DNA of 64,000 bases, from NCBI GenBank assembly GCA_029552825.1, contig JAKPDL010000002.1, positions 1-64,000 of the forward strand, written 5' to 3'. Below the pieces are notes generated by a model that did not search any database, was not told the DNA's origin, and saw only the letters and a list, made by a program, of their open reading frames with translations. The DNA comes from Bacteroidota bacterium. Its GTDB lineage: Bacteria > Bacteroidota > Bacteroidia > Bacteroidales > VadinHA17. Both the position numbers and the translations under genes were made by a program. Position 1 is the first letter of the stretch. Each line of letters starts with the position of its first letter. This document shows positions 1 to 64,000 of this stretch, one piece after another.

Positions 1-186
1 CAGGGCGGCAGCCTTGAGGAAGTTACAAAATACGGACTTAACAATACATGCGGCCTGCTTGTAAACTCATCAAGGGCAATTATTTTCGCCGACAACTCTG
101 AATTTTTCCACCGTGTGGCAGGAGATAAAGCAAGAGAAATGCAGGTTGAGATGGAAAAATATCTCAGCCAGAAAAAACTTATCTGA
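1..186 (+). CDS. pyrF: Orotidine 5'-phosphate decarboxylase (type 2), C-terminal end
   Basis: The reading frame is open from the first base and stops at 184-186, giving the last 61 residues of a protein that starts before the window. The QGG near the start fits the end of the phosphate-binding GAQGG loop. [13 protein letters not shown] and the following helix ending in MEKYL match the C-terminus of the long, type 2 family of OMP decarboxylases. The enzyme makes UMP in the last step of de novo pyrimidine synthesis. pyrE, the preceding step, lies far away at 50938. The family call rests on a short fragment but the motif is characteristic. Confidence 0.85.
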
Positions 187-280
187 ATTTTAATAATAAC
201 CGGAAAATTTATTATAGCACACGGTTGATATTCATCCCGGGCTGGTATTTTCACACAGGGATATTATTATATAACCATTA

Positions 281-322
281 AAAAATCCGTGAAAATCTGT
301 TGCATCTGTGTAATCAGAGTGG
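281..322. repeat. Degenerate short tandem repeat
   Basis: Four diverged units of about 10-11 bases are seen: AATCCGTGA, AATCTGTTGC, ATCTGTGTA and ATCAGAGTGG. Similar runs of ATCYGTG units are, from memory, common between genes of Bacteroidota. The run lies between pyrF and the DUF2851 gene and is not part of either reading frame as annotated here. Confidence 0.4.
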
Positions 323-389
323 TATTATTTTATCTTCCTTAGAAAAAATTTTTCATATATTTACTTCGCTGCATTTAAACCGTGCTAAA

Positions 390-1715
390 ATGAAAGAGGA
401 ATTTCTGCATTTCATCTGGAAATATGGTCTTTATTACAAAGAAAGGCTGAGAACCGCCGAAGGAGAACCTGTAGAGGTCATCCACCCAGGGGAATACAAC
501 CGTGATGCTGGTCCAGACTTTTTCAATGCAAGAATAAAATACAGGGGCATTGAATGGGCCGGTAATGTGGAGATACACACGAAAGCTTCGCATTTCGACA
601 TGCATGGCCATAACAGAGATCATGCTTTCGACAATGTTATTCTCCATGTGGTAGCAGAAAACGACCGAAAAGTGTTCAACGCATCAGGCATTGAGATAAC
701 AACAGCAGAAATCTCCTTTGAGGAGAAAATGTTTGAAAGGTATATCAGTCTGGTTAACAACCCCTGCACCATTGCCTGTCAGGAAAATATCACGAGCATC
801 GACAGGTTCCGCTTCAGACACTGGCTTGGAGCTCTGGTGGTAGAAAGGCTGGTTGAAAAGTATGAAATGATCAGAAAAATGCTCGATGATACCGGAAATG
901 ATTGGGAAGAAGTTTTTTACAGGATGATATCACGTTATTTCGGTTTTAAAGTCAACGCAGAACCCTTTGAGATGCTCGCTACGGCTCTACCTTTCAGAAT
1001 TATAAGAAAACATAGCGACAACAGGCTGCAGGTAGAGGCTCTTCTTTTCGGCGCAGCAGGAATGCTCAGCGAAGGTCTCTTCAAAGAGGCATTGAACGAC
1101 AGCTATTATAAAGATCTCCTTAGAGAATTCAAGATTTTAAAAACAAAATATTCGATTAATCCTGTACACGGCTGGATCTGGAAGTTCAGTAAACTGAGGC
1201 CTGCAAATTTTCCCACGATAAGGATTTCACAACTTGCTGCCATGCTTTCAGTAACAGGCGGGCTATTTTCAAGAGTTGCAGAAGCAAAAGACACCGGAGA
1301 AATTAGAGAAGTTTTCAATGTATCAGCATCGGAGTACTGGGACACTCATTATGTTTTCGGACGAAAAACAAGGTATGAGAAAAAGAATACAGGTGATACG
1401 GCGACTGATATACTACTGATAAATACGGTGGTACCTGTTCTTTTTACCTATGGAAAGGTGAAGGACAGCAACAGTTTCTGCTTGAAAGCAATAGATTTCC
1501 TTGAAGAGATAGCACCGGAAGATAACAGGATTATTAAAGAATGGAGAGATGCAGGTATTGAAGCTGTTTCAGCTTTTGATACCCAGGGACTTCTACAGCT
1601 GAGGAATGAATACTGCTGCAGAAGAAAATGCCTTAAATGCAGGGTGGGCAGTGAACTTATTGCCCGCGGAATTGTTCTTAAAAATGAGGATGAGATAATG
1701 CTCGAACCTTATTAA
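390..1715 (+). CDS. DUF2851 family protein
   Basis: This is a 441-residue protein of the DUF2851 family, widespread in Bacteroidota and of unknown function. The recognisable N-terminal block includes HPGEYNRDAGPDFFNARI and WAGNVEIHTKASHF (about residues 28-68). The C-terminus has the family's cysteine-rich knuckle CCRRKCLKC (about 409-417), which could bind a metal. The frame is open 90 bases further upstream, but I take the ATG at 390 because MKEEFLHFIWKYGLY is the conserved family start and the upstream part contains the degenerate repeat. No signal peptide is seen, so it is probably cytoplasmic. The domain's layout has been likened to nucleases; I see no proof of that here. Confidence 0.85.
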   Translation: MKEEFLHFIWKYGLYYKERLRTAEGEPVEVIHPGEYNRDAGPDFFNARIKYRGIEWAGNVEIHTKASHFDMHGHNRDHAFDNVILHVVAENDRKVFNASGIEITTAEISFEEKMFERYISLVNNPCTIACQENITSIDRFRFRHWLGALVVERLVEKYEMIRKMLDDTGNDWEEVFYRMISRYFGFKVNAEPFEMLATALPFRIIRKHSDNRLQVEALLFGAAGMLSEGLFKEALNDSYYKDLLREFKILKTKYSINPVHGWIWKFSKLRPANFPTIRISQLAAMLSVTGGLFSRVAEAKDTGEIREVFNVSASEYWDTHYVFGRKTRYEKKNTGDTATDILLINTVVPVLFTYGKVKDSNSFCLKAIDFLEEIAPEDNRIIKEWRDAGIEAVSAFDTQGLLQLRNEYCCRRKCLKCRVGSELIARGIVLKNEDEIMLEPY

Positions 1716-2041
1716 ACAGCAAGTAAATTTAAGAGTATGATAAAGATTTAGAGGGTGTATTAGCAGGATGATAAAAAAATATGAAACTTATCAGAGTATT
1801 CTGATTGATAAAATCAATCCGGATTTCTAAAGACTTATAAAATTAAAGGAAAATGTTTTGGTTAGAATCATTTTGATAAACAATGCAAAATATTTGACAA
1901 ACAGTTGATTTATTTCTGCGTTTATACGCAACCCGGGGCATGGTTTTTGCGTCATTATTAAAAAAGGATTAAAAAATTATATCTGTAAAAATTGCTGAAA
2001 AAGAAAAATTTATAAAAAATATTAAAAAAAAGTGCGATTAC
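1716..2041. other. AT-rich intergenic stretch without a gene
   Basis: The gap between the DUF2851 gene and the rpsO promoter has no convincing ORF. It holds a perfect inverted repeat, GATTGAT-AAA-ATCAATC at 1803-1819, which has no T-run after it and so is a poor terminator. A small GCGT-TTAT-ACGC hairpin lies near 1918-1929. Nothing else is recognised. Confidence 0.6.
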
Positions 2042-2073
2042 TTGAGAGATTAAATAAAAAAGTCTTATTTTTG
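2042..2073 (+). promoter_or_regulatory. rpsO promoter (-33 TTG, -7 TATTTTTG)
   Basis: TATTTTTG at 2066-2073 matches the Bacteroidota -7 box TAnnTTTG exactly, with TTG at 2042-2044, 21 bases upstream. The expected leader before the rpsO ATG is about 50 bases. A second TATTTTTG at 2115-2122 sits only 8 bases before the ATG and lacks a spaced -33 box, so it is less likely. Confidence 0.65.
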
Positions 2074-2130
2074 CGTTCCAAATTAAGTGATACGATTTAC
2101 ATTTGGATTAACAATATTTTTGTAAAGAAC

Positions 2131-2400
2131 ATGTATTTGACATCAGAGAAGAAAAAGGAATTTTTTAAGACTTACGGGAAGTCGGAACTGGATACCGGTT
2201 CAACGGAAGGGCAGATTGCACTTTTTTCATACCGTATTAATTTTCTCACCGAGCATCTGAAGAAGAATAAGAAAGACTTCAGTACCCAGCGGGCTCTTAT
2301 TAAGCTTGTAGGTAAACGCAGGAAACTTCTCGATTACCTTCGTGAGAAAGATATAAACCGGTACCGCGAAATCATCAAAGCGCTTAATATCCGCAAATAG
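2131..2400 (+). CDS. rpsO: 30S ribosomal protein S15
   Basis: The 89-residue product has the standard length for S15 and the family core DTGSTEGQIALFSYRI, KKDFSTQRALIKLVGKRRKLLDYL in two adjoining segments, ending DINRYREIIKALNIRK. S15 binds the central domain of 16S rRNA early in 30S assembly. A GTG 99 bases upstream is in frame, but the promoter box falls inside that extension and S15 proteins begin near MYLTSEKK, so ATG 2131 is the start. It is monocistronic: its own promoter lies upstream and an intrinsic terminator follows directly. rpsO next to pnp is a common arrangement in bacteria. Confidence 0.97.
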   Translation: MYLTSEKKKEFFKTYGKSELDTGSTEGQIALFSYRINFLTEHLKKNKKDFSTQRALIKLVGKRRKLLDYLREKDINRYREIIKALNIRK

Positions 2401-2401
2401 G

Positions 2402-2430
2402 AAAAAGGCAATGTCAAATTGCCTTTTTTT
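2402..2430 (+). terminator. Intrinsic terminator after rpsO
   Basis: GGCAAT at 2407-2412 pairs with ATTGCC at 2418-2423, extended by A/T pairs on both sides, and a run of seven T follows. Confidence 0.85.
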
Positions 2431-2445
2431 ATGCTTTTTATTTAG

Positions 2446-2453
2446 TAAATTCG
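2446..2453 (+). promoter_or_regulatory. Possible pnp -7 box (TAAATTCG)
   Basis: TAAATTCG differs from TAnnTTTG at one position. It lies after the rpsO terminator and about 50 bases before the pnp start, where a promoter is needed. There is no clear -33 box. Confidence 0.35.
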
Positions 2454-2467
2454 CTTCTTATTAAATC

Positions 2468-2505
2468 AGTATTAAATAGTATTAAAACAGTATTAAATCA
2501 GTATC
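2468..2505 (+). repeat. Tandem AGTATTAAA repeats in the pnp leader
   Basis: Three direct units of 10-11 bases (AGTATTAAAT, AGTATTAAAAC, AGTATTAAATC) and a partial fourth, AGTATC, run up to the pnp ATG. They would be in the mRNA leader and cover the ribosome-binding region. Confidence 0.7.
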
Positions 2506-4716
2506 ATGTTTAACATTTTCAGGAAAGTCATAGATCTTGGTGACGGACGTACAATAACACTTGAGAGCGGCAAGCTGGCAAGGCAGTCCGACGGAGCAGT
2601 ATTGCTAACAATGGGTAAAACAATGCTTCTGGCAACTGTTGTTGCTGCAAAGGAGGTGAAAGAGGATACTGATTTTATGCCTCTATCGGTAGAATACAGG
2701 GAAAAATATGCATCGTCGGGCCGGATACCGGGAGGTTTTCTGAAGAGAGAAGCCAAGCCTTCGGATAATGAGATACTGGTTGCACGCCTGGTTGACAGAG
2801 CTTTACGGCCTTTATTCCCTGACGATTTTCATGCAGAGACCTTTGTAAATATTTATCTGGTTTCAGCCGATAAGGAGATATTGCCTGATGCACTTGCAGG
2901 TCTGGCAGCTTCAGCTGCACTCACCCTTTCGGATATCCCTTTCAAAGGGCCTATTTCAGAAGTAAGAGTTGCAAGAATAAATGGGCAGTTTGTAATTAAC
3001 CCTACTGCTTCACAGGTTAAAGAGGCAGACATGGACCTGATTGTTGGAGCCACTTACGAAAATATCATAATGGTTGAGGGTGAGATGAAGGAGGTTTCTG
3101 AAGCCGAGATGCTTGAAGCCCTTAAGGTGGCACATGAGGCCATCAAGGTGCACTGCAAGGCTCAGATGGAATTTGCTGCTGAAGCTGGAGCCCCGCCGAA
3201 GAGAGAATATGCCAGTGAAGAAAATGAAGAACTGAGGAAAAAAGTTTGGGATGAAACATGGGATAAATGTTATCAGGTGGCAAAAAGTCTTATTCCCGTA
3301 AAACAAAAAAGGTCGGAAGCATTTGAAGCTGTGCTGAATGAGTTTCTTTCCCAGTTTACTGAAGAAGATGAGGTTAATGAAGCTCTTGTAAAGAAATATT
3401 ATAGCGAAGTACACAGGGAGGTTGCCCGCAGGCTTGTTCTTGATGAAGGTATAAGACTTGACGGCAGGAAACCCGATGAGATAAGGCCTATCTACTGCGA
3501 AATAGACCCCCTCCCTGCCACACATGGTTCTGCTCTTTTTACAAGAGGCGAGACGCAGTCACTTACAACTGTTACCCTGGGAACCAAGCTTGATGAAAAA
3601 ATTATTGATGAAGTGCTTAACCAGGGTACGGAAAAATTCACACTTCACTACAATTTTCCGCCTTTCTCCACAGGTGAGGCAAAACCCGTAAGGGGCATCA
3701 GCCGCAGGGAAATCGGACATGGCAACCTGGCACACAGAGCCCTCAAAAATATGCTTCCACCTGATGAGGAAAATCCCTACACTGTTAGGGTTGTTTCGGA
3801 TATACTTGAGTCGAATGGCTCATCTTCAATGGCTACAGTATGTGCAGGCTCACTGGCACTGATGGATGCAGGTATAAAAATCAGAAAACCAGTATCAGGT
3901 ATTGCCATGGGATTAATCACCGATACCAAAACAGGAAAATATGCCATCCTTTCGGATATTCTGGGTGATGAAGACCATATAGGTGACATGGATTTCAAAG
4001 TAGCAGGCACACGCGACGGTATTACAGCCACGCAGATGGATATAAAGGTGGAGGGACTTTCGTATGAAATACTTGCAAAAGCCCTTGAGCAGGCAAGAAT
4101 AGGAAGGCTGCACATACTTGACATTATGGAGCAGACAATAGCTGAGCCGCGTCCCGAACTGAAGCCCCATGCTCCGAGAATAGAGATGGTGACAATACCG
4201 CGCGATATGATTGGCGCCCTCATTGGCCCGGGTGGCAAAATAATCCAGGAGATTCAACGCGAAACAGGGACAACAATAATTGTGGAAGAAAAGAACGGAG
4301 TGGGAGAGGTGGAGATTTTCGGCGAGAATAAAGAAGCCCTCCTCGATGCAGTGGAAAGAGTAAAGAAAATTGTGGCAGTTCCGGAAATAGGACACGTTTA
4401 TAAAGGAATAGTTAAGTCGGTGATGCAATATGGTGCATTCGTTGAAATACTGCCTAACAAAGATGGACTGCTACACATTTCGGAAATCGACTGGAAAAAG
4501 ACAAACAGGGTTGAAGATATACTTAAGGAAGGACAGGAAGTGGAGGTAAAACTGATTGACATTGACGAAAAGACTGGAAAATTAAGACTTTCGAGAAAAG
4601 CCCTCCTGCCTCAGCCTGAAGGAAATGAGGCTGAACAGACCCGCCCCAGATCAGAGAGAGACACGCAAAGAAGACATCCTCCACGGAAGAACTTCAGAAG
4701 AAGAGAAAGAGAATAA
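2506..4716 (+). CDS. pnp: Polynucleotide phosphorylase
   Basis: This 736-residue protein degrades RNA 3' to 5' with phosphate, releasing nucleoside diphosphates, as a cytoplasmic trimer. It has the complete family layout: the first RNase PH domain from residue 10, an alpha-helical linker, the second RNase PH domain from about 308 ([16 protein letters not shown]) with the acidic active-site segment [15 protein letters not shown] near 487, a KH domain with GPGGK near 574, and an S1 domain from about 627 ([17 protein letters not shown]). A basic Arg-rich tail follows. The tandem repeats in the leader end at the start codon. In Escherichia coli pnp is autoregulated through its leader; whether the repeats play such a role here is not known. 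Confidence 0.97.
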
Positions 4717-4730
4717 AATCTATCCATTTA

Positions 4731-4761
4731 TTGAAATTTTATTCATCAGTTTATAAATTTG
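4731..4761 (+). promoter_or_regulatory. Promoter of the deoxynucleoside kinase gene
   Basis: TTG at 4731-4733, 20 bases, then TAAATTTG at 4754-4761, an exact -33/-7 pair for the Bacteroidota housekeeping sigma factor. The leader would be about 27 bases. Confidence 0.8.
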
Positions 4762-4794
4762 ATTTGAACGAAAAACTACCTGCTTCTTCTGAAG

Positions 4795-5433
4795 ATGGTG
4801 AAATATAATTATATCGTTATCGAAGGCAATATTGGTGCAGGAAAAACCACACTTGCCACAAAAATTGCAAATGATTTCAATGCTAAACTCATTCTTGAAA
4901 GGTTTGCCGACAATCCTTTTCTGCCAAAGTTCTATGCCGACCCCGAAAGATATTCATTCCCGCTGGAACTCTCATTCCTGGCCGACCGCTACAAACAACT
5001 CAAGGAAGAGTTCATGAAGCAGGATCTGTTCAAGTCATTTACAATTGCCGACTATTATTTTGCAAAATCTCTGATTTTTGCTGCCGCAACTCTGACGGGA
5101 GATGAATTCAACCTGTACAGGCAGATATTTTATATAATATATGGTATGCTACCAAAACCCGACTTGTATGTTTATCTTCACCTTGAACCCGACAGACTGA
5201 TTCAGAACATTCAGAAACGTGGACGCGAATACGAAAAATTAATTACAACAGAATACCTGAAAAAAATACAGGACAATTATTTTTTATTCTTCAGGCAAAA
5301 TCCTGAAAATAAATATCTTATCATCGATATAAATAGTATTGATTTCGTTGAAAATGAGGAAGATTACTCACTGATTATTGATAAAATATTTAATTGTGAA
5401 TACACTTCAGGAATGAACAAAATCGTACTTTAG
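4795..5433 (+). CDS. Deoxynucleoside kinase (deoxyadenosine/deoxyguanosine kinase family)
   Basis: The 212-residue protein phosphorylates a deoxynucleoside with ATP in nucleotide salvage. It has the P-loop GNIGAGKTT (residues 11-19), an ERF-type motif near 36, ADRYKQL (the DR[YS] region), a long helical middle, and the arginine-rich lid RGREYEK near 143. This matches the dCK/dGK/TK2-like family found in Bacteroidota. The exact substrate cannot be read from the sequence; deoxyadenosine or deoxyguanosine is the usual annotation. Its own promoter is upstream. The frame is clean and full length. Confidence 0.85.
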   Translation: MVKYNYIVIEGNIGAGKTTLATKIANDFNAKLILERFADNPFLPKFYADPERYSFPLELSFLADRYKQLKEEFMKQDLFKSFTIADYYFAKSLIFAAATLTGDEFNLYRQIFYIIYGMLPKPDLYVYLHLEPDRLIQNIQKRGREYEKLITTEYLKKIQDNYFLFFRQNPENKYLIIDINSIDFVENEEDYSLIIDKIFNCEYTSGMNKIVL

Positions 5434-5456
5434 CGCAATTTTCGGATAAAGAATAC

Positions 5457-5486
5457 TTTGTTATTAACGTTTTTTTATTAGATTTG
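5457..5486 (+). promoter_or_regulatory. Promoter of the OmpA/TPR lipoprotein gene
   Basis: TTTG at 5457-5460, 18 bases, then TAGATTTG at 5479-5486. Both boxes are exact matches, so strong expression is plausible. The leader would be about 65 bases. Confidence 0.8.
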
Positions 5487-5557
5487 CAGAAAGATAAAAC
5501 TTTTAATATATTGTAACAGAAAATAATATTGGTTATAAAAACATAAACTATCTGACT

Positions 5558-7270
5558 ATGAAAAAATTCGGAACTTTATTTTTAATTGTTCTTGCTGCAC
5601 TTGCATTCACAGGCTGCAGCGGACTGAATAAAATGAAAAAGAATGCCAGCCTTGTAAAATATGATGTTACTCCAAAAGTGCTTGAAACACATGCCGGCAT
5701 GGTGGATGTAACTATTAAAGGCACCTATCCGCAGAAGTACTTCGACAAGAAGACCATACTTGAAATTACACCGGTACTTGTATATCAGGGTGGAGAAACT
5801 GCATTTAAACCTGTTAAAGTTCAGGGAGAAAGTGTCCAGGCAAATAATGAGGTTATATCATATAACGGTGACAGCTTCACATACAACGATAAGGTGCAGT
5901 ATAAGCCGGAGATGAAAAAATCAGAACTCTATGTAAGAGTGAAAGCCACAAGAGGAAGTACAACACTCGATTTTGATCCGGTTAAAATTGCCGACGGTGT
6001 GATTGCCACCTCAACACTGGTAGATGTTCACGGGAAACCAGTTTTTATGCCCGACAAATATCAGAGAATAATACCGGAAAGTGTAATGGCTGATATCCAT
6101 TATATTATTAACCGGTTCGACCTGCGCAGCTCTGAACTAAAGGCAGAAGATATCAAACTTCTTAAAGAATATATATCAAAGGTCAATCAGGATCCGAAAC
6201 GAAATTTTAAAAATGTCGAAATCAGCTCTTATGCTTCACCTGATGGCCCGTTCAATTTCAATGAGAAACTTTCCGGAAACAGAGGTTCAACAGCTGACAA
6301 GTTCATCAGAAGTGAATTTGCAAAGATTGAAGCTGCAAAAGCTGCAGGTTTCTTCAATGAAAAAACCACCGCAGAAGACTGGGATGGCTTCAGGGAAGAG
6401 CTTCAGAAATCAAACATCAAGGATAAAGACCTTATCCTGAGGGTTCTTTCAATGTACTCTGATCCGGAAGTCCGCGAGAAGGAAATCAAAAATATGGCAG
6501 AAGCATTTGAAGTTCTGAAAACTGATGTCCTGCCAAGACTGAGAAGATCAAAAATGTCAGTAAACGTTGACCTTATTGGAAGAAGCGATGAGGAAATTGT
6601 TGCCCAGTTTAAATCAGATCCTTCTGTCCTGACACTTGAAGAATTGTTGAGAGGAGGTTCCGTTGTTACAGATGTAAATGAAAAACTGGCATTTTTCCAG
6701 ACTGCAGCAAAGATGTTCCCGAATTGCATACGTGCCCATAATAATGTAGGTTGCTGCTACATCGCACTTGGAAAGGCTGATGAAGCCCTGGCTGCCCTCG
6801 AAAAAGCAAAAGCAATTGACAACAACGATGTTGTAAAGAACAATATGGGTGCTGCTTACCTGCTTAAGAAAGATTATGCAAAGGCAGAAGAAGCTTATAA
6901 TTCTATGTCAGCTGCTACCGCAGAGTCGAAGATGGGTCTCGGTGGTCTGGCCATCATGAAAGGACAGTATGATGCAGCTGTGAATTATCTCACAGGCGAG
7001 CCATGCTTTAACCTTGCACTTGCCCAGGTACTGAAAGGCGACGCTGCAAGAGCAAAGGTAACCCTCGACGGTATAAAAGAACTATGCAAATGCGGCAAAC
7101 CTTCATATCTGAAAGCAGTAGTCGGTGCCAGACTCGACGACAGAAACTATGCAATGAGCGGACTTCGTGAAGCTGTTGGTTTCAATGCTTCATGGAAAGA
7201 ATACGCAAAAACCGACCTCGAACTGGCTAAGTACTGGAATGACGATACATTCAAATCAATAGTCCAGTAA
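5558..7270 (+). CDS. Lipoprotein with OmpA-like region and TPR repeats
   Basis: A 570-residue envelope protein. Residues 1-20 are a lipoprotein signal with Cys20 after a hydrophobic stretch. The next 130 or so residues look like a beta-rich domain. Around 221-250, EISSYASPDGPFNFNEKLS followed by an Arg-containing helix resembles the peptidoglycan-binding OmpA C-terminal motif (SPDG...N..LS..R). TPR-like helices lie at about 385-460 (PNCIRAHNNVGCCYIALGK, KNNMGAAYLLKKDYAKAEE). Proteins of this type are common in Bacteroidales and probably link the outer membrane to peptidoglycan; no precise function is assigned. It has a strong promoter and a bidirectional terminator and stands alone as a transcription unit. 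Confidence 0.7.
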   Translation: MKKFGTLFLIVLAALAFTGCSGLNKMKKNASLVKYDVTPKVLETHAGMVDVTIKGTYPQKYFDKKTILEITPVLVYQGGETAFKPVKVQGESVQANNEVISYNGDSFTYNDKVQYKPEMKKSELYVRVKATRGSTTLDFDPVKIADGVIATSTLVDVHGKPVFMPDKYQRIIPESVMADIHYIINRFDLRSSELKAEDIKLLKEYISKVNQDPKRNFKNVEISSYASPDGPFNFNEKLSGNRGSTADKFIRSEFAKIEAAKAAGFFNEKTTAEDWDGFREELQKSNIKDKDLILRVLSMYSDPEVREKEIKNMAEAFEVLKTDVLPRLRRSKMSVNVDLIGRSDEEIVAQFKSDPSVLTLEELLRGGSVVTDVNEKLAFFQTAAKMFPNCIRAHNNVGCCYIALGKADEALAALEKAKAIDNNDVVKNNMGAAYLLKKDYAKAEEAYNSMSAATAESKMGLGGLAIMKGQYDAAVNYLTGEPCFNLALAQVLKGDAARAKVTLDGIKELCKCGKPSYLKAVVGARLDDRNYAMSGLREAVGFNASWKEYAKTDLELAKYWNDDTFKSIVQ

Positions 7271-7294
7271 GAAAAGAAATTATATAAATCTAAG

Positions 7295-7330
7295 AAAACT
7301 GCCCCGAGCTATTGAGCCGGGGCAGTTTTA
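7295..7330. terminator. Bidirectional terminator between convergent genes
   Basis: AAAACTGCCCCG at 7295-7306 pairs with CGGGGCAGTTTT at about 7318-7329 around a 10-base loop. The A and T flanks make it usable from both strands, serving the lipoprotein gene and the trmH-type gene. Confidence 0.9.
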
Positions 7331-7864
7331 TTACTGGAGGGATAGTTTCCTGTTAAACTCCCACAATACAATCCCTGCGCTTACGGCAATGTTAAATGAA
7401 TGTTTAGTTCCAAACTGAGGAATCTCTATGCAGGCATCACATATATCCACAACATCCTGCGAGACCCCGCTTATCTCATGTCCAAAAATTAAAGCATATT
7501 TTCTACCCCTGTCAACCGGAAAATCCTGAAGTTCGTAAGAACCTTCAACCTGTTCAACAGCAACGATTGTGTAACCGTTTTTTTTGAGTTCCTTCACTGC
7601 TTCAAGAGTATCGTGAATATATAGCCAGTCGACTGATTCTGTTGCCCCGAGAGCAGTTTTCTGTATATCCCTGTGCGGAGGCGTGGCTGTGATTCCACAT
7701 AGAATGATTCTTTCAACAAGAAATGCATCGGCAGTCCTGAATACCGAACCGATATTGTTATGACTCCTGACATTGTCGAGAACTATAATAACCGGAAGCT
7801 TCTCAGATTTTTTGAATTCACTTATGCTTTTTCTGCCAAGTTCGTCATTAAGCCTTTTCCTCAT
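7331..7864 (-). CDS. TrmH/SpoU family RNA 2'-O-methyltransferase
   Basis: The 177-residue protein has the three SPOUT motifs in order: NVRSHNNIGSVFRTADAF (about 31-48), FGHEISGVSQ (about 126-135) and IPQFGTKHSFNIAVSAGI (about 147-164), which form the knotted S-adenosylmethionine site. Members methylate ribose in tRNA or rRNA; the target here cannot be read from sequence. It is short, without the N-terminal substrate-binding domain of RlmB-type enzymes, and so resembles the minimal tRNA (TrmL-like) forms. The gene converges on the lipoprotein gene through a shared terminator and is divergent from sucC. Confidence 0.88.
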   Translation of the reverse strand: MRKRLNDELGRKSISEFKKSEKLPVIIVLDNVRSHNNIGSVFRTADAFLVERIILCGITATPPHRDIQKTALGATESVDWLYIHDTLEAVKELKKNGYTIVAVEQVEGSYELQDFPVDRGRKYALIFGHEISGVSQDVVDICDACIEIPQFGTKHSFNIAVSAGIVLWEFNRKLSLQ

Positions 7865-7879
7865 AAGCGAGTTTTTTTG

Positions 7880-7887
7880 CGAAATTA
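7880..7887 (-). promoter_or_regulatory. Possible -7 box of the trmH-type gene (TAATTTCG)
   Basis: One mismatch from TAnnTTTG on the minus strand, 16 bases before the start codon. No clear -33 box. Confidence 0.35.
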
Positions 7888-7959
7888 ATGAATAAGATAA
7901 CCGGATTTATGTTTTTGTTTCTTACTTTTAATCGTTATAAATTAACTTATTATAAAATC

Positions 7960-9159
7960 ATGAACATACATGAATATCAGGCAAAGTCATTGCTAAAGGC
8001 GCACGGTGTTGAAATTCAGGAAGGTTTTGTAGCTGAAAACCCGGAACAGGCTGTTATGGCAGCAAGAGAGCTTAAGGAGAAGTTAGGGTCGAAGTATTTT
8101 GTTATAAAAGCTCAGATTCATGCCGGCGGCAGGGGCAAAGCAGGTGGGGTAAAGCTTGCAAAATCGGAAGAAGAGGTCAGGGAGATTGCCGGCAGGATTA
8201 TAGGCATGCAGCTTGTTACGCCACAAACCGGTCCTGCAGGCAAAAAGGTCAACAAAGTTCTTGTTGCACAGGATGTATACTATGAAGGTGATACAGAGCC
8301 TGAGGAATATTATGTAAGCATACTGCTTAACCGTAGTACTTCAAAATATGAGATTGTTTATTCGCCGCGGGGCGGGACAGATATCGAAGAAGTTGCCGGA
8401 CAATCTCCTGAATTGATTTTCAGGGAGGAGATCGATCCAGCATTCGGACTTCAGGATTTTCAGGCAAGGAACATTGCCTTCAGACTTGAAGTAAAGGGTG
8501 AGGCATATAAAAACATGATCAGGTTTCTTCATGGTATTTATGAAACTCATGTACATTGCGACACGCTGCTGCTGGAGGTGAATCCTGTGCTCAAGACGAG
8601 CGATAACAGGGTTCTTGCAGTTGATGCTAAGGTTGCGATAGATGATAATGCTTTATTCCGGCATCCGGATATAGCTGCAATGCGCGACATAAGTGAGGAG
8701 GATCCTTTTGAGGTTGAAGCAGGGGAGCAGAAGCTGAATTTTGTCAAGCTCAGTGGCAATGTAGGATGTATGGTGAATGGTGCAGGTCTGGCGATGGCAA
8801 CTATGGATCTGATCAAGCTTTCAGGCGGTGAGCCTGCAAACTTTCTCGATGTGGGTGGCGGAGCCAGTGCAAAGACGGTAGAAGCAGGGTTCAGACTGAT
8901 ACTTAAAGACCCTAATGTCAGGGCTATACTTATTAATATCTTTGGAGGGATAGTGCGTTGCGACCGCGTTGCTAACGGAGTTGTTGAAGCCTACAGGGCG
9001 GTAGGGGAGATTAAGGTCCCTATTGTGCTGCGACTGCAGGGCACAAATGCTGAGGAGGCACGAGCCATAATAGACAAATCCGGAATTAAAGTCTATCCGG
9101 TAATCTCATTCAGAGAGGCGGCAGAGAAAATAAGGGAATTAATTAACTACTTCTCATGA
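7960..9159 (+). CDS. sucC: Succinyl-CoA ligase (ADP/GDP-forming) beta subunit
   Basis: The 399-residue protein starts [16 protein letters not shown], the standard SucC start, so ATG 7960 is used and not the ATG 72 bases upstream. The ATP-grasp domain shows [19 protein letters not shown] (about 46-64), and the C-terminal ligase domain shows [18 protein letters not shown] and [11 protein letters not shown]. It works with an alpha subunit (SucD) to convert succinyl-CoA to succinate with nucleotide phosphorylation in the TCA cycle. No sucD is adjacent: the downstream gene is on the opposite strand and overlaps the sucC stop by 13 bases. sucD must lie elsewhere in the genome. Confidence 0.95.
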
Positions 9160-9344
9160 GAGCCGTCACAATAGGGCTTGTTTTTCGAACGCCCACACCT
9201 GCAAAGATAAATTTCACCTTCGGGAGACTCGAAAATATCCCTTCTTACATCGCTGAGGATAATATTACCCTTTATCCTGATGGGACCTTCAGGTATAACC
9301 TCTATTTCAGCCTGCGGCTTTAATCTGGCTTTCTTTTCTTCCAT
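9147..9344 (-). CDS. CDGSH-type iron-sulfur protein, 65 residues
   Basis: The C-terminus has the complete CDGSH motif [16 protein letters not shown], whose three Cys and one His bind a [2Fe-2S] cluster. I start at the ATG at 9344 (MEEKKARLKPQAEIEVIPEG); the longer frame would run into the gene upstream. It is preceded, 4 bases away on the same strand, by a second CDGSH protein, and the two probably form one transcript. The role of small bacterial CDGSH proteins is not settled; electron transfer or iron-sulfur and redox homeostasis are proposed. Its 3' end overlaps the 3' end of sucC by 13 bases on the other strand. Confidence 0.85.
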   Translation of the reverse strand: MEEKKARLKPQAEIEVIPEGPIRIKGNIILSDVRRDIFESPEGEIYLCRCGRSKNKPYCDGSHEK

Positions 9345-9348
9345 TATA

Positions 9349-9858
9349 TTAATCGTCTTTAAAATCTGATTTTCTGTGATTGCCATCGCAGAAGGGCATA
9401 CGGCTGCTTGCTCCGCACCTGCACAGCGATACAGCACTTTCTTCAACTTCTTTGATTTTATTGTCGTATTTCAATGTAAATGTGCCGCTTATAATCAGCG
9501 GGCCCTGTGGCATTACCCTTACCGACACAGGCTCAGACTGGGCTTCCGTTTCGTCTTTCAATAGCTCAGGCCGTCGGAAATTAACATGGTTTGTATGAGA
9601 TGGATCCACATCCCTGTTTTTCTCCTCATCATTCCATTTCCATGTTAGCGCATCAGTAGGACACATATTTACGGTTCTGATTATTTCAGCAGTCGTCGCA
9701 CCATACATGTCGACCCATGGCCTGCGGCTCGGGTCAAAAACTTCAATCAGCTCACGGTAACAATATGAGGCATGAATACAAGATTCAGGCTTCCAGTATA
9801 CCGTAATCTCACCATTTGTATATTTCCTGCCTCTGCCAGATTTTATACTGCTCTCCAT
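9349..9858 (-). CDS. Fer4_19 (YjdI-like) and CDGSH fusion protein
   Basis: This 169-residue protein joins two iron-sulfur domains. Residues about 15-75 match the Fer4_19/YjdI type single-cluster domain (CIHASYCYRELIEVFD, then VNMCPTDALTW), and residues about 110-165 form a CDGSH domain with CRCGASSRMPFCDGNH. A second CDGSH gene follows directly. It has no signal peptide, so it should be cytoplasmic. YjdI-type and CDGSH domains are known to occur together, which suggests electron passage between a [4Fe-4S]- or [3Fe-4S]-type and a [2Fe-2S] centre (inference). The physiological partner is unknown. Confidence 0.85.
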   Translation of the reverse strand: MESSIKSGRGRKYTNGEITVYWKPESCIHASYCYRELIEVFDPSRRPWVDMYGATTAEIIRTVNMCPTDALTWKWNDEEKNRDVDPSHTNHVNFRRPELLKDETEAQSEPVSVRVMPQGPLIISGTFTLKYDNKIKEVEESAVSLCRCGASSRMPFCDGNHRKSDFKDD

Positions 9859-9928
9859 AAAATAGAGATTTTAAAATCCAAATTTTAAGCTTGAAACCTT
9901 TAATATCCGGCTTCACGAAATTAACAAT

Positions 9929-9936
9929 CAAAAATA
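9929..9936 (-). promoter_or_regulatory. -7 box of the CDGSH operon (TATTTTTG)
   Basis: Exact TAnnTTTG match on the minus strand about 70 bases before the start of the Fer4_19-CDGSH gene. No well-spaced -33 box is visible. The rest of 9859-10108 has nothing else recognisable. Confidence 0.5.
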
Positions 9937-10108
9937 ATATAAGTTTATCAATTATTGTGTTTTATGTCATTAAGTCCTCTCAAAGGAATAATCAATCTAG
10001 ACAATTTACAGGCAGCTGGCAGATAGGGATCAGGTGTTAAAAACAAAATGGTAAGCTTTTCGTCTTTTGATTTTTATAAATTATTACTTTGCACTAATAA
10101 TTCCGGTA

Positions 10109-12565
10109 ATGGCAGATCTTTTTGCAGATATTATTCTCCCACTTGCGGTAAGAAATTGTTATACCTACCGTGTGCCAGAACCTTTCCGTGAAAGAGCCGG
10201 CCCCGGAATAAGGGTTATTGTGCCTTTCGGAGCGAAGAAGTTATATACAGGCATCATACGAAGGATTCATAATGACAGGCCAGAATATCAAAATATTAAG
10301 GATATTACAGATGTGGTTGATACAGAGCCAGTTGTTAATGAAACGCAATTAAAATTCTGGGAATGGATGGCAGGGTACTATTTATGTTATGAAGGAGAGG
10401 TGATGAAGGCAGCATTACCTTCTTCCCTTTGTCCGGAGAGTGAAACCCTGCTACAGGTTAATCCGGAATTTGATGACTTTGATTCTCTCGATGAGCCCTC
10501 CAGGCATCTTATAAATATTATTGAAAAAAAGAAGGTTATACTACTGAAAGGATTGCCGGTGTTAATAGGTAACCAGAATAGCCTTAAACTGGTTAACAAT
10601 CTGATTAAGAAAAATATACTGAAAGCCGGGGAAGAAGTAAGGATTAAACAGGGAAGGCCTTCAGAAAGGTATGTTGTTCTTGCTCGAAAATTTACGGTAC
10701 AGGAAATAGAGACTCTGCTTGAAATACTTAAAAAAGCTCCTCGCCAGTATGCCTTGCTTTCAGCCTGGCTCGATATCACAGGCTATAAAAGGAGTTGTGA
10801 AATTATACCCGTAAGAAAAGAGGTTCTTTTAAGGAGGGCAGGTACTGTGAGTTCGGTAATATCATCTCTTGAGAAAAGGGGTGTTTTTTTACTTGTGGAT
10901 TTTGAAGATAATAGAAATCAGGAGGAAGATGTCGGTACAATAATTCCCGAACCATTAAGTGAGGCGCAGAACGCTGTTTACAGATCAATAAATGAGCAGT
11001 TACAGAAGAAAAATGCCCTGCTTCTGCATGGAGTTACTTCAAGCGGTAAGACACAGATTTACATTCATCTGATAAGGGATTGCCTGAGTAAAGGCAAACA
11101 GGTGCTCTATTTGCTTCCCGAGATAGCTCTGACTGCCCAGATTGTTGAAAGGTTAAGAAAGTATTTCGGTAAGTCGGTAATGGTTTACCATTCAAGGTCG
11201 GGCGATAGACAGAAGGCTGAGATCTGGAAGGGCGTTATGGAGAAGAAGTATGACATAATACTGGGTGTAAGGTCATCAATTTTTCTGCCTTTTGCAGAGC
11301 TTGGGCTGATTATTGTTGATGAGGAGCATGACAGTTCATACAAACAGCAGGATCCGGCCCCGAGGTATCATGCAAGAGATGCTGCGGTGATGCTGGGGTC
11401 ACTTACCGGAGCAGCGATAATACTTGGTTCAGCAACACCATCGGTTGAGAGTTTTTTCAATGCAAAGGCGGGGAAGTATGGATTTGCTGAACTGAAAGAG
11501 CGCTACGGAAAAGTAAACCTACCGGAGATTATTCTTGTAAATACGCGTGAAGCTTACAGAAAGAAGTTAATGATTTCACATTTTTCCCCTCAGCTGTATG
11601 AAGCAATTGAGGAGGCACTGAAAAAGAAAGAGCAGGTTCTTCTTTTCCGCAACAGGAGGGGTTTTTCACCATATCTTCAGTGTGCTGAATGTGGATGGAT
11701 TCCTTCCTGTGAGAATTGCGCCGTAAAACTGACATATCATAAAGAAATAAACCGGCTGGTGTGTCATTACTGTGGACGGGCAAAGAGTGTACCGCAAAAG
11801 TGTGACATGTGTGGTTCTTCATTGCTGGAGACAAGAGGATTTGGAACGGAAAAGATTGAGGAGGAGATAAAGATGCTGTTTCCAGGTGCACGGGTAGCCA
11901 GGATGGACCATGATACAACACGCAGACCCGACTCTTTCAGCAGAATAATAAAAGATTTCGAAGCACACCGCATAGATGTTCTTGCCGGTACCCAGATGAT
12001 CTCAAAAGGACTCGATTTTGAGAACCTTACCGTGGTCGGTATCATGAATGCCGACAGTCTGCTAAACTATCCTGATTTCAGGTCATATGAAAGGGCATTT
12101 CAGCTCATGGCACAGGTAAGTGGCAGGGCAGGACGACGACTTAAAAGGGGTAAAGTAATAATTCAGACATCCGACCCGGAGCACAGAATTATGAGACTGG
12201 TGCTCAGAAACGACTACAGGGGATTCTATGAGTCGCAGCTTGAAGAACGAAAAACATTCAATTACCCTCCTTTTTGCCGGCTGGTGAAAATAACCCTAAA
12301 ACACAGAAATAAAAAAATTTTGGATGAATTCGCAGGATTCCTCTCTGATATGCTGAGAAAAGAATTCGGTAAAGGCGTATTGGGACCGGAATACCCGGTA
12401 ATATCAAAAATTCAATTGTGGTACCTTAAGGAGATACTTGTGAAAATTAATCGAGACAGGTCACTACAGGCATCAAAAGATGCAATCAGGCAGGCTATCG
12501 AAAAGACCAGGGAATTGAAAGGCGCAGCAACACTCAGGATTGTAACGGATGTTGACCCGTATTAA
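10109..12565 (+). CDS. priA: Primosomal protein N' (replication restart helicase)
   Basis: PriA is the 3'-5' DNA helicase that reloads the replisome at stalled forks. The N-terminal 3'-DNA-binding domain starts DLFADIILPLAVRNCYTYRVP in two overlapping family blocks. The helicase core has the Walker A GVTSSGKTQ (about 308-316) and the DEEH box (about 402-405). The zinc module is seen as CAECGWIPSCENC and CHYCGRAKSVPQKCDMCGSS (about 524-567), inserted between helicase lobes as expected. The length of 818 residues is normal. I use ATG 10109; the longer frame needs a TTG and adds 14 residues absent from the family. Confidence 0.96.
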   Translation: MADLFADIILPLAVRNCYTYRVPEPFRERAGPGIRVIVPFGAKKLYTGIIRRIHNDRPEYQNIKDITDVVDTEPVVNETQLKFWEWMAGYYLCYEGEVMKAALPSSLCPESETLLQVNPEFDDFDSLDEPSRHLINIIEKKKVILLKGLPVLIGNQNSLKLVNNLIKKNILKAGEEVRIKQGRPSERYVVLARKFTVQEIETLLEILKKAPRQYALLSAWLDITGYKRSCEIIPVRKEVLLRRAGTVSSVISSLEKRGVFLLVDFEDNRNQEEDVGTIIPEPLSEAQNAVYRSINEQLQKKNALLLHGVTSSGKTQIYIHLIRDCLSKGKQVLYLLPEIALTAQIVERLRKYFGKSVMVYHSRSGDRQKAEIWKGVMEKKYDIILGVRSSIFLPFAELGLIIVDEEHDSSYKQQDPAPRYHARDAAVMLGSLTGAAIILGSATPSVESFFNAKAGKYGFAELKERYGKVNLPEIILVNTREAYRKKLMISHFSPQLYEAIEEALKKKEQVLLFRNRRGFSPYLQCAECGWIPSCENCAVKLTYHKEINRLVCHYCGRAKSVPQKCDMCGSSLLETRGFGTEKIEEEIKMLFPGARVARMDHDTTRRPDSFSRIIKDFEAHRIDVLAGTQMISKGLDFENLTVVGIMNADSLLNYPDFRSYERAFQLMAQVSGRAGRRLKRGKVIIQTSDPEHRIMRLVLRNDYRGFYESQLEERKTFNYPPFCRLVKITLKHRNKKILDEFAGFLSDMLRKEFGKGVLGPEYPVISKIQLWYLKEILVKINRDRSLQASKDAIRQAIEKTRELKGAATLRIVTDVDPY

Positions 12566-12657
12566 GCTATACTACTACTCCGGGACTGGATAAAAATTTG
12601 AATATTATCTGGCAAAAATCACAGAAATCTTAGTGCGCTTAATTCTTCTGAAATTCC

Positions 12658-12665
12658 TACTTTTG
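12658..12665 (+). promoter_or_regulatory. -7 box before the DUF6165/GT9 pair (TACTTTTG)
   Basis: Exact TAnnTTTG match 16 bases before the DUF6165 ATG, so the leader would be short, about 10 bases. No clear -33 box. Confidence 0.5.
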
Positions 12666-12681
12666 AAAGAAATAAGAATTT

Positions 12682-13053
12682 ATGAAAATTGAAGTATCGA
12701 ACGGGGAAATAATTGATAAACTAACCATTCTGATGATTAAGCTCGAAAGGATCAAGGATGAGGAAAAGTTAGCCAACATCAGAAAAGAATATGAAATGCT
12801 TCGCGAAGCAGCCGAGTTAGTAATCAGCCTCGACGATCCACTCGTAAAGGCTTTGTATCAGGTCAACAGTGAACTCTGGGATATCGAGGATCACATCCGG
12901 GAGCTTGAGAGGAGAAAAGATTTTGGCGATGATTTCATTAACACGGCTCGTTCGGTATATTTCAAAAACGACAGAAGAGCTGAGCTTAAACGGGAGATAA
13001 ATATAAAAACATCTTCCGGCCTGATTGAAGAGAAATCTTACGAAAAGTACTGA
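12682..13053 (+). CDS. DUF6165 family protein
   Basis: A 123-residue, highly charged, mostly helical protein beginning KIEVSNGEIIDKLTILMIKL, the signature of DUF6165. Its function is not established. The stop codon overlaps the start of the next gene (TGATG at 13051-13055), so it is translationally coupled to a GT9 glycosyltransferase. This suggests a part in lipopolysaccharide or other glycan assembly (inference). No signal peptide or membrane segment is seen. The pairing with glycan genes is the main clue. Confidence 0.75.
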   Translation: MKIEVSNGEIIDKLTILMIKLERIKDEEKLANIRKEYEMLREAAELVISLDDPLVKALYQVNSELWDIEDHIRELERRKDFGDDFINTARSVYFKNDRRAELKREINIKTSSGLIEEKSYEKY

Positions 13054-14096
13054 TGCGTATTCTTGTCATACGTCTTTCTGCAATGGGCGATGTTGCTTTG
13101 ACATTGCCTGCCGTTAAATCATTTGTAGAAAGATATCCCGGCCATGAACTCACAATTCTTACCCGGCCAGCTTTCAGCACCTTTTTCAGGGGAATACCCA
13201 CACTAAGGCTTTTCACCCCAGACCTGAATCATTATAAAGGGTTGTACGGGATATGGAAAATCTACAGAGATCTGGCAGGTTCCGGACGATTTGATATGGT
13301 TATTGATCTTCATGACGTTATAAGAAGTAAGATCCTGAGGTGTTTTTTTTGCATTGCCGGGACTCCGGTTTTTTCTATTGACAAAGGCAGAAGGGAAAAA
13401 AGAGGACTGGTGTCGGGAAGGGAGAGAAAACTGTTGAGACACACTGTTGAGAGGTATGCTGATGTATTCCGGAGGGCAGGTTTTGAGTTAGCTCTTTCCG
13501 CAGGGAAATTTATTGAAGCGGGTTCTGAAGCAAGAAAAAAAGTTGACACGCTATTTTCAACCAGCACACTTTTGAATATCGGTATAGCTCCTTTTGCAAG
13601 GCATGAGCTGAAACAATGGCCAGTGGAATATATGGTTAGTCTGATGAGAATGATTTCCAGAACAGTTAGTGCCAGGTTCTGGCTTTTCGGTGGAACTGAT
13701 GAGTGTGAAAGGCTTGCAGGAATTGAAAAGGTCACGGAAAGGAGTGTTAACCTTTGCGGTAAGCTTTCCCTCGAAGAGGAAATTGCTGTTATGGAAAGGC
13801 TTGACTTTATGATTGCCATGGATTCTGCAAACATGCATATGGCTGCTCTTGCCGGGACTAAAGCAGTTTCAATATGGGGTGGTACTGATCCGCTTGCCGG
13901 TTTCGGTGCATGGGGGCAGCCGCAGGAGTACTCAATACGTATCTCACCATCTGAACTCGAGTGCCGACCATGCACAATTTATGGAAAAGGCAGGTGCAAA
14001 AGGAAAGATCTTGCCTGCCTCTACCGCCTTACTCCTGAAATTGTGTTCGGGGAGATCGTTAAACTCGGTCTTCTTAAGGAAAAAAACAGAATATAA
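13053..14096 (+). CDS. Glycosyltransferase family 9 (heptosyltransferase-like)
   Basis: A 347-residue GT-B fold enzyme. The N-terminus RILVIRLSAMGDVALTLPAV is the classic start of GT9 proteins, with the conserved Asp of the GD motif. The C-terminal nucleotide-sugar site shows AMDSANMHMAALAGTKAV followed by SIWGGTDPLAGFGAWG, matching the family's S..MH.A...G....IWG.T pattern. GT9 enzymes usually add heptose to lipid A-linked core sugars on the inner face of the inner membrane; donor and acceptor are not determined here. A Cys-rich segment near the end (CRPCTIYGKGRCKRKDLAC) is also common in Bacteroidota members. Confidence 0.85.
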   Translation: MRILVIRLSAMGDVALTLPAVKSFVERYPGHELTILTRPAFSTFFRGIPTLRLFTPDLNHYKGLYGIWKIYRDLAGSGRFDMVIDLHDVIRSKILRCFFCIAGTPVFSIDKGRREKRGLVSGRERKLLRHTVERYADVFRRAGFELALSAGKFIEAGSEARKKVDTLFSTSTLLNIGIAPFARHELKQWPVEYMVSLMRMISRTVSARFWLFGGTDECERLAGIEKVTERSVNLCGKLSLEEEIAVMERLDFMIAMDSANMHMAALAGTKAVSIWGGTDPLAGFGAWGQPQEYSIRISPSELECRPCTIYGKGRCKRKDLACLYRLTPEIVFGEIVKLGLLKEKNRI

Positions 14097-14128
14097 AAGT
14101 AATAGTATTAATGTTAAAAGTTCTTTAA

Positions 14129-14136
14129 TAACTTTG
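14129..14136 (+). promoter_or_regulatory. -7 box of the GH92 gene (TAACTTTG)
   Basis: Exact TAnnTTTG match 36 bases before the start codon. No strong -33 box is seen. Confidence 0.5.
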
Positions 14137-14172
14137 TTTAAATCAGATAAATAAGAAAAAAGAATTAATGAT

Positions 14173-16476
14173 ATGAATTCAATAAGAACTTTATTAAATG
14201 TCATTGTTGTAAGCATTCTGACCTTTTTACCTGGTTGCACGGTGCCTTTTGACAGAGAGGCTAAGAAACCTGCTGAGATGGTAAATCCTTTAATGGGAAC
14301 CGACTCTGATTACCGTTTATCACATGGTAATACTTACCCCGCTGTTGCAATGCCGTGGGGTATGAATTTCTGGACACCTCAAACAGGCCGTATGGGGAAC
14401 GGCTGGATATATACCTACGATGCAACAAAAATTAATGGAATAAAACAAACCCATCAACCAAGCCCCTGGATAAATGATTATGCCGCCTTTGCACTGATGG
14501 CTGTTACAGGAAAGGAAGCTTACAGGGAGGAGGAGAGGGCTTCGTGGTTTTCCCATAAAGCTGAAAAGGCAAAACCTTATTATTATAGCGTTTATCTTGC
14601 CGATTATGATGTTACAGTTGAAGTAACACCAACAACACGCGCAGCAATTTTCCGCTTTACATTCCCTGAAAGTGATTCGTCATATATCATACTCGATGCA
14701 TTCAACATGGGTTCGGGTGTGAAGATAATTCCCGGTGAAAGGAAAATCACCGGATACTGCAGGAACAATCATGGTGGTGTTCCGGAGAATTTCACCAACT
14801 GGTTTGTTGCAGTCTTTGACAGGGATTTTGATTCATACGCAACCTGGCGCAATGATACGCTCAGGAGGGACAGCCTGTCGGCTGAAGGTGAACATTCAGG
14901 TGCCCTTGTAAGGTTCAAAACAAAAAGAGGAGATAAAATAAATGTGCGTGTAGCATCATCGTTTATAAGTGCTGAACAGGCAATGCTAAATCTTGAAAGA
15001 GAGATTTGCGGAAAGGATTTCGAGCAGGTTAAGGAAGAGTGCAGGTCGGAATGGAACAGGCAGCTGGGAAAAATTACCGTTGAAGGTGGTACTGACGACC
15101 AGATAAGGACGTTCTATTCGTGCCTGTACAGGATGCTACTCTTCCCCAGAGACCTTCACGAGATAAATGATAAAAACGAAAAAGTCCATTATAGTCCGTA
15201 TAACGGAGAGGTTCTCCCCGGTGAGATGTTTACCGATAACGGTTTCTGGGACACTTTCAGAGCGCAGTTTCCGTTCCTTACACTTGTATTTCCCGGGCTT
15301 AACGGCAGGATAATGAACGGATTGGTAAATACGTACCTCGAGAGCGGATGGCTGCCTGAATGGGCGAGCCCCGGGCACCGCGACTGTATGATTGGTTCAA
15401 ACTCGGCATCCATTATTGCCGATTCCTACCTCAAGGGAATAAGGGGATACAATATTGATACTCTTTATAAAGCAATCATAAAAAATACTTTCGGGCCAGG
15501 TCCGGTCAGTTCTGTAGGCAGGCTTGGTGCCGACTATTATAACAGGCTCGGATATATTCCGTATGATGCAGGGATAAGGGAAAGTGTGGCGCGTACACTT
15601 GAGTATGCATATGCTGATTTCTGCATCTGGAAGCTTGCAAAAGCACTGGGCAGACCGCAGGAAGAAATAAAGCTCTATGAGGGTAGGGCAATGAATTATA
15701 AAAATGTTTTTGACCCTGAGCGGAAACTCATGCGGGGAAGGAATGAAGACGGAACGTTTCAGTCGCCGTTTAACCCGTTCAAATGGGGTGATGCCTTTAC
15801 CGAAGGCAATAGCTGGCACTATACATGGAGTGTCTTTCAGGACATTGAAGGACTTGTACAGCTGATGGGAGGACGTGAAGCTTTCATTGCAAAACTCGAT
15901 TCAGTTTTCAACCTTCCTCCGATTTTTGATTATTCTTACTACAGGCAGGTTATCCACGAAATACGCGAGATGCAGATTATGAACATGGGAAACTATGCTC
16001 ACGGTAACCAGCCCATACAGCATATGATATATCTATATAATTATGCAGGTCAGCCATGGAAAGCCCAGTATCATGTACGGGATGTAATGGACAGGCTTTA
16101 CAATTACACACCCGATGGTTATTGTGGTGATGAGGACAACGGGCAGACTTCGGCATGGTATGTCTTTTCAGCACTGGGCTTTTATCCTGTCACCCCTGGT
16201 ACCGGCCAGTATGTGTTCGGTTCGCCACTTTTCAGGAAAGCAACCATCAGATTCGAAAACGGACGGGTACTTGCTATTCTGGCTCCGAAAAACTCAAAGA
16301 CAAACGTGTACATCAGTAAAATAAAACTTAACGGTAAGAAGATAAAAAGAAATTATATTACCCATCTGGAGCTTCAGAAAGGAGGAAAGCTGGTTTTCAG
16401 AATGAGCTCAGAACCTGAAAAGAAAAGAGGAACGGATGAGAAATCTTATCCTTATTCGATGAGTCGCGAAAAATAG
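14173..16476 (+). CDS. Glycoside hydrolase family 92 lipoprotein (putative exo-alpha-mannosidase)
   Basis: A 767-residue protein with a lipoprotein signal (LPGC, Cys22) and the full GH92 domain: VNPLMGTDSDYRLSHGNTYP near the start, DNGFWDTFRAQFPFLTL in the middle, EGNSWHYTW (about 542-550), HGNQPIQHMIYLYNYAG (about 609) and DEDNGQTSAWYVFSALGFYP (about 653). GH92 enzymes are calcium-dependent inverting alpha-mannosidases. From the family's structures, the Glu of EGN is the likely acid and the DxD aspartates the likely base; all are present. It is probably surface- or periplasm-exposed and trims mannosides. No SusC/SusD pair or other glycosidase is nearby, so it is not in a standard polysaccharide-utilisation locus. 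Confidence 0.9.
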   Translation: MNSIRTLLNVIVVSILTFLPGCTVPFDREAKKPAEMVNPLMGTDSDYRLSHGNTYPAVAMPWGMNFWTPQTGRMGNGWIYTYDATKINGIKQTHQPSPWINDYAAFALMAVTGKEAYREEERASWFSHKAEKAKPYYYSVYLADYDVTVEVTPTTRAAIFRFTFPESDSSYIILDAFNMGSGVKIIPGERKITGYCRNNHGGVPENFTNWFVAVFDRDFDSYATWRNDTLRRDSLSAEGEHSGALVRFKTKRGDKINVRVASSFISAEQAMLNLEREICGKDFEQVKEECRSEWNRQLGKITVEGGTDDQIRTFYSCLYRMLLFPRDLHEINDKNEKVHYSPYNGEVLPGEMFTDNGFWDTFRAQFPFLTLVFPGLNGRIMNGLVNTYLESGWLPEWASPGHRDCMIGSNSASIIADSYLKGIRGYNIDTLYKAIIKNTFGPGPVSSVGRLGADYYNRLGYIPYDAGIRESVARTLEYAYADFCIWKLAKALGRPQEEIKLYEGRAMNYKNVFDPERKLMRGRNEDGTFQSPFNPFKWGDAFTEGNSWHYTWSVFQDIEGLVQLMGGREAFIAKLDSVFNLPPIFDYSYYRQVIHEIREMQIMNMGNYAHGNQPIQHMIYLYNYAGQPWKAQYHVRDVMDRLYNYTPDGYCGDEDNGQTSAWYVFSALGFYPVTPGTGQYVFGSPLFRKATIRFENGRVLAILAPKNSKTNVYISKIKLNGKKIKRNYITHLELQKGGKLVFRMSSEPEKKRGTDEKSYPYSMSREK

Positions 16477-16480
16477 CCTG

Positions 16481-17671
16481 TCAGAATTTCAGTCTGACAC
16501 CCACCCTTGCCATACTGGAAGTAATGAAGATAATCACAAAGGAAAGAAAAACTGATCCGGCGGTTTTTATCAGTAGTGAATCAGATGTTTTGTAAAAAAG
16601 GATATTAAGCTTGTTGAGGCTTATCAGACCTGAAACCAGAAAGAAGAGTATGTAGGCAGTGATAAAGTTTTTCCCCGCTGTTTCGGTTACCGGTAAACGT
16701 AGCGGAGTTTTACGCAGGTCGGTGAGCCACAGCAGTATAACGAAAAGCATTGAAGCAGCCCCTGTTGAGGTCAGAACCCATGCAGGATTATTAAAAGTTG
16801 TTCCTTCAGGAAAAAATTTCAGGATAAAAATTCCGGAAACAATAAGAATAATTCCGATAAAAAGAATAACCAGTGATAGTTTCGGGTATTCCGATTCGGG
16901 GTATCTTTTTAGCAGTACACCAGTTGTATGTCCGGCCAAAATTATTGCCGGGATGAACCCATCAATTAGGATACCTGCATATTTTCTGGCGGGGTCGAGA
17001 TAGGGATTGAGTCCGAGTGCACCTATTATGTTCAGTGCCAGGAAAAATAGTAAAGCTAAGAGTGTTCCTGCGATTGAGTTTCGAAGTGCCAGCCATATCA
17101 GTGCCGATATAAGAAATCCCCATCCAAACATCCCCGGAAGTTCCCAGCTACCAGGTATCAGAGACCCGCTGTTTTCGAACGAACCGGAATTGAACTTCAG
17201 CACCAGAAAAACAAGAATTGCCAGCCCGAGGATTCTTAATCCGCTAACCGTGAAAAAAATATCTTCCCTCTCGGGGTATCTGTTCCAGACAAGAAATATT
17301 GCAATTACAAGCAGTACCAGCCACAGTGAGCCGCTGAAACCGGTAAGGCCTGAATTGACCCTGTCGTAATTTGAAAGCATCATACCCACAACAAGGAGTA
17401 TAAGTGTACGGGCAAAGATCATTCTTATTATTTCCGGACTTGAATGTCCTTCGTTGATTTTTTTTGAAACATAGAAAGGAATTGTTATTCCCGAGAGATA
17501 GAAGAAAGTTCCGAATGAAAGTGTTGCGAGGATGTTTAAAAAAGGTGTTTCAAGGGTTGAACTGAACCAATCGTTTATAATTCCAGGTGAATAGTCGGTA
17601 AGGGCTACAATTACAAGCAGGGCTATTCCCTTTGCCATATCAACTGCTCCTATGCGGTCGGTGTGTACCAT
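16481..17671 (-). CDS. Polytopic membrane protein, DUF5009/acyltransferase-like (NagX-type)
   Basis: A 396-residue integral membrane protein with about 10 hydrophobic helices. The start DRIGAVDMAKGIALLVIVAL resembles the R-x-x-x-(L/V)D-x-x-(R/K)G start of DUF5009 and heparan-alpha-glucosaminide acetyltransferase-like proteins; the Arg of the RG pair is Lys here. These proteins may move acyl groups across the membrane, but the family is poorly characterised. I use ATG 17671. A longer TTG form (17692) would start at the -7 box itself and so would not be transcribed in full. The stop lies 4 bases from the convergent GH92 gene. Confidence 0.6.
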   Translation of the reverse strand: MVHTDRIGAVDMAKGIALLVIVALTDYSPGIINDWFSSTLETPFLNILATLSFGTFFYLSGITIPFYVSKKINEGHSSPEIIRMIFARTLILLVVGMMLSNYDRVNSGLTGFSGSLWLVLLVIAIFLVWNRYPEREDIFFTVSGLRILGLAILVFLVLKFNSGSFENSGSLIPGSWELPGMFGWGFLISALIWLALRNSIAGTLLALLFFLALNIIGALGLNPYLDPARKYAGILIDGFIPAIILAGHTTGVLLKRYPESEYPKLSLVILFIGIILIVSGIFILKFFPEGTTFNNPAWVLTSTGAASMLFVILLWLTDLRKTPLRLPVTETAGKNFITAYILFFLVSGLISLNKLNILFYKTSDSLLIKTAGSVFLSFVIIFITSSMARVGVRLKF

Positions 17672-17689
17672 TTGCTGACATAAAGTGTC

Positions 17690-17697
17690 CAAAAATA
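17690..17697 (-). promoter_or_regulatory. -7 box of the NagX-type gene (TATTTTTG)
   Basis: Exact match on the minus strand. Transcription would begin about 10 bases before ATG 17671, which supports that start over the TTG at 17692. Confidence 0.5.
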
Positions 17698-17772
17698 CGA
17701 AATAAATTGCTTGTGGTTTACGACTGGTTGTATATAAATAATCCGCACGGCTCTAAGAGTAGAAATTTTTAT

Positions 17773-17780
17773 TACTTTTG
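17773..17780 (+). promoter_or_regulatory. -7 box of tRNA-Pro (TACTTTTG)
   Basis: Exact TAnnTTTG match ending 19 bases before the mature tRNA 5' end. No clear -33 box. Confidence 0.6.
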
Positions 17781-17799
17781 TGCGCTGAACTGTTAAGTG

Positions 17800-17873
17800 C
17801 GGGGTGTAGCACAGTTGGTTAGCGCGCCACGTTCGGGACGTGGAGGTCGCTGGTTCGAGTCCAGTCACCCCGA
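17800..17873 (+). tRNA. tRNA-Pro (anticodon CGG)
   Basis: A full cloverleaf is visible. The acceptor stem CGGGGTG/CACCCCG pairs perfectly. The anticodon stem CCACG/CGTGG encloses loop TTCGGGA with anticodon CGG. The T arm has loop TTCGAGT. The 3' CCA is not encoded. In the D stem GCAC faces GCGC, giving one A-C mismatch. It reads the proline codon CCG. Confidence 0.95.
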
Positions 17874-17886
17874 CAGATTTACCGGT

Positions 17887-17959
17887 GTTCGGGGCACGAA
17901 CTTAACTATTCCCCTGCCTGGCAGAACGGTATTCAGTTGCTCAGAAGGGGAATCTTTTT
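17887..17959 (+). other. Two hairpins downstream of tRNA-Pro
   Basis: GTTCG-GGGCA-CGAAC at 17887-17901 is a small perfect hairpin. ATTCCCCT at 17908-17915 pairs with AGGGGAAT at 17946-17953 around a 30-base loop and is followed by CTTTTT. The second could be an inefficient terminator of the tRNA transcript or part of a small structured RNA. No protein-coding frame is seen in 17874-18195. Confidence 0.4.
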
Positions 17960-17971
17960 ACCCGGGAAAAT

Positions 17972-18016
17972 AAAAAAGCAATCACTTCAGCAATTAGTGA
18001 TTGCATTTTTTTTTGC
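17972..18016 (+). terminator. Intrinsic terminator of the tRNA-Pro transcript
   Basis: GCAATCACT at 17978-17986 pairs with AGTGATTGC at 17996-18004 around a 9-base loop, flanked by an A-run before and nine T after. Confidence 0.85.
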
Positions 18017-18158
18017 ATTTTATTTGAATATGTTTATTGTTTCTTTAAAGCACAGCTCCAGTAAATAAACATGTTTGTTAAGGTACCCGGCAGGTATTAA
18101 ACATTCTGCCGGAAACTAAATATATTGAGAATTAATTTTTTATTCCATTTATTAAACG

Positions 18159-18166
18159 TACCTTTG
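18159..18166 (+). promoter_or_regulatory. -7 box of the cold-shock gene (TACCTTTG)
   Basis: Exact match 30 bases before the start codon. The -33 region is only T-rich. Confidence 0.55.
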
Positions 18167-18195
18167 TCGCACATTAATAATAATTTTATTTTATC

Positions 18196-18387
18196 ATGAA
18201 AAAAGGAACAGTTAAATTTTTCAATGAATCAAAAGGATTCGGTTTTATCAGAGATGAAGATTCACTTAAGGAGTATTTTGTACATGCTTCAGGATTACTG
18301 GATGTCATCAGGGATAACGATGAAGTGACTTTTGATCTTGAAATGGGTAAAAAAGGATTAAATGCAGTAAATGTTAAACTAGCTTAG
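18196..18387 (+). CDS. Cold-shock domain protein (CspA family)
   Basis: The 63-residue protein is a single cold-shock domain with the two RNA-binding motifs KGFGFI (about 14-19, RNP1) and YFVHAS (about 28-33, RNP2). Such proteins bind single-stranded RNA or DNA and melt mRNA structure. It begins MKKGTVKFFNESKGFGF, close to other Bacteroidota members. The unit is monocistronic, with its own -7 box and a strong terminator. The leader is short, about 25 bases, so the long thermosensing leader of E. coli cspA is absent here. Confidence 0.95.
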   Translation: MKKGTVKFFNESKGFGFIRDEDSLKEYFVHASGLLDVIRDNDEVTFDLEMGKKGLNAVNVKLA

Positions 18388-18415
18388 TTAACTATTATAG
18401 TCATTTAAATTTTTT

Positions 18416-18446
18416 AGTCCCGCCTTTAAGCGGGACTTTTTATTTT
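18416..18446 (+). terminator. Intrinsic terminator after the cold-shock gene
   Basis: AGTCCCGC at 18416-18423 pairs with GCGGGACT at 18430-18437 around a 6-base loop, followed by a T-rich tract. Confidence 0.9.
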
Positions 18447-18646
18447 AATTATCTCATTTGATGCGGTTTTTTGCTTTTTTTAACAATTCTTTAAAATTTC
18501 TTTAAAAAATCCAAACCGCAATTAAAATAAATTTGCTGTCGCTAAATTATTAGCAATAAATGCAAGGGGGCTGTTATTTCAAGTAAATTCTCTTATTTTG
18601 CCCCTGTTTAAGAAAAAAATAAAAAATTTTACAAGGAGGAATTGAT

Positions 18647-19792
18647 ATGTCAATACGTATTAAAGAGTCTCTGATTTTTATTTTAATTCTGACAGCAACA
18701 ACTTTTAACTTAAAAGCAGATGAGGCAGACAGTGTAAAGCTTTTCACTCCGTACCCGAGGGTATCAGTTTCACCGGGTGAATCGCTCGATTACACTATCA
18801 CTGTTATCAATAATAGCAGTGAAATAAAGACTATTGATGTTTCAGTAACCGGTATTCCGAAGAGCTGGAATTATACCCTCAAATCAGGCACATGGAATGT
18901 AAAGCAGATTTCAGTGATGCCAAAGGAGAAACAGCTGATTTCACTGAGAATAGATGTACCGTACAATGTTAATAAAGGCACATACCGTTTCAATTTCATA
19001 GCTTCGGGATATGGAACTCTTCCTATTGAAGTGATAGTTACCCAGCAGGGGAGTTTTAACAGCGAATTCACTACTGACCAGAATAACCTGCAGGGCACAC
19101 CGAGTTCCAGCTTCACTTTTAATGCAACACTTCGCAACCGTACCCCTGAAAAACAGCTTTATGCATTTTCAGCATATGCACCACGTGGGTGGATTGTTAC
19201 ATTCAGGGCAAACTATCAGGCAGTGACTTCGGTTAATGTGGAGCCTAATGCAAACCAGTCAGTTACAATTGAAGTCAAACCACCCGAGAGAGTTGAGGCA
19301 GGCAAATATAAAATACCTGTAACAGCATCAACAGGTAATAGTTCGGCTTCCCTGGAACTTGAGGTAGTCATTACAGGTACCTACGGCATTGAGGTGTCGA
19401 CACCAACCGGACTTCTGAGCACCAAGATGACTGCGGGAGAGGAAAAAAGAATCGACCTTATTGTAAGAAACACCGGAACTGCAGAGCTTACAGGTATTGC
19501 TTTAAATTATTCTGGGCCTGTCAACTGGTCGTGTGACTTTGAGCCGAAGAAGGTAGACAAGCTTGCAGCCAATGACACTGCCAGGGTTGTTGCTAAGCTT
19601 AAAGCCGACAAAAAGGCAATTCCGGGTGATTATGTCGCCTACATCGATGCCACAACACCTGAGGCTACATCGAAGATTACCTACAGGGTTACAATAGAGA
19701 CTCCGCTCCTTTGGGGCTGGGTGGGAATAGCAATAATAGCAGCAGCAATTGTAAGCGTATATTACCTGTTCAGGAAATACGGAAGGAGGTAA
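18647..19792 (+). CDS. NEW3-domain membrane-anchored protein (COG1470-like)
   Basis: A 381-residue protein with an N-terminal signal peptide (about 1-24), two or three beta-sandwich repeats of the NEW3/alpha-galactosidase-associated type (ITVINNSSEIKTIDVSVTG, LRNRTPEKQLYAFSAYAPRG, LIVRNTGTAELTGIALNY) and one C-terminal membrane helix with a basic tail (about 350-378). It would sit outside the inner membrane, anchored at the C-terminus. AGGAGG at 18634-18639 is a strong Shine-Dalgarno, 7 bases before the ATG. It is the first gene of an operon with an ABC ATPase and an ABC-2 permease, so it probably is the extracytoplasmic partner of that transporter. The substrate is unknown. Confidence 0.75.
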   Translation: MSIRIKESLIFILILTATTFNLKADEADSVKLFTPYPRVSVSPGESLDYTITVINNSSEIKTIDVSVTGIPKSWNYTLKSGTWNVKQISVMPKEKQLISLRIDVPYNVNKGTYRFNFIASGYGTLPIEVIVTQQGSFNSEFTTDQNNLQGTPSSSFTFNATLRNRTPEKQLYAFSAYAPRGWIVTFRANYQAVTSVNVEPNANQSVTIEVKPPERVEAGKYKIPVTASTGNSSASLELEVVITGTYGIEVSTPTGLLSTKMTAGEEKRIDLIVRNTGTAELTGIALNYSGPVNWSCDFEPKKVDKLAANDTARVVAKLKADKKAIPGDYVAYIDATTPEATSKITYRVTIETPLLWGWVGIAIIAAAIVSVYYLFRKYGRR

Positions 19793-19795
19793 ACC

Positions 19796-20788
19796 GTGAA
19801 CGAAAACATTATTGAACTGGTTAATCTCACAAAGAAGTACGGGTCATTTACGGCGGTTGACCAGCTTGATCTGACTATCCGTAAAGGAGAAGTATTCGGT
19901 CTTCTGGGACCTAACGGTGCAGGAAAATCAACCACCATACTCATGCTTCTTGGGCTTACAGAGCCCACTTCCGGTTCGGTAAGAGTGTGCGGTATAGATC
20001 CTGTCACAAATCCCATTGAAGTCAAAAAGAAAGTAGGTTACCTTCCGGAAGATGTGGGATTTTACTATAACCTCAGCGGATGGGAAAACCTTATGTTTAC
20101 CGCACGCCTGAACAGGATGTCGGGGAAGGAGGCGTCCATGAAAGTGGAGCTTTTGCTGGAAAAGGTAGGGCTTACAGAGGCTGCGGGGAAAAAAACAGGC
20201 AAATATTCGCGGGGTATGCTGCAACGACTAGGTCTTGCAGAAGTATTGATAAAGAATCCCGAAGTAATAATCCTTGATGAACCCACGCTTGGAATCGACC
20301 CGGCAGGGGTGGTGGAGTTTCTTCAGCTTATTGCAAGATTGAGCAGGCAGGAAGGTATAACAGTGCTGCTTTCATCCCATGACCTGCATCAGGTACAAAA
20401 AATATGTGACAGGGTCGGAATATTTGTCGGCGGGAAGTTGCTCGCCCAGGGAGACCTGAAGACATTGTCGCAGGTACTGTTTGAAGGTAATCCCTTTGTG
20501 ATTGAAGCCGGAATAGGCTTCGACTCATCAGGCTTGCAGCTGGCTGACAATAAGGCGCAGGAGGAGTGGGTAAAAAGAATCCTTGCCTCTGTAGTAGGAG
20601 TACAGGCAGTAAGCAAAAACGGTAATCTGTTCAGAATACACTGTACGCGCGACGCGACAGGGGAAATAGCAAAAGCTATAGTAGAATCAGGCGCACAATT
20701 GTATTATCTTAACCGAAAAGAGTACGGCCTGGATGAGATTTATTACCGGTATTTTGAAGGAGGAAAAAAGAATGAAAGAAAAGAATAA
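19796..20788 (+). CDS. ABC transporter ATP-binding protein
   Basis: A 330-residue ATPase of the ABC-2 export type. Walker A is GPNGAGKST (about 39-47), the signature is YSRGMLQRLGLAEVL (LSGGQ variant SRGM, about 138-142), and Walker B with its glutamate is VIILDEPT (about 157-164), followed by the switch histidine in LLSSHD. A C-terminal domain of roughly 100 residues follows the core. The start is a GTG 3 bases after the upstream stop; the GGAGG overlapping the end of the NEW3 gene serves as its ribosome-binding site. It overlaps the permease by 17 bases, so the three genes form one operon. Confidence 0.92.
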   Translation: MNENIIELVNLTKKYGSFTAVDQLDLTIRKGEVFGLLGPNGAGKSTTILMLLGLTEPTSGSVRVCGIDPVTNPIEVKKKVGYLPEDVGFYYNLSGWENLMFTARLNRMSGKEASMKVELLLEKVGLTEAAGKKTGKYSRGMLQRLGLAEVLIKNPEVIILDEPTLGIDPAGVVEFLQLIARLSRQEGITVLLSSHDLHQVQKICDRVGIFVGGKLLAQGDLKTLSQVLFEGNPFVIEAGIGFDSSGLQLADNKAQEEWVKRILASVVGVQAVSKNGNLFRIHCTRDATGEIAKAIVESGAQLYYLNRKEYGLDEIYYRYFEGGKKNERKE

Positions 20789-21812
20789 TAACCTTATCGG
20801 CAGAATTCAGCAATATATTTCAAAAACAAAAGGACCCGGTTTCTATAGGGCAGACGACAGGGTCTATCATCCTTTTAACGTTATTGTTCAGAAGGAGATT
20901 TCTGATCATGTTAGAAGCTGGAGGTTTATAATACTGCTGGTTATTATATCACTTACATGCCTTGGCTCGATGTATACAGCCATGTCGAGCATCAAGGAGA
21001 CGATAAAGCCCAATGACCCTGAAGGTTCATTTGTTTTCCTGAAACTATTTACATCGTCCGACGGTATTTTGCCATCATTTGTTGTATTTCTCGGATTTCT
21101 TGGTCCGCTGCTTGGAATAAGCCTGGGGTTCGATGCTGTTAATTCAGAACAGAGCAAAGGAACACTCAGCAGAATAATCTCCCAGCCCATTCACCGCGAC
21201 TATATTCTTAACGCCAAATTCATGGCATCGCTTATAGTTGTGAGTGTTATGTTTTTTGCACTGGGTTTTCTTGTTATGGGTTTTGGGCTTATTTCTATAG
21301 GTATTCCTCCTACGCCCGGTGAGTTTCTCAGAATAATTATCTTCATTTTTATAAGCATTATTTATGTTGCTTTCTGGCTGAATCTCTCGATAGTTTTTTC
21401 GGTCAAGTTCCGCCAACCAGCCACCGCAGCACTGTCGGGCATTGCTATATGGCTTTTCTTTGCGATATTTTATGAAATGATCGTTGACCTTATAATGAAG
21501 GGGCTGGTTCCGCCTACCGGCCTGGTGACAGAAGCACAGATGATAAACTTTGAGAATTTCAGGCTGAATCTTCTGAGAATTTCGCCAAGTCAGCTTTTCA
21601 GTGATGCTACTACAACTCTGCTGATGCCCAATGTAAGAAGCCTGGGACCTCTATCTCTTGTACAGGTTATTGGCACCATACCCGGACCATTATCGCTGAC
21701 TCAGAGTCTGATGCTGGTGTGGCCTCAGGTTACAGGGCTGATTGCAGCCACTATAATATGTTTTGTGATATCTTACGTCTCTTTTATGAGAAAGGAGATA
21801 CGTTCAAGATAA
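20772..21812 (+). CDS. ABC-2 type transporter permease
   Basis: A 346-residue membrane protein with about six hydrophobic segments. EQSKGTLSRIISQPIHRDYIL after the first extracellular loop is the characteristic ABC-2 motif (S-x-G-T-x-x-x-x-x-x-x-P), read here in two parts. I start at ATG 20772, 4 bases after AGGAGGAAAA-type spacing (GAAGGAGG at 20757-20764), because the frame extension to 20733 lies fully inside the ATPase gene. It pairs with the upstream ATPase as an exporter whose NEW3 partner faces outward. The transported compound cannot be inferred. It ends 17 bases from the convergent yqeY. Confidence 0.87.
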   Translation: MKEKNNNLIGRIQQYISKTKGPGFYRADDRVYHPFNVIVQKEISDHVRSWRFIILLVIISLTCLGSMYTAMSSIKETIKPNDPEGSFVFLKLFTSSDGILPSFVVFLGFLGPLLGISLGFDAVNSEQSKGTLSRIISQPIHRDYILNAKFMASLIVVSVMFFALGFLVMGFGLISIGIPPTPGEFLRIIIFIFISIIYVAFWLNLSIVFSVKFRQPATAALSGIAIWLFFAIFYEMIVDLIMKGLVPPTGLVTEAQMINFENFRLNLLRISPSQLFSDATTTLLMPNVRSLGPLSLVQVIGTIPGPLSLTQSLMLVWPQVTGLIAATIICFVISYVSFMRKEIRSR

Positions 21813-21829
21813 TAATTATCATTATTACT

Positions 21830-22282
21830 TTAACCTCCCAGTAGGGTTCTGACTTTTGCGGAAATTTCTTTGCCATCAGCTTTACCTGCAAGTTCTTTCA
21901 TGGCAACACCCATAACCTTGCCAAGGTCGGCAGGTGTTTTTGCGCCAACTCGCTCAATTATTGTCTTAAGAACTGAGGTTAATTCTTCATCACTCATCTT
22001 TGCGGGAAGATATTTTTCCAGAACCCTGGCTTCAGCCATCTCCTTTTCGTATAATTCAGGGCGATTGTTCTGTTTGTAGATTTCAGCTGACTCCAGACGC
22101 TGTTTTACCAGTTTCTGAATCACTTTAGTCTCTTCATCGGGCGTCAGCACTGAATCAACTCCTTTCTCGGCACGGGCAAGTGTAAAGGCCGTTTTAGCTG
22201 CCCTCAGCGCGTCGAGAACAACATTGTCTTTCGATTTCATTGCTGCCATCAGATCGTTTGAAACTTTTTCTGCCAGTGACAT
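21830..22282 (-). CDS. yqeY: GatB/YqeY domain protein
   Basis: The 150-residue protein matches stand-alone YqeY proteins throughout: an N-terminal helical half (SLAEKVSNDLMAAMKSKD, LDALRAAKTAFTLARAEKG) and a C-terminal half ending KADGKEISAKVRTLL. The C-terminal part is homologous to the tRNA-binding tail of GatB, so a role in tRNA binding or amidation is presumed but unproven. It is the last gene of a long minus-strand run and follows a CDF transporter by 33 bases. It is full length without oddities. Confidence 0.92.
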   Translation of the reverse strand: MSLAEKVSNDLMAAMKSKDNVVLDALRAAKTAFTLARAEKGVDSVLTPDEETKVIQKLVKQRLESAEIYKQNNRPELYEKEMAEARVLEKYLPAKMSDEELTSVLKTIIERVGAKTPADLGKVMGVAMKELAGKADGKEISAKVRTLLGG

Positions 22283-22315
22283 AGCTTTAACTTTTAAAAT
22301 TTATGTAAAATTAAA

Positions 22316-23164
22316 TTATACCGGCTCAACGTGTATTGTAACATTAAGATTATTAAACTGTTCGTTCAGTTTTTCTTCAATCATGTCACAATATTTGTGG
22401 GAGTTTTCCACCGATTCATATTTGGGTACTTCAACATGAAGGTCGATGAAAAGGTAGTTGCCTGCTGCACGAGTCCGGAGTTCATGATAATTTACTCCCA
22501 TCTCATCAAGTGTTTTTTTGAGAGTTATTAAATCTTCTTCAGGCCATGACTCATCCAGCAGGGGAGTAAAGGCTTTCTTAAGAAGCCGGTAAGATTCAAA
22601 AAGAATAATCAATGCAACCAGAATGGCAACTACTGAATCGATCCATTTTATGTTGGTGATGATAATAAGTCCCAAACCGGCTGCCACTCCAAGAGAGGTG
22701 TAGACATCTGTTTTAAGGTGAAGTGCATCTGCCTCAAGAGCCACTGAGCCGGTTCTTCGGGCAGTTTTGTATAGTCTCCACGACACAAAAGTGTTAATAA
22801 TGCCAGAAATGACCATAATGACCAATCCGAGCCAGACCATATCAAGTTCTGGTGAACCGGCTATCATCCGTTTTATGGCTTCATAAACAATCCATACAGC
22901 AGCGATGAAAATCAGTATAGCTTCTATTACCCCTGAAATATTCTCAACTTTTCCATGCCCGTATGGATGTCTTTTGTCGGGCGGATTGTCGGAGACTCTC
23001 ACAGCAAAGAATGCAATTACTGCAGCTATCAGATCCATGGATGAGTGGATAGCTTCTGAAATGATACTCACCGAACCGCTGATCAGACCTGCTACAAGTT
23101 TGAGAACGATAAGGAGAGTATTTGACATTACTGATAATCTTGCGACCTTTACTTTACCGTTCAT
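22316..23164 (-). CDS. Cation diffusion facilitator transporter
   Basis: A 282-residue inner-membrane protein with six helices and a cytoplasmic C-terminal domain. The metal-site motifs are seen: HSSMD in helix 2 (about 41-45), the HPYGHGK loop (about 66-72) and DALHLKTD in helix 5 (about 146-153). CDF proteins export Zn(II), Fe(II), Mn(II) or Co(II) by proton antiport. HSSMD in place of HxxxD with D-D-H-D is typical of the wider family and does not settle the metal. It sits in the minus-strand run between the DUF362 gene and yqeY without obvious functional ties. Confidence 0.92.
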   Translation of the reverse strand: MNGKVKVARLSVMSNTLLIVLKLVAGLISGSVSIISEAIHSSMDLIAAVIAFFAVRVSDNPPDKRHPYGHGKVENISGVIEAILIFIAAVWIVYEAIKRMIAGSPELDMVWLGLVIMVISGIINTFVSWRLYKTARRTGSVALEADALHLKTDVYTSLGVAAGLGLIIITNIKWIDSVVAILVALIILFESYRLLKKAFTPLLDESWPEEDLITLKKTLDEMGVNYHELRTRAAGNYLFIDLHVEVPKYESVENSHKYCDMIEEKLNEQFNNLNVTIHVEPV

Positions 23165-23213
23165 CTAATAAGGTTGATTTATAGAAAAAATTAACGTAGA
23201 ACTAAGTATATAG

Positions 23214-24332
23214 TTATACTTCTATTATTTCATATTTACGTCTCCCCAGTCCTATTTTTTCAGCATGTTCGAGAGCAGCCTGCCAGAAGGTATTGGGGTG
23301 TGTCATTTTGAAACGGTCCTGTCTGTCATCTTTTTGTTTTTCCGCCTTGCCGTATATTCTACTTCCTGGCAGAACAGGTGCAGCATTTACCATATCGGCA
23401 GATGCCTGGTCGAGTGCCACAGGGTCGAACGAAGCAGCAATACCAATATCGGGTACAATAGGATAGTCGTTGAAATCCCAGCAGTCACAGTCGGGCGAAA
23501 TATCAACAAGGAAGTTGATATGGAAGGCTGGTTTATTTTTTACTGCTGCAAGCGCATATTCAGCTGTTTTTTTGTTGACAGCTTCTGATGCATTCTGCCA
23601 AACTACCCTTGCTGCATCGAACTGGCATACAGCAACACACTGGCCGCAACCGGTACATAATTCTTTATTAATATGTGCTATTCTGTCTTTCCCAACTTTA
23701 ATTGCTCCATAGTTACAGTACTTTTCGCATATCCTGCACCCTGTACAGTTTTCCTCATATATTTCGGGAGATGAGCCGGAATGGAGAAAAAGCTTGCCTC
23801 CAATGGAAGCACATCCCATGCCGAGGTTTTTAATTGCACCTCCGAATCCAGTTATTTCGTGACCTTTGAAGTGACTCATGGAGATAATAACATCTGATTC
23901 GGCTATGGCTGCTCCTATTTTTGCACTCTTACAGTATTCAAGGTTAAGTTCTATTTCGCGGTATTCTGTTCCTTTGATTCCGTCGGCAATTATTACAGGG
24001 CAATTTACTGCCAGGGGGTTGTATCCGTTTTCAAATGCTGCTTCGAGATGCCAGGGAGCATTGGATCTTCTTCCGTAATATAATGTATTGCAGTCGGTTA
24101 AGAATGGAATAGCATCTTTTTCCTTAAGCAATTTAACCAGCCGGGCTGCAAAATTTGGTCGCAGGTAGGCAAGGTTCCCGGGTTCGCCAAAATGAATCTT
24201 TATGGCCGTGAGTTTTCTTTTAAAGTCAATTGTCTCAATTCCGGCTTTGCGGATAAGATTATCAAATTTTTTAAGAAGGTTAACTGATGAACTGGCTCTG
24301 AGATTTGTGAAAAATACTTTTGAATCTGCCAT
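23214..24332 (-). CDS. DUF362 protein with a double [4Fe-4S] ferredoxin domain
   Basis: A 372-residue protein. The N-terminal DUF362 part shows KIHFGEPGNLAYLRPNF (about 45-61) and ISMSHFKGHEITGFGGAIKN (about 149-168). It is followed by a ferredoxin domain with CTGCRICEKYC (about 194-204) and CTGCGQCVAVC (about 226-236), the motifs for two [4Fe-4S] clusters. No signal peptide or membrane segment is seen. The function of the family is unknown; an electron-transfer or metal-linked role is likely. The gene is 12 bases downstream of pfkA and probably cotranscribed. Confidence 0.85.
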   Translation of the reverse strand: MADSKVFFTNLRASSSVNLLKKFDNLIRKAGIETIDFKRKLTAIKIHFGEPGNLAYLRPNFAARLVKLLKEKDAIPFLTDCNTLYYGRRSNAPWHLEAAFENGYNPLAVNCPVIIADGIKGTEYREIELNLEYCKSAKIGAAIAESDVIISMSHFKGHEITGFGGAIKNLGMGCASIGGKLFLHSGSSPEIYEENCTGCRICEKYCNYGAIKVGKDRIAHINKELCTGCGQCVAVCQFDAARVVWQNASEAVNKKTAEYALAAVKNKPAFHINFLVDISPDCDCWDFNDYPIVPDIGIAASFDPVALDQASADMVNAAPVLPGSRIYGKAEKQKDDRQDRFKMTHPNTFWQAALEHAEKIGLGRRKYEIIEV

Positions 24333-24344
24333 AGTTAATTAAAA

Positions 24345-25325
24345 TTAGATGGAAAGTATTCTTACAAGAGTCAGTAGGTCTCTGTTGACATCTTTGTGCA
24401 GTTTAATTGCCTTGCTGAAGGGCACAAGGACTATTTCGTCGTTCTGCAAACCAACCATCACACTTTTTTGATCATCGAGCAGGGCTTCGACAGCTGCGCT
24501 TCCGAGCCTGCTGGCATTAACCCTGTCGATGGCAGTGGGTGAGCCCCCGCGCTGAAGGTGTCCAAGAACAGTTACTCTTATATTAATATCAGGGTATTCG
24601 TTTTTAAATTTTTCAGCCCAGGCAAAAGCACCTCCCTCTTCATCGCCTTCGGCAACAATTATCAGATTGCTCGATTTCTTTCTTTTATTTCCATCGAATA
24701 ATATTTTCTTAAGGTCGCGTTCTTCCCCTTTAACTTCCGGAATTATGATTGCTTCAGCACCTGTTGCTATTCCGCTGAAAAGAGCGATAAAGCCTGCCTC
24801 AGCGCCCATCACCTCTATAAAAAACATTCTGTCGTGTGCACTGGCTGTATCCCTTATTTTATCAACTGCCTGGACAACAGTATTTAAAGCAGTGTCATAG
24901 CCAATCGTGTAATCAGTTCCGTAAATGTCGTTATCAATTGTTCCAGGCACACCTACGAAGGGGATATCATATTCTTCATTAAATAGCCTTGCACCAGTAA
25001 AGGAGCCGTCTCCACCTATCACCACCACACCATCTATTTGTGCTGCTTTCAGATTCTCATAGGCTTTCTGTCTTCCTTCCGGCGTTCGGAATTCTTCACA
25101 CCTTGCCGTTTTCAGTATCGTGCCACCTCTCTGTATAATATCGCTTACACTGCTCGATACAAGCGGAATGAAATCCGCGTTAATCAGGCCTGCATAGCCC
25201 TGCCTGATGCCCATAACTTCAAGCCCATGATATATTGCAGTTCTTACAACCGCTCTTATTGCAGCATTCATACCTGGAGCATCTCCACCCGATGTTAAAA
25301 CTCCTATCTTCTTTATTTTTCCCAT
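24345..25325 (-). CDS. pfkA: ATP-dependent 6-phosphofructokinase
   Basis: The 326-residue protein is a typical bacterial PfkA. It shows TSGGDAPGMNAAIRAVVR at the N-terminus (ATP site), GGDGSFTG (about 102-109), PGTIDNDIYGTDYTIGYDTA (about 125-144, with the catalytic Asp of TIDND) and HLQRGGSPTAIDRV (about 248-261). The Gly of GGDGS fits ATP, not pyrophosphate, as phosphoryl donor. It performs the committed step of glycolysis. A -7 box lies 26 bases upstream of the start, and the DUF362 gene follows at 12 bases. Confidence 0.97.
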   Translation of the reverse strand: MGKIKKIGVLTSGGDAPGMNAAIRAVVRTAIYHGLEVMGIRQGYAGLINADFIPLVSSSVSDIIQRGGTILKTARCEEFRTPEGRQKAYENLKAAQIDGVVVIGGDGSFTGARLFNEEYDIPFVGVPGTIDNDIYGTDYTIGYDTALNTVVQAVDKIRDTASAHDRMFFIEVMGAEAGFIALFSGIATGAEAIIIPEVKGEERDLKKILFDGNKRKKSSNLIIVAEGDEEGGAFAWAEKFKNEYPDINIRVTVLGHLQRGGSPTAIDRVNASRLGSAAVEALLDDQKSVMVGLQNDEIVLVPFSKAIKLHKDVNRDLLTLVRILSI

Positions 25326-25350
25326 CTTTAATTGATTATAATTCAGCCCG

Positions 25351-25358
25351 CAAAGGTA
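25351..25358 (-). promoter_or_regulatory. -7 box of pfkA (TACCTTTG)
   Basis: Exact TAnnTTTG on the minus strand in the 65-base gap between ispH and pfkA; leader of about 20 bases. No clear -33 box. Confidence 0.5.
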
Positions 25359-25390
25359 GTGTTTTTCTGCTTAGATTGTTAATTGGGAGA

Positions 25391-26272
25391 TTAAATATTA
25401 AATGAAGAAATTACTTCACTTACTTTTCTGATAAGCCATCCTGGAGTGGATGTTGCTCCGCATATTCCTGCTTTCTGTTTTCCGATGAACCATTCTTTTT
25501 TGATATCTCCAGGTGACGAAACGAAATATGATTCGGGATTAACATTTTTACAGATTGAAAATAGCATTTTACCGTTAGAGCTTTCTTTGCCGCTTACAAA
25601 TATTATTATGTCGTGTGAACGCGCAAATGATTCCAGATGTGGCTGGCGATGTGAGACCTGAGTGCAGATTGTCCGGTGCACGGTCAGCAGTTTCCCGGGG
25701 TCGGGTGCGCCATACTCTTTGATTTTCTTCCTCATTTTTTCAGCCAGAGCCTCGTATGCTTCTGGATTCATGGTTGTCTGGGAAAAAAGATGTATCTCCT
25801 TTCTGAAATCTATCCTGTCGAGGTTTATCTCTCCATCAGTTAGTATAGCATTATTGTCGGTTTGTCCTATAAGGCCAAGCACTTCGGCATGCCCTGGCTT
25901 GCCGTAGATAACGACTTGTCCACCCTTTATTTTTATTTCTTCCCATGTTTGTCTGATCTTTTGCTGAAGTCTTTTCACAATGGGGCAGGTAGCATCAATA
26001 ATGGTGATGCCGTTTTCCTTTGCTATTCTGTAAGTTTCGGGCGGTTCTCCGTGGGCTCTTATCAGCACCTTGCAATCTCGAAGTCTCCGGAACTCATCAT
26101 AATCAATAGTTTTAAGACCCATTTTGCTGAGCCGCTCAACTTCTATATCATTATGCACAATCTGTCCGAGGGAAAAAATTTTTTCGCCAGCCATTAATGC
26201 CTTTTCTGCTGTCTCAACAGCATTTCTTACACCGAAACAGAATCCTGAATTTTCATCTATCTCTATCACCAT
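25391..26272 (-). CDS. ispH: 4-hydroxy-3-methylbut-2-enyl diphosphate reductase
   Basis: The 293-residue protein makes IPP and DMAPP in the last step of the non-mevalonate isoprenoid pathway. The three cluster cysteines are in SGFCFGVRNAVE (Cys12), DATCPIVKRL (about 96) and RTICTQVSHRQ (about 197), and the substrate-binding segment KESSNGKML (about 229) is present. The start overlaps the end of cmk by 20 bases, so the two are translationally coupled. This cmk-ispH pair is a recurrent Bacteroidota neighbourhood. No oddities. Confidence 0.97.
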   Translation of the reverse strand: MVIEIDENSGFCFGVRNAVETAEKALMAGEKIFSLGQIVHNDIEVERLSKMGLKTIDYDEFRRLRDCKVLIRAHGEPPETYRIAKENGITIIDATCPIVKRLQQKIRQTWEEIKIKGGQVVIYGKPGHAEVLGLIGQTDNNAILTDGEINLDRIDFRKEIHLFSQTTMNPEAYEALAEKMRKKIKEYGAPDPGKLLTVHRTICTQVSHRQPHLESFARSHDIIIFVSGKESSNGKMLFSICKNVNPESYFVSSPGDIKKEWFIGKQKAGICGATSTPGWLIRKVSEVISSFNI

Positions 26273-26957
26273 GCAATTTCTCCTGAATTATACCTCTGAT
26301 CCATTCCATCTGTTCTTCAACGGTCATATTTGTATTATCAAGTATGATGGCATCTTTTGCTTTTCGCAGTGGACTGATTTCACGGTTTTCATCAGCGACA
26401 TCCCGTTCAATGATATTCTTTTTGATTTCCCTGTAGTCGACAGGCTGTCCTTTTGCCTGCAGCTCGTCAAAGCGCCTCTGCGCCCTTGTATCAACCGATG
26501 CTGTCATGAATATTTTTATATCGGCATCCGGAAAAACAACAGTTCCTATATCACGACCGTCCATCACTATACCCTTAAAAACACCAATCTGCCTCTGAAG
26601 TTCAACCATCCTTGTCCTTACTTCGGGTATCTGGCTTATCCTGCTTACGAAGTTTGACACCTCAATACTTCTGATTTCATTTTCAACATTTTCAGAATTT
26701 AACCATGTTTCATATTCACCTTTATCAGGGTTGTACACGAAGGTTATGTGAATATCCTTAAGTGAGTTTTTTATTCCTTCGGTGTCGATACCGTTTTTCG
26801 TAATAAACCCTTTCCTCAGGCAGTAGAGAGTGACAGCCCTGTACATGGCTCCGCTGTCGATGTATATGTAATTCAATTCTTTAGCTATAGCCTTTGCAAA
26901 TGTGCTTTTACCGCATGAAGAGTAACCATCAATTGCTATGATAAGTTTCTTTTTCAT
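26253..26957 (-). CDS. cmk: Cytidylate kinase
   Basis: The 234-residue protein phosphorylates CMP and dCMP. It has the P-loop GYSSCGKST (about 11-19), DSGAMYRAVTLYCLRKG (about 34-50, the NMP-binding part), MDGRDIGTVVFPDADIKIFM in the middle and DVADENREISPLRKAKDAI in the lid/C-terminal part. Length and order match the bacterial family. It overlaps ispH by 20 bases. The nearest upstream gene on the same strand is the beta-helix gene, 185 bases away, with no clear promoter box in between. Confidence 0.96.
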   Translation of the reverse strand: MKKKLIIAIDGYSSCGKSTFAKAIAKELNYIYIDSGAMYRAVTLYCLRKGFITKNGIDTEGIKNSLKDIHITFVYNPDKGEYETWLNSENVENEIRSIEVSNFVSRISQIPEVRTRMVELQRQIGVFKGIVMDGRDIGTVVFPDADIKIFMTASVDTRAQRRFDELQAKGQPVDYREIKKNIIERDVADENREISPLRKAKDAIILDNTNMTVEEQMEWIRGIIQEKLHGDRDR

Positions 26958-27142
26958 TTTAACTATAAAAATACCGGATCTGGATTTTATCTCTTTATAG
27001 AATTAAGTATACCATATCCGGGATGTTTTTAATTTTTTTGGTAAATTTAACCGAAGATATAAAAAACCTGAAAAGAAATTATTGACAGATGTCAGAATTC
27101 ATTTTGTATTGTTCATAACAGATACTGGTTGCTCTGGGTTAG

Positions 27143-28798
27143 CTATAAATTTTCAGTCACCACCTTTACATTCCTGAACATATACTGATTGTCGCTTATT
27201 CGCAGGGGTTTGCCACTGGCTGTGGTAACATTCCTGAGAATCACTTCCCTGGTTATTACATAAGGAAATTTTTCCTGGTAGGTATCATCTGTCATTTTCG
27301 GATTGAAGTTTGCAAATATAGCCGGACCCGGATAATTATCAGGATGATTGGAATCGTCTATTTTAAGATTCTCGATAATTATCCTTTCAGGCATATAACA
27401 GACATATCCGAAGTCGTGTTGTCCGGTATACGAGCCTCCAATCAGGCTGGCAGTTACAGGTCTTCCTCCGGCTGGCACGAAGGTGCAATTGCGTATGATG
27501 AACTCGCCCTGCCATGTGCTTCCGTAATCGGAACGGAGATTGATTAAATTCCTGCCATATATGGTGGAGTTCTCAACTAAAAAGGTACCCGTACCTATGG
27601 CATTTATACCCTGATGCCCCAGTGTTGAATTGCGGATAGTGGCATTGGCAACCCCCATATGGGCATCGAAACGCGAAAAAATACAGTTGTCAAGAATGAG
27701 ATTCTTACAGTAATTGGAGCCCATTAAACCCCAGAATCTGCTGTCTTTGATATCATTTGTCTGGGTGCAGTTTATAAATGACACATTAATTGCACTGTTA
27801 AGTGAAATGTCGTATGTCCCCATTGAGACACTGACACCTGCCGAACCAATTGTTTCATAGACTTTATGTCCGGTAAAGACACAATTTTGTACTGTAACAA
27901 AGGCGCAGTCGCCTATATTGATAAACCCACCGTACGGTGCGCCATGATCGCCTTCGCCGGTAATAAAGTGCTGCAGGCCGTCAACAACAACATGTGAACG
28001 CCTTATTGCTATACCACGGCTGTAATAATTGTATTTCGATTCTGCACTGTTGGCTATGGTGGTGAAACGGCCACCCCTTAAGGTCAGGGTAATCTCATCA
28101 ATAGGAAGTGCAGTTATAGCTGTAACATGGTCGAAATCCCATATTATTGGGGCATTCATATCCACATTACCCTCCGCGTCAACAATAAAAATATCCGTTT
28201 GAGGGGAGCCGTTGTTTTGGTTGGGACCAAACCGTATATAGCGCCTGACGTTTGAATCGGTGACGGCAATAAGGCATGGCCCGGGCAGCCGGATATCAAC
28301 CTTCGGCTGATTCTTTTTTAGGGAAGTGATACCCTCAGGCTTAAATGGTTTCAGAGTGGAACTGACCAGAAATATATTTGCATTGCGGTTCTGTACTTCA
28401 GAGTCGTCAATTATAAAGGCAGCATTGCCAAAATCAGTGTCTGTCTGTATAATAGCAGTACGGTTTTTGCCTCCGATATAATAGGTCGCTTTATCGTCAG
28501 CTTTTACTTTCAACCCATACAGATTTGCAAACGCATGAGCAGCCGCAATAGCATCGATATCATCGGTTTTGCCGTCGCCTCTGGCACCGAAATCGCTGTA
28601 TCGAACAACCCCCTTCGATTGTAACCGTTTTGAATCTTTTGGTGATATGTTTATAATCAACTCTCCTTTTTCACCAGTACTTACCCGAATTTTACCTTTC
28701 CCGTTTATTATCACAACATCTTCAGATCCGGTCCTTGATTGTCCATAGGCTATGCTAAACAGACAGGCAAACAAAATGAGAAAAAAGATATCTTTCAT
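27143..28798 (-). CDS. Secreted right-handed beta-helix (pectate-lyase superfamily) protein
   Basis: A 551-residue protein with a signal peptide (about 1-19, cleavage before Gln20). After a short beta domain, YSDFGARGDGKTDDIDAI (about 67-84) is the hallmark start of the pectate-lyase superfamily beta-helix (Pfam PF12708-type). The rest has repeated short turns rich in asparagine (FINCTQTND, LILDNCIFS, TIRNSTLG, LVENSTIY, FIIRNCTFV), the rungs of the helix. It may bind or cleave a polysaccharide; no catalytic residues can be assigned. The C-terminus shows no type IX sorting domain. It lies between porQ and cmk, genes often adjacent in related genomes. Confidence 0.7.
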   Translation of the reverse strand: MKDIFFLILFACLFSIAYGQSRTGSEDVVIINGKGKIRVSTGEKGELIINISPKDSKRLQSKGVVRYSDFGARGDGKTDDIDAIAAAHAFANLYGLKVKADDKATYYIGGKNRTAIIQTDTDFGNAAFIIDDSEVQNRNANIFLVSSTLKPFKPEGITSLKKNQPKVDIRLPGPCLIAVTDSNVRRYIRFGPNQNNGSPQTDIFIVDAEGNVDMNAPIIWDFDHVTAITALPIDEITLTLRGGRFTTIANSAESKYNYYSRGIAIRRSHVVVDGLQHFITGEGDHGAPYGGFINIGDCAFVTVQNCVFTGHKVYETIGSAGVSVSMGTYDISLNSAINVSFINCTQTNDIKDSRFWGLMGSNYCKNLILDNCIFSRFDAHMGVANATIRNSTLGHQGINAIGTGTFLVENSTIYGRNLINLRSDYGSTWQGEFIIRNCTFVPAGGRPVTASLIGGSYTGQHDFGYVCYMPERIIIENLKIDDSNHPDNYPGPAIFANFNPKMTDDTYQEKFPYVITREVILRNVTTASGKPLRISDNQYMFRNVKVVTENL

Positions 28799-28859
28799 AG
28801 AACTCTATTTTTTTAATTACCGGAAATCAAAAATAACTGATTGCATCAAATAATTAATA

Positions 28860-29879
28860 TCATCTTTTGATGAGTCGGCCGGGCCGGAGTGAAAGGGTAA
28901 AATGATTTGAGGCACCGGCAAGGTGATATGTTGCCCTCCCGAAGCCAAAGCTCAGAAATGAGGTATTGAAGCCAAAACCCCATGAAAAACCTACTGTTGA
29001 AACTTTCGATTCGACCTGAAGTTCTTTTCTTCGCTGGTAATTGTATCCCAGAGAAAAATAAAAGTTTTTGTGCGGTATAAACTCGGCCCCGGCAATGACA
29101 TGCCTTAATAGCTTTTCTGAAAAAACTGCTTTTTCATAAGTGCCGGTGTTATCGCTCCCGTATGAATTTGTAATATCAAATTTTTCGAGGTGCCGGAGTG
29201 TGAGAGAAAACCTGAAGGGACCGTGGGCAAGTCGGTGCGAGATCCCTGCAATTATTTCAAACGGAAGTTTTTCGTGTGTTTCACCTGTATAAGTAGTGAC
29301 CTGGAAGCCAGCATTTTTTACAACAATCCCTGCCGAGGTAAGATTGTTCTTCGAATGCCATGCGGCACCTATATCAAGGGCAATACCAAAAGAAGAATAT
29401 TTTTCAAGGTGGGACAGAACCGGCTTCAAACAGACACCTACTGAGAAAACGGTATCGAATATCTTCGACCATAGAAGCGACATAGCATATTCTGCCACTG
29501 AAAAGGAACCAGTTATGTTACCCGACTCGTCAGCTTCCTTAAAGGTACCATAATTAAGATATATTAACCCTGCCGCAAAATTTCCTGCCCGGGGAAGCGA
29601 CATCGAATACATTGTCATTCCGTAATTTATGCCTGCCAGATAATTTACATAGTTAAGAACAAGACTTTTGTTCATATCTTCAGAAAGAAGAGCCGGATTG
29701 CCATGTGCCATGTTAAGGTCATCGTCGTAAATGGAAACATTCGTGCCTCCGAGCGAAGCTACACGGCTCGAATAGGTCAGGTTAAGGAATTCATATGTGT
29801 TGTCACCCCCGGTCTGAGATTTCAGAGGTTGGAGCATAAACACCAGCAAAATGGCAATATGTATTTTACGGGCTGTCAC
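28860..29879 (-). CDS. porQ: Type IX secretion system protein PorQ
   Basis: A 339-residue outer-membrane beta-barrel protein with a signal peptide (about 1-22) ending QPLKSQ. Directly after it GGDNTYEFLNLTYSSRVASLGG is the PorQ hallmark (two overlapping blocks), followed by NPALLSEDMN and many amphipathic strands ending in a basic C-terminus. PorQ belongs to the FadL-like PorV/PorQ/LptO group; it takes part in attaching or processing type IX secretion substrates. The start is GTG at 29877-29879; no ATG gives a better signal peptide. Other type IX components are not in this window. PorQ next to cmk is, from memory, seen in Porphyromonas. Confidence 0.85.
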   Translation of the reverse strand: MTARKIHIAILLVFMLQPLKSQTGGDNTYEFLNLTYSSRVASLGGTNVSIYDDDLNMAHGNPALLSEDMNKSLVLNYVNYLAGINYGMTMYSMSLPRAGNFAAGLIYLNYGTFKEADESGNITGSFSVAEYAMSLLWSKIFDTVFSVGVCLKPVLSHLEKYSSFGIALDIGAAWHSKNNLTSAGIVVKNAGFQVTTYTGETHEKLPFEIIAGISHRLAHGPFRFSLTLRHLEKFDITNSYGSDNTGTYEKAVFSEKLLRHVIAGAEFIPHKNFYFSLGYNYQRRKELQVESKVSTVGFSWGFGFNTSFLSFGFGRATYHLAGASNHFTLSLRPGRLIKR

Positions 29880-29947
29880 GCTATATTTAAAATGTATAAT
29901 ATATTCTAACGGATTTAACGTTTTAAAAGTATCAGAAAATCTTAAGA

Positions 29948-30868
29948 TTATGCTGTTTTACCCGTAATAATCAGTGCCTCATCGATTTTTTTCTTCCTGC
30001 CATTTATTTGTGTTAGAAAAATACCGCAAATGACAATTATCATTCCTATTATATTCTGGAGATTAAGCACATTTCCAAAAATAATGAATGAAAAGATAGC
30101 AGTGAATATTGGAATTATGTTTGTAAAAGGATTTACCCGTGAAACACCAATCTGCCGCACTGAATAGGCAAAAAATATGAACGCACCGCATGATGCAAAA
30201 AGTGCCAGTTCAATAATTGGAATAAAAGACTTCAGGCTATGAGGTGTATTTGAAAATTCTTTCAGATCTGAAAGAAGAAAAACAGGCAGGAAAAGAATTA
30301 CTCCTATTATGTTCTGGACATTAACTATAAATACAGGACTGTATGAACCGACAAGTTTGCCCAGTGTGATGTTAAACCCTGCTGCCGAACATACAGCAAG
30401 ACCCAGCAGGAGTAATCCCTTGATATTGAATGTAAGAGAACCGTTTCTGTCAACAACAAAAACAATTATTCCTATAAATGAGAGAAGAATACCTGCATAA
30501 TTTATCAGCTTCAGCTTTTCTCCGAAAAAGAGCCAGGCAGCAAGTGCGACCACAGCTGGAATTGTGGAAATTACAACTGAACCGGTCGTTGAAGTTACAT
30601 AAGTAAGTCCATGGCTCTCTCCTATGAAATAAAGAAAAGGTTCAAAAAAAGACAGAATAAGAAACAGTTTCCGGTCTTCCTTTCTTATTGGAGCGAATTC
30701 CTTCCTGATCGCAAGATAGGAGGTAAGAAATATTGTCGCAAAAGTAAGTCGGAGAAAAATAATAGTCATCGGAGGGTAATTTTCGTTTGCCATCTTAAAC
30801 CAGATGAACGAAAATGACCAGAATATCATCGCAAAAAAGACTGCAGCATAGGTTTTTAAAAGTTTCAT
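29948..30868 (-). CDS. EamA/DMT superfamily transporter
   Basis: A 306-residue membrane protein with about ten helices in two EamA repeats. The first repeat begins FFAMIFWSFSFIWFKMANEN (read as the standard W-x-x-x-F/W start), and the second ends in RVNPFTNIIPIFTAIFSFII, typical of the RhaT/YdcZ-like group. Members move amino acids, nucleosides or other metabolites outward or inward; the substrate here is unknown. Its 3' end is 68 bases from porQ on the same strand. Confidence 0.88.
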   Translation of the reverse strand: MKLLKTYAAVFFAMIFWSFSFIWFKMANENYPPMTIIFLRLTFATIFLTSYLAIRKEFAPIRKEDRKLFLILSFFEPFLYFIGESHGLTYVTSTTGSVVISTIPAVVALAAWLFFGEKLKLINYAGILLSFIGIIVFVVDRNGSLTFNIKGLLLLGLAVCSAAGFNITLGKLVGSYSPVFIVNVQNIIGVILFLPVFLLSDLKEFSNTPHSLKSFIPIIELALFASCGAFIFFAYSVRQIGVSRVNPFTNIIPIFTAIFSFIIFGNVLNLQNIIGMIIVICGIFLTQINGRKKKIDEALIITGKTA

Positions 30869-31079
30869 TACCGGTTAAAAATAGAAGTAATTTTTACAAA
30901 AAAACGGGGTGAATTTAAAGCATATTTTCAACATTTTTGAATCAGTTGAAACAAAATTGGAAAAGCGGGTTTCGAACGGCTATTTTTAATTTTCCTGAAA
31001 AGCTATATAAATAGTTGAAATAAAGTATTATAGCAATGTTATTTATTTCGAACATATGAAAAAAATAGAGATATGATGG

Positions 31080-31110
31080 TTTGAAGGTGAATCATTAATT
31101 ATTATATTTG
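31080..31110 (+). promoter_or_regulatory. Promoter of the etf operon
   Basis: TTTG at 31080-31083, 19 bases, then TATATTTG at 31103-31110: an exact -33/-7 pair. The leader is about 32 bases. The rest of the 280-base gap upstream is AT-rich and holds no gene. Confidence 0.8.
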
Positions 31111-31148
31111 CCGCCTCAAAGAAAAAACAATAGCAAAAAAATCTCATA

Positions 31149-31898
31149 ATGAAAATTCTGGTTTGTATCAGCAATGTACCCGACACAACCACTAAAATTA
31201 AGTTGTCGGCCGACGGTAAAACCATTGACACTGCAGGTATTCAATGGGTGATAAATCCATGGGATGAGCTGTCGCTTACAAGGGCACTTGAATTAAAAGA
31301 TGATCCTGCTGCAGGAGTTACTCTGGTCACCGTGGCACATGTGGGTACCTCATCTTCAGAGCCTACCATACGCAAAGCATTGGCTATAGGAGCTGATGAT
31401 GCCATTAGAGTCAATGCAGAACCTGCCGATGCATATTTTGTTGCTGCACAGATTGCAGCAGTTCTCGAAAAGGAAAAGTATGATATTATTTTGTGCGGCA
31501 TTGAGTCGAGTGATTATAATGGCTCACTCACAGGCGGTATAATTGCCGAATTTCTTGGCATACCTTCTGTTTCATCTGTTTCATCTCTCAGAATTGAAAA
31601 TGGCAAACCAGTAATAGTAAGAGAGATAGATGGGGGCAAGGAAACCCTTACCCTGCCTGTGCCATTTGTTGCAGTTGTTCAGAAAGGTATTGCAAAAGAA
31701 CCACGAATTGCATCAATGCGGGGAATCATGACTGCCCGTACAAAACAGATAAGAGTATATGAACCTGTGGCCGTAAATCCACTCACTGAGATCGTTATGT
31801 ACGAAAAACCCGCACCGAGAGCAGCATGTAAATTCATCAGTCCGGATAATCCTGCCGAACTGATACACCTGCTCCAGAATGAGGCAAAAGTTATTTAA
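31149..31898 (+). CDS. etfB: Electron transfer flavoprotein beta subunit
   Basis: The 249-residue subunit begins KILVCISNVPDTTTKI, the standard EtfB start, and has the nucleotide-binding segment DIILCGIESSDYNGSLTGG (about 118-136). Together with EtfA it forms a soluble FAD carrier. It is the first gene of an operon with etfA (26 bases on), a membrane iron-sulfur protein, a CCG-domain protein and an acyl-CoA dehydrogenase, all on the plus strand. The context is acyl-CoA oxidation coupled to the quinone pool. I see no clear feature of the bifurcating EtfAB type, but that needs a structure-based check. Confidence 0.93.
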   Translation: MKILVCISNVPDTTTKIKLSADGKTIDTAGIQWVINPWDELSLTRALELKDDPAAGVTLVTVAHVGTSSSEPTIRKALAIGADDAIRVNAEPADAYFVAAQIAAVLEKEKYDIILCGIESSDYNGSLTGGIIAEFLGIPSVSSVSSLRIENGKPVIVREIDGGKETLTLPVPFVAVVQKGIAKEPRIASMRGIMTARTKQIRVYEPVAVNPLTEIVMYEKPAPRAACKFISPDNPAELIHLLQNEAKVI

Positions 31899-31924
31899 TT
31901 GTCAAATCAATCAAAAAGAAAATC

Positions 31925-32893
31925 ATGTCAGTTTTAGTTTATACAGAAAACTGGGACGGAAAGTTTAAGAAACTTTCATTCGAACTCGTTTCATATTCTG
32001 CTGCAATTGCAGAAATGATTAATACTGGAGTAGTTGCCCTTACAATAGGGCAGGTTGAAGATGAAGAACTTAAGAAGCTTGGCAACTACGGAGCAAAGAA
32101 AGTGATATGTGTTACCGGAGATTCATTAAAATATCTTGATAATAAGATATATACATCCATTATTGCCGGGATTGCAGAAAAAGAAAACTCAAAAGTTATT
32201 GTATTTTCCAACAATAATTCAGGAAAAGCTATTGCTCCGGGAGTGGCGGTTAGACTAAAGGCGGGAGTGGCAGCAGCTGTAAACGCTCTTCCTTCCAGCG
32301 TGGAACCTTTCACTATTCGCAAAAAAGTCTATTCGGGTAATGCCTTCGCCCATACTGTAATAAAATCAGAAATAAAAGTCCTTTCCCTTCTGCAGAATTC
32401 ATACGACATAAAAGAAACAGCAAACAATGCCGAAATTGAAAGAGTGGCATGGAATGTTGAACCGGGTATGGTAAAGACAGAAGTGCTGGATGTACAGAAA
32501 CAGACAGGCAAGGTATTGCTTACCGATGCTGAAATAGTTGTTTCAGGTGGCAGGGGGATGAAATCACCCGATAACTGGGGACCGCTGGTAGAACTGGCAG
32601 AACTTCTCGGCGGAGCAACCGCATGTTCGAGACCTGTTTCAGACGAAGGCTGGAGACCCCATGAAGAACATACCGGACAGACTGGTAAAATAATAGCCCC
32701 GAACCTCTACATCGCCGTGGGAATATCCGGAGCAACACAACACCTTGCAGGTATAAGTTCGTCGAAATATATTGTGGCAATAAACATCGACAAAGATGCT
32801 CCAATTTTTGAGGCAGCACAATACGGAATAGTTGGTGATGCGATGAAGGTTCTCCCAAAACTTGTTGAAGCCGTAAGGGAATTGAAAAAATAA
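31925..32893 (+). CDS. etfA: Electron transfer flavoprotein alpha subunit
   Basis: The 322-residue subunit has an N-terminal domain and the conserved FAD domain: VVSGGRGMKSPDNWGPLVEL (about 198-217), ATACSRPVSDEGWRPHEEHTG (split over about 226-246), ISGATQHLAGISSSKYIVAIN (around 267-287) and the C-terminal DAPIFEAAQYGIVGDAMKVLP. These residues hold the FAD that takes electrons from a dehydrogenase. It pairs with EtfB. The next gene begins 63 bases downstream and completes the route to the membrane. Confidence 0.95.
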   Translation: MSVLVYTENWDGKFKKLSFELVSYSAAIAEMINTGVVALTIGQVEDEELKKLGNYGAKKVICVTGDSLKYLDNKIYTSIIAGIAEKENSKVIVFSNNNSGKAIAPGVAVRLKAGVAAAVNALPSSVEPFTIRKKVYSGNAFAHTVIKSEIKVLSLLQNSYDIKETANNAEIERVAWNVEPGMVKTEVLDVQKQTGKVLLTDAEIVVSGGRGMKSPDNWGPLVELAELLGGATACSRPVSDEGWRPHEEHTGQTGKIIAPNLYIAVGISGATQHLAGISSSKYIVAINIDKDAPIFEAAQYGIVGDAMKVLPKLVEAVRELKK

Positions 32894-32956
32894 TTCCGTA
32901 AATTCATAAAATTAATCAGGAATAATCAAGGATAAATTTTATGAAATAACCATTAA

Positions 32957-34276
32957 ATGACAGGACAGATTATTTTTATACTAGCCCTTCTTGTTACATT
33001 CGGAGTTTTCTACTATACAGTAAGCCGTATTGCAGCTCTTTTCCGTCTTACAAAACCGGCCTTTCCGGTAAAGGATTTCGGGAAGAGATTCAGCATGATG
33101 CTGAAAGTAGCATTCGGACAGTCAAAAATCTTGCGCCGGCCAGTGGTTGGATTTCTTCATGCCCTGGTGTTCTGGGGTTTCTGTATTATTCTCCTTGGAA
33201 GCATCGAAATGGTAATTGACGGTGTTTCAGGAACAGAAAAATCTCTCAGGTTTCTGGGTCCTGTTCACGATTTCATTATGGCTGCCGGTGATATATTCGC
33301 ATTACTGGTTCTCGTTTCGGTAGTGGTATTCCTGACACGGCGTCTTTTCCTGAAAATCAAACGCTTTGAAGGAATTGAAATGAAGAAGAAATCCCACATC
33401 GATGCAATAGTCTCGCTGTCACTTATCTTATTCCTGATGATAACCCTGCTCGGAATGAATGCCGGATATATAAAGCATGCTGAGCTGACCGGAGAAAAAA
33501 TTCACGGAGTCTATCCGGTAAGCGCTATTTTAGCAGGATTACTGTCTGGGTCAAATGCTGAACATTTCTGGCTGCTTCACCGCATTTCCTGGTGGTCGCA
33601 TATTCTTACTATTTTCTTCTTTGCAAATTATCTGCCTTATTCCAAGCATTTTCATGTTTTCATGTCAATTCCCAATGTGTTTTTATCGAGACTTGAACCA
33701 TTAGGGAAACTTGCGAATATGGAAAGCGTGACAAGGGAGGTGAAGCTGATGCTTTATCCTGAAGTGGCAACATCTTCATCTGACCAGGAAGCAGCACCAG
33801 GACGCTTCGGAGTAAAAGATGTTGAAGATGTCACATGGAAAAATTACCTTGATTCTCTTTCGTGTACTGAATGCGGAAGGTGCACTTCCGTTTGTCCTGC
33901 AAATCTTACAGGAAAGAAACTTTCGCCGAGGAAAATAATGATGGATCTCAGGGCAAGGATGAAGGAGAAAGGTCCTGAAATGGTGAGAAAGGGAAGGGAC
34001 TACAACGACTGGAAATCACTGTTACGTGATTATATCTCGGAAGAAGAGTTATGGGCATGCACAACATGCAATGCGTGTGCTAGGGAATGTCCGGTAAACA
34101 TCAATCACCCCTCATTAATTATTGATATGCGGAGGTACCTGGTGATGGAGGAAGGCTCAGCGCCCGGTCAGTTGAAGGCAATGTTCAGCAATATTGAAAA
34201 TAATGGCGCGCCATGGCAATATTCGCCCGAAGATCGCCTTAACTGGGCAAAAGACCTTGAAATAAATATAAACTGA
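32957..34276 (+). CDS. Membrane iron-sulfur protein (NarI-like cytochrome b and HdrC-like domains)
   Basis: A 439-residue protein. The first roughly 265 residues have five or six helices with paired histidines (GFLHALVFWGF near 70; LLHRISWWSHILTIFFFANY near 210; KHFHVF near 233), as in NarI-type di-haem cytochrome b. The C-terminal domain has two [4Fe-4S] motifs, CTECGRCTSVCP (about 302-313) and CTTCNACARECP (about 369-380), like HdrC. Together with the next gene it resembles the ETF:(methyl)menaquinone oxidoreductase (EMO) described in fatty-acid-degrading bacteria, which is usually one fused chain. The likely job is to oxidise reduced EtfAB and reduce menaquinone. Confidence 0.82.
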   Translation: MTGQIIFILALLVTFGVFYYTVSRIAALFRLTKPAFPVKDFGKRFSMMLKVAFGQSKILRRPVVGFLHALVFWGFCIILLGSIEMVIDGVSGTEKSLRFLGPVHDFIMAAGDIFALLVLVSVVVFLTRRLFLKIKRFEGIEMKKKSHIDAIVSLSLILFLMITLLGMNAGYIKHAELTGEKIHGVYPVSAILAGLLSGSNAEHFWLLHRISWWSHILTIFFFANYLPYSKHFHVFMSIPNVFLSRLEPLGKLANMESVTREVKLMLYPEVATSSSDQEAAPGRFGVKDVEDVTWKNYLDSLSCTECGRCTSVCPANLTGKKLSPRKIMMDLRARMKEKGPEMVRKGRDYNDWKSLLRDYISEEELWACTTCNACARECPVNINHPSLIIDMRRYLVMEEGSAPGQLKAMFSNIENNGAPWQYSPEDRLNWAKDLEININ

Positions 34277-34309
34277 TTAGCTCCAGAAACAGTATAATAA
34301 TATTTTCTT

Positions 34310-35104
34310 ATGGAAACCCGGAAGATTGAAATACCTGTCATGTCTGAACTTTTTGCCAGGGGTGAAAAGCCTGAGTATCTGCTATGGGTAGGTTGTGCGG
34401 GTGCGTACGACGACAGGTATAAAAAGGTTGTAAGAGCATTTGTAAAGATTCTTGAATATCTCAATATCAGTTATGCTGTGCTGGGAAAGGAAGAGACCTG
34501 CAATGGCGATCCGGCCCGCAGGGCTGGGAATGAGATGCTTTTTCAGATGCAGGCTCTGCAGGTAATAGATATTCTGAACCGTTATGAGGTTAAGAAGATC
34601 CTTACAATATGCCCACATTGCTATAATGTTTTCAAAAATGAATACCCCGACCTGGGAGGCCATTATGAAGTGGTGAATTATATACAGTTCCTTAATAAAT
34701 GTATTGAGGAAAGGAAGCTTAAACCTGGTAAAGAAGCCTTTAAAGATTCGAGAATTACATATCATGACCCCTGTTATCTTGGGAGGGCAAATGAGGTATA
34801 TGAAGAACCGAGGGAGGTTCTGAGGTCTGTTAATGCTGATTTCAGGGAAATGAAAAGAAACCGGAGCTTTGCCCTGTGTTGTGGTGCCGGGGGAGGGCAG
34901 ATGTTCAAGGAAGCAGAGAAAGGCACAAAGGAGATCTTTATTGAACGTACGGAAGAGGCTCTCGAAACAGGTGCCAGTGTAATTGCCACTGCCTGTCCTT
35001 TTTGCATGACGATGATAACCGACGGGCTGAAATATAAAGGCCGTGAACAGGAAATAAAAAATCTTGATATTGCAGAGATTATAGCACAATCTCTCGGACT
35101 ATAA
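34310..35104 (+). CDS. CCG-domain iron-sulfur protein (HdrB-like)
   Basis: A 264-residue soluble protein with the cysteine-rich CCG repeats of HdrB/GlpC-type oxidoreductases: CNGDPARRAGNEMLFQMQ (about 64-81), ICPHCYNVFKNEYP (about 102-115), ITYHDPCYLGRANEVYEEP (about 146-164), FALCCGAGGGQMF (about 186-198) and ATACPFCMTMI (about 223-233). These can hold noncubane iron-sulfur clusters. It lies 33 bases after the membrane subunit, which has the partner HdrC and cytochrome b domains, so the two probably form one complex between EtfAB and quinone. Confidence 0.85.
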   Translation: METRKIEIPVMSELFARGEKPEYLLWVGCAGAYDDRYKKVVRAFVKILEYLNISYAVLGKEETCNGDPARRAGNEMLFQMQALQVIDILNRYEVKKILTICPHCYNVFKNEYPDLGGHYEVVNYIQFLNKCIEERKLKPGKEAFKDSRITYHDPCYLGRANEVYEEPREVLRSVNADFREMKRNRSFALCCGAGGGQMFKEAEKGTKEIFIERTEEALETGASVIATACPFCMTMITDGLKYKGREQEIKNLDIAEIIAQSLGL

Positions 35105-35129
35105 TCAAAAAAATCAAACAACCTGAAAG

Positions 35130-36908
35130 ATGGAAAAAGACAAGCTTATACGTAGTGGCGAGTTTCTGATAAAGGAAACTTCAGCCAGTGATATCTTCAT
35201 TCCCGAAGAGTTCAATGAGGAACAAAAGATGATAGCACAGACATGCCGTGATTTTCTTGCTGCTGAAGTTTACCCTGCCATACCTCAGCTTGAGAAGGGC
35301 GACAGGGAACTAATGAAGAGTATTCTGAAGAAATCGGGCGAACTCGGGCTTATGGGCATCTCTGTTCCTGAGGAATATGGCGGTTTCGGTCAGTCATTTG
35401 TTACACAGATGTTTGCAGCCGAGACCACCGGGGCCGGTTACTCATTCTCGGTGGCATTTATGGCGCATTGCGGAATAGGTACCATGCCGATAGTTTATTA
35501 CGGTAATGAAGACCAGCGGCAAAGATATGTGCCGAAGCTGGCTACAGGCGAATTTCTTGGGGCATACTGCCTCACTGAGCCTGGAGCAGGCAGCGATGCT
35601 AACTCCGGAAAAACAAACGCCCGCCCCAGCGAGGACGGGAAATACTATATATTGAACGGGCAAAAGATGTGGATTACCAATGCAGGGTTCGCCGACACAC
35701 TTATTGTCTTCGCAAAAGTTGAAAACGACAGAGTTCTCAGTGCCTTTATTGTTGAATCGTCATGGCCAGGTGTTGTCATCGGTGCCGATGAACACAAAAT
35801 GGGTATAAAAGGCTCTTCCACCGCACAGATATTTTTTAACGATGTGAAAGTGCCGGCTGAAAATATGCTTGGAAAGAGGGGAGAAGGATTCAGGATAGCT
35901 CTCTCAATACTTCACATGGGAAGAATAAAGCTTGGAGCCAATGTTCTGGGCGCTGCAAAAAAATCTATCACTGATTCTGTAAAATATGCCAACGAGAGAA
36001 AGCAGTTTGGTGTTCTAATTTCCAGCTTCGGGGCAATAAAATATAAACTTGCCGAACAGGTAATAAGGTGCTATGCAGCCGAATCGGCAGTCTACAGGGT
36101 AAGTAAAGATATAGACGATATGATGGAAATCCTGAAGGCTGAAATGCCTGATAAAGGCAGGGCAGCGATTGAGGCTATCAGTCATTACGCCGTCGAAGCG
36201 GCTCTCCTGAAGGTTGCCGGCTCTGAAATGCTCGATTATGTTGTGGATGAGGCTGTTCAGATACACGGTGGTATGGGTTATTCAGCTGAAATGGATGTCG
36301 AAAGAAGTTACCGCGATTCAAGAATCAACAGAATATTTGAAGGTACAAACGAAATAAACCGCCTTCTCGTTTCTGATACCGCCATGAAGAGAGCAATGAA
36401 AGGAGAATTTGACCTCTTCGGACCAGCTGAAAAAATTTATAACAATCCGGATGAGTCAGTTGAAAAGCTGCAGGATAATGATGGTTATTTCAACCGCAAA
36501 AAGAAAATGATCAGAAATATGAAGAAGGCTGCACTGCTTTGTATACACGGTGCAACTAAAAAGTTCGAAAAAGGTCTTGTGAACGAACAGGAAGTTCTGA
36601 ACAATATTACTGACATAATGATTGATACCTATCTGGCAGAATCACTGGCACTGAGGGTTGAAAAACGTGAAGGTATGAAAGGAACAGACCCTGTATACAG
36701 GGATATCATAGATGTATTTGTGTACGATGCTGCATTCAGGGTAAGAAAAAATGCTTCGGATGCAATATGTTCATTTGCTTCACCTGATGAGGCCGGCAGA
36801 CTGCTTGAGGCGGTGGAGAAATTTACCAGAACAGACTGTCTGAATGTAAAGGATGCAAGACGAAGAATAGCCGATAAACTTATTGCTGATAACGATTATA
36901 AATTCTGA
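35130..36908 (+). CDS. Acyl-CoA dehydrogenase with C-terminal extension
   Basis: A 592-residue flavoenzyme. The core (about 20-410) shows CLTEPGAGSDANSGKT (about 149-164), WITNAGFADTLIVFAKV, the flavin segment NERKQFGVLISSFGAIKYKLAE (around 290-311) and QIHGGMGYSAEMDVE followed by RSYRDSRINRIFEGTNEI; the Glu of FEGTNEI is the likely catalytic base. A further 180 residues form a helical extension as in VLCAD/ACAD9-type enzymes, which favour long-chain substrates. It introduces a trans-2 double bond and passes electrons to EtfAB, encoded in the same operon 26 bases upstream of it through the membrane module. Confidence 0.92.
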   Translation: MEKDKLIRSGEFLIKETSASDIFIPEEFNEEQKMIAQTCRDFLAAEVYPAIPQLEKGDRELMKSILKKSGELGLMGISVPEEYGGFGQSFVTQMFAAETTGAGYSFSVAFMAHCGIGTMPIVYYGNEDQRQRYVPKLATGEFLGAYCLTEPGAGSDANSGKTNARPSEDGKYYILNGQKMWITNAGFADTLIVFAKVENDRVLSAFIVESSWPGVVIGADEHKMGIKGSSTAQIFFNDVKVPAENMLGKRGEGFRIALSILHMGRIKLGANVLGAAKKSITDSVKYANERKQFGVLISSFGAIKYKLAEQVIRCYAAESAVYRVSKDIDDMMEILKAEMPDKGRAAIEAISHYAVEAALLKVAGSEMLDYVVDEAVQIHGGMGYSAEMDVERSYRDSRINRIFEGTNEINRLLVSDTAMKRAMKGEFDLFGPAEKIYNNPDESVEKLQDNDGYFNRKKKMIRNMKKAALLCIHGATKKFEKGLVNEQEVLNNITDIMIDTYLAESLALRVEKREGMKGTDPVYRDIIDVFVYDAAFRVRKNASDAICSFASPDEAGRLLEAVEKFTRTDCLNVKDARRRIADKLIADNDYKF

Positions 36909-36951
36909 TTTTTAAAATCAATTGGTTATCTTTACAGCAGAAGTAAAAACC

Positions 36952-37755
36952 ATGAAAAAAGCAGGAGTTATTTTTTCTTGTTTAATAATTATATTGCTTG
37001 TATTTCAGGCATGTTCCACTGTACCGCTTACAGGAAGAAGGCAGGTTAATCTGCTGCCTGAGTCGGAGATGATTGCTATGGGACTCACAAATTATTCCGA
37101 ATTCCTTAAGGAAAATCCCCCTTCTCCAGATGCTTCCAGTTCAGCAGTGGTAAAGGAAGTTGGTAACAATATTGCATCGGCAGTGCAGAAGTATTTTACG
37201 GATAACAGGATTGAAAGCCGTCTTGAGGGTTATGCCTGGGAATTTAACCTGGTAGAGAGCCAGGAAGCCAATGCATGGTGCATGCCCGGAGGTAAAGTTG
37301 TGGTATACAAGGGCATTCTGCCATATACTGTAGATAAAAACGGTCTGGCAGTGGTTATAAGTCATGAGATTGCCCATGCAGTAGCACGTCATGGCAATGA
37401 GCGGATGAGCCAGCAGCTTCTGGCACAGCTTGGAGGTATAGCCCTCAGCGAGGCCCTGAAAACAAAACCCGAGGAAACACGCAGCATTTTTCTTACAGCA
37501 TACGGCCTTGGTTCACAGGTGGGAGTGTTGTTGCCTTATTCTCGCAGGCACGAGCTTGAAGCCGACCGACTGGGACTTATTTTTATGGCTATGGCAGGCT
37601 ATGATCCCCAATCAGCTGTTTCGTTCTGGGAAAGAATGGCTTCAATGGGAGGAACAAAACCACCTGAATTTCTCAGTACGCATCCATCCGATGAAACAAG
37701 GATAGCAAAAATCAAAGAGGCTATCCCTGAGGCAATGAAATATTATAAAAAGTAG
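36952..37755 (+). CDS. M48 family metalloprotease lipoprotein
   Basis: A 267-residue protein with a lipoprotein signal (LLVFQAC, Cys21) and a peptidase M48 domain: zinc motif HEIAH in VISHEIAHAVARHGNE (about 137-150) and the third ligand in HELEADRLG (about 199-207). Such periplasmic or outer-membrane lipoproteins (LoiP/BepA-like) degrade misfolded envelope proteins. I take ATG 36952; the GTG-type start 30 bases upstream would put extra residues before the signal. It follows the dehydrogenase by 43 bases and ends 11 bases before the convergent GPP34 gene. Confidence 0.88.
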   Translation: MKKAGVIFSCLIIILLVFQACSTVPLTGRRQVNLLPESEMIAMGLTNYSEFLKENPPSPDASSSAVVKEVGNNIASAVQKYFTDNRIESRLEGYAWEFNLVESQEANAWCMPGGKVVVYKGILPYTVDKNGLAVVISHEIAHAVARHGNERMSQQLLAQLGGIALSEALKTKPEETRSIFLTAYGLGSQVGVLLPYSRRHELEADRLGLIFMAMAGYDPQSAVSFWERMASMGGTKPPEFLSTHPSDETRIAKIKEAIPEAMKYYKK

Positions 37756-37766
37756 TACCAGTTTTA

Positions 37767-38444
37767 TCAGCCTGAAGCCGCTACAGTAACGGCTGCTGAA
37801 CGTGCAGCAGTAATTGCTGACAATACAGATTTCTGAATTTCAGCAACTTCCGGATCAATCAGACCGCTCTTGTCGTCGGTTAATTGTTTTATTTTGTTAC
37901 GAAGAAGTCTCCTTTCTTCTTTAGACTCAGCAATCAGCTTTTCCGATTCCGTCATCCTGACCAGACTTACCAGCATAAGCACTTCCCTCGAAGGAGAATC
38001 ATTATAAAGTAGAACACGCCTGATTTTATCAACAACATCTTTCTGGTTCCTTATGTCTGAAATAAAGTACCTGTTAACAGGTATGATGCCAAGAAAATAG
38101 TGTTTCTCATGCCTTAACAACCCCGATGAAGAGAGATATTTCATTGTTTCTCTGAAGATAAATCTGCTTTTCCACGAGAGCCGGTTTATCCAGTACCTGA
38201 CCCTTCTCGGACGCTTCTGCTTTTCAAATATTTCAACAATAGTATCATGAACTGGCTCTCCGTTTTTTCTCAACGAATGATTTATCCTTTTATCTTCTAT
38301 TTTAATTTCCTTCCTGGTTAAAAGCTCCATAAGATATGCTCCTGCTAATGCATATCTGAACCTCATGGAATCTATCCTTACCCTTCCTTTTTCCGGATGA
38401 AGTGCAAGGAATAAGAATTGTTTCAGAACGGAATCTGATATCAT
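37767..38444 (-). CDS. GPP34 (GOLPH3-like) family protein
   Basis: A 225-residue, basic, helix-rich protein. KQFLFLALHPEKGRVRID, FRYALAGAYLMELLTRKEI and IKIEDKRINHSL near the N-terminus follow the GPP34 pattern of a leading hydrophobic strand, a GA-x-LxEL helix and a beta hairpin. In eukaryotes the family binds PtdIns4P on Golgi membranes; in bacteria its function is unknown. There is no signal peptide. The Lys/Arg-rich middle (FEKQKRPRRVRYWINRL) could contact acidic lipids or nucleic acids. The gene is divergent from the cytochrome c gene and alone on its strand. Confidence 0.72.
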   Translation of the reverse strand: MISDSVLKQFLFLALHPEKGRVRIDSMRFRYALAGAYLMELLTRKEIKIEDKRINHSLRKNGEPVHDTIVEIFEKQKRPRRVRYWINRLSWKSRFIFRETMKYLSSSGLLRHEKHYFLGIIPVNRYFISDIRNQKDVVDKIRRVLLYNDSPSREVLMLVSLVRMTESEKLIAESKEERRLLRNKIKQLTDDKSGLIDPEVAEIQKSVLSAITAARSAAVTVAASG

Positions 38445-38540
38445 ACCTGAATTTTTGATAATTGATTAATAAAGATAAACATTTTTCCTGTTCAGGAGTT
38501 TTATTAATTTTATCATCCCAAAATTTTAAAACTTAATCGT

Positions 38541-38942
38541 ATGCCTTTATTAAGAAAACTGTTTTTTGCGTTTCTGATTCTACTTATGCCTCTTTTTGTT
38601 TTTGGACAGAAGAAGCCTGAACCATGGCCGGTTCCAGAAGAATATAAAAATATGGTCAACCCTGTTCCGAAAGACGAAGCAAGCATAAAGGAGGGCCAGG
38701 CCCTTTACACAAAATATTGTGCGTCATGCCACGGTAAAACCGGATTGGGTGATGGAGTAAAGTCGAGGGCACTCCAGACATATTCTGGAGATTTTTCCGG
38801 ACCTGAATACCAGAATCAGACTGACGGCGAGCATTTTTACAAAACCAAATTCGGAAGGGGTGAGATGCCCAAATACGATGGCAGGCTGCAGGATGAAGAC
38901 ATCTGGAAGATTATTCATTATATGAGAACGTTTAAGAAATAA
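38541..38942 (+). CDS. Mono-haem class I c-type cytochrome
   Basis: A 133-residue secreted protein with a signal peptide (about 1-22, ending VFGQ). The haem-binding motif CASCH is at about residues 60-64 (YCASCHGKTGLGDGVKSRAL), and GEMPKYDGRLQDEDIWKIIHY supplies the probable axial Met near 113. It is a periplasmic electron carrier. ccsBA, whose product attaches haem to such proteins, begins 161 bases downstream. The partner oxidase or reductase is not visible in the window. Confidence 0.92.
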   Translation: MPLLRKLFFAFLILLMPLFVFGQKKPEPWPVPEEYKNMVNPVPKDEASIKEGQALYTKYCASCHGKTGLGDGVKSRALQTYSGDFSGPEYQNQTDGEHFYKTKFGRGEMPKYDGRLQDEDIWKIIHYMRTFKK

Positions 38943-39103
38943 CTGCTTTTTATATTTTCTGTAATAGTTCAACCATTAATGCTATATTAAACTTGCTCAT
39001 TATCAGCAATTTTATCGTATTGTTAATTAGTATTTTGTTGTAAACTTGAACCATTCTGCAGACTTATAAGTTATCTATTGCTTAATATGTTATTGAATTA
39101 AAA

Positions 39104-42100
39104 ATGATGAAAATTTTAAGGTTTCTATTTTCCCCTGTTCTGATGGCACTCCTGTTCTTTTTCTTTGCCCTGGCAATGGCGGTGGCAACATTTATCGAAA
39201 ACGATTACGGAAGGGAGATGGCTTATGGTGTTGTTTACGGCACTAAATGGTTTGAGTTAATTATGATTCTACTTGCCGTAAATCTGGCAGGACAGGTGTT
39301 TCAGTACCGTTTGTGGAGGAAGGAGAAAATAACCATTATGGGGTTTCATCTGGCTTTTATAGTAATGCTTGCAGGGGCTGGCCTTACGCGATACACTGGT
39401 TATGAGGGCACAATACACATAAGGGAAGGAGAAGAAGAAAACAGAGTCTTTTCTGCAGAAAAGTACCTTGGGTATGCTCTTAAGGATGAAGGTGGTAACA
39501 TTATAGCTGAGAGATACGAAAAATATTCTCCGGCGCTGGAGCGTGGCAGCTTCGAAAGGAAAATAAATGAAAACCTTGTACTTCGCCTTGCTCAGGTTAT
39601 TCCTGACGCAATTGAATCGGTTGAAGAGTCTCCTTCGGGATCACCAGTTGTTTCGTTTCTGGTGAGCCTGCCCAACCGGGGCATGCAGAACCTCATAATC
39701 AAGGAAGGGGAATCAACTATTGCTGGAGCTCTTTCGGTGAGCTTTAACAGCGATACAGAAGCGGATGTAAGAATAACAGCCGACAGCACTGGCTTCTGGT
39801 TTACCCCTGCCCTTGAAACATCAGTCACAAACATGATGGGCGGGGATAAGATCACATTCAGGCCTGGTGAAAAGATCCCTTTGAAACAGATGCAGGTGAT
39901 CTCAGCAGGAGATGTGAAGTTTGTTCCCCAGAGATTCACCCTCAAAGGGATAATATCGGTTGAACCGGCTGGCATGGAAAGAATTGAAGAAGGAAAGAGT
40001 GCGATGATCTTTCATGTATTTGAAGGATCCAATACTTACACAGTTACTCTCTGGAACAATCCAGGCGAATATGTCTCAGAAGCCTCAACCAGCATAGGTG
40101 GAAAAACATTAAGCATTTCCTTTGGCTCGAAAATTATCAAATTGCCGTTCTCTCTTAAGCTTAATGATTTTATTCTTGAAAGATATCCTGGCTCGAACAC
40201 TCCATCGGGTTATAAAAGTGATGTTTTACTTAATGACCATGAGGCTGGGATATCGAAACCGTATCTCATTTACATGAACAGAATACTGAAATACAGGGGA
40301 TACAGGTTTTACCAGGCTTCGTATGATTCTGACGAAAGAGGTACTATACTGTCGGTCAATCATGATATTGTCGGAATGATGGTTACTTATACAGGTTATG
40401 GTATACTTTTCCTGTTTATTATATTATCGCTTCTGAATAAGAACTCACTATTCCGCAAGGCAAACATCAGCTACTGGCATTCCCCATTCAGCAGGAAGAT
40501 ACTTGCCATTGCTGTTTTTGTTGTTCTTTGTGGCTTTTCATCACTTGAGGCACAGCAGAGGTTTATTCCCGACAGGAGGGCTGCCGATGAGTTCGGTAAG
40601 GTTCTTATACAGGACCAGAAAGGACGTACCGAACCGCTTTATACTCTCAGTAATGATATTCTGAGAAAGGTGGCACATAAAACAAGTTTTGAAGGACTGA
40701 CATCAATGCAGGTTTTGCTGGGGATTTATTTCGACTTTCAGAACTGGCAGAATGTGCCCTTGATAAGGATTTCTAACAGGAATCTGGCAAAGAAAATCGG
40801 TTTAAATGGCAGGATGGCTGCTTTCAGCGACATTGTGGATTTCAAAAGGGATGGAAACTATAAACTCTCTGATGATGTAGAAAGGGCTTATTCAAAGAGG
40901 CCGGCCGAGAGAAATAAATACGACAAGGAAGTTATCAAAACCGATGAACGGGTAAACATTGTTTATATGGTCTATACAGGGGAATTTATGAAGCTGTTTC
41001 CCCTGAGGGATAGTCTGGGCTCATGGGGCAATGCCGAGACGGCAATGAAGAATGCCTTCAGCCGTGAAGATTCTCTTTATGTTGGAAGTATCCTTTCGGC
41101 ATTTTATCAGGCGGCAAGCGTGGGAAACATTTCACAGGCGAAGCTTGTTACCCGTTCATTGCTTGAGTACCAGCGCCGGTTCGCAGGTTATAAACTGCCG
41201 TCTGATTCAAAAATAAAGGCTGAACTATTATTTATTAAGGCATCAGTTTTTGAAAAACTCTTTCCCTTCTATGCAACCACAGGAATCGTGGCGCTTGTTA
41301 TCCTCATAATTCAATTGATAAGGGGACAGGGAGACAGCAGGTTAATTAACCTGCTGGTATTCTGGTTACTCTTTGTCGGTTTCATTGCACATACAACTGG
41401 CATCGCTCTCAGATGGTATGTTTCAGGACATGCCCCTCTCAGTAACGGCTATGAATCGATGATATTCATTTCCTGGGTCACATTACTTGCAGGTTTCATC
41501 TTCAGCAGGAAATCTTCATTTACCCTTCCTGCCACTGCAGTTCTCTCGGCCATGACACTGCTTGTAGCCCACATGAGTTTCATGGACCCCGAGATTACTA
41601 ACCTTGTACCTGTTCTTAAGTCGTACTGGCTCACCCTTCACGTCTCAGTTATAACAAGCAGTTATGCATTTCTTGGTCTGGGTGCGGTTCTGGGGCTGAT
41701 AGTAATGATATTGCTTATCTTTTCGAATGAAAAGAATATCTCAACGACAGGAGAAACAATAGAATCGCTGACAGTTATTAATTACCGTACATTGATAATC
41801 GGTCTTTACCTTCTTACCATCGGGACTTTTCTCGGAGCTATATGGGCAAACGAGTCGTGGGGTCGTTACTGGGGCTGGGATCCCAAGGAGACATGGTCGC
41901 TTATAACAATTATTGTTTACAGCTTTGTAGTACATTCACGCATGATGCCCTCTCTGAAAAATATTTATGCATTCAATCTACTGTCGGTTCTGGCAATATC
42001 ATCAGTTTTGATGACATATTTTGGAGTAAATTATTATCTGTCGGGTCTCCATTCATATGCCGGAGGAGATCCTGTTCCTGTTCCGGCGTTTGTCTATTTA

Positions 42101-42184
42101 GCTATTGCAGTGATAGTTGCACTTGCGATTCTTTCATATGCAAAATATAAAAAGTGGGAAATGCCCGCTTCACCCAATGAGTGA
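39104..42184 (+). CDS. ccsBA: Cytochrome c biogenesis protein CcsBA (ResB-CcsA fusion)
   Basis: This 1026-residue protein joins ResB/CcsB (about 1-450: four helices around a large periplasmic domain) and CcsA (about 700-1020). The tryptophan-rich WWD motif that holds haem is seen in SWGRYWGWDPKETWSL (about 917-932), with histidines in flanking helices (HTTGIALRWYVSGHAPLSNG near 767; HVSVITSSYAF). Such fusions export haem and attach it to CxxCH cytochromes. A middle segment (QQRFIPDRRAADEFGKVLIQ onward) is the periplasmic region between the two halves. It is downstream of a cytochrome c gene. The start may be the first or second of two ATGs. Confidence 0.95.
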   Translation: MMKILRFLFSPVLMALLFFFFALAMAVATFIENDYGREMAYGVVYGTKWFELIMILLAVNLAGQVFQYRLWRKEKITIMGFHLAFIVMLAGAGLTRYTGYEGTIHIREGEEENRVFSAEKYLGYALKDEGGNIIAERYEKYSPALERGSFERKINENLVLRLAQVIPDAIESVEESPSGSPVVSFLVSLPNRGMQNLIIKEGESTIAGALSVSFNSDTEADVRITADSTGFWFTPALETSVTNMMGGDKITFRPGEKIPLKQMQVISAGDVKFVPQRFTLKGIISVEPAGMERIEEGKSAMIFHVFEGSNTYTVTLWNNPGEYVSEASTSIGGKTLSISFGSKIIKLPFSLKLNDFILERYPGSNTPSGYKSDVLLNDHEAGISKPYLIYMNRILKYRGYRFYQASYDSDERGTILSVNHDIVGMMVTYTGYGILFLFIILSLLNKNSLFRKANISYWHSPFSRKILAIAVFVVLCGFSSLEAQQRFIPDRRAADEFGKVLIQDQKGRTEPLYTLSNDILRKVAHKTSFEGLTSMQVLLGIYFDFQNWQNVPLIRISNRNLAKKIGLNGRMAAFSDIVDFKRDGNYKLSDDVERAYSKRPAERNKYDKEVIKTDERVNIVYMVYTGEFMKLFPLRDSLGSWGNAETAMKNAFSREDSLYVGSILSAFYQAASVGNISQAKLVTRSLLEYQRRFAGYKLPSDSKIKAELLFIKASVFEKLFPFYATTGIVALVILIIQLIRGQGDSRLINLLVFWLLFVGFIAHTTGIALRWYVSGHAPLSNGYESMIFISWVTLLAGFIFSRKSSFTLPATAVLSAMTLLVAHMSFMDPEITNLVPVLKSYWLTLHVSVITSSYAFLGLGAVLGLIVMILLIFSNEKNISTTGETIESLTVINYRTLIIGLYLLTIGTFLGAIWANESWGRYWGWDPKETWSLITIIVYSFVVHSRMMPSLKNIYAFNLLSVLAISSVLMTYFGVNYYLSGLHSYAGGDPVPVPAFVYLAIAVIVALAILSYAKYKKWEMPASPNE

Positions 42185-42191
42185 TTGTTAT

Positions 42192-42323
42192 ATAAGGCCG
42201 GCCTTTCAGGCCCAGCCTTTCTGACGGGTGGAAGACCGGATTGACCACCTTACGGTGGTCGAACCTTTTTGAAAGTTACTTCCGTCAGAAATTCTGTTTT
42301 GCCTTTGGCAAAATCGGCCTTAT
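42192..42323. repeat. Foldback element between ccsBA and tRNA-His
   Basis: The 132 bases carry nested inverted repeats: ATAAGGCCG (42192-42200) with CGGCCTTAT (42315-42323); TTTCTGACGG (42218-42227) with CCGTCAGAAA (42282-42291); a perfect hairpin GACCACC-TTAC-GGTGGTC (42243-42260); and TTTTGCC-TTT-GGCAAAA (about 42297-42313). On the plus strand the outer stem is followed by TTTTTT, so it could also terminate ccsBA. The nesting and symmetric ends look like a small mobile or REP-like element. Confidence 0.65.
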
Positions 42324-42358
42324 TTTTTAATTACTCGCACAGGCAAGCCTGGCTCGTT

Positions 42359-42395
42359 TAAAAAAAATAAGGCCGGCCTTTCAGGCTCAGCCTTT
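42359..42395 (-). terminator. Terminator of tRNA-His
   Basis: Read on the minus strand: an AAGGCCGGCCTT palindrome (plus 42369-42380) and the preceding AGGCTGAGCCT are followed by TATTTTTTTT. A duplicate of the stem lies at 42194-42205 without the T-run. Confidence 0.6.
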
Positions 42396-42401
42396 CTGAC
42401 G

Positions 42402-42476
42402 GGTGGAAGACCGGATTCGAACCGGCGACCTCCAGAGCCACAATCTGGCGCTCTGACCAACTAAGCTACATCCACC
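42402..42476 (-). tRNA. tRNA-His (anticodon GTG)
   Basis: The minus-strand cloverleaf has the anticodon stem CCAGA/TCTGG around loop TTGTGGC (anticodon GTG), a T arm GCCGG-TTCGAAT-CCGGT, and an encoded extra 5' G (position -1) facing C73, the histidine identity element. CCA is not encoded. In the acceptor stem positions 6 and 67 are both T, a mismatch. Other stems pair normally. Confidence 0.95.
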
Positions 42477-42488
42477 GTATCCGGCTTG

Positions 42489-42519
42489 CAAAATTATATC
42501 CAAAAAGGGAGAATACAAA
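42489..42519 (-). promoter_or_regulatory. Promoter of tRNA-His
   Basis: On the minus strand TTTG at 42519-42516, 19 bases, then TAATTTTG at 42496-42489: an exact -33/-7 pair, ending 12 bases before the tRNA. Confidence 0.8.
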
Positions 42520-42768
42520 ATTTTCAATATTTTTAACTTGAGCCTTTAACCCATTTTTTAACTTTGCCCTGTTTAAAAAATAAATGCTGGTGTTACAATT
42601 TTTAATCATTACCGAAGTTTTATGTTAAGTTTCAAAACTCCTTTTGAACTCATATTTACTTTAAAAAGAATCAACAGCTTCATCTCTGTAATGAATTGGA
42701 AGCTTTGATGGATAAAGGCCAGAATAAAGGAACGAGTTCAGGGGAATAATGATTATGCAACAAAAGGT

Positions 42769-44115
42769 TTGAAGAAGATAAAATTTATAGATAACATTTC
42801 GGGGCTTCAGCTCTTTCAATTGCTGAGGTTTACGGTTTTTCTGATCATCAGCATAGTTTTCACCAAAAGCCATCTTACAAAAGCTGAGATTGGTGATTGG
42901 GAGATGTTTCTTTTCATAGCAAGCCTTGTCAGTTTCTTCTGGGTGACGGGAATAATCCAGTCGCTTCTTCCTATTTACCACCGTAACCGCACATATGGGA
43001 AAAGAGGGGAAAATATCGGTGAAAAATCACCTGAAATATTCAATGCATTTCTTCTGCTTACCTTTTTCAGCCTGCTTGTTTTTCTGCTAGGATTTTCAAT
43101 TAAAGGCTCTGTCTCTATTTTCGGTTTTTCGGGTAAAGATCCATTCATCAGGTTACTACTCTGGTACATACTTCTAAGCAATCCAGTATGCCTCATTGAA
43201 TATATCTATCTTCTCAAGAACAGAGCCCACCGTATAGTTCAGTATGGTGTTTATACCTTCGCAGCCCAGCTGTTAATGATAATAGGCCCAATCGTTGCAG
43301 GGAAGGACCTTTTCTGGGCATTTTACGGGCTGCTTGCCATAACGGCAATAAGATGGGTATGGCTGATAGTTCTTTTAAAAAGGTACTCGGAGATGAAGGT
43401 TTCATTTGAATTTATGAAGGAACACCTTTATCTCGGAGCACCTCTGATACTAACTTCGCTTATAAGTGGTTCGGCACAGTATATCGACGGAATAATCATC
43501 TCGGCGTATTATAAGAATCCGGAAATCTTTGCACACTTCCGATATGGTGCAAAAGAGTTTCCGCTTGTTCTGATGCTTGCAAACGGGTTGAGCAATGCAA
43601 TGCTGCTGGAGTTTTCAACCAGGTCGCGAATGAAAGAGGCACTTGGAAAAATTAAAACCAGGTCAAGAAAATTGATGCATTTTCTTTTCCCTTCAAGCAT
43701 GGTGGTGATGCTGTTCACCCGCTGGCTCTTCCCGCGAGTATTCACACCCGAATTCATAAGAAGTGCTGATATTTTCCTTATTTACCTGCTGCTTATAATA
43801 CCTCGCCTGGTATTCCCCCAGACAATCGTGATAGGCCGAAAAAAGACTCATATTACACTTATCGCTGCAGTAATAGAGCTGGCAATAAATATACCACTGA
43901 GCCTCCTGCTTATTGAGCCTTATGGAACAGTGGGAGTAGCACTGGCAACCTTTATAGTATACTGTATCGAAAAAATATTCCTTGTGTGGTATGTATGGAC
44001 AAAAATGAATATTAACCCATCAGAATACATACCTCTTAAGGAGTATGTGACATATTCCGTTCTGATTACAATCCTCTTTGTTCTGATTGACCACAGAATT
44101 ATAGATATTCAATAA
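42769..44115 (+). CDS. Oligosaccharide flippase / MATE-like membrane protein
   Basis: A 448-residue membrane protein with about 12-14 helices, of the MOP/polysaccharide-biosynthesis type. The N-terminal SGLQLFQLLRFTVFLIISIV and paired helices, the central YIDGIIISAYYKNPE (which places the conserved Asp of lipid-linked oligosaccharide flippases) and the C-terminal GTVGVALATFIVYCIEKIF fit Wzx-like exporters. The probable role is to flip a lipid-linked sugar across the inner membrane, but no glycosyltransferase cluster is next to it. The only usable start is TTG at 42769: no in-frame ATG lies between the upstream stop at 42706-42708 and the first helix. Confidence 0.72.
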   Translation: MKKIKFIDNISGLQLFQLLRFTVFLIISIVFTKSHLTKAEIGDWEMFLFIASLVSFFWVTGIIQSLLPIYHRNRTYGKRGENIGEKSPEIFNAFLLLTFFSLLVFLLGFSIKGSVSIFGFSGKDPFIRLLLWYILLSNPVCLIEYIYLLKNRAHRIVQYGVYTFAAQLLMIIGPIVAGKDLFWAFYGLLAITAIRWVWLIVLLKRYSEMKVSFEFMKEHLYLGAPLILTSLISGSAQYIDGIIISAYYKNPEIFAHFRYGAKEFPLVLMLANGLSNAMLLEFSTRSRMKEALGKIKTRSRKLMHFLFPSSMVVMLFTRWLFPRVFTPEFIRSADIFLIYLLLIIPRLVFPQTIVIGRKKTHITLIAAVIELAINIPLSLLLIEPYGTVGVALATFIVYCIEKIFLVWYVWTKMNINPSEYIPLKEYVTYSVLITILFVLIDHRIIDIQ

Positions 44116-44149
44116 TAAGCTAACTCGTAATATTTAACTTTTATTTGCA

Positions 44150-44157
44150 TATCTTTG
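44150..44157 (+). promoter_or_regulatory. -7 box of the GNAT-like gene (TATCTTTG)
   Basis: Exact TAnnTTTG match 62 bases before the start. No clear -33 box. Confidence 0.5.
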
Positions 44158-44219
44158 TGTCAGTCTTTACGGTAATTTCCGAACTGTGAAGTCAATATAA
44201 TTTTTGAACCACAGGTAAT

Positions 44220-45449
44220 ATGTCCTTCAGGGTTATAGAAGTCAAGACAAAAGCTGACAGGAAAGCTTTCCTGCGTTTTGCTAAAGAGCTATATAAAGGT
44301 GACCCCAACTGGGTTTGTCCTCTCGACGATGAATTAGAGGGAGTTTTTGATCCCGGAAGAAATCCCACCTTTCGTCATGGAGAAGCCACAAGGTGGATTC
44401 TTGTTGATGACAAAAATAAAGTTATCGGCAGGATTGCAGCTTTTATAGATTATATAAGATCTAAGGCAAACACGCAGCCGACAGGCGGAATAGGCTATTT
44501 TGAGGTGATTGACAACCGTGATGCCGCCTTCATGCTGTTCGACACCGCAAGAGAGTGGCTTGCACAGAGAGGTATGGAAGCAATGGATGGCCCCATTAAT
44601 TTTGGTGAAAATGAGAGTAACTGGGGTCTGCTCGTTGAGGGCTTCATGCAACAGGGCATCGGTATGCCTTATAATAAAGAATATTACAGGAAATTCTTTG
44701 AGGAGTACGGATTCCAGAAATATTTTGAGCAGTATTCATACCATTGTACCGTAAGAGGGCCGGACAATAAGATTGTGATGTTTCCGGAAAGAATGGTAAA
44801 AATAGCGGAGTGGATTTCAAAAAGGCCGGGATACTCCTTTCAACATGTGGAATTCAAAAACCTCGAAAAGTATATTAACGACCTTATAGAAGTATATAAT
44901 TCAACATGGTCCTCATTCAAGGAAGATTTTACACCTCTTGAGCCTCAGTTCCTGAAGGAAACATTCCGCAAGATCAGAGCATTTGTGGATGAAGAACTTA
45001 TATGGTTTGCCTATTACAAAGACAAACCTGTGGCATTCTTCATTCTCTATCCCGACCTCAACCAGATAATAAAACACTTCAACGGCAAACTTCACCTTTG
45101 GAATAAATTGCGCTTTCTGTGGTATAAAGCTACCCATAAAATGACACGCATGAGAGCTGTGGTAGGTGGTGTTAACCCGTCACACCAGAACAGCGGAATT
45201 GAATCGGCAATTTTCCTTCAGCTTTATAATGTGTTTAAAAGGAAAAAGTGGTACAAGGAACTTGAGCTCTCCTGGGTGGGTGATTTTAACCCGAAGATGA
45301 TTGCCATTCACGAGGCTCTCGGAGCAAAAAAGGCAAAGACACACTATACCTACCGGTATATGATAAATAAAAATATCCCTTTCGTCAGGTATAAAGAAGA
45401 AATTGCAATTAAACTGGACCGTAGAAAGGATGAGGGAGAAAAAGGGTGA
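44220..45449 (+). CDS. GNAT-like N-acetyltransferase family protein
   Basis: A 409-residue protein. The first half is GNAT-like, with IGRIAAFIDYIRSK followed by GGIGYFEVIDNRDAAFMLFDTA (about 76-110), matching the acetyl-CoA-binding strand and helix. The second half contains another GNAT-like fold (FAYYKDKPVAFFILYPDL; VNPSHQNSGIESAIFLQLYN; LSWVGDFNPKMIAIHEALGA near 355). Long proteins of this kind occur in many Bacteroidota and have no assigned substrate. It stands alone, with its own -7 box, between the flippase and rpmE2. There is no signal peptide. Confidence 0.65.
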   Translation: MSFRVIEVKTKADRKAFLRFAKELYKGDPNWVCPLDDELEGVFDPGRNPTFRHGEATRWILVDDKNKVIGRIAAFIDYIRSKANTQPTGGIGYFEVIDNRDAAFMLFDTAREWLAQRGMEAMDGPINFGENESNWGLLVEGFMQQGIGMPYNKEYYRKFFEEYGFQKYFEQYSYHCTVRGPDNKIVMFPERMVKIAEWISKRPGYSFQHVEFKNLEKYINDLIEVYNSTWSSFKEDFTPLEPQFLKETFRKIRAFVDEELIWFAYYKDKPVAFFILYPDLNQIIKHFNGKLHLWNKLRFLWYKATHKMTRMRAVVGGVNPSHQNSGIESAIFLQLYNVFKRKKWYKELELSWVGDFNPKMIAIHEALGAKKAKTHYTYRYMINKNIPFVRYKEEIAIKLDRRKDEGEKG

Positions 45450-45493
45450 TATAAATTATTTTCAATGATGTTTTTTATTTAAAAATAAATAAG

Positions 45494-45501
45494 TAAATTT
45501 G
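45494..45501 (+). promoter_or_regulatory. -7 box of rpmE2 (TAAATTTG)
   Basis: Exact TAnnTTTG match 32 bases before the start codon. The -33 region is a T-run. Confidence 0.6.
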
Positions 45502-45532
45502 CAACCCTGTTTTAATAATTAATATTTGAAAG

Positions 45533-45799
45533 ATGAAGAAAGGTATACATCCGGGTAATTACAGGCTTGTTGTGTTTCAGGACATGTCGAACGGCTATGC
45601 TTTTCTGGGTAAATCAACAGCCCCCTCGAAGGAAACCATTAAATGGGAAGACGGAAAGGAATACCCATTGATTAAACTTGAGATATCAAATACTTCCCAT
45701 CCGTTCTATACTGGTAAGATGAAACTTGTTGACTCTGCAGGTCGCGTCGACAGGTACATGAGCCGCTATAAAAGCCATCTTGAAAAGAAGAAACAATAA
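45533..45799 (+). CDS. rpmE2: 50S ribosomal protein L31 type B
   Basis: An 88-residue protein: [20 protein letters not shown] at the start, [20 protein letters not shown] in the middle and [10 protein letters not shown] near the end. It lacks the zinc-binding CxxC of type A L31, so it is the zinc-independent form. L31 sits at the bridge between the ribosomal subunits. The gene is monocistronic with a -7 box and a strong terminator. In many Bacteroidota type B is the only L31, so zinc control is not assumed. Confidence 0.96.
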
Positions 45800-45817
45800 T
45801 AGTTTTTACGATAAAAT

Positions 45818-45855
45818 AAAAAGGGGGCTGACATTACCTGTTAGCCCCTTTTTTA
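45818..45855 (+). terminator. Intrinsic terminator after rpmE2
   Basis: AAGGGGGCT at 45821-45829 pairs with AGCCCCTT at 45843-45850 with one extra G, around a 13-base loop, with A before and T after. No gene lies between here and lon at 45972. Confidence 0.85.
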
Positions 45856-45971
45856 CGTTTTTTACAACGGGAAAGTCTGGTATAAATTTTGAAGGTGTTG
45901 ATAACCTCGATTCTATAATGGTTAATTGCCAGAAAAATAATATGTAATTTTAAACGTACTTTTAAAACTAT

Positions 45972-48437
45972 ATGGACGAAAAGCAAAAAAAGTCGCTGAT
46001 ACAGGGTTTTTTCTTTCAGGAGATGATTAATGGGGAAGGAGAGATAATTCCTATTATTGCCGACGGAGACGACAGGGATCTTGAAGATATAGAGGTGCCC
46101 GAGGTGGTGCCTGTACTTTCATTACGTAATACAGTTCTTTTTCCAGGCGTTGTTCTGCCTATTTCCATAGCGCGTCCGCGTTCCATCCAGCTTATAAGGG
46201 ATGCATACCGCACCGATAAGATTGTTGCAACTGTGGCACAGAAAGATCCCGATATCGAAAATCCTGCCTATGAAGACCTTCATACCGTTGGTACGCTCGG
46301 CCAGATAATCAAACTACTCGAGATGCCCGACGGTTCAACCACAGCAATAATACAGGGCAGAAAAAGAATAAAGCTTGAGACGCTTGTCTCATCCGAACCT
46401 TATTTTATGGCAAGGGTTAAAGCTGCTCCTGAAATTAAACCGGAACCTGATAACAGGGAATTCGAAACCATAGTCGGTTCCCTTCGTGACATGTCGCTTA
46501 AAATTATCAAGCTTAATCCCAATATTTCACCCGAGGCAACATTCGCTATAAAAAATATAGAGAACAGTTTCTACCTGATTAATTTCATCTGCTCCAATAC
46601 CGATATAAAGATGCAGGATAAGCAGAAACTCCTTGAAGCTGATAGTATGCGCGACAGGGGTTATATGCTGCTTCAATATCTTGTGGAGGAGATCCAGATG
46701 CTGGAGCTCAAAACAGAGCTTCAGATGAAGGTTAAAAGCGATCTCGAACAGCAACAGAGGGAATATCTGCTTCATCAGCAGATGAAGAAAATACAGGATG
46801 AACTGGGAGTAAACCCGCTTGAGAAGGAGATAGAAGAGTTTAAAAAGAAGGCAGATCAGAAAAAATGGTCACAGGATGTACGGAAAATATTCGACAGGGA
46901 ACTTGATAAACTCTACCGCCTCAACCCTGCTGCCGCTGAGTATTCTGTACAGGTGAACTATATCCAGACACTCCTTGACCTTCCATGGGGTGAATATACC
47001 GAAGATAACCTTGATCTTGCCAATGCCCGCAAGGTTCTTGACGACGACCATTACGGGCTTGAGGAAGTAAAGGAAAGAATTCTCGAACATCTGGCAGTGC
47101 TTAAACTTAAAGGTGACATGAAGTCGCCTATACTGTGTCTTTATGGCCCTCCGGGTGTAGGAAAGACCTCACTTGGCAAATCAATAGCAAGGGCACTGGG
47201 CCGCAAATATGTCAGAATGTCACTTGGCGGGTTGCACGATGAAGCAGAGATAAGAGGGCATCGCAAGACATACATAGGAGCAATGCCCGGCCGTATAATA
47301 CAGAACATAAAACGTGCAGGCTCCTCAAACCCGGTTTTCATCCTCGATGAGGTCGATAAAGTTGGTCAGGATTTCAGAGGCGACCCTTCATCTGCCCTAC
47401 TGGAAGTCCTTGACCCTGAGCAGAATAACACTTTCTACGACAACTTCCTCGAAATGGAATATGACCTTTCGAGAGTCATGTTCATCGCTACAGCCAATAC
47501 TGTAGCTACTATAAGCCCTGCCCTGCGCGACAGGATGGAACTTATTGAAATAACCGGATACCTGCCTGAAGAGAAAGTTGAAATTGCCCTGCGACATCTT
47601 CTGCCAAAACAGCTCGAAAATCACGGTGTTAAACCCGATGAACTGAAAATAAGCAGGAAACTGATGGAGATTATTATTGATAAGTATACCAGGGAATCGG
47701 GCGTAAGGGAACTTGATAAACGTCTGGCCAAGATTGTGAGAATCAGGGCAAAAGATATTGCTTCTGGTACAAAATTCAATCCGGAGCTGACCGCAGAAGA
47801 GCTGACTGAAATACTTGGTCCGCCCAAATATACCCGGGATCTCTATACAGGCAATGAACAGGCAGGTGTTGTCACTGGCCTTGCATGGACCGCTACCGGC
47901 GGGGAGATATTATTTGTTGAAACAAGCCTCAGCAGGGGTAACGGTAAACTTACTCTTACAGGAAACCTTGGCGAGGTAATGAAAGAATCAGCAGTGCTTG
48001 CACTTGAATACCTTAAATCGAATGCTGATTTGCTGGGTCTGCCCGATAACTTCGCTGAAAAGTGGAACATCCATATTCATGTGCCTGAGGGAGCAATACC
48101 TAAAGACGGCCCTTCAGCAGGTATTACCATGGCTGTTTCAATAGCTTCAGCATTCACCCAGAGGAAGGTAAAGAAATACCTTGCCATGACCGGTGAGATA
48201 ACCCTGCGCGGAAAAGTACTTCCGGTGGGCGGCATCAAGGAAAAAATTCTCGCAGCAAAAAGAGCAAGCATAAGAGAAATAGTTCTTTCATCAGATAACA
48301 GAAAAGATGTGGAAGCTATCGATAAAATCTACCTGAAAGGACTTAAATTGCATTATGTCGACACCATAATGGAAGCCCTCGAAATATCGCTTCTTAAACA
48401 AAAGGTGAAAAATCCGAAAAAAATAACCTTTGACTGA
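45972..48437 (+). CDS. lon: ATP-dependent protease Lon
   Basis: The 821-residue protein has the LonA layout: an N-terminal substrate-binding domain ([20 protein letters not shown] near 36), a coiled-coil linker, the AAA module with GPPGVGKTS (about 391-399) and [11 protein letters not shown] (near 456), and the C-terminal protease with [11 protein letters not shown] (catalytic Ser near 716) and [13 protein letters not shown] (catalytic Lys near 757). It degrades damaged and regulatory proteins in the cytoplasm. coaD begins 3 bases after its stop, so the two are probably cotranscribed. Confidence 0.97.
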
Positions 48438-48439
48438 AT

Positions 48440-48925
48440 ATGAAAAAAATTGCTGTTTTCCCCGGAACTTTTGACCCCTTTACAGTTGGACACGAAGGTG
48501 TTGTAAAACGTGGACTCGAAATCTTCGATGAAATAATCATAGCAGTTGGTGCCAACCCGCTGAAGAAATGCCTCTATTCGGTTGAAACAAGGAAAAAAAT
48601 GATATCTGAAGTCTTCCGGAATGAGCCAAGGATAAAGGTAGACCATTACGAGGGACTAACAGTGGATTACTGCAGGAAACACAATGCAAAATTTATTCTG
48701 AGAGGTTTGCGAACAGCGGCCGATTTTGAATTCGAACGTGCTATAGCCCAGATGAACCGTATAATGGCACCTGATATCGAATCGGTATTCATACTTACCA
48801 TTCCCGAACATGCACCTGTAAATTCAACAATAATCAGGGATATCATAAAAAGTGGCGGAGATGCTTCGATGTTTGTGCCTTCGGCCATAAAACTGTCAGA
48901 TTATAAATTTGATGAGGAGTCTTAA
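48440..48925 (+). CDS. coaD: Phosphopantetheine adenylyltransferase
   Basis: The 161-residue protein catalyses the fourth step of coenzyme A synthesis (phosphopantetheine plus ATP to dephospho-CoA). The nucleotidyltransferase motif FPGTFDPFTVGHEGVV (about 7-22) with its TFDPxTxGH core is complete, and NSTIIRDIIKSGGD near 132 is the second ATP site (S/T-x-x-x-R). The length is standard. The end overlaps the start of the following gene by 14 bases. Confidence 0.96.
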   Translation: MKKIAVFPGTFDPFTVGHEGVVKRGLEIFDEIIIAVGANPLKKCLYSVETRKKMISEVFRNEPRIKVDHYEGLTVDYCRKHNAKFILRGLRTAADFEFERAIAQMNRIMAPDIESVFILTIPEHAPVNSTIIRDIIKSGGDASMFVPSAIKLSDYKFDEES

Positions 48926-50330
48926 AATTATTTTCAGTTTATTTCTGCTTTTTCCTCTTATAAGTAGCCTTGCCCAGCCTGTAATCATTAAAGGCAATGG
49001 TGAAGGTTATGCAGGTGCAAAGCTTGCATTTTACCGGCAGTCCGATCCTGTCTCACGTAAACTCATTCCGCTTTTTATTACTGAATGCAACGAAAAAGGG
49101 GAATTTCAGACCGAAATTCCAGTTAAATCCATTGAGTTGGTTTATATTAAATCAGGCATTTACCGTTTTTTGCTTCTTGTCCGTGAAGGGCATACTTATG
49201 AACTGAAACTGCCGGCTTACAATCCAATGCCTCCGGAAGAAGAAAACAACCCGTTTTTTGCAGGAATAACCGTAATTCCTGAGGTTGTGAATAATCCCGG
49301 TGATATCAATAACCTTATAAGGACATTTGATGCGGAGTATAATACTGTATTCAACAGAGTCTCGGAAAGAGTTGATAAAGATGTGAGGAAAGATGAAATT
49401 CCGGGTTTGATTGAAAGCCTGAATAAATTGACGGGTTATTCGGATGATCCCTTTTTCAGGGACTTTGTAAAATACAGAACCATTATGCTTAATCTGGTAG
49501 CATGGGGTGAATATCCGGGTCGCCGTGAAGACTCGGTACTTATCAACCAGAAATTTGTGCCTGAAAACCCAGCTTACACCGATCTTCTTGAACAGTTGTA
49601 TGAGAACTCGTTTAAGTTACTTTCTGCCGGACCGTTGAAAAAAGAGTTTGCGGGAGCTGTAAACAATTCATCGCCCTCAGAAATTATGAAAATATTGACC
49701 CGAGAGGGGAAAGTTGTAAACCCCCTTCTGCAGCAGTATGTTATTCTTATGAATACATATTACGGTTATTTCAGCGGTTTATTAAAAGAAGAAAATGCCC
49801 TTGCAATTTTTGACTCACTTCATACGGGTGGTAAAAACGAGTATATATGTAACCTGGCTCTTATTCTGAAGCAAAATGCAACAGCACTTGCTCCTGGCAC
49901 CTTTCCGCCACCTTTTTACTTGCCCGATAGTTCAGGCAGGATGGTAACTGCCGGGGATTTTCAGGGAAAGTTTTTACTGCTTGTCTTTATCAAAGAGACC
50001 GACTATGCTTCACTGAGTGAACTTGCCCTGTTAAAGTCGTGGATCAGTAATTTTAAGGACAATGTTATCCTTGCTGCTGTCATTACGGGTAAAAATTACA
50101 GAGACATGTTATCATACTTCAGAAAAAGGGGTTATGACTGGCTCTTTCTGGATGGAACCGTTAATCCGTTTCTGGCCGATTTATACGATCTGAGAATTTA
50201 TCCGTCCTTTATGCTTCTCGACAGAGAAGGCAGGATTGCAGTAAGATATTGCCCTTCACCTTCAGAGAATCTGGAAGGATTTTTGAAAAGTATTCTTGAA
50301 AAGGAGAGCCGGAAAATAATTAGTCGGTAA
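48912..50330 (+). CDS. Exported protein with C-terminal thioredoxin/TlpA-like domain lacking CxxC
   Basis: A 472-residue protein with a signal peptide (about 1-19, ending SSLAQ). About 300 residues of helical and beta structure follow, then a TlpA/AhpC-like thioredoxin fold (about 327-465): FPPPFYLPDSSGRMVTAGDF, GKFLLLVFIKETDYASLSEL and LADLYDLRIYPSFMLLDREG, with the usual cis-Pro in YPSF. Where the WCxxC redox site is expected it has KETDYAS, so it has no disulfide activity of that type. The DUF4369-like N-terminal part fits related Bacteroidota proteins. I use ATG 48912; the extra M in the longer frame is a TTG. It overlaps coaD by 14 bases and the convergent Nudix gene by 11. Confidence 0.65.
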   Translation: MRSLKIIFSLFLLFPLISSLAQPVIIKGNGEGYAGAKLAFYRQSDPVSRKLIPLFITECNEKGEFQTEIPVKSIELVYIKSGIYRFLLLVREGHTYELKLPAYNPMPPEEENNPFFAGITVIPEVVNNPGDINNLIRTFDAEYNTVFNRVSERVDKDVRKDEIPGLIESLNKLTGYSDDPFFRDFVKYRTIMLNLVAWGEYPGRREDSVLINQKFVPENPAYTDLLEQLYENSFKLLSAGPLKKEFAGAVNNSSPSEIMKILTREGKVVNPLLQQYVILMNTYYGYFSGLLKEENALAIFDSLHTGGKNEYICNLALILKQNATALAPGTFPPPFYLPDSSGRMVTAGDFQGKFLLLVFIKETDYASLSELALLKSWISNFKDNVILAAVITGKNYRDMLSYFRKRGYDWLFLDGTVNPFLADLYDLRIYPSFMLLDREGRIAVRYCPSPSENLEGFLKSILEKESRKIISR

Positions 50331-50937
50331 GTACGTGTTTGTAAATCAGGTCTGTAAGTGAGAGCCAGAGATCTTTTTTTATATCCGGAATCTCTTCAGG
50401 CAATAGCCAGGCAACCTCTGTGATATGTTCTCTTTCTTCCGGTTTCTTTATCATCTCCCCGCTGTAATCCATTAAAAACCAGCTCGTTTTTTTCAGGTAA
50501 GAAATACCTTCAATGGTATAGGTGTGATAACTTGGCTCGAGCGGCTTTATGATGGTACATCCTGTAATACCGCATTCCTCTTGCACTTCACGCAGTGCAC
50601 ACTCTTCGGGGGTTTCGTTTTTATCTACATGTCCTTTGGGTAAATCCCATTTACCTCGCTTTCTGATGAATAGGTATCTTCCAGAAGTATGCTTAACAAG
50701 TCCTCCTGCAGCTTGCACTTCAGAAAAATAAATCCGGAAAAGTTTCCAGATATGGGTTATGTCGGGTCCGTAAATATTTACTGAGTGGATGCTCTTGTCT
50801 TCCTGAAATGTGGCTATGAGCTTATAAAGTTCCGAAGTTGTGCTGTATTTATGGAATAAGCTGTACTTTTGTAACCGGTCGGGTTCCCGGCTCAGTAAAA
50901 TGTACCTGTTTTCAAAATGAACCTTATAAGTCGTCAT
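50320..50937 (-). CDS. Nudix hydrolase
   Basis: A 205-residue protein with the complete Nudix box GHVDKNETPEECALREVQEE followed by CGI (about 121-143): G-x5-E-x7-REUXEEXGU. An N-terminal domain of about 100 residues precedes it. These enzymes split a nucleoside diphosphate linked to another group; the substrate here is unknown. Its ATG (complement of 50935-50937) abuts the pyrE ATG at 50938-50940 in the palindrome CATATG, so the two genes diverge without any spacer. It overlaps the gene at 48912 by 11 bases at the 3' end. Confidence 0.9.
   Translation of the reverse strand: MTTYKVHFENRYILLSREPDRLQKYSLFHKYSTTSELYKLIATFQEDKSIHSVNIYGPDITHIWKLFRIYFSEVQAAGGLVKHTSGRYLFIRKRGKWDLPKGHVDKNETPEECALREVQEECGITGCTIIKPLEPSYHTYTIEGISYLKKTSWFLMDYSGEMIKKPEEREHITEVAWLLPEEIPDIKKDLWLSLTDLIYKHVLTD
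50864..50871 (+). promoter_or_regulatory. -7 box of pyrE (TACTTTTG), inside the Nudix gene
   Basis: Exact TAnnTTTG match 67 bases before the pyrE start, with TTG at 50838-50840, 23 bases upstream. Because pyrE and the Nudix gene have no spacer, the pyrE promoter must lie in the Nudix reading frame. Confidence 0.55.
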
Positions 50938-51570
50938 ATGGAAAACGTTTCAAAAAAAATCGCGGAATATTTATTGCAAATTAAAGCAATAAAATTACAA
51001 CCATCAAATCCTTTTACATGGGCTTCGGGGTGGAAATCACCTATATATTGCGATAACAGGAAAACCCTGTCGTTTCCCGAGGTCCGAACCTTCATTTGTG
51101 ACTCGTTTATTCAGGCAGTTAAAAGCTATTATCCTGATGTTGAGGTTATTGCAGGAGTAGCCACAGGGGCAATTGCCCATGGGGCGCTTGTTGCTCAGAA
51201 GATGGGGCTTCCTTTTATTTATGTGAGGTCTGAAGCCAAAAGCCATGGGCTGGGCAATCAGATAGAGGGTTATTTTGAAAAGGGTCAGAAAGTGGTTGTA
51301 ATAGAAGATCTGGTGTCCACCGGCGGGACAAGCCTCGGAGCTGTCCGTGCGCTGAGGGAAGCAGGATGTGAGGTGCTTGGTATGATAGCAATATTTACTT
51401 ACGGATTTCAGAAAGCTGCGGAGGGGTTTCTTTCGGAGAATTGTGAACTTCATACCTTAAGCGATTATAATACACTTATCGACTGTGCCCTCGAAACGGG
51501 ATATATCGGACAGGCTGATGTGGAAACCCTCAGGGAGTGGAGAAAAGATCCATCAAAATGGGGCGTGTAA
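50938..51570 (+). CDS. pyrE: Orotate phosphoribosyltransferase
   Basis: The 210-residue enzyme makes orotidine 5'-phosphate from orotate and PRPP. WASGWKSPIYCDNRKTLSFP (about 28-47) is the orotate-binding start and VVVIEDLVSTGGTSLGAVRA (about 120-139) is the PRPP motif. I start at ATG 50938 (MENVSKKIAEYLL); the upstream extension comes from the overlapping Nudix region. The SRPBCC gene starts 4 bases after its stop. pyrE-SRPBCC-birA is a recurring order in Bacteroidales. Confidence 0.96.
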   Translation: MENVSKKIAEYLLQIKAIKLQPSNPFTWASGWKSPIYCDNRKTLSFPEVRTFICDSFIQAVKSYYPDVEVIAGVATGAIAHGALVAQKMGLPFIYVRSEAKSHGLGNQIEGYFEKGQKVVVIEDLVSTGGTSLGAVRALREAGCEVLGMIAIFTYGFQKAAEGFLSENCELHTLSDYNTLIDCALETGYIGQADVETLREWRKDPSKWGV

Positions 51571-51574
51571 GGCA

Positions 51575-51991
51575 ATGATATATTCAAACGAAAGAACAGT
51601 AAAAGTATCTTGTGGGAAACAGGACTTTTACAACTTCGTGACCGATATAAGAAATTTTGGCAGGTTTATTCCGGAGTCTCTCCGGCAGGGATGGAATGCT
51701 TCGGAAGAAAAATGCTCATTTTCTCTTTCAGGCATGGGTGAAATGAAAATCGGTATCAGTGAAAAAATTCCTGAGGAGAAGGTTGTTTTCAGTGGTACGG
51801 CTCTTTCGAAGATAAGCTTCATTATCGAAACCATAATAACCGGTGGTGCAGAAGTAAATTCCTGTGATGTGCAGGTTACGTTAAGAGCAGAAATGGATAG
51901 GCTTACAGGCATTATTGCGAAGCCACAGCTCGATGCTGTATTCGGTGCGATAGTAAATGAGATGGAAAATTTTTCGGGATGGAATGATTAA
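51575..51991 (+). CDS. SRPBCC superfamily (START-like) protein
   Basis: A 138-residue protein with the alpha/beta helix-grip pattern: KVSCGKQDFYNFVTDIRNFG (about 9-28), a series of strands and a long C-terminal helix (KPQLDAVFGAIVNEMENFSG near 117-136). The fold usually binds a hydrophobic ligand; no ligand is known for this one. The start is ATG 51575, 4 bases after pyrE, so the two are coupled. It converges on birA with a 4-base overlap. Confidence 0.78.
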   Translation: MIYSNERTVKVSCGKQDFYNFVTDIRNFGRFIPESLRQGWNASEEKCSFSLSGMGEMKIGISEKIPEEKVVFSGTALSKISFIIETIITGGAEVNSCDVQVTLRAEMDRLTGIIAKPQLDAVFGAIVNEMENFSGWND

Positions 51992-52725
51992 AGAAAGTCT
52001 ACCTCATTGAAACCGTATTCATAAATTCTTCCTCTTCTGTCCTCTATCTGGATTCTACCAGTATCGGTTACCGAAATGATCTTTCCTTCGAAAACACCCC
52101 TGTTATCACTGAATTCTGTGAACTGGCCGAAGCGGTAGAGCGAATTTTTGTAATCTTCTTCTATTCTTCCTATGCGATTATAAAGAAGCAGTTTGTAGCG
52201 GGCATCGAGCTTGGCTGCCAGTTCGTTGAGGCACTGCTCAAGGTCGTAATCCTTTCCGGTTAGGATTTTCAGTGAAGTTGGGTTGGGCAGATGGCGGGGA
52301 AAATGCTGCTGATTGATGTTAATCCCTATGCCTGCAATGGAATGGTCAATTTCATTTCTGATAATGGAATTTTCAATAAGAATTCCAGCAATTTTTTCAT
52401 TCTTTACATAGATATCGTTAGGCCATTTTATTGTAACGTCATACACATATGTCCTCAGAAAATCACTCACACCCAGTGAAATAACTTTTGAAATCAGAAA
52501 CTGTCTGTCGGCCCTGATTGTGGTGGGGTAGAGAATAACACTCAGCAGCAGATTCTTGTCCTTTTCACTTTCCCATCTGTTTCCGGCCTGCCCTTTACCT
52601 GCAGTCTGGAAACCTGTATATACTATAGTTCCTTCCAGTACCCTGCCTTTTCTCAGCATGGCTGCTGCATGAGTATTGGTTGATGATAATTTTTCAAAGT
52701 AGACTTTTCTGGAACCGATTATCAT
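51988..52725 (-). CDS. birA: Biotin-[acetyl-CoA-carboxylase] ligase
   Basis: A 245-residue protein with the catalytic core of BirA: SSTNTHAAAMLRKG near the N-terminus, TGFQTAGKGQAGNRWESEKD (about 37-56; the GxGRxGR-like biotinyl-AMP loop reads GKGQAGNRW), KWPNDIYVKNEKIAGILIEN (about 101-120) and a C-terminal SH3-like domain. It lacks the N-terminal DNA-binding domain of E. coli BirA, so it is the class I enzyme without repressor function. Divergent from rsfS, with promoters for both in the 143-base gap. Confidence 0.94.
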   Translation of the reverse strand: MIIGSRKVYFEKLSSTNTHAAAMLRKGRVLEGTIVYTGFQTAGKGQAGNRWESEKDKNLLLSVILYPTTIRADRQFLISKVISLGVSDFLRTYVYDVTIKWPNDIYVKNEKIAGILIENSIIRNEIDHSIAGIGININQQHFPRHLPNPTSLKILTGKDYDLEQCLNELAAKLDARYKLLLYNRIGRIEEDYKNSLYRFGQFTEFSDNRGVFEGKIISVTDTGRIQIEDRRGRIYEYGFNEVDFL

Positions 52726-52811
52726 AATAATATTTGTTTGTAAAAGTTAATGTTTTTACAGTTAATTTAATACAATATGGTATTAATCTTGCAAAAATTG
52801 GCAGGCTTTTA

Positions 52812-52819
52812 CAAAAATA
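52812..52819 (-). promoter_or_regulatory. -7 box of birA (TATTTTTG)
   Basis: Exact minus-strand TAnnTTTG match, giving a leader of about 80 bases. It lies 15 bases from the divergent rsfS box. Confidence 0.5.
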
Positions 52820-52833
52820 CTGATAATTGTTTG

Positions 52834-52841
52834 TACTTTTG
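52834..52841 (+). promoter_or_regulatory. -7 box of the rsfS-ftsH operon (TACTTTTG)
   Basis: Exact plus-strand TAnnTTTG match 28 bases before the rsfS start, with a T-rich stretch (52807-52810) as the only -33 candidate. Confidence 0.6.
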
Positions 52842-52868
52842 CATTTGCAAAATAAAGAGAATTTTTTA

Positions 52869-53279
52869 ATGAAAAAAAAGCCTGACGGAACAGAATTGCT
52901 TATAAAAAGTGTTGTGAAGGGTATTTTTGAGAAGCAGGGTAAGGATGTAATTAAAATAGACTTAAGAACTTTTGAAAACAGGATCACGGATTACTTTATA
53001 ATTTGCCACGGGAATTCTGTTACTCAGGTAGATGCTATTACGAGTTCTGTTGAGGAAATGGTTAGAAAAGAGACGGGTGAAAAGCCGTCTCATATAGAAG
53101 GACTGGAGAATTGTTTCTGGGTGCTTCTTGATTATATCGATGTTGTGGTACATATTTTTCAGGAAGAGTACAGAAATTTTTACAGCCTGGAATCGTTATG
53201 GGCTGACGCAGAAATTGAAAAACTTGAAGATATTGTTAAGGTAAAAAAGAATTATGCCGGAAGAAAGAAGAGAAAATAG
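52869..53279 (+). CDS. rsfS: Ribosome silencing factor RsfS
   Basis: A 136-residue protein starting at ATG 52869 (the frame is open 42 bases further, over the promoter). It has the family core KDVIKIDLRTFENRITDYF, FIICHGNSVTQVDAITSSVE and WVLLDYIDVVVHIFQEEYRN followed by LESLWADAEIE. RsfS binds protein L14 and blocks subunit joining when nutrients are low. It leads a cluster with ftsH (26-base overlap), a DUF2007 protein, cdsA, psd and a flavodiiron protein, an order often kept in Bacteroidota for its first members. Confidence 0.95.
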   Translation: MKKKPDGTELLIKSVVKGIFEKQGKDVIKIDLRTFENRITDYFIICHGNSVTQVDAITSSVEEMVRKETGEKPSHIEGLENCFWVLLDYIDVVVHIFQEEYRNFYSLESLWADAEIEKLEDIVKVKKNYAGRKKRK

Positions 53280-55395
53280 TAACCAGGGAAAGCAGGGTGA
53301 CAAAAACCAGAAACCCAGGTTCAATTCGAACTGGATTTTTGCCATCATTGCATTATCCATTTTGTTTTTTCAGATATTTTACGGAGGTAAAACCGTTGAG
53401 AAAATCAATACCGGTAAACTCAGGGAATTACTTACCAGTCGTGAAATTGAGAAGATTATAGTTGTCAATAAAGACCAGGCAGAGATTTACCTGAATGAAA
53501 AGGCGCTGGAGTCGGATAAACACTCAAAAGTTGCCAAAAACACCTCCGCTACAGGTTTATCTGGCCCAAGACCTCATTATATTTACAATATTGGCGACCT
53601 GAGCCGGTTTGAAACATTTCTGATTGATACTCAAAAAGCGTCGGGTTATACCGATGATGAGATAATTTATCCCGAATATATTAACCGTAAAAATTATCTG
53701 GCCGACATACTTGGTTGGATGCTTCCTTTTTTGTTCCTGCTTGTTCTCTGGATTTTTATTATGAAGAAGGTTACAGGAGGTGCTGGAGGAGGTTCGGGAG
53801 GAATTTTCAGTGTTGGAAAATCGAGGCCGCAGATATTTGACAAAGACACGAGTGTAAAGATTAATTTCAGCGATGTTGCAGGTCTTGAGGAGGCAAAGAC
53901 CGAGGTGATGGAGATAGTTGATTTTCTGAAGAATCCGAAGAAGTACACCCAGCTGGGGGGTAAGATACCCAAGGGTGCACTTCTCATTGGTCCTCCGGGA
54001 ACGGGTAAGACACTGCTTGCAAAGGCTGTAGCGGGTGAAGCCAATGTGCCTTTCTTTTCAATCTCGGGTTCGGAGTTTGTTGAAATGTTTGTTGGGGTAG
54101 GTGCCTCACGTGTAAGGGATCTGTTCAAACAGGCAAAAGAGAAGGCACCATGTATTGTCTTCATCGACGAGATAGATGCCATAGGAAGGGCAAGAGGGCG
54201 TAATCCTAATTTCGGCGCAAATGATGAAAGGGAGAGCACATTAAATCAGTTGCTTACAGAGATGGATGGCTTCGGAACAAATATGGGAGTGATTATTCTG
54301 GCAGCAACCAACCGTGCCGATATTCTCGACAGGGCACTTCTGCGTGCCGGCAGGTTCGACAGGCAGATACATGTTGAGCTTCCCGACCTCAAGGAAAGGG
54401 AAGCAATCTTTAAGGTACACATGCGTCCATTAAAGCTTGAAAAAGATCTTGATGTATCCTTCCTTGCCCGCCAGACACCAGGTTTTTCAGGAGCCGATAT
54501 TGCAAACGTATGCAACGAAGCAGCCCTGATAGCTGCAAGGAAGAACAAAACTGTAATAGAAAAACAGGACTTTCTTGATGCAATTGACAGAATTATAGGT
54601 GGCCTTGAGAAGAAAAACAAGATAATATCATACGAAGAAAAAAAGACCATTGCATACCACGAAGCCGGACATGCAACTGTGAGCTGGTTGCTTGAGCATG
54701 CAAGCCCGCTTGTAAAGGTGACCATAATTCCACGTGGGAAAGCACTCGGAGCAGCATGGTATCTGCCCGAAGAGCGCCAGCTGACAACACGCGAACAGAT
54801 ACTCGACGAGATGGCATATGCTATGGGCGGAAGAGCAGCAGAACAACTGGTGTTCGGGAAAATATCAACTGGAGCACTCAGCGACCTCGAAAAAGTTACC
54901 AAACAGGCTTATGCAATGGTGGCTTACTTTGGTATGAGTGAAAAAATAGGCAATATAAGCTTCTACGACTCTACAGGACAGGCCGACTTCAATTTCACCA
55001 AACCTTACAGCGAAAAAACGGCAGAACTGATAGACAAGGAAGTAAAGAAGATTGTGGATGAAGCCTATCAACGAGCACTCAATGTTCTGGAAAAGAATAA
55101 GAAGGGACTTGTTAAACTCGCCGAACTGCTCCTGGAAAAAGAAGTAATCTACAGCGAGGACCTTGAGAAAATATTCGGTAAAAGAAAAGCTGAAGTGGTA
55201 AAGCCTGCCGGCGAAACCGTTTCAGGGGAAAAGGAAAAGAAAGATTCAGAAATTACTGAGCCTGTTGATGAAACGGATGAGGGAAAAGGCAGGAAAAAGA
55301 ATAGAAAGGCTAAGAAAATGAAAGATAAAACTGCTGTTAAGATTCCTGCAAACGAGAATCAACCGGAAAACAACAATGGAGAAAGAATGGGCTAA
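53254..55395 (+). CDS. ftsH: ATP-dependent zinc metalloprotease FtsH
   Basis: The 713-residue membrane protease has two helices (about 26-44 and 146-170), an AAA module with GPPGTGKT (about 247-254), [13 protein letters not shown] (about 306-318) and the [12 protein letters not shown] (near 367), and an M41 protease with HEAGH (about 469-473) and the third ligand in TGALSDLEK (near 540). It removes misassembled membrane and regulatory proteins. The C-terminal 80 residues are highly charged and of low complexity. It starts inside rsfS (26-base overlap) and overlaps the DUF2007 gene by 20 bases. Confidence 0.97.
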
Positions 55396-55573
55396 AGTTT
55401 ACGAAACGGCTGAAGATGTTAAAATTGAAATTGCCAGAATTTTACTCAAGGAAAACGGTATCGATTCGGTGATTATCAATAAAAAGGACAGAAGTTACCG
55501 CTTTGGTGAGTTAGAACTTTATGTCCATCGCGATAACGTGATCAGAGCAAAACAGTTATTAAAAAATTTGTAG
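55376..55573 (+). CDS. DUF2007 (putative signal-transducing) protein
   Basis: A 65-residue protein with the DUF2007 pattern: [20 protein letters not shown], then IDSVIINKKDRSYRFGELEL and a final VIRAKQLLKNL. It resembles a small alpha/beta fold, sometimes called PII-like in annotation, without known ligand. It starts within the end of ftsH (20-base overlap) and its stop is 1 base before the cdsA start, so it is tightly embedded in the operon. Confidence 0.85.
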   Translation: MEKEWAKVYETAEDVKIEIARILLKENGIDSVIINKKDRSYRFGELELYVHRDNVIRAKQLLKNL

Positions 55574-55574
55574 A

Positions 55575-56414
55575 TTGAACGAATTCTTTAAAAGAACTTT
55601 TACGGGCATTTTTATCGTAATCTTTGTACTGGGTGGTTTCTGGCTACACCCGGTTTCTTTTTTCATTACAGGCCTGGTAATTCTTTCTTGCACTCAATAT
55701 GAGTATTACAGGCTGATAATTAAAACCGGAATAAATCCTCAAATGATTCCGGGTTTAATTGCGGGAATTACAGCATATACTGTATCAACGCTTGCAGCTG
55801 CCGGTAAAGTCGACTTAAGATGGATTTTAATACTGGTGCCCATTATAATTTTAATTATTGTTGCAGAACTTTACCGCTCACAGGAACGGCCTTTTGATTC
55901 GCTGGCACATACGCTCTTTCCGCTTCTGTATATCGCACTGCCTTTTTCCCTAATGCCTCACACTGCCTTTTCACATCAGGGATTAACTTCACTCCTCAGG
56001 CACAACACTGAGTTTTCTCCGGGAATTGTGATCGGATTTCTATTGCTACTCTGGACCAATGACACTGTCGCATATCTGGTCGGAATTACTTTAGGCCGTC
56101 ACCGTCTCTTTGAAAAAGTGTCACCAAAGAAATCGTGGGAAGGCTTTTTCGGCGGAATGGCTTTTACAATTCTGGTTGGTTATCTTATCTCAGGATGGCT
56201 GGGTATAATAGGAGTGTCGGGTTGGATTATTGTTGCTGTAATTATTTCCATATCAGGTACGTATGGCGATCTTGCCGAATCCATGCTTAAAAGAAGTGCC
56301 GGATTAAAGGATTCGGGCAGCATAATGCCGGGTCATGGAGGATTTCTCGACAGATTCGATGGCGTGCTTATATCATTTCCGATTGTTTACCTTTATTTTA
56401 TGCTTTTTGGATGA
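55575..56414 (+). CDS. cdsA: Phosphatidate cytidylyltransferase
   Basis: The 279-residue membrane enzyme makes CDP-diacylglycerol from phosphatidate and CTP. It has about eight helices, SPKKSWEGFFGGM (about 182-194) and the family signature in the C-terminal part, SMLKRSAGLKDSGSIMPGHG followed by GFLDRFDGVL (about 236-265). The start is a TTG at 55575, one base after the DUF2007 stop; no ATG comes before the conserved first helix. Its product feeds pssA (end of window), and psd follows 38 bases on. Confidence 0.95.
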   Translation: MNEFFKRTFTGIFIVIFVLGGFWLHPVSFFITGLVILSCTQYEYYRLIIKTGINPQMIPGLIAGITAYTVSTLAAAGKVDLRWILILVPIIILIIVAELYRSQERPFDSLAHTLFPLLYIALPFSLMPHTAFSHQGLTSLLRHNTEFSPGIVIGFLLLLWTNDTVAYLVGITLGRHRLFEKVSPKKSWEGFFGGMAFTILVGYLISGWLGIIGVSGWIIVAVIISISGTYGDLAESMLKRSAGLKDSGSIMPGHGGFLDRFDGVLISFPIVYLYFMLFG

Positions 56415-56452
56415 TTCATTTGACTTAATTAAGTTTGTGCAAATTTTCTAAA

Positions 56453-57109
56453 ATGAGTATTCACAAGGAAGGATATAAGATACTTTTTTTCGGATTTCTT
56501 GTACTTGCCTTACTCAATGTTGTGGTAGGCATATTATGGCCCGGGCTTACCCTTTTCAGATGGGGCTTTTTGATATTCTCACTCCTTCTTTATATTTTCC
56601 TGCTCTTCTTTTTTCGTCTGCCCGAAAGAAAGATAGAGCCGGTTCACGGACTGGTTTATTCTCCTGCCGACGGGAAGGTGGTTGTAATAGAGGAAACATT
56701 TGAAAAAGAATACTTCAGGGACACCCGTCTGCAGATATCAATTTTTATGTCCCCTTTCAATATGCACAGTAACAGATATCCTGTTTCAGGGACAGTAAAA
56801 TATGTAAGTCATTCACCTGGCAGAAATATAGTTGCCTGGCACCCGAAATCGTCTGAACTAAATGAACGGACAAGCGTTGTAATAGAAACGCCCGACGGTA
56901 AGGAGATACTGGTACGCCAGATAGCAGGTGCAGTGGCAAGGCGAATTGTAACCTATGCAAAAAGGGGACAGGCTGTACAGCAGGGCGATGAGCTTGGATT
57001 TATTAAGTTCGGGTCGAGGGTTGACATTTTCCTGCCAGTGGGTACAGAAGTGGAAGTACCTTTACTTCAACACGTCAGGGCAAACAAAAGCATAATTGCA
57101 CGGCTATGA
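56453..57109 (+). CDS. psd: Phosphatidylserine decarboxylase (short form)
   Basis: The 218-residue precursor has two N-terminal helices (about 9-55) and the decarboxylase core: YSPADGKVVVIEE (near 68), ISIFMSPFNMHSNRYPVSG (about 94-112), and GFIKFGSRVDIFLP near 181. The Gly-Ser of FGSRVD is where the chain self-cleaves to form the pyruvoyl cofactor in this short family. It makes phosphatidylethanolamine in the inner membrane from the product of PssA. I use ATG 56453; the longer frame needs TTG. The stop overlaps the next start (ATGA). Confidence 0.94.
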   Translation: MSIHKEGYKILFFGFLVLALLNVVVGILWPGLTLFRWGFLIFSLLLYIFLLFFFRLPERKIEPVHGLVYSPADGKVVVIEETFEKEYFRDTRLQISIFMSPFNMHSNRYPVSGTVKYVSHSPGRNIVAWHPKSSELNERTSVVIETPDGKEILVRQIAGAVARRIVTYAKRGQAVQQGDELGFIKFGSRVDIFLPVGTEVEVPLLQHVRANKSIIARL

Positions 57110-58374
57110 AAAGTGAAAGTAAAAGTAAAGACCGTAAACCCGATGACAGAATTATAGAAATTACTCCCGATGTAAAGTGGATAGGAGTACTCGATTACGA
57201 TATCGTTACTTTCGATATTGTGATGGAGACAGAGTTTGGCACAACATACAACTCATATTTTATCAATGCTGAGAAAAAGGCTGTGGTTGAAGCTGCCAAG
57301 GACAGGTTCAGCGATGTTCAGATAAGCAAGTTAAAGAAGCTTTGCGATCCTTCCGAAATTCAATATATAATTCTTGACCATACCGAGCCCGACCATTCGG
57401 GCAACACCGGAAGACTGCTTGAACTGGCGCCCGATGCCACGGTTGTTGGCAGCGGAAATATGATAAGGTATCTTTCAGATATCATAAATAAGCCATTCAA
57501 ATCAATTGCTGTCAAAGATGGCGATACCCTCAGCCTTGGCAACAAAACACTACGGTTTATAGCTGCACCGAATCTTCACTGGCCCGATTCAATATTTACA
57601 TGGCTTGAGGAGGACAGGGTACTCTTTACCTGCGATATGTTCGGAGCTCACTACTGTTCAGAAGAGATGTTCAATGATTTTTCGGAGGATTATTTTAAGT
57701 CTTTTAAGTATTATTTTGATGTTATCCTGAGGCCCTTCAGCCGCTTTGCACTTAAGGCAATCGAAAAAATAAAACCGCTGGATATCAGGTTTATCTGCCC
57801 GGGGCATGGGCCTGTGCATCACAGGGATATTGAAAGGATAATTACGCTTACCGAAGAGTTGTCGAGGGAATATGTCGAAATTACTTCTGGAGGTGAAGTG
57901 AAGAACGTTTTGATTGCCTATGTTTCGGCTTATGGTTTTACAGGAAAGATGGCTGAAATAGTTGCTGAAGGAATAAAAGAAATTCCGGGGGTAAAGGCAA
58001 CTTTGCTTGATATAGAGAACATTTCAGCAGGTGAGCTGGATAAAGAGCTTATGAAAGCTGATGCATTGCTTGTAGGATCTCCAACGATAAATCAGAATAC
58101 GCTACTGCCTGTTTACAGACTCTTTGCTTTCATAAATCCTTTGCGCGACAGAGGCAAACCCGCAGGCTCTTTTGGTTCTTACGGATGGAGTGGTGAAGCT
58201 CCGGGTATAATTGCAGCTGCACTTAAGGGTCTGAAATTGGCCTATTTTGAAAATCCACTTACGGTGAAATTTTTCCCCGGAAACGAAAAAGCAGGTTTAC
58301 TGAAAGAATACGGCAGGAGATTCGGAGAATTTGTGCTTTCCCAATGCTCCGGAAAAAACCTGAATAAGGAATAA
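57106..58374 (+). CDS. Flavodiiron protein (FprA-type, rubredoxin:oxygen/NO oxidoreductase)
   Basis: A 422-residue cytoplasmic protein. The N-terminal metallo-beta-lactamase domain has the di-iron ligands HTEPDHSG (about 90-97), LHWPDSIFTW (near 159), CDMFGAHYC (near 176) and CPGHGPVHH (about 229-237). The C-terminal flavodoxin domain begins NVLIAYVSAYGFTGKMAEIV (about 266-285) and shows GSPTINQNTLLP. It reduces O2 to water or NO to N2O with electrons from a rubredoxin or similar carrier. Coupled to psd by a 4-base overlap, which looks like positional cotranscription and not a shared pathway. Confidence 0.92.
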   Translation: MKSESKSKDRKPDDRIIEITPDVKWIGVLDYDIVTFDIVMETEFGTTYNSYFINAEKKAVVEAAKDRFSDVQISKLKKLCDPSEIQYIILDHTEPDHSGNTGRLLELAPDATVVGSGNMIRYLSDIINKPFKSIAVKDGDTLSLGNKTLRFIAAPNLHWPDSIFTWLEEDRVLFTCDMFGAHYCSEEMFNDFSEDYFKSFKYYFDVILRPFSRFALKAIEKIKPLDIRFICPGHGPVHHRDIERIITLTEELSREYVEITSGGEVKNVLIAYVSAYGFTGKMAEIVAEGIKEIPGVKATLLDIENISAGELDKELMKADALLVGSPTINQNTLLPVYRLFAFINPLRDRGKPAGSFGSYGWSGEAPGIIAAALKGLKLAYFENPLTVKFFPGNEKAGLLKEYGRRFGEFVLSQCSGKNLNKE

Positions 58375-58377
58375 AAA

Positions 58378-58410
58378 AAGAAAGAGGGCTTAGAGCAGCC
58401 CTCTTTCTTG
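58378..58410. terminator. Bidirectional terminator between the flavodiiron and hsp20 genes
   Basis: AGAAAGAGGGCT at 58379-58390 pairs perfectly with AGCCCTCTTTCT at 58397-58408 around a 6-base loop, with A before and T-rich sequence after. Confidence 0.9.
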
Positions 58411-58431
58411 TATCTGACATTCTCCTCAGAA

Positions 58432-58860
58432 TTACGATATCTTGATCTGTTTCGTTACCTTCGATTTCTCTTCATGCATCTTTGGAAGAGTCACTGTAAG
58501 GATTCCGTCTTTATAGCTGGCTTCAATTTTTTCTCTGTCAACATTTTCAGGCAGAGAGAAGCTTCTGCAGAATGATGCATAGCTGAACTCTCTTCTCTTG
58601 AAATCCTCACGGCTCTCTTCCTTCTCCTCCTTGCGCTCCGAGGAGATTGTCAGAACATCCTCATTCAGCTCAATCTTCAGATCCTTTTTGTCAATGCCAG
58701 GAACTGCAAGATCAAGCGTGAATTTCTTCTCATCCTCTTTGATGTTTACAGCAGGCATCGAATGATACCTGGTTGTAAAGAACGGGAAGAAGAAATCATC
58801 ATCAAAGAGGTCAGACCATAAGAACGGTTTGTCACTTCTTCTTGTAAGCATCGGTAACAT
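58432..58860 (-). CDS. Hsp20/alpha-crystallin small heat-shock protein
   Basis: A 142-residue chaperone. The alpha-crystallin domain spans about 38-140: PAVNIKEDEKKFTLDLAVPG near the start, LKIELNEDVLTISSERKEEK in the middle and the conserved SYKDGILTVTLPK (about 118-130). It ends in a basic KVTKQIKIS tail containing the I-x-I oligomer motif. It holds unfolding proteins during heat or other stress. GGAGG-type sequence (AAAGGAGGGC on the minus strand near 58866-58875) lies before the start. No TAnnTTTG box is seen in the upstream gap; a cluster of palindromes is. Confidence 0.95.
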   Translation of the reverse strand: MLPMLTRRSDKPFLWSDLFDDDFFFPFFTTRYHSMPAVNIKEDEKKFTLDLAVPGIDKKDLKIELNEDVLTISSERKEEKEESREDFKRREFSYASFCRSFSLPENVDREKIEASYKDGILTVTLPKMHEEKSKVTKQIKIS

Positions 58861-58958
58861 AGCTCAGCCCTCCTTTCTTTTTTTATTATTTTTGGTTAGA
58901 CATTTTTCTTGTTTAATTTCACCCTATATCTTGCAACTTCTGTTCCAATATATAAATC

Positions 58959-59044
58959 ATGACAACATGTCATATTTTGTGACAAAACAACTGTCAATAT
59001 GACAGTTATTTTAAGAAAATAACTCTATTATGACTTGTCATAAT
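58959..59044. promoter_or_regulatory. Cluster of four perfect palindromes, putative operators
   Basis: Within 86 bases: ATGACA-ACA-TGTCAT (58959-58973), TTTTGT-G-ACAAAA (58975-58987), AACTGTCA-ATA-TGACAGTT (58989-59007) and ATTATGAC-TT-GTCATAAT (59027-59044). Three of them share the half-site TGACA/TGTCA. The cluster lies between the divergent hsp20 and AI-2E permease genes, and the last palindrome overlaps the expected -33 region of the permease. A dimeric repressor or activator is the natural explanation. Confidence 0.65.
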
Positions 59045-59051
59045 TTTAAAT

Positions 59052-59059
59052 TAGGTTTG
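59052..59059 (+). promoter_or_regulatory. -7 box of the AI-2E permease gene (TAGGTTTG)
   Basis: Exact TAnnTTTG match 15 bases before the start codon, so the leader is short. No well-spaced -33 box; a palindrome sits there instead, which would fit a regulated promoter. Confidence 0.45.
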
Positions 59060-59073
59060 TAAAAAATCTTCAG

Positions 59074-60240
59074 ATGAAGAATTTTATAAGAAATATTCTG
59101 ATACTTGCAGGAATTGTATTTGTTGTTTTCTGTGTCTGGTACTTCAGGGAAATAGTAATCTACATACTTGTTGCAGGTGTTCTTTCCATTATGGGGAGAC
59201 CGCTTGTTGATCTTTTTGACCGGATAAAGATCAGAAAAATATCTATTCCAAAAGCGGTTTCTGCACTTCTGGCACTTTTAATTATATGGGGTCTGATTTT
59301 TCTCTTTTTCTACATATTTGTTCCCCTTGTTGCCAGTCAGATACAGCAACTTTCCTCAATCGACAGCGAACAACTTGTTAAGATAATTGAGGAGCCTATC
59401 AGAAAGACTGAAAACCTCTTACGGGCTTTAAATCCTGATCTTGAAGAGATATCAGTGAGAGCTTACATTGCCTCGAAAATAACTGATATTCTGAGCATTG
59501 AATTTGTACAGGACATGATAGGCTCTGCCGCCAGAACAATGGACAACATAGTGATTGCATTCTTTTCCATAAGTTTCATCACATTCTTTTTTCTTAAAGA
59601 CCAGCATCTTTTCTTTGAATCAATCGTTATGTGGGTGCCCGACAAATATGTGGATAATGTTACCCGTGCCCTTTATTCAATTAAGGCGCTTTTAACAAGG
59701 TATTTCGTGGGGATAGTGATTCAGAGCACCTGCATAATGATAATGATGACAACCGGAATGACTGTTGTTGGCATCGATTTCCATCAGGCACTTGTAATGG
59801 GGCTTATAGCAGGCATACTTAATGTGATTCCCTATGTGGGTCCGTGGCTTGGATTTTTCATAACAGTAACAATGGGCATTGCCTCTCATCTGGGATACGA
59901 TTTTCAGTCGGTTATTGTTCCACTGGTATGGAAGATGGCTCTAGTGGTTGCAATTACTCAGGCAACAGATAATGTTGTTTTTCAGCCGGTTATTTTCTCC
60001 AGCAGCGTCAGAGCCCATCCGCTTGAGATTTTTGTTGTGGTTCTTGCCGCAGGCTTCGCAGCCGGTATACCGGGTATGATTCTGGGTATACCTGCATACA
60101 CCGTGCTGAGAGTCTTTGCCCGGGAATTTTTCTATAACCTCAAAGCAGTACAGAAAATTACCTCAAGCCTTCCAGATACTGAAGAAATAATGGAGAAAAT
60201 AAAAGAAGAAGAAGAAAAAGAGCACGGGAAAAATCTTTGA
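59074..60240 (+). CDS. AI-2E family transporter (PerM-like)
   Basis: A 388-residue membrane protein with about eight helices. IVFVVFCVWYFREIVIYILV near the N-terminus, the central GLIAGILNVIPYVGPWLGFF (about 248-267, the conserved NxIPYxG loop) and the C-terminal GFAAGIPGMILGIPAYTVLR (about 330-349) are family hallmarks. Members are assigned to export of autoinducer-2, sodium or other small molecules; the substrate cannot be inferred. A charged Glu/Lys tail ends the protein. DUF4492 follows 21 bases on. Confidence 0.9.
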   Translation: MKNFIRNILILAGIVFVVFCVWYFREIVIYILVAGVLSIMGRPLVDLFDRIKIRKISIPKAVSALLALLIIWGLIFLFFYIFVPLVASQIQQLSSIDSEQLVKIIEEPIRKTENLLRALNPDLEEISVRAYIASKITDILSIEFVQDMIGSAARTMDNIVIAFFSISFITFFFLKDQHLFFESIVMWVPDKYVDNVTRALYSIKALLTRYFVGIVIQSTCIMIMMTTGMTVVGIDFHQALVMGLIAGILNVIPYVGPWLGFFITVTMGIASHLGYDFQSVIVPLVWKMALVVAITQATDNVVFQPVIFSSSVRAHPLEIFVVVLAAGFAAGIPGMILGIPAYTVLRVFAREFFYNLKAVQKITSSLPDTEEIMEKIKEEEEKEHGKNL

Positions 60241-60261
60241 GTTTTTCAACGAAAGATTGCT

Positions 60262-60483
60262 ATGTCATTTCTGAACATATTTAGAAAAATATTTGTTTTT
60301 TATCTCGATGGCTTCAGGAACATGTCAGATTGGGGCAGAAAAGTCTGGATAATAATACTGATTAAATTGTTCATTATATTTATTATTCTCAGGCTCTTCT
60401 TTTTCCCGGATGTTCTGAAAAAAAGTTTTCCTGACGACAGCAACAGAAGTAACTATATAAGGGAGCATTTATTATCAAAGTGA
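60262..60483 (+). CDS. DUF4492 single-span membrane protein
   Basis: A 73-residue protein with an amphipathic start (SFLNIFRKIFVFYLDGFRNM), a single membrane helix (about 27-46, VWIIILIKLFIIFIILRLFFF in overlapping parts) and a polar tail. This is the DUF4492 pattern, a family found next to cydA in Bacteroidota and some Campylobacterota. It lies 6 bases before cydA. The fixed position suggests a small subunit or assembly factor of cytochrome bd, but this is inference. Confidence 0.85.
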   Translation: MSFLNIFRKIFVFYLDGFRNMSDWGRKVWIIILIKLFIIFIILRLFFFPDVLKKSFPDDSNRSNYIREHLLSK

Positions 60484-60489
60484 AATCTG

Positions 60490-62061
60490 ATGATTGAGAA
60501 CATTGATCTGAGTCTTGTCAGCTGGTCCAGGGCGCAGTTTGCCCTTACAGCAATTTATCACTGGTTTTTCGTTCCTCTAACACTTGGCCTCTCATTCATT
60601 ATTGCCATGATGGAGACAATTTATTACAGGACAGGCAGTGAGGAATGGAAGAGGATAACGAAGTTCTGGATGAAACTTTTCGGGATAAATTTTGCAATTG
60701 GCGTTGCTACCGGGATAATACTCGAGTTTGAGTTTGGCACCAACTGGTCGGCGTATTCCTGGTTCGTGGGAGATATCTTCGGAACCCCTCTGGCTATAGA
60801 AGGCATACTTGCCTTTTTCCTTGAATCCACATTTATTGCTGTGATGTTTTTTGGCTGGAACAGGGTGAGCAAAAGGTTTCATCTTGTTTCCACGTGGCTC
60901 GTTGCTATAGGGGCGAGCCTGTCGGCATTGTGGATACTGGTTGCAAACGCATGGATGCAGAATCCTGTCGGTATGACCTTTAATCCCGAAACAGCCCGCA
61001 ACGAGATGACTAACTTTCTGGAAGTACTTTTCAATCCTGTTGCAGCCGATAAATTCCTGCATACAATCACTTCCGGATTTGTCCTTGCCTCTGTTTTTGT
61101 TGCGGGAATAAGTGCATGGTTTCTGCTTAAAAAAAGGGAAACATATCTTGCTACACGAAGCATTCTTATAGCAGGTATATTCGGTTTTCTTTCTTCTGTT
61201 TTGCTTGCAATCACAGGCGACATGTCGGCCCGCTCGGTGGCAAAATATCAGCCGGTGAAGTTTGCTTCGTTCGAAGCACTCTATGAAGGGAAAAGCAGGG
61301 CTCCCCTTGTTGCAGCAGGAATACTCAAAAAGGGAGAAAAGGGAGTGGGAAGAAAAAACATGCCGGAGTTTATATTTGCAATAGAGATTCCCAACCTTCT
61401 TTCATTTATGACCGGCGGAAGTAAGGATGCTTATGTACCTGGTATTTATGACCATATTGAAGGGAACCCCCGGGCAGGAATACTTTCATTTGCAGAGAAA
61501 AAAGAGCGGGGGCAGAAAGCTCGTGAAACACTGCTGGAATATAAAAAGGCAAAAGAGGCAGGGGATGAGACAAAAGCATCGGATATTGCCGCTCTTTTTA
61601 CCTCAAAAGACTTCAGGGAAAACTATTTCAGATATTTTGGGTATGCTTATATAGACAATCCGGAAGATATCATACCTGACATCCGGGTATCTTTTTACAC
61701 TTTTCATCTCATGGTGCTACTGGGTTTCTTCTTTATACTTCTGTTTGCTCTTATGCTGTGGTTTTTGTTCCGAAATAATATCCGGAAGCATAAATGGCTT
61801 TTGTGGATAATGCTCCTTTCAATACCTCTGCCATATCTTGCCAGTGAGCTGGGGTGGGTGCTTGCAGAGATGGGCCGCCAACCCTGGATAATACAGGATC
61901 TCATGCCAGTATCAGTGGGTGTTACAAACCTTAAGTCAGGCAATGTACAAACCACCTTCTGGCTCTTTGCGGTTCTGTTTACTGCGCTTCTTATTGCTGA
62001 AATCTCCATTATGGTGAAACAGGTTAAGAACGGACCCGAAAAAACGGAGGAAAAGTTATGA
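60490..62061 (+). CDS. cydA: Cytochrome bd ubiquinol/menaquinol oxidase subunit I
   Basis: The 523-residue subunit carries the three haems of cytochrome bd. SRAQFALTAIYHWFFVPLTL near the start gives the haem b595 ligand His24; LHTITSGFVLAS gives a second His near 192; FHLMVLLGFF gives the haem b558 Met near 408; and GWVLAEMGRQPWII near 455-468 is the GRQPW motif. The Q-loop contains KYQPVKFASFEALYEGK and is of medium length. It reduces oxygen to water with quinol. cydB overlaps by 4 bases (ATGA). Confidence 0.97.
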   Translation: MIENIDLSLVSWSRAQFALTAIYHWFFVPLTLGLSFIIAMMETIYYRTGSEEWKRITKFWMKLFGINFAIGVATGIILEFEFGTNWSAYSWFVGDIFGTPLAIEGILAFFLESTFIAVMFFGWNRVSKRFHLVSTWLVAIGASLSALWILVANAWMQNPVGMTFNPETARNEMTNFLEVLFNPVAADKFLHTITSGFVLASVFVAGISAWFLLKKRETYLATRSILIAGIFGFLSSVLLAITGDMSARSVAKYQPVKFASFEALYEGKSRAPLVAAGILKKGEKGVGRKNMPEFIFAIEIPNLLSFMTGGSKDAYVPGIYDHIEGNPRAGILSFAEKKERGQKARETLLEYKKAKEAGDETKASDIAALFTSKDFRENYFRYFGYAYIDNPEDIIPDIRVSFYTFHLMVLLGFFFILLFALMLWFLFRNNIRKHKWLLWIMLLSIPLPYLASELGWVLAEMGRQPWIIQDLMPVSVGVTNLKSGNVQTTFWLFAVLFTALLIAEISIMVKQVKNGPEKTEEKL

Positions 62062-63179
62062 TGTCACATGCATTTCTTCAGCATTACTGGTGGATTGTGA
62101 TCTCACTGCTCGGCGGTCTGCTCGGTTTTCTTATGTTTGTACAGGGGGGACAGACTTTTATTTATTCATTGCCTGCAAATGCCATGCAGCGTAAAATGAT
62201 TGTAAATGCACTGGGCAGAAAATGGGAGTTTACATTTACCACACTGGTTACTTTCGGCGGAGCTTTTTTTGCCTCATTTCCACTTTTTTATGCCACAAGT
62301 TTTGGCGGTGCTTACTGGTTGTGGATGCTGATACTCTTTAGTTTTGTCATTCAGGCTGTTGCATACGAATACAGATCCAAACCCTCAAATGTCCTCGGAA
62401 GTAATACTTATGATATCTTCCTGCTTCTTAACGGTTCACTGGGACCATTTCTGACAGGTATAGCGGTTGCAACATTTTTTACGGGTGCCCACTTCTCCCT
62501 CGACAACCTGAACAGAGTCACCTGGCAGACAAATTTACACGGCCTCGAAGCACTTGCCGACATACGGAACATTGCTCTGGGATTTGCACTTCTTTTTCTT
62601 GCCAGGGTGAATGGGTTACTATTTCTTTTAAATACTGTTGATGATGAGGAAATAATTTCAAAGGCCAGAAACAAAGTACTTTTCAACGCACTCTTCTTTC
62701 TTGTTTTTTTCCTTTATTTCATACTTACGATTTTTCTCAAGGAAGGATTTGCAGTTGAACCAGCGACCGGAGAGATTTTAGTTCAGAAATTTAAGTACCT
62801 GAAAAACCTGCTTCAGATGCCGCCGGTACTGATTGTGTTTATTGCCGGTGTGGCAGGCGTGCTTTACGGTATTTATATTACAGTGTTTGCAGGAAGCAGA
62901 AAAGGCATCTGGTTTTCCGGCGCAGGATCAGTTATGGCTGTTTTTGCCCTGTTTCTTACTGCAGGACTGAACAATACAGCCTTTTACCCTTCTGTTAATG
63001 ATATTCAGAATTCCCTTACTCTGCAGAGGGCGTCCTCAAGCAGGTTCACGCTCGAAACTATGATGTATGTTTCATTTATTATCCCATTTGTTATTGCATA
63101 CATCTGGTATGCATGGAGGGCTGTTACACAACGCAAAATTACAGCTGAAGATATTGAAAAGGATGGACATGCTTATTAA
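62058..63179 (+). CDS. cydB: Cytochrome bd oxidase subunit II
   Basis: A 373-residue protein with about nine helices. HAFLQHYWWIVISLLGGLLG and FLMFVQGGQTFIYSLPAN at the N-terminus, GSNTYDIFLLLNGSLGPFLT (about 114-133) and the C-terminal SFIIPFVIAYIWYAWRAVT match CydB of the type seen in Bacteroidota. It begins in the cydA stop (ATGA) after a GGAGGAAAA ribosome-binding site. A small membrane ORF starts 20 bases after its stop. Confidence 0.95.
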   Translation: MMSHAFLQHYWWIVISLLGGLLGFLMFVQGGQTFIYSLPANAMQRKMIVNALGRKWEFTFTTLVTFGGAFFASFPLFYATSFGGAYWLWMLILFSFVIQAVAYEYRSKPSNVLGSNTYDIFLLLNGSLGPFLTGIAVATFFTGAHFSLDNLNRVTWQTNLHGLEALADIRNIALGFALLFLARVNGLLFLLNTVDDEEIISKARNKVLFNALFFLVFFLYFILTIFLKEGFAVEPATGEILVQKFKYLKNLLQMPPVLIVFIAGVAGVLYGIYITVFAGSRKGIWFSGAGSVMAVFALFLTAGLNNTAFYPSVNDIQNSLTLQRASSSRFTLETMMYVSFIIPFVIAYIWYAWRAVTQRKITAEDIEKDGHAY

Positions 63180-63199
63180 TACAAAAAGATTATAGACCA

Positions 63200-63364
63200 A
63201 TGTACCTTGATCAGCTCGTGATATACCTTACATGGCCGGCTTTTATAATCATAAGCTGGATAATAATAAAATCGGCACTCATTCTATACGAAAGAAAATA
63301 CCCGTTCAGGGATGCCGAGAGATCTCATTCTTCAGAAAAGGAGCCCAGGCAAGGGAAAGAATAA
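63200..63364 (+). CDS. Small single-span membrane protein after cydB (CydX-like candidate)
   Basis: A 54-residue ORF with ATG at 63200 and stop at 63362-63364. Residues 1-5 are MYLDQ, about 7-30 are a hydrophobic helix (VIYLTWPAFIIISWIIIKSA and on), then YERKYPFRDAE and a charged tail. A third, small single-helix subunit (CydX, about 30-50 residues) follows cydAB in many bacteria, and this has the right size, place and topology, but no clear sequence likeness to CydX can be claimed. The last 59 bases overlap the 3' end of pssA on the opposite strand. Confidence 0.6.
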   Translation: MYLDQLVIYLTWPAFIIISWIIIKSALILYERKYPFRDAERSHSSEKEPRQGKE

Positions 63365-64000
63365 TATATGCCGGTATTATAAGTGCAAAGCCTCTGGCAC
63401 CGAAAACTGCAACAAAAATAATACTCAGAGCTGCCATAATATACCTTGCCTCATTCCCCTTGATCTTCAAATTTTTTATTTTAAGCGAAATCATTGGCAG
63501 GTTGCTTACCATAAGCAGAGAGACAATGATAACGAAAAATATAGTTAAGAACTGATATTTTGTGAAAAGCGTCACAAAAAAGTTATCTGAATAGGCTGCA
63601 GCAAGGCAAAGCGATATAACTGAGAGGGCTGCTGCCGGGGTAGGAAGCCCTCTGAAAACAACCGACTGTGAGGTGTCGATATTGAATTTTGCAAGACGCA
63701 GACCGGCACAAACAGCATAAAATGCCGAAATCACTGCGTAAATTATGCTGTATACATTATTATCGCTGAAGAATATACCTGTACTGTAAATAATAATTCC
63801 CGGTGCCACTCCAAAGCTTACTACATCTGCAAGGCTGTCGAGTTCCTTGCCCAGGTCGGAGTATGCATTCAGAATTCGTGATGCAAACCCGTCGAGAAAA
63901 TCAAAAACCATGGCAGCAAGCACCAGCCAGCATGCTGCTGCCGTATTTCCTTTAATGATAAAAATAATTGATAAAAAACCTGATGCAAGGTTTAAAGAGG
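63306..64000 (-). CDS. pssA: CDP-diacylglycerol-serine O-phosphatidyltransferase, 5' end cut by the window
   Basis: The frame is open from the window end to the stop at 63306-63308, giving 231 residues of a membrane enzyme. The CDP-alcohol phosphatidyltransferase signature is seen as DFLDGFASRILNAYSDLGKE followed by LDSLAD (D-G-x2-A/S-R-x8-G-x3-D-x3-D), after the first helix NLASGFLSIIFIIKG. It makes phosphatidylserine from CDP-diacylglycerol and serine; psd (56453) then gives phosphatidylethanolamine and cdsA (55575) supplies the CDP-diacylglycerol. About 10-15 N-terminal residues are probably beyond the window. It converges on the small ORF after cydB. Confidence 0.93.
   Translation of the reverse strand, partial: SLNLASGFLSIIFIIKGNTAAACWLVLAAMVFDFLDGFASRILNAYSDLGKELDSLADVVSFGVAPGIIIYSTGIFFSDNNVYSIIYAVISAFYAVCAGLRLAKFNIDTSQSVVFRGLPTPAAALSVISLCLAAAYSDNFFVTLFTKYQFLTIFFVIIVSLLMVSNLPMISLKIKNLKIKGNEARYIMAALSIIFVAVFGARGFALIIPAYIILSLAWAPFLKNEISRHP

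Follow-up and report, generated by a model that had tools for sequence, protein, structure and literature searches.

The small open reading frame directly behind cydAB in the DNA analyzed here (the window, a stretch of 64,000 nucleotides from a member of the Bacteroidales) is a real gene for a conserved membrane protein with one helix. We assign a probability of about 0.78 to the reading that it is the CydY/CioY of the Bacteroidota, a single-helix subunit of long-Q-loop cytochrome bd encoded in a DUF4492-cydA-cydB-cydY operon, whose helix would clamp CydA. In many Bacteroidota, cytochrome bd serves as the oxygen-scavenging oxidase, and usually two subunits of it are named. The enzyme is also discussed as a drug target (PMC8951039). 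The features of the window concerned are:

60262..60483, plus strand: DUF4492, a single-helix protein encoded first in the operon (PF14899, E 3.3e-27)
60490..62061, plus strand: cydA, cytochrome bd subunit I of the long-Q-loop type (PF01654, E 4.8e-166)
62058..63179, plus strand: cydB, cytochrome bd subunit II (PF02322, E 5.9e-63)
63200..63364, plus strand: cydY-like ORF for a 54-residue single-helix membrane protein, putatively of the CydY/CioY type (ATG at 63200, stop codon ending at 63364)
63200..63304, plus strand: conserved core of this ORF, residues 1-35, comprising the helix with Y9, W12-P13, W20 and E31 and lying outside pssA
63305..63364, plus strand: charged, lineage-specific C-terminal tail, predicted with low confidence by AlphaFold, that runs into the 3' end of the convergent pssA
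63306..63998, minus strand: pssA, convergent neighbor that extends beyond the end of the window (TIGR00473, E 2.3e-39)

The DUF4492 gene is separated from cydA by 6 nt, cydA and cydB overlap by 4 nt, and exactly 20 nt on the same strand lie between the end of cydB and the start of the small ORF. The translation of this ORF, MYLDQLVIYLTWPAFIIISWIIIKSALILYERKYPFRDAERSHSSEKEPRQGKE (54 amino acids, 54 codons), has one match in its own genome, and only the last 59 nt are shared with pssA. A preliminary description of the region had reported a clean ATG-to-stop frame of 54 residues 20 bases after cydB and, with DUF4492 in front of cydA, a single-helix protein at both ends of the operon; the coordinates and the PF14899 match agree with this layout. 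Judged from hydropathy peaks, the CydA of the window has roughly 150-165 amino acids between TM6 and TM7, compared with 149-220 given for long Q-loops (PMC4325964), and it can be aligned with E. coli CydA (6rko_A) right through the Q-loop. A scan of positions 60000-64000 with Rfam yielded nothing at gathering scores. Promoter-like patterns (12 versus 8.1 with an sd of 3.7 in shuffled sequences) and terminator-like patterns (3 versus 3.9) showed no clear excess. Just upstream of the cyd operon we observed a gene for a protein with ODP-type beta-lactamase and flavodoxin domains (57106-58374), which we take to be flavodiiron-like, and an Hsp20 gene (58432-58860); genes for the handling of oxygen or stress may be clustered there.

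A search within the same genus recovered the ORF in 24 of 35 other genomes at E<=1e-4, and the alignment of 32 members gave the consensus MYIxxILxYLxWPAFIxxSWFxIKxALxxYEKKFP. Extending the search with a profile to 295 genomes of the Bacteroidales resulted in 114 matches at E<=1e-4 in 113 genomes, nine of which, including that of the window, had contributed rows to the profile. For the 100 matches whose genome had its cydB among the 150 cydB places listed, the linkage could be judged: 99 were located directly behind cydB on the same strand at a median distance of 25 nt, as expected from the proposal that the ORF is conserved in this position, and the remaining one, in G700, is on a different contig from cydB. 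At 50 of the 150 listed places the genome had no adjacent match. Culturable Bacteroidota with the gene behind cydB include Prolixibacter, Sunxiuqinia, Marinilabilia and Carboxylicivirga. In a phylum-wide sample of 395 genomes, five of which besides that of the window belong to the same order, none of the 394 others matched at E<=1e-4 and the genome of the window alone reached this limit; two partial matches between 1e-4 and 1e-3 were both interrupted by a stop codon.

The family is under purifying selection. Within the first 35 codons dN/dS was below 1 in all 122 usable pairs with a median of 0.13, after exclusion of 28 saturated pairs; these pairs are not independent, some genomes occur in two collections, and all pairs exclude the window, since its nearest relatives are saturated in dS. 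The predicted dN/dS below 1 was thus found for the family, from pairs of its other members. Over the same codons the differences within the family are distributed over the codon positions as 1794/1114/3377, and a comparison of the window with its closest relative (L032) gave 12/4/20.

AlphaFold2, run with 21 sequences, predicted a single helix from residue 3 to 33, with a pLDDT of about 90 over residues 11-30 and low confidence for the tail, in line with the one hydrophobic helix of the preliminary description. The same description had emphasized the sequence YERKYPFRD and the charged tail: the part YE[RK]K[YF]P is indeed conserved in near relatives, whereas FRD and the remaining tail are not. 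Conservation covers residues 1-35, and the tail (FRDAERS...) is not common to the 31 other aligned members. Residue frequencies were taken from a MAFFT alignment of 132 Bacteroidota proteins. The position of W12 is Trp in 121 of them, that of P13 is Pro in 129, that of I16 is Ile in 121, and that of W20, eight residues after the Trp, is Tyr, Trp or Phe in 124. At the position of Y9, three residues before the Trp, Tyr (34), Phe (28) and Leu (66) occur. The position of E31 (W+19) is acidic in 103 of the 132 proteins and in 26 of 35 proteins from Campylobacterota. Counting from an anchoring Trp depended on the rule used: the first rule chose the wrong Trp in sequences of the type ILWLLSWP and gave an acid at +19 in 58%, and a second rule, which preferred Trp-Pro, found the acid in 71 of the 85 proteins that it could anchor out of 86, with counts for Trp and Pro that lean on the rule itself. 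Under the first rule, all 81 proteins counted have more Lys and Arg after W+10 than ahead of the anchoring Trp, so that according to the positive-inside rule the C-terminus would be cytoplasmic.

The assignment to CydY/CioY is based on a comparison with Campylobacterota. We ran an HMM built exclusively from Bacteroidota sequences over 2448 ORFs (20-150 amino acids, six frames) in 40 cyd loci, which were hand-picked down the score list from 64 DUF4492-bearing operons, leaving out many near-copies and the weakest ones. It produced 32 matches at E<=1e-3, 31 of them directly after cydB, one 463 nt behind it (operon L266, G870:C1) and none elsewhere. With a looser motif rule a candidate was detected in 39 of the 40 loci; the seven beyond those of the HMM are weaker. 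Alignment of the Bacteroidota with the Campylobacterota profile by hhalign gave a probability of 98% and an E of 3.1e-13 over 39 ungapped columns, compared with 2% and an E of 0.024 for a control against DUF4492. By this profile comparison the proteins of the two phyla are homologous. The control led us to reject kinship of the small ORF with DUF4492, which would have placed two related helices at opposite ends of the operon.

The Campylobacterota protein already has a name. Allen et al. (2014) named CydY in long-Q-loop operons without CydX from Epsilon- and Deltaproteobacteria, suggested that it is maybe an independent invention, and also mentioned an upstream hydrophobic small protein for such operons (PMC4325964), a description that fits DUF4492; the stem "bacteroid" is absent from the text of PMC4325964. 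In C. jejuni, CydY was renamed CioY, a protein of 34 amino acids with conserved Trp, Pro and Tyr, whose AlphaFold-multimer pose resembles CydX on CydA (Froschauer, Svensson et al. 2025, PMC11955535). The identity of the Campylobacterota matches with published CioY is probable, judged by position, the length of 34 amino acids and the conserved residues and not by a comparison of the CioY letters. Like CydY/CioY, which measures 31-63 amino acids in the Campylobacterota loci examined, the ORF of the window is located right after cydB behind a long-Q-loop CydA, encodes one predicted helix that has a Trp, usually Trp-Pro, at its start, an aromatic residue at W+8 and mostly an acid at W+19, and gives no PF08173 match; DUF4492 is common in the genomes of both phyla. 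Differences exist as well: the N-terminus is usually longer in Bacteroidota (MYIxxILxY), W+8 is mostly Tyr or Trp followed by a mixed residue in contrast to Tyr-Lys/Arg-Phe in Campylobacterota, W+14 is Ala instead of Asn, the EKKFP end belongs to the near relatives of the window, and the naming by Allen et al. covers Epsilon and Delta species (PMC4325964).

The gene is not present behind every cydB. In the same-genus sample, cydB is present in 32 of 35 genomes and 8 of these 32 have no match at E<=1e-4, one of the eight (G021) having a cydB cut by the contig end. Among 120 loci that include the end of cydB, in which some genomes are represented twice, 112 continue for at least 300 nt beyond it; the small gene is missing from 25 of these 112, one of which, L080, is a distant CydB paralogue. 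At seven same-genus loci (L033, L037, L039, L040, L051, L054 and L059) cydB faces pssA across 24-192 nt without a small gene, and these genomes contain no match elsewhere at E<=1. On a CydB tree of 149 rows, calculated with a quick method, the absence label (25 rows) changes 10 times; at least eight of these changes are forced by starred branches, one of them being the paralogue, and the tree does not tell gain from loss. Since the small gene is widely spread, we interpret the absences as probable losses. The many loci that lack the gene and retain cydAB are scattered over the tree, which argues against a strict requirement for it, unlike E. coli CydX, which is required (PMC6005532). For P. 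gingivalis, a study reports no CydX and neither CydY nor CydZ immediately downstream of cydAB (PMC4668044), in agreement with an absence in some lineages of the Bacteroidales. A second and more distant cydB occurs in at least two genomes of the genus: next to that of G018 (L070, C33) lies a small ORF with Leu in place of the conserved Trp, and in G019 (L074, C329) the contig ends within this gene.

E. coli CydX lies against TM1, TM5 and TM6 of CydA, and its Glu25 acts like a float on the cytoplasmic face (PMC6853902); a review lists TM1, 4, 5, 6 and 7 as contacts (PMC8951039). By homology, the small protein of the window, if translated, would span the membrane with the N-terminus, which bears little charge, on the periplasmic side and the C-terminus, rich in Lys and Arg, on the cytoplasmic side. 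Its conserved face, with the Trp-Pro and the aromatic residue eight positions on, would pack lengthwise on CydA beside heme b558, at the site occupied by CydX in E. coli, and the acidic residue 19 positions after the Trp would mark the cytoplasmic edge like Glu25 of CydX. A helix in this position may clamp the heme-binding bundles and thereby aid the assembly or stability of the di-heme site. A coevolution analysis of CydA and the small protein (167 pairs, mean-field DCA) placed 19 of the top 40 pairs in TM5/TM6 compared with 8.9 expected. When the analysis was repeated with the TM segments only, the number was 16 of 40, versus between 5 and 17 in 22 sets with partners shuffled inside each phylum; because shuffled pairings show the enrichment too, which stems from variable columns, it is not evidence of contact. 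The mean score of the top 40 pairs was 1.44 compared with a maximum of 1.27 in the shuffles, an excess that shared ancestry alone can produce, and a depth correlation bearing on the topology was absent from the 167 pairs.

Absence of the gene beside retained cydAB in many relatives would also suit an accessory role, in which the conserved membrane protein, instead of being a stable subunit, acts transiently as an assembly or heme-insertion factor or in regulating the oxidase. We consider this rather unlikely, because the homologous CioY of C. jejuni was recovered with CioA by reciprocal coimmunoprecipitation (PMC11955535), and size, position and helix match those of structural subunits.

A stable subunit of this size and position could be a true CydX, that is, a diverged member of the PF08173 family. 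CydX is defined by the motif YxxWxxGx15[E/D] (PMC4325964), and Y9, W12 and E31 of the window reproduce the spacing of Y3, W6 and E25 without a gap. Thirteen CydX/AppX proteins were collected as a reference, using 12 of 218 plasmid records and leaving out a short CydX-annotated plasmid match that overlaps cydB (L281). Against the CydX profile, hhalign aligned the Bacteroidota family ungapped in the Y3/W6/E25 register with a probability of 49% (E 1.7e-4) and the Campylobacterota family with 75% (E 2.5e-5); when the columns of the CydX profile were permuted, scores as high as those observed arose in 1 of 150 and 0 of 150 cases, respectively. However, PF08173 matched all 13 CydX proteins and none of 32 Bacteroidota or 35 Campylobacterota members in a scan with a limit of E 10, in which the HMMER filters drop most matches above 0.1, and an assignment to CydX by Pfam was rejected. 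The glycine of the motif (G9 of CydX) corresponds to F15 in the window and to Gly in 0 of 132 Bacteroidota proteins, the Tyr is only partly kept, and Pro, the usual residue after the Trp here, follows it in none of the 13 CydX proteins. It is therefore improbable that the protein is a bona fide CydX; it probably works like CydX and is not a member of its family, which is in accordance with the preliminary view of a protein in the CydX position that is not evidently CydX. Gene position, size, single helix and Trp-x18-acid spacing are shared with CydX, and the profiles are no more than suggestive of a distant homology. Whether CydX, CydY/CioY and the Bacteroidota protein form one ancient superfamily we regard as possible, with the balance slightly against it, a weight lowered because the CydX Tyr is only partly conserved in the larger alignment. 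If they do, long-Q-loop cytochromes bd would have the small helix with Trp-x18-acid in common, CydY would have no separate origin, and Bacteroidota lineages without the protein would be cases of secondary loss.

Two further small subunits were compared. CydZ (PF10617/DUF2474) is likewise a small helical protein after cydB with a conserved Trp and occurs in short-Q-loop operons (PMC4325964); it was rejected because the ORF has no PF10617 match and the CydA of the window has a long Q-loop. CydH/YnhF, the other one-helix subunit of cytochrome bd-I from E. coli, is set apart by its description, with a gene outside the operon and binding to the other side of CydA (PMC8951039, PMC6853902). The name CydY is also used for CydH/YnhF by some authors, which is a collision of names.

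The ORF is short and the region contains many overlapping ORFs of similar length, but a chance or non-coding frame, or a conservation imposed by the overlapping 3' end of pssA, is hardly credible and was rejected in view of the order-wide conservation of the protein sequence, the dN/dS of about 0.13 in the family, the pattern of differences between the window and L032, and a conserved core (63200-63304) that stops short of the pssA 3' end at 63306. The reservation that pssA might explain the conservation is thereby removed. Aside from the window, the ORF ends before the pssA alignment at 18 of the 22 same-genus loci with both genes, and at the other four (L045, L055, L057 and L076) the two touch or overlap as in the window, counted by alignment ends and not by gene ends. 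At several loci (L061, L062, L066, L069 and L070) the core is kept without pssA nearby.

DUF4492, encoded ahead of cydA, is a steadier companion of cydAB than the small gene: it was found in 185 of the 295 genomes of the order (E<=0.001) and cydB in 192 (E<=1e-20), compared with 113 for the small gene (E<=1e-4). In the phylum of a MAG labelled Campylobacterota, 64 of 150 genomes have a DUF4492 that passes the Pfam cut-off. A MAG contig with the label Campylobacterota (L194), whose DUF4492 was among the best 80 matches to a Bacteroidota query, may be a binning error. DUF4492 had no match in the PDB at E<=1, and a full-text search of the open-licence literature found no paper that uses this name. 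An 82-residue protein encoded upstream of cydAB in P. gingivalis has been called CydW (PMC4668044); matched by this description and not by its letters, it is probably DUF4492. The cyd operons of Campylobacterota and Bacteroidota are close relatives. The trees, both calculated with quick methods, disagree on which phylum nests in which: Campylobacterota are nested in Bacteroidota in the CydB tree, and Bacteroidota in Campylobacterota in a CydA tree of 61 rows rooted on E. coli (support 86).

Scans of the small-ORF family against Pfam and NCBIfam gave no convincing match, PDB chains gave no meaningful one (best E 2.2), and searches of the open-licence literature, judged by titles, the beginnings of abstracts and individual passages, brought up no paper describing this Bacteroidota protein. 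The wider family, named CydY/CioY in Campylobacterota, is thus without a Pfam or NCBIfam match but not unknown. To the extent of our searches, the new points are how widely the family occurs in Bacteroidota, that Pfam, NCBIfam and the PDB offer no match to it, that DUF4492 and CydY occur together in two phyla, and that close relatives repeatedly lack the gene. Annotation built on Pfam and NCBIfam would have no model for the CydY-like protein of Bacteroidota. Close relatives that have the cydB-pssA neighborhood and lack the small gene are natural deletion strains for the function of a small subunit of cytochrome bd. If the CydY/CioY reading is true, many bd oxidases of the Bacteroidales would have four subunits or partners, namely DUF4492, CydA, CydB and CydY.
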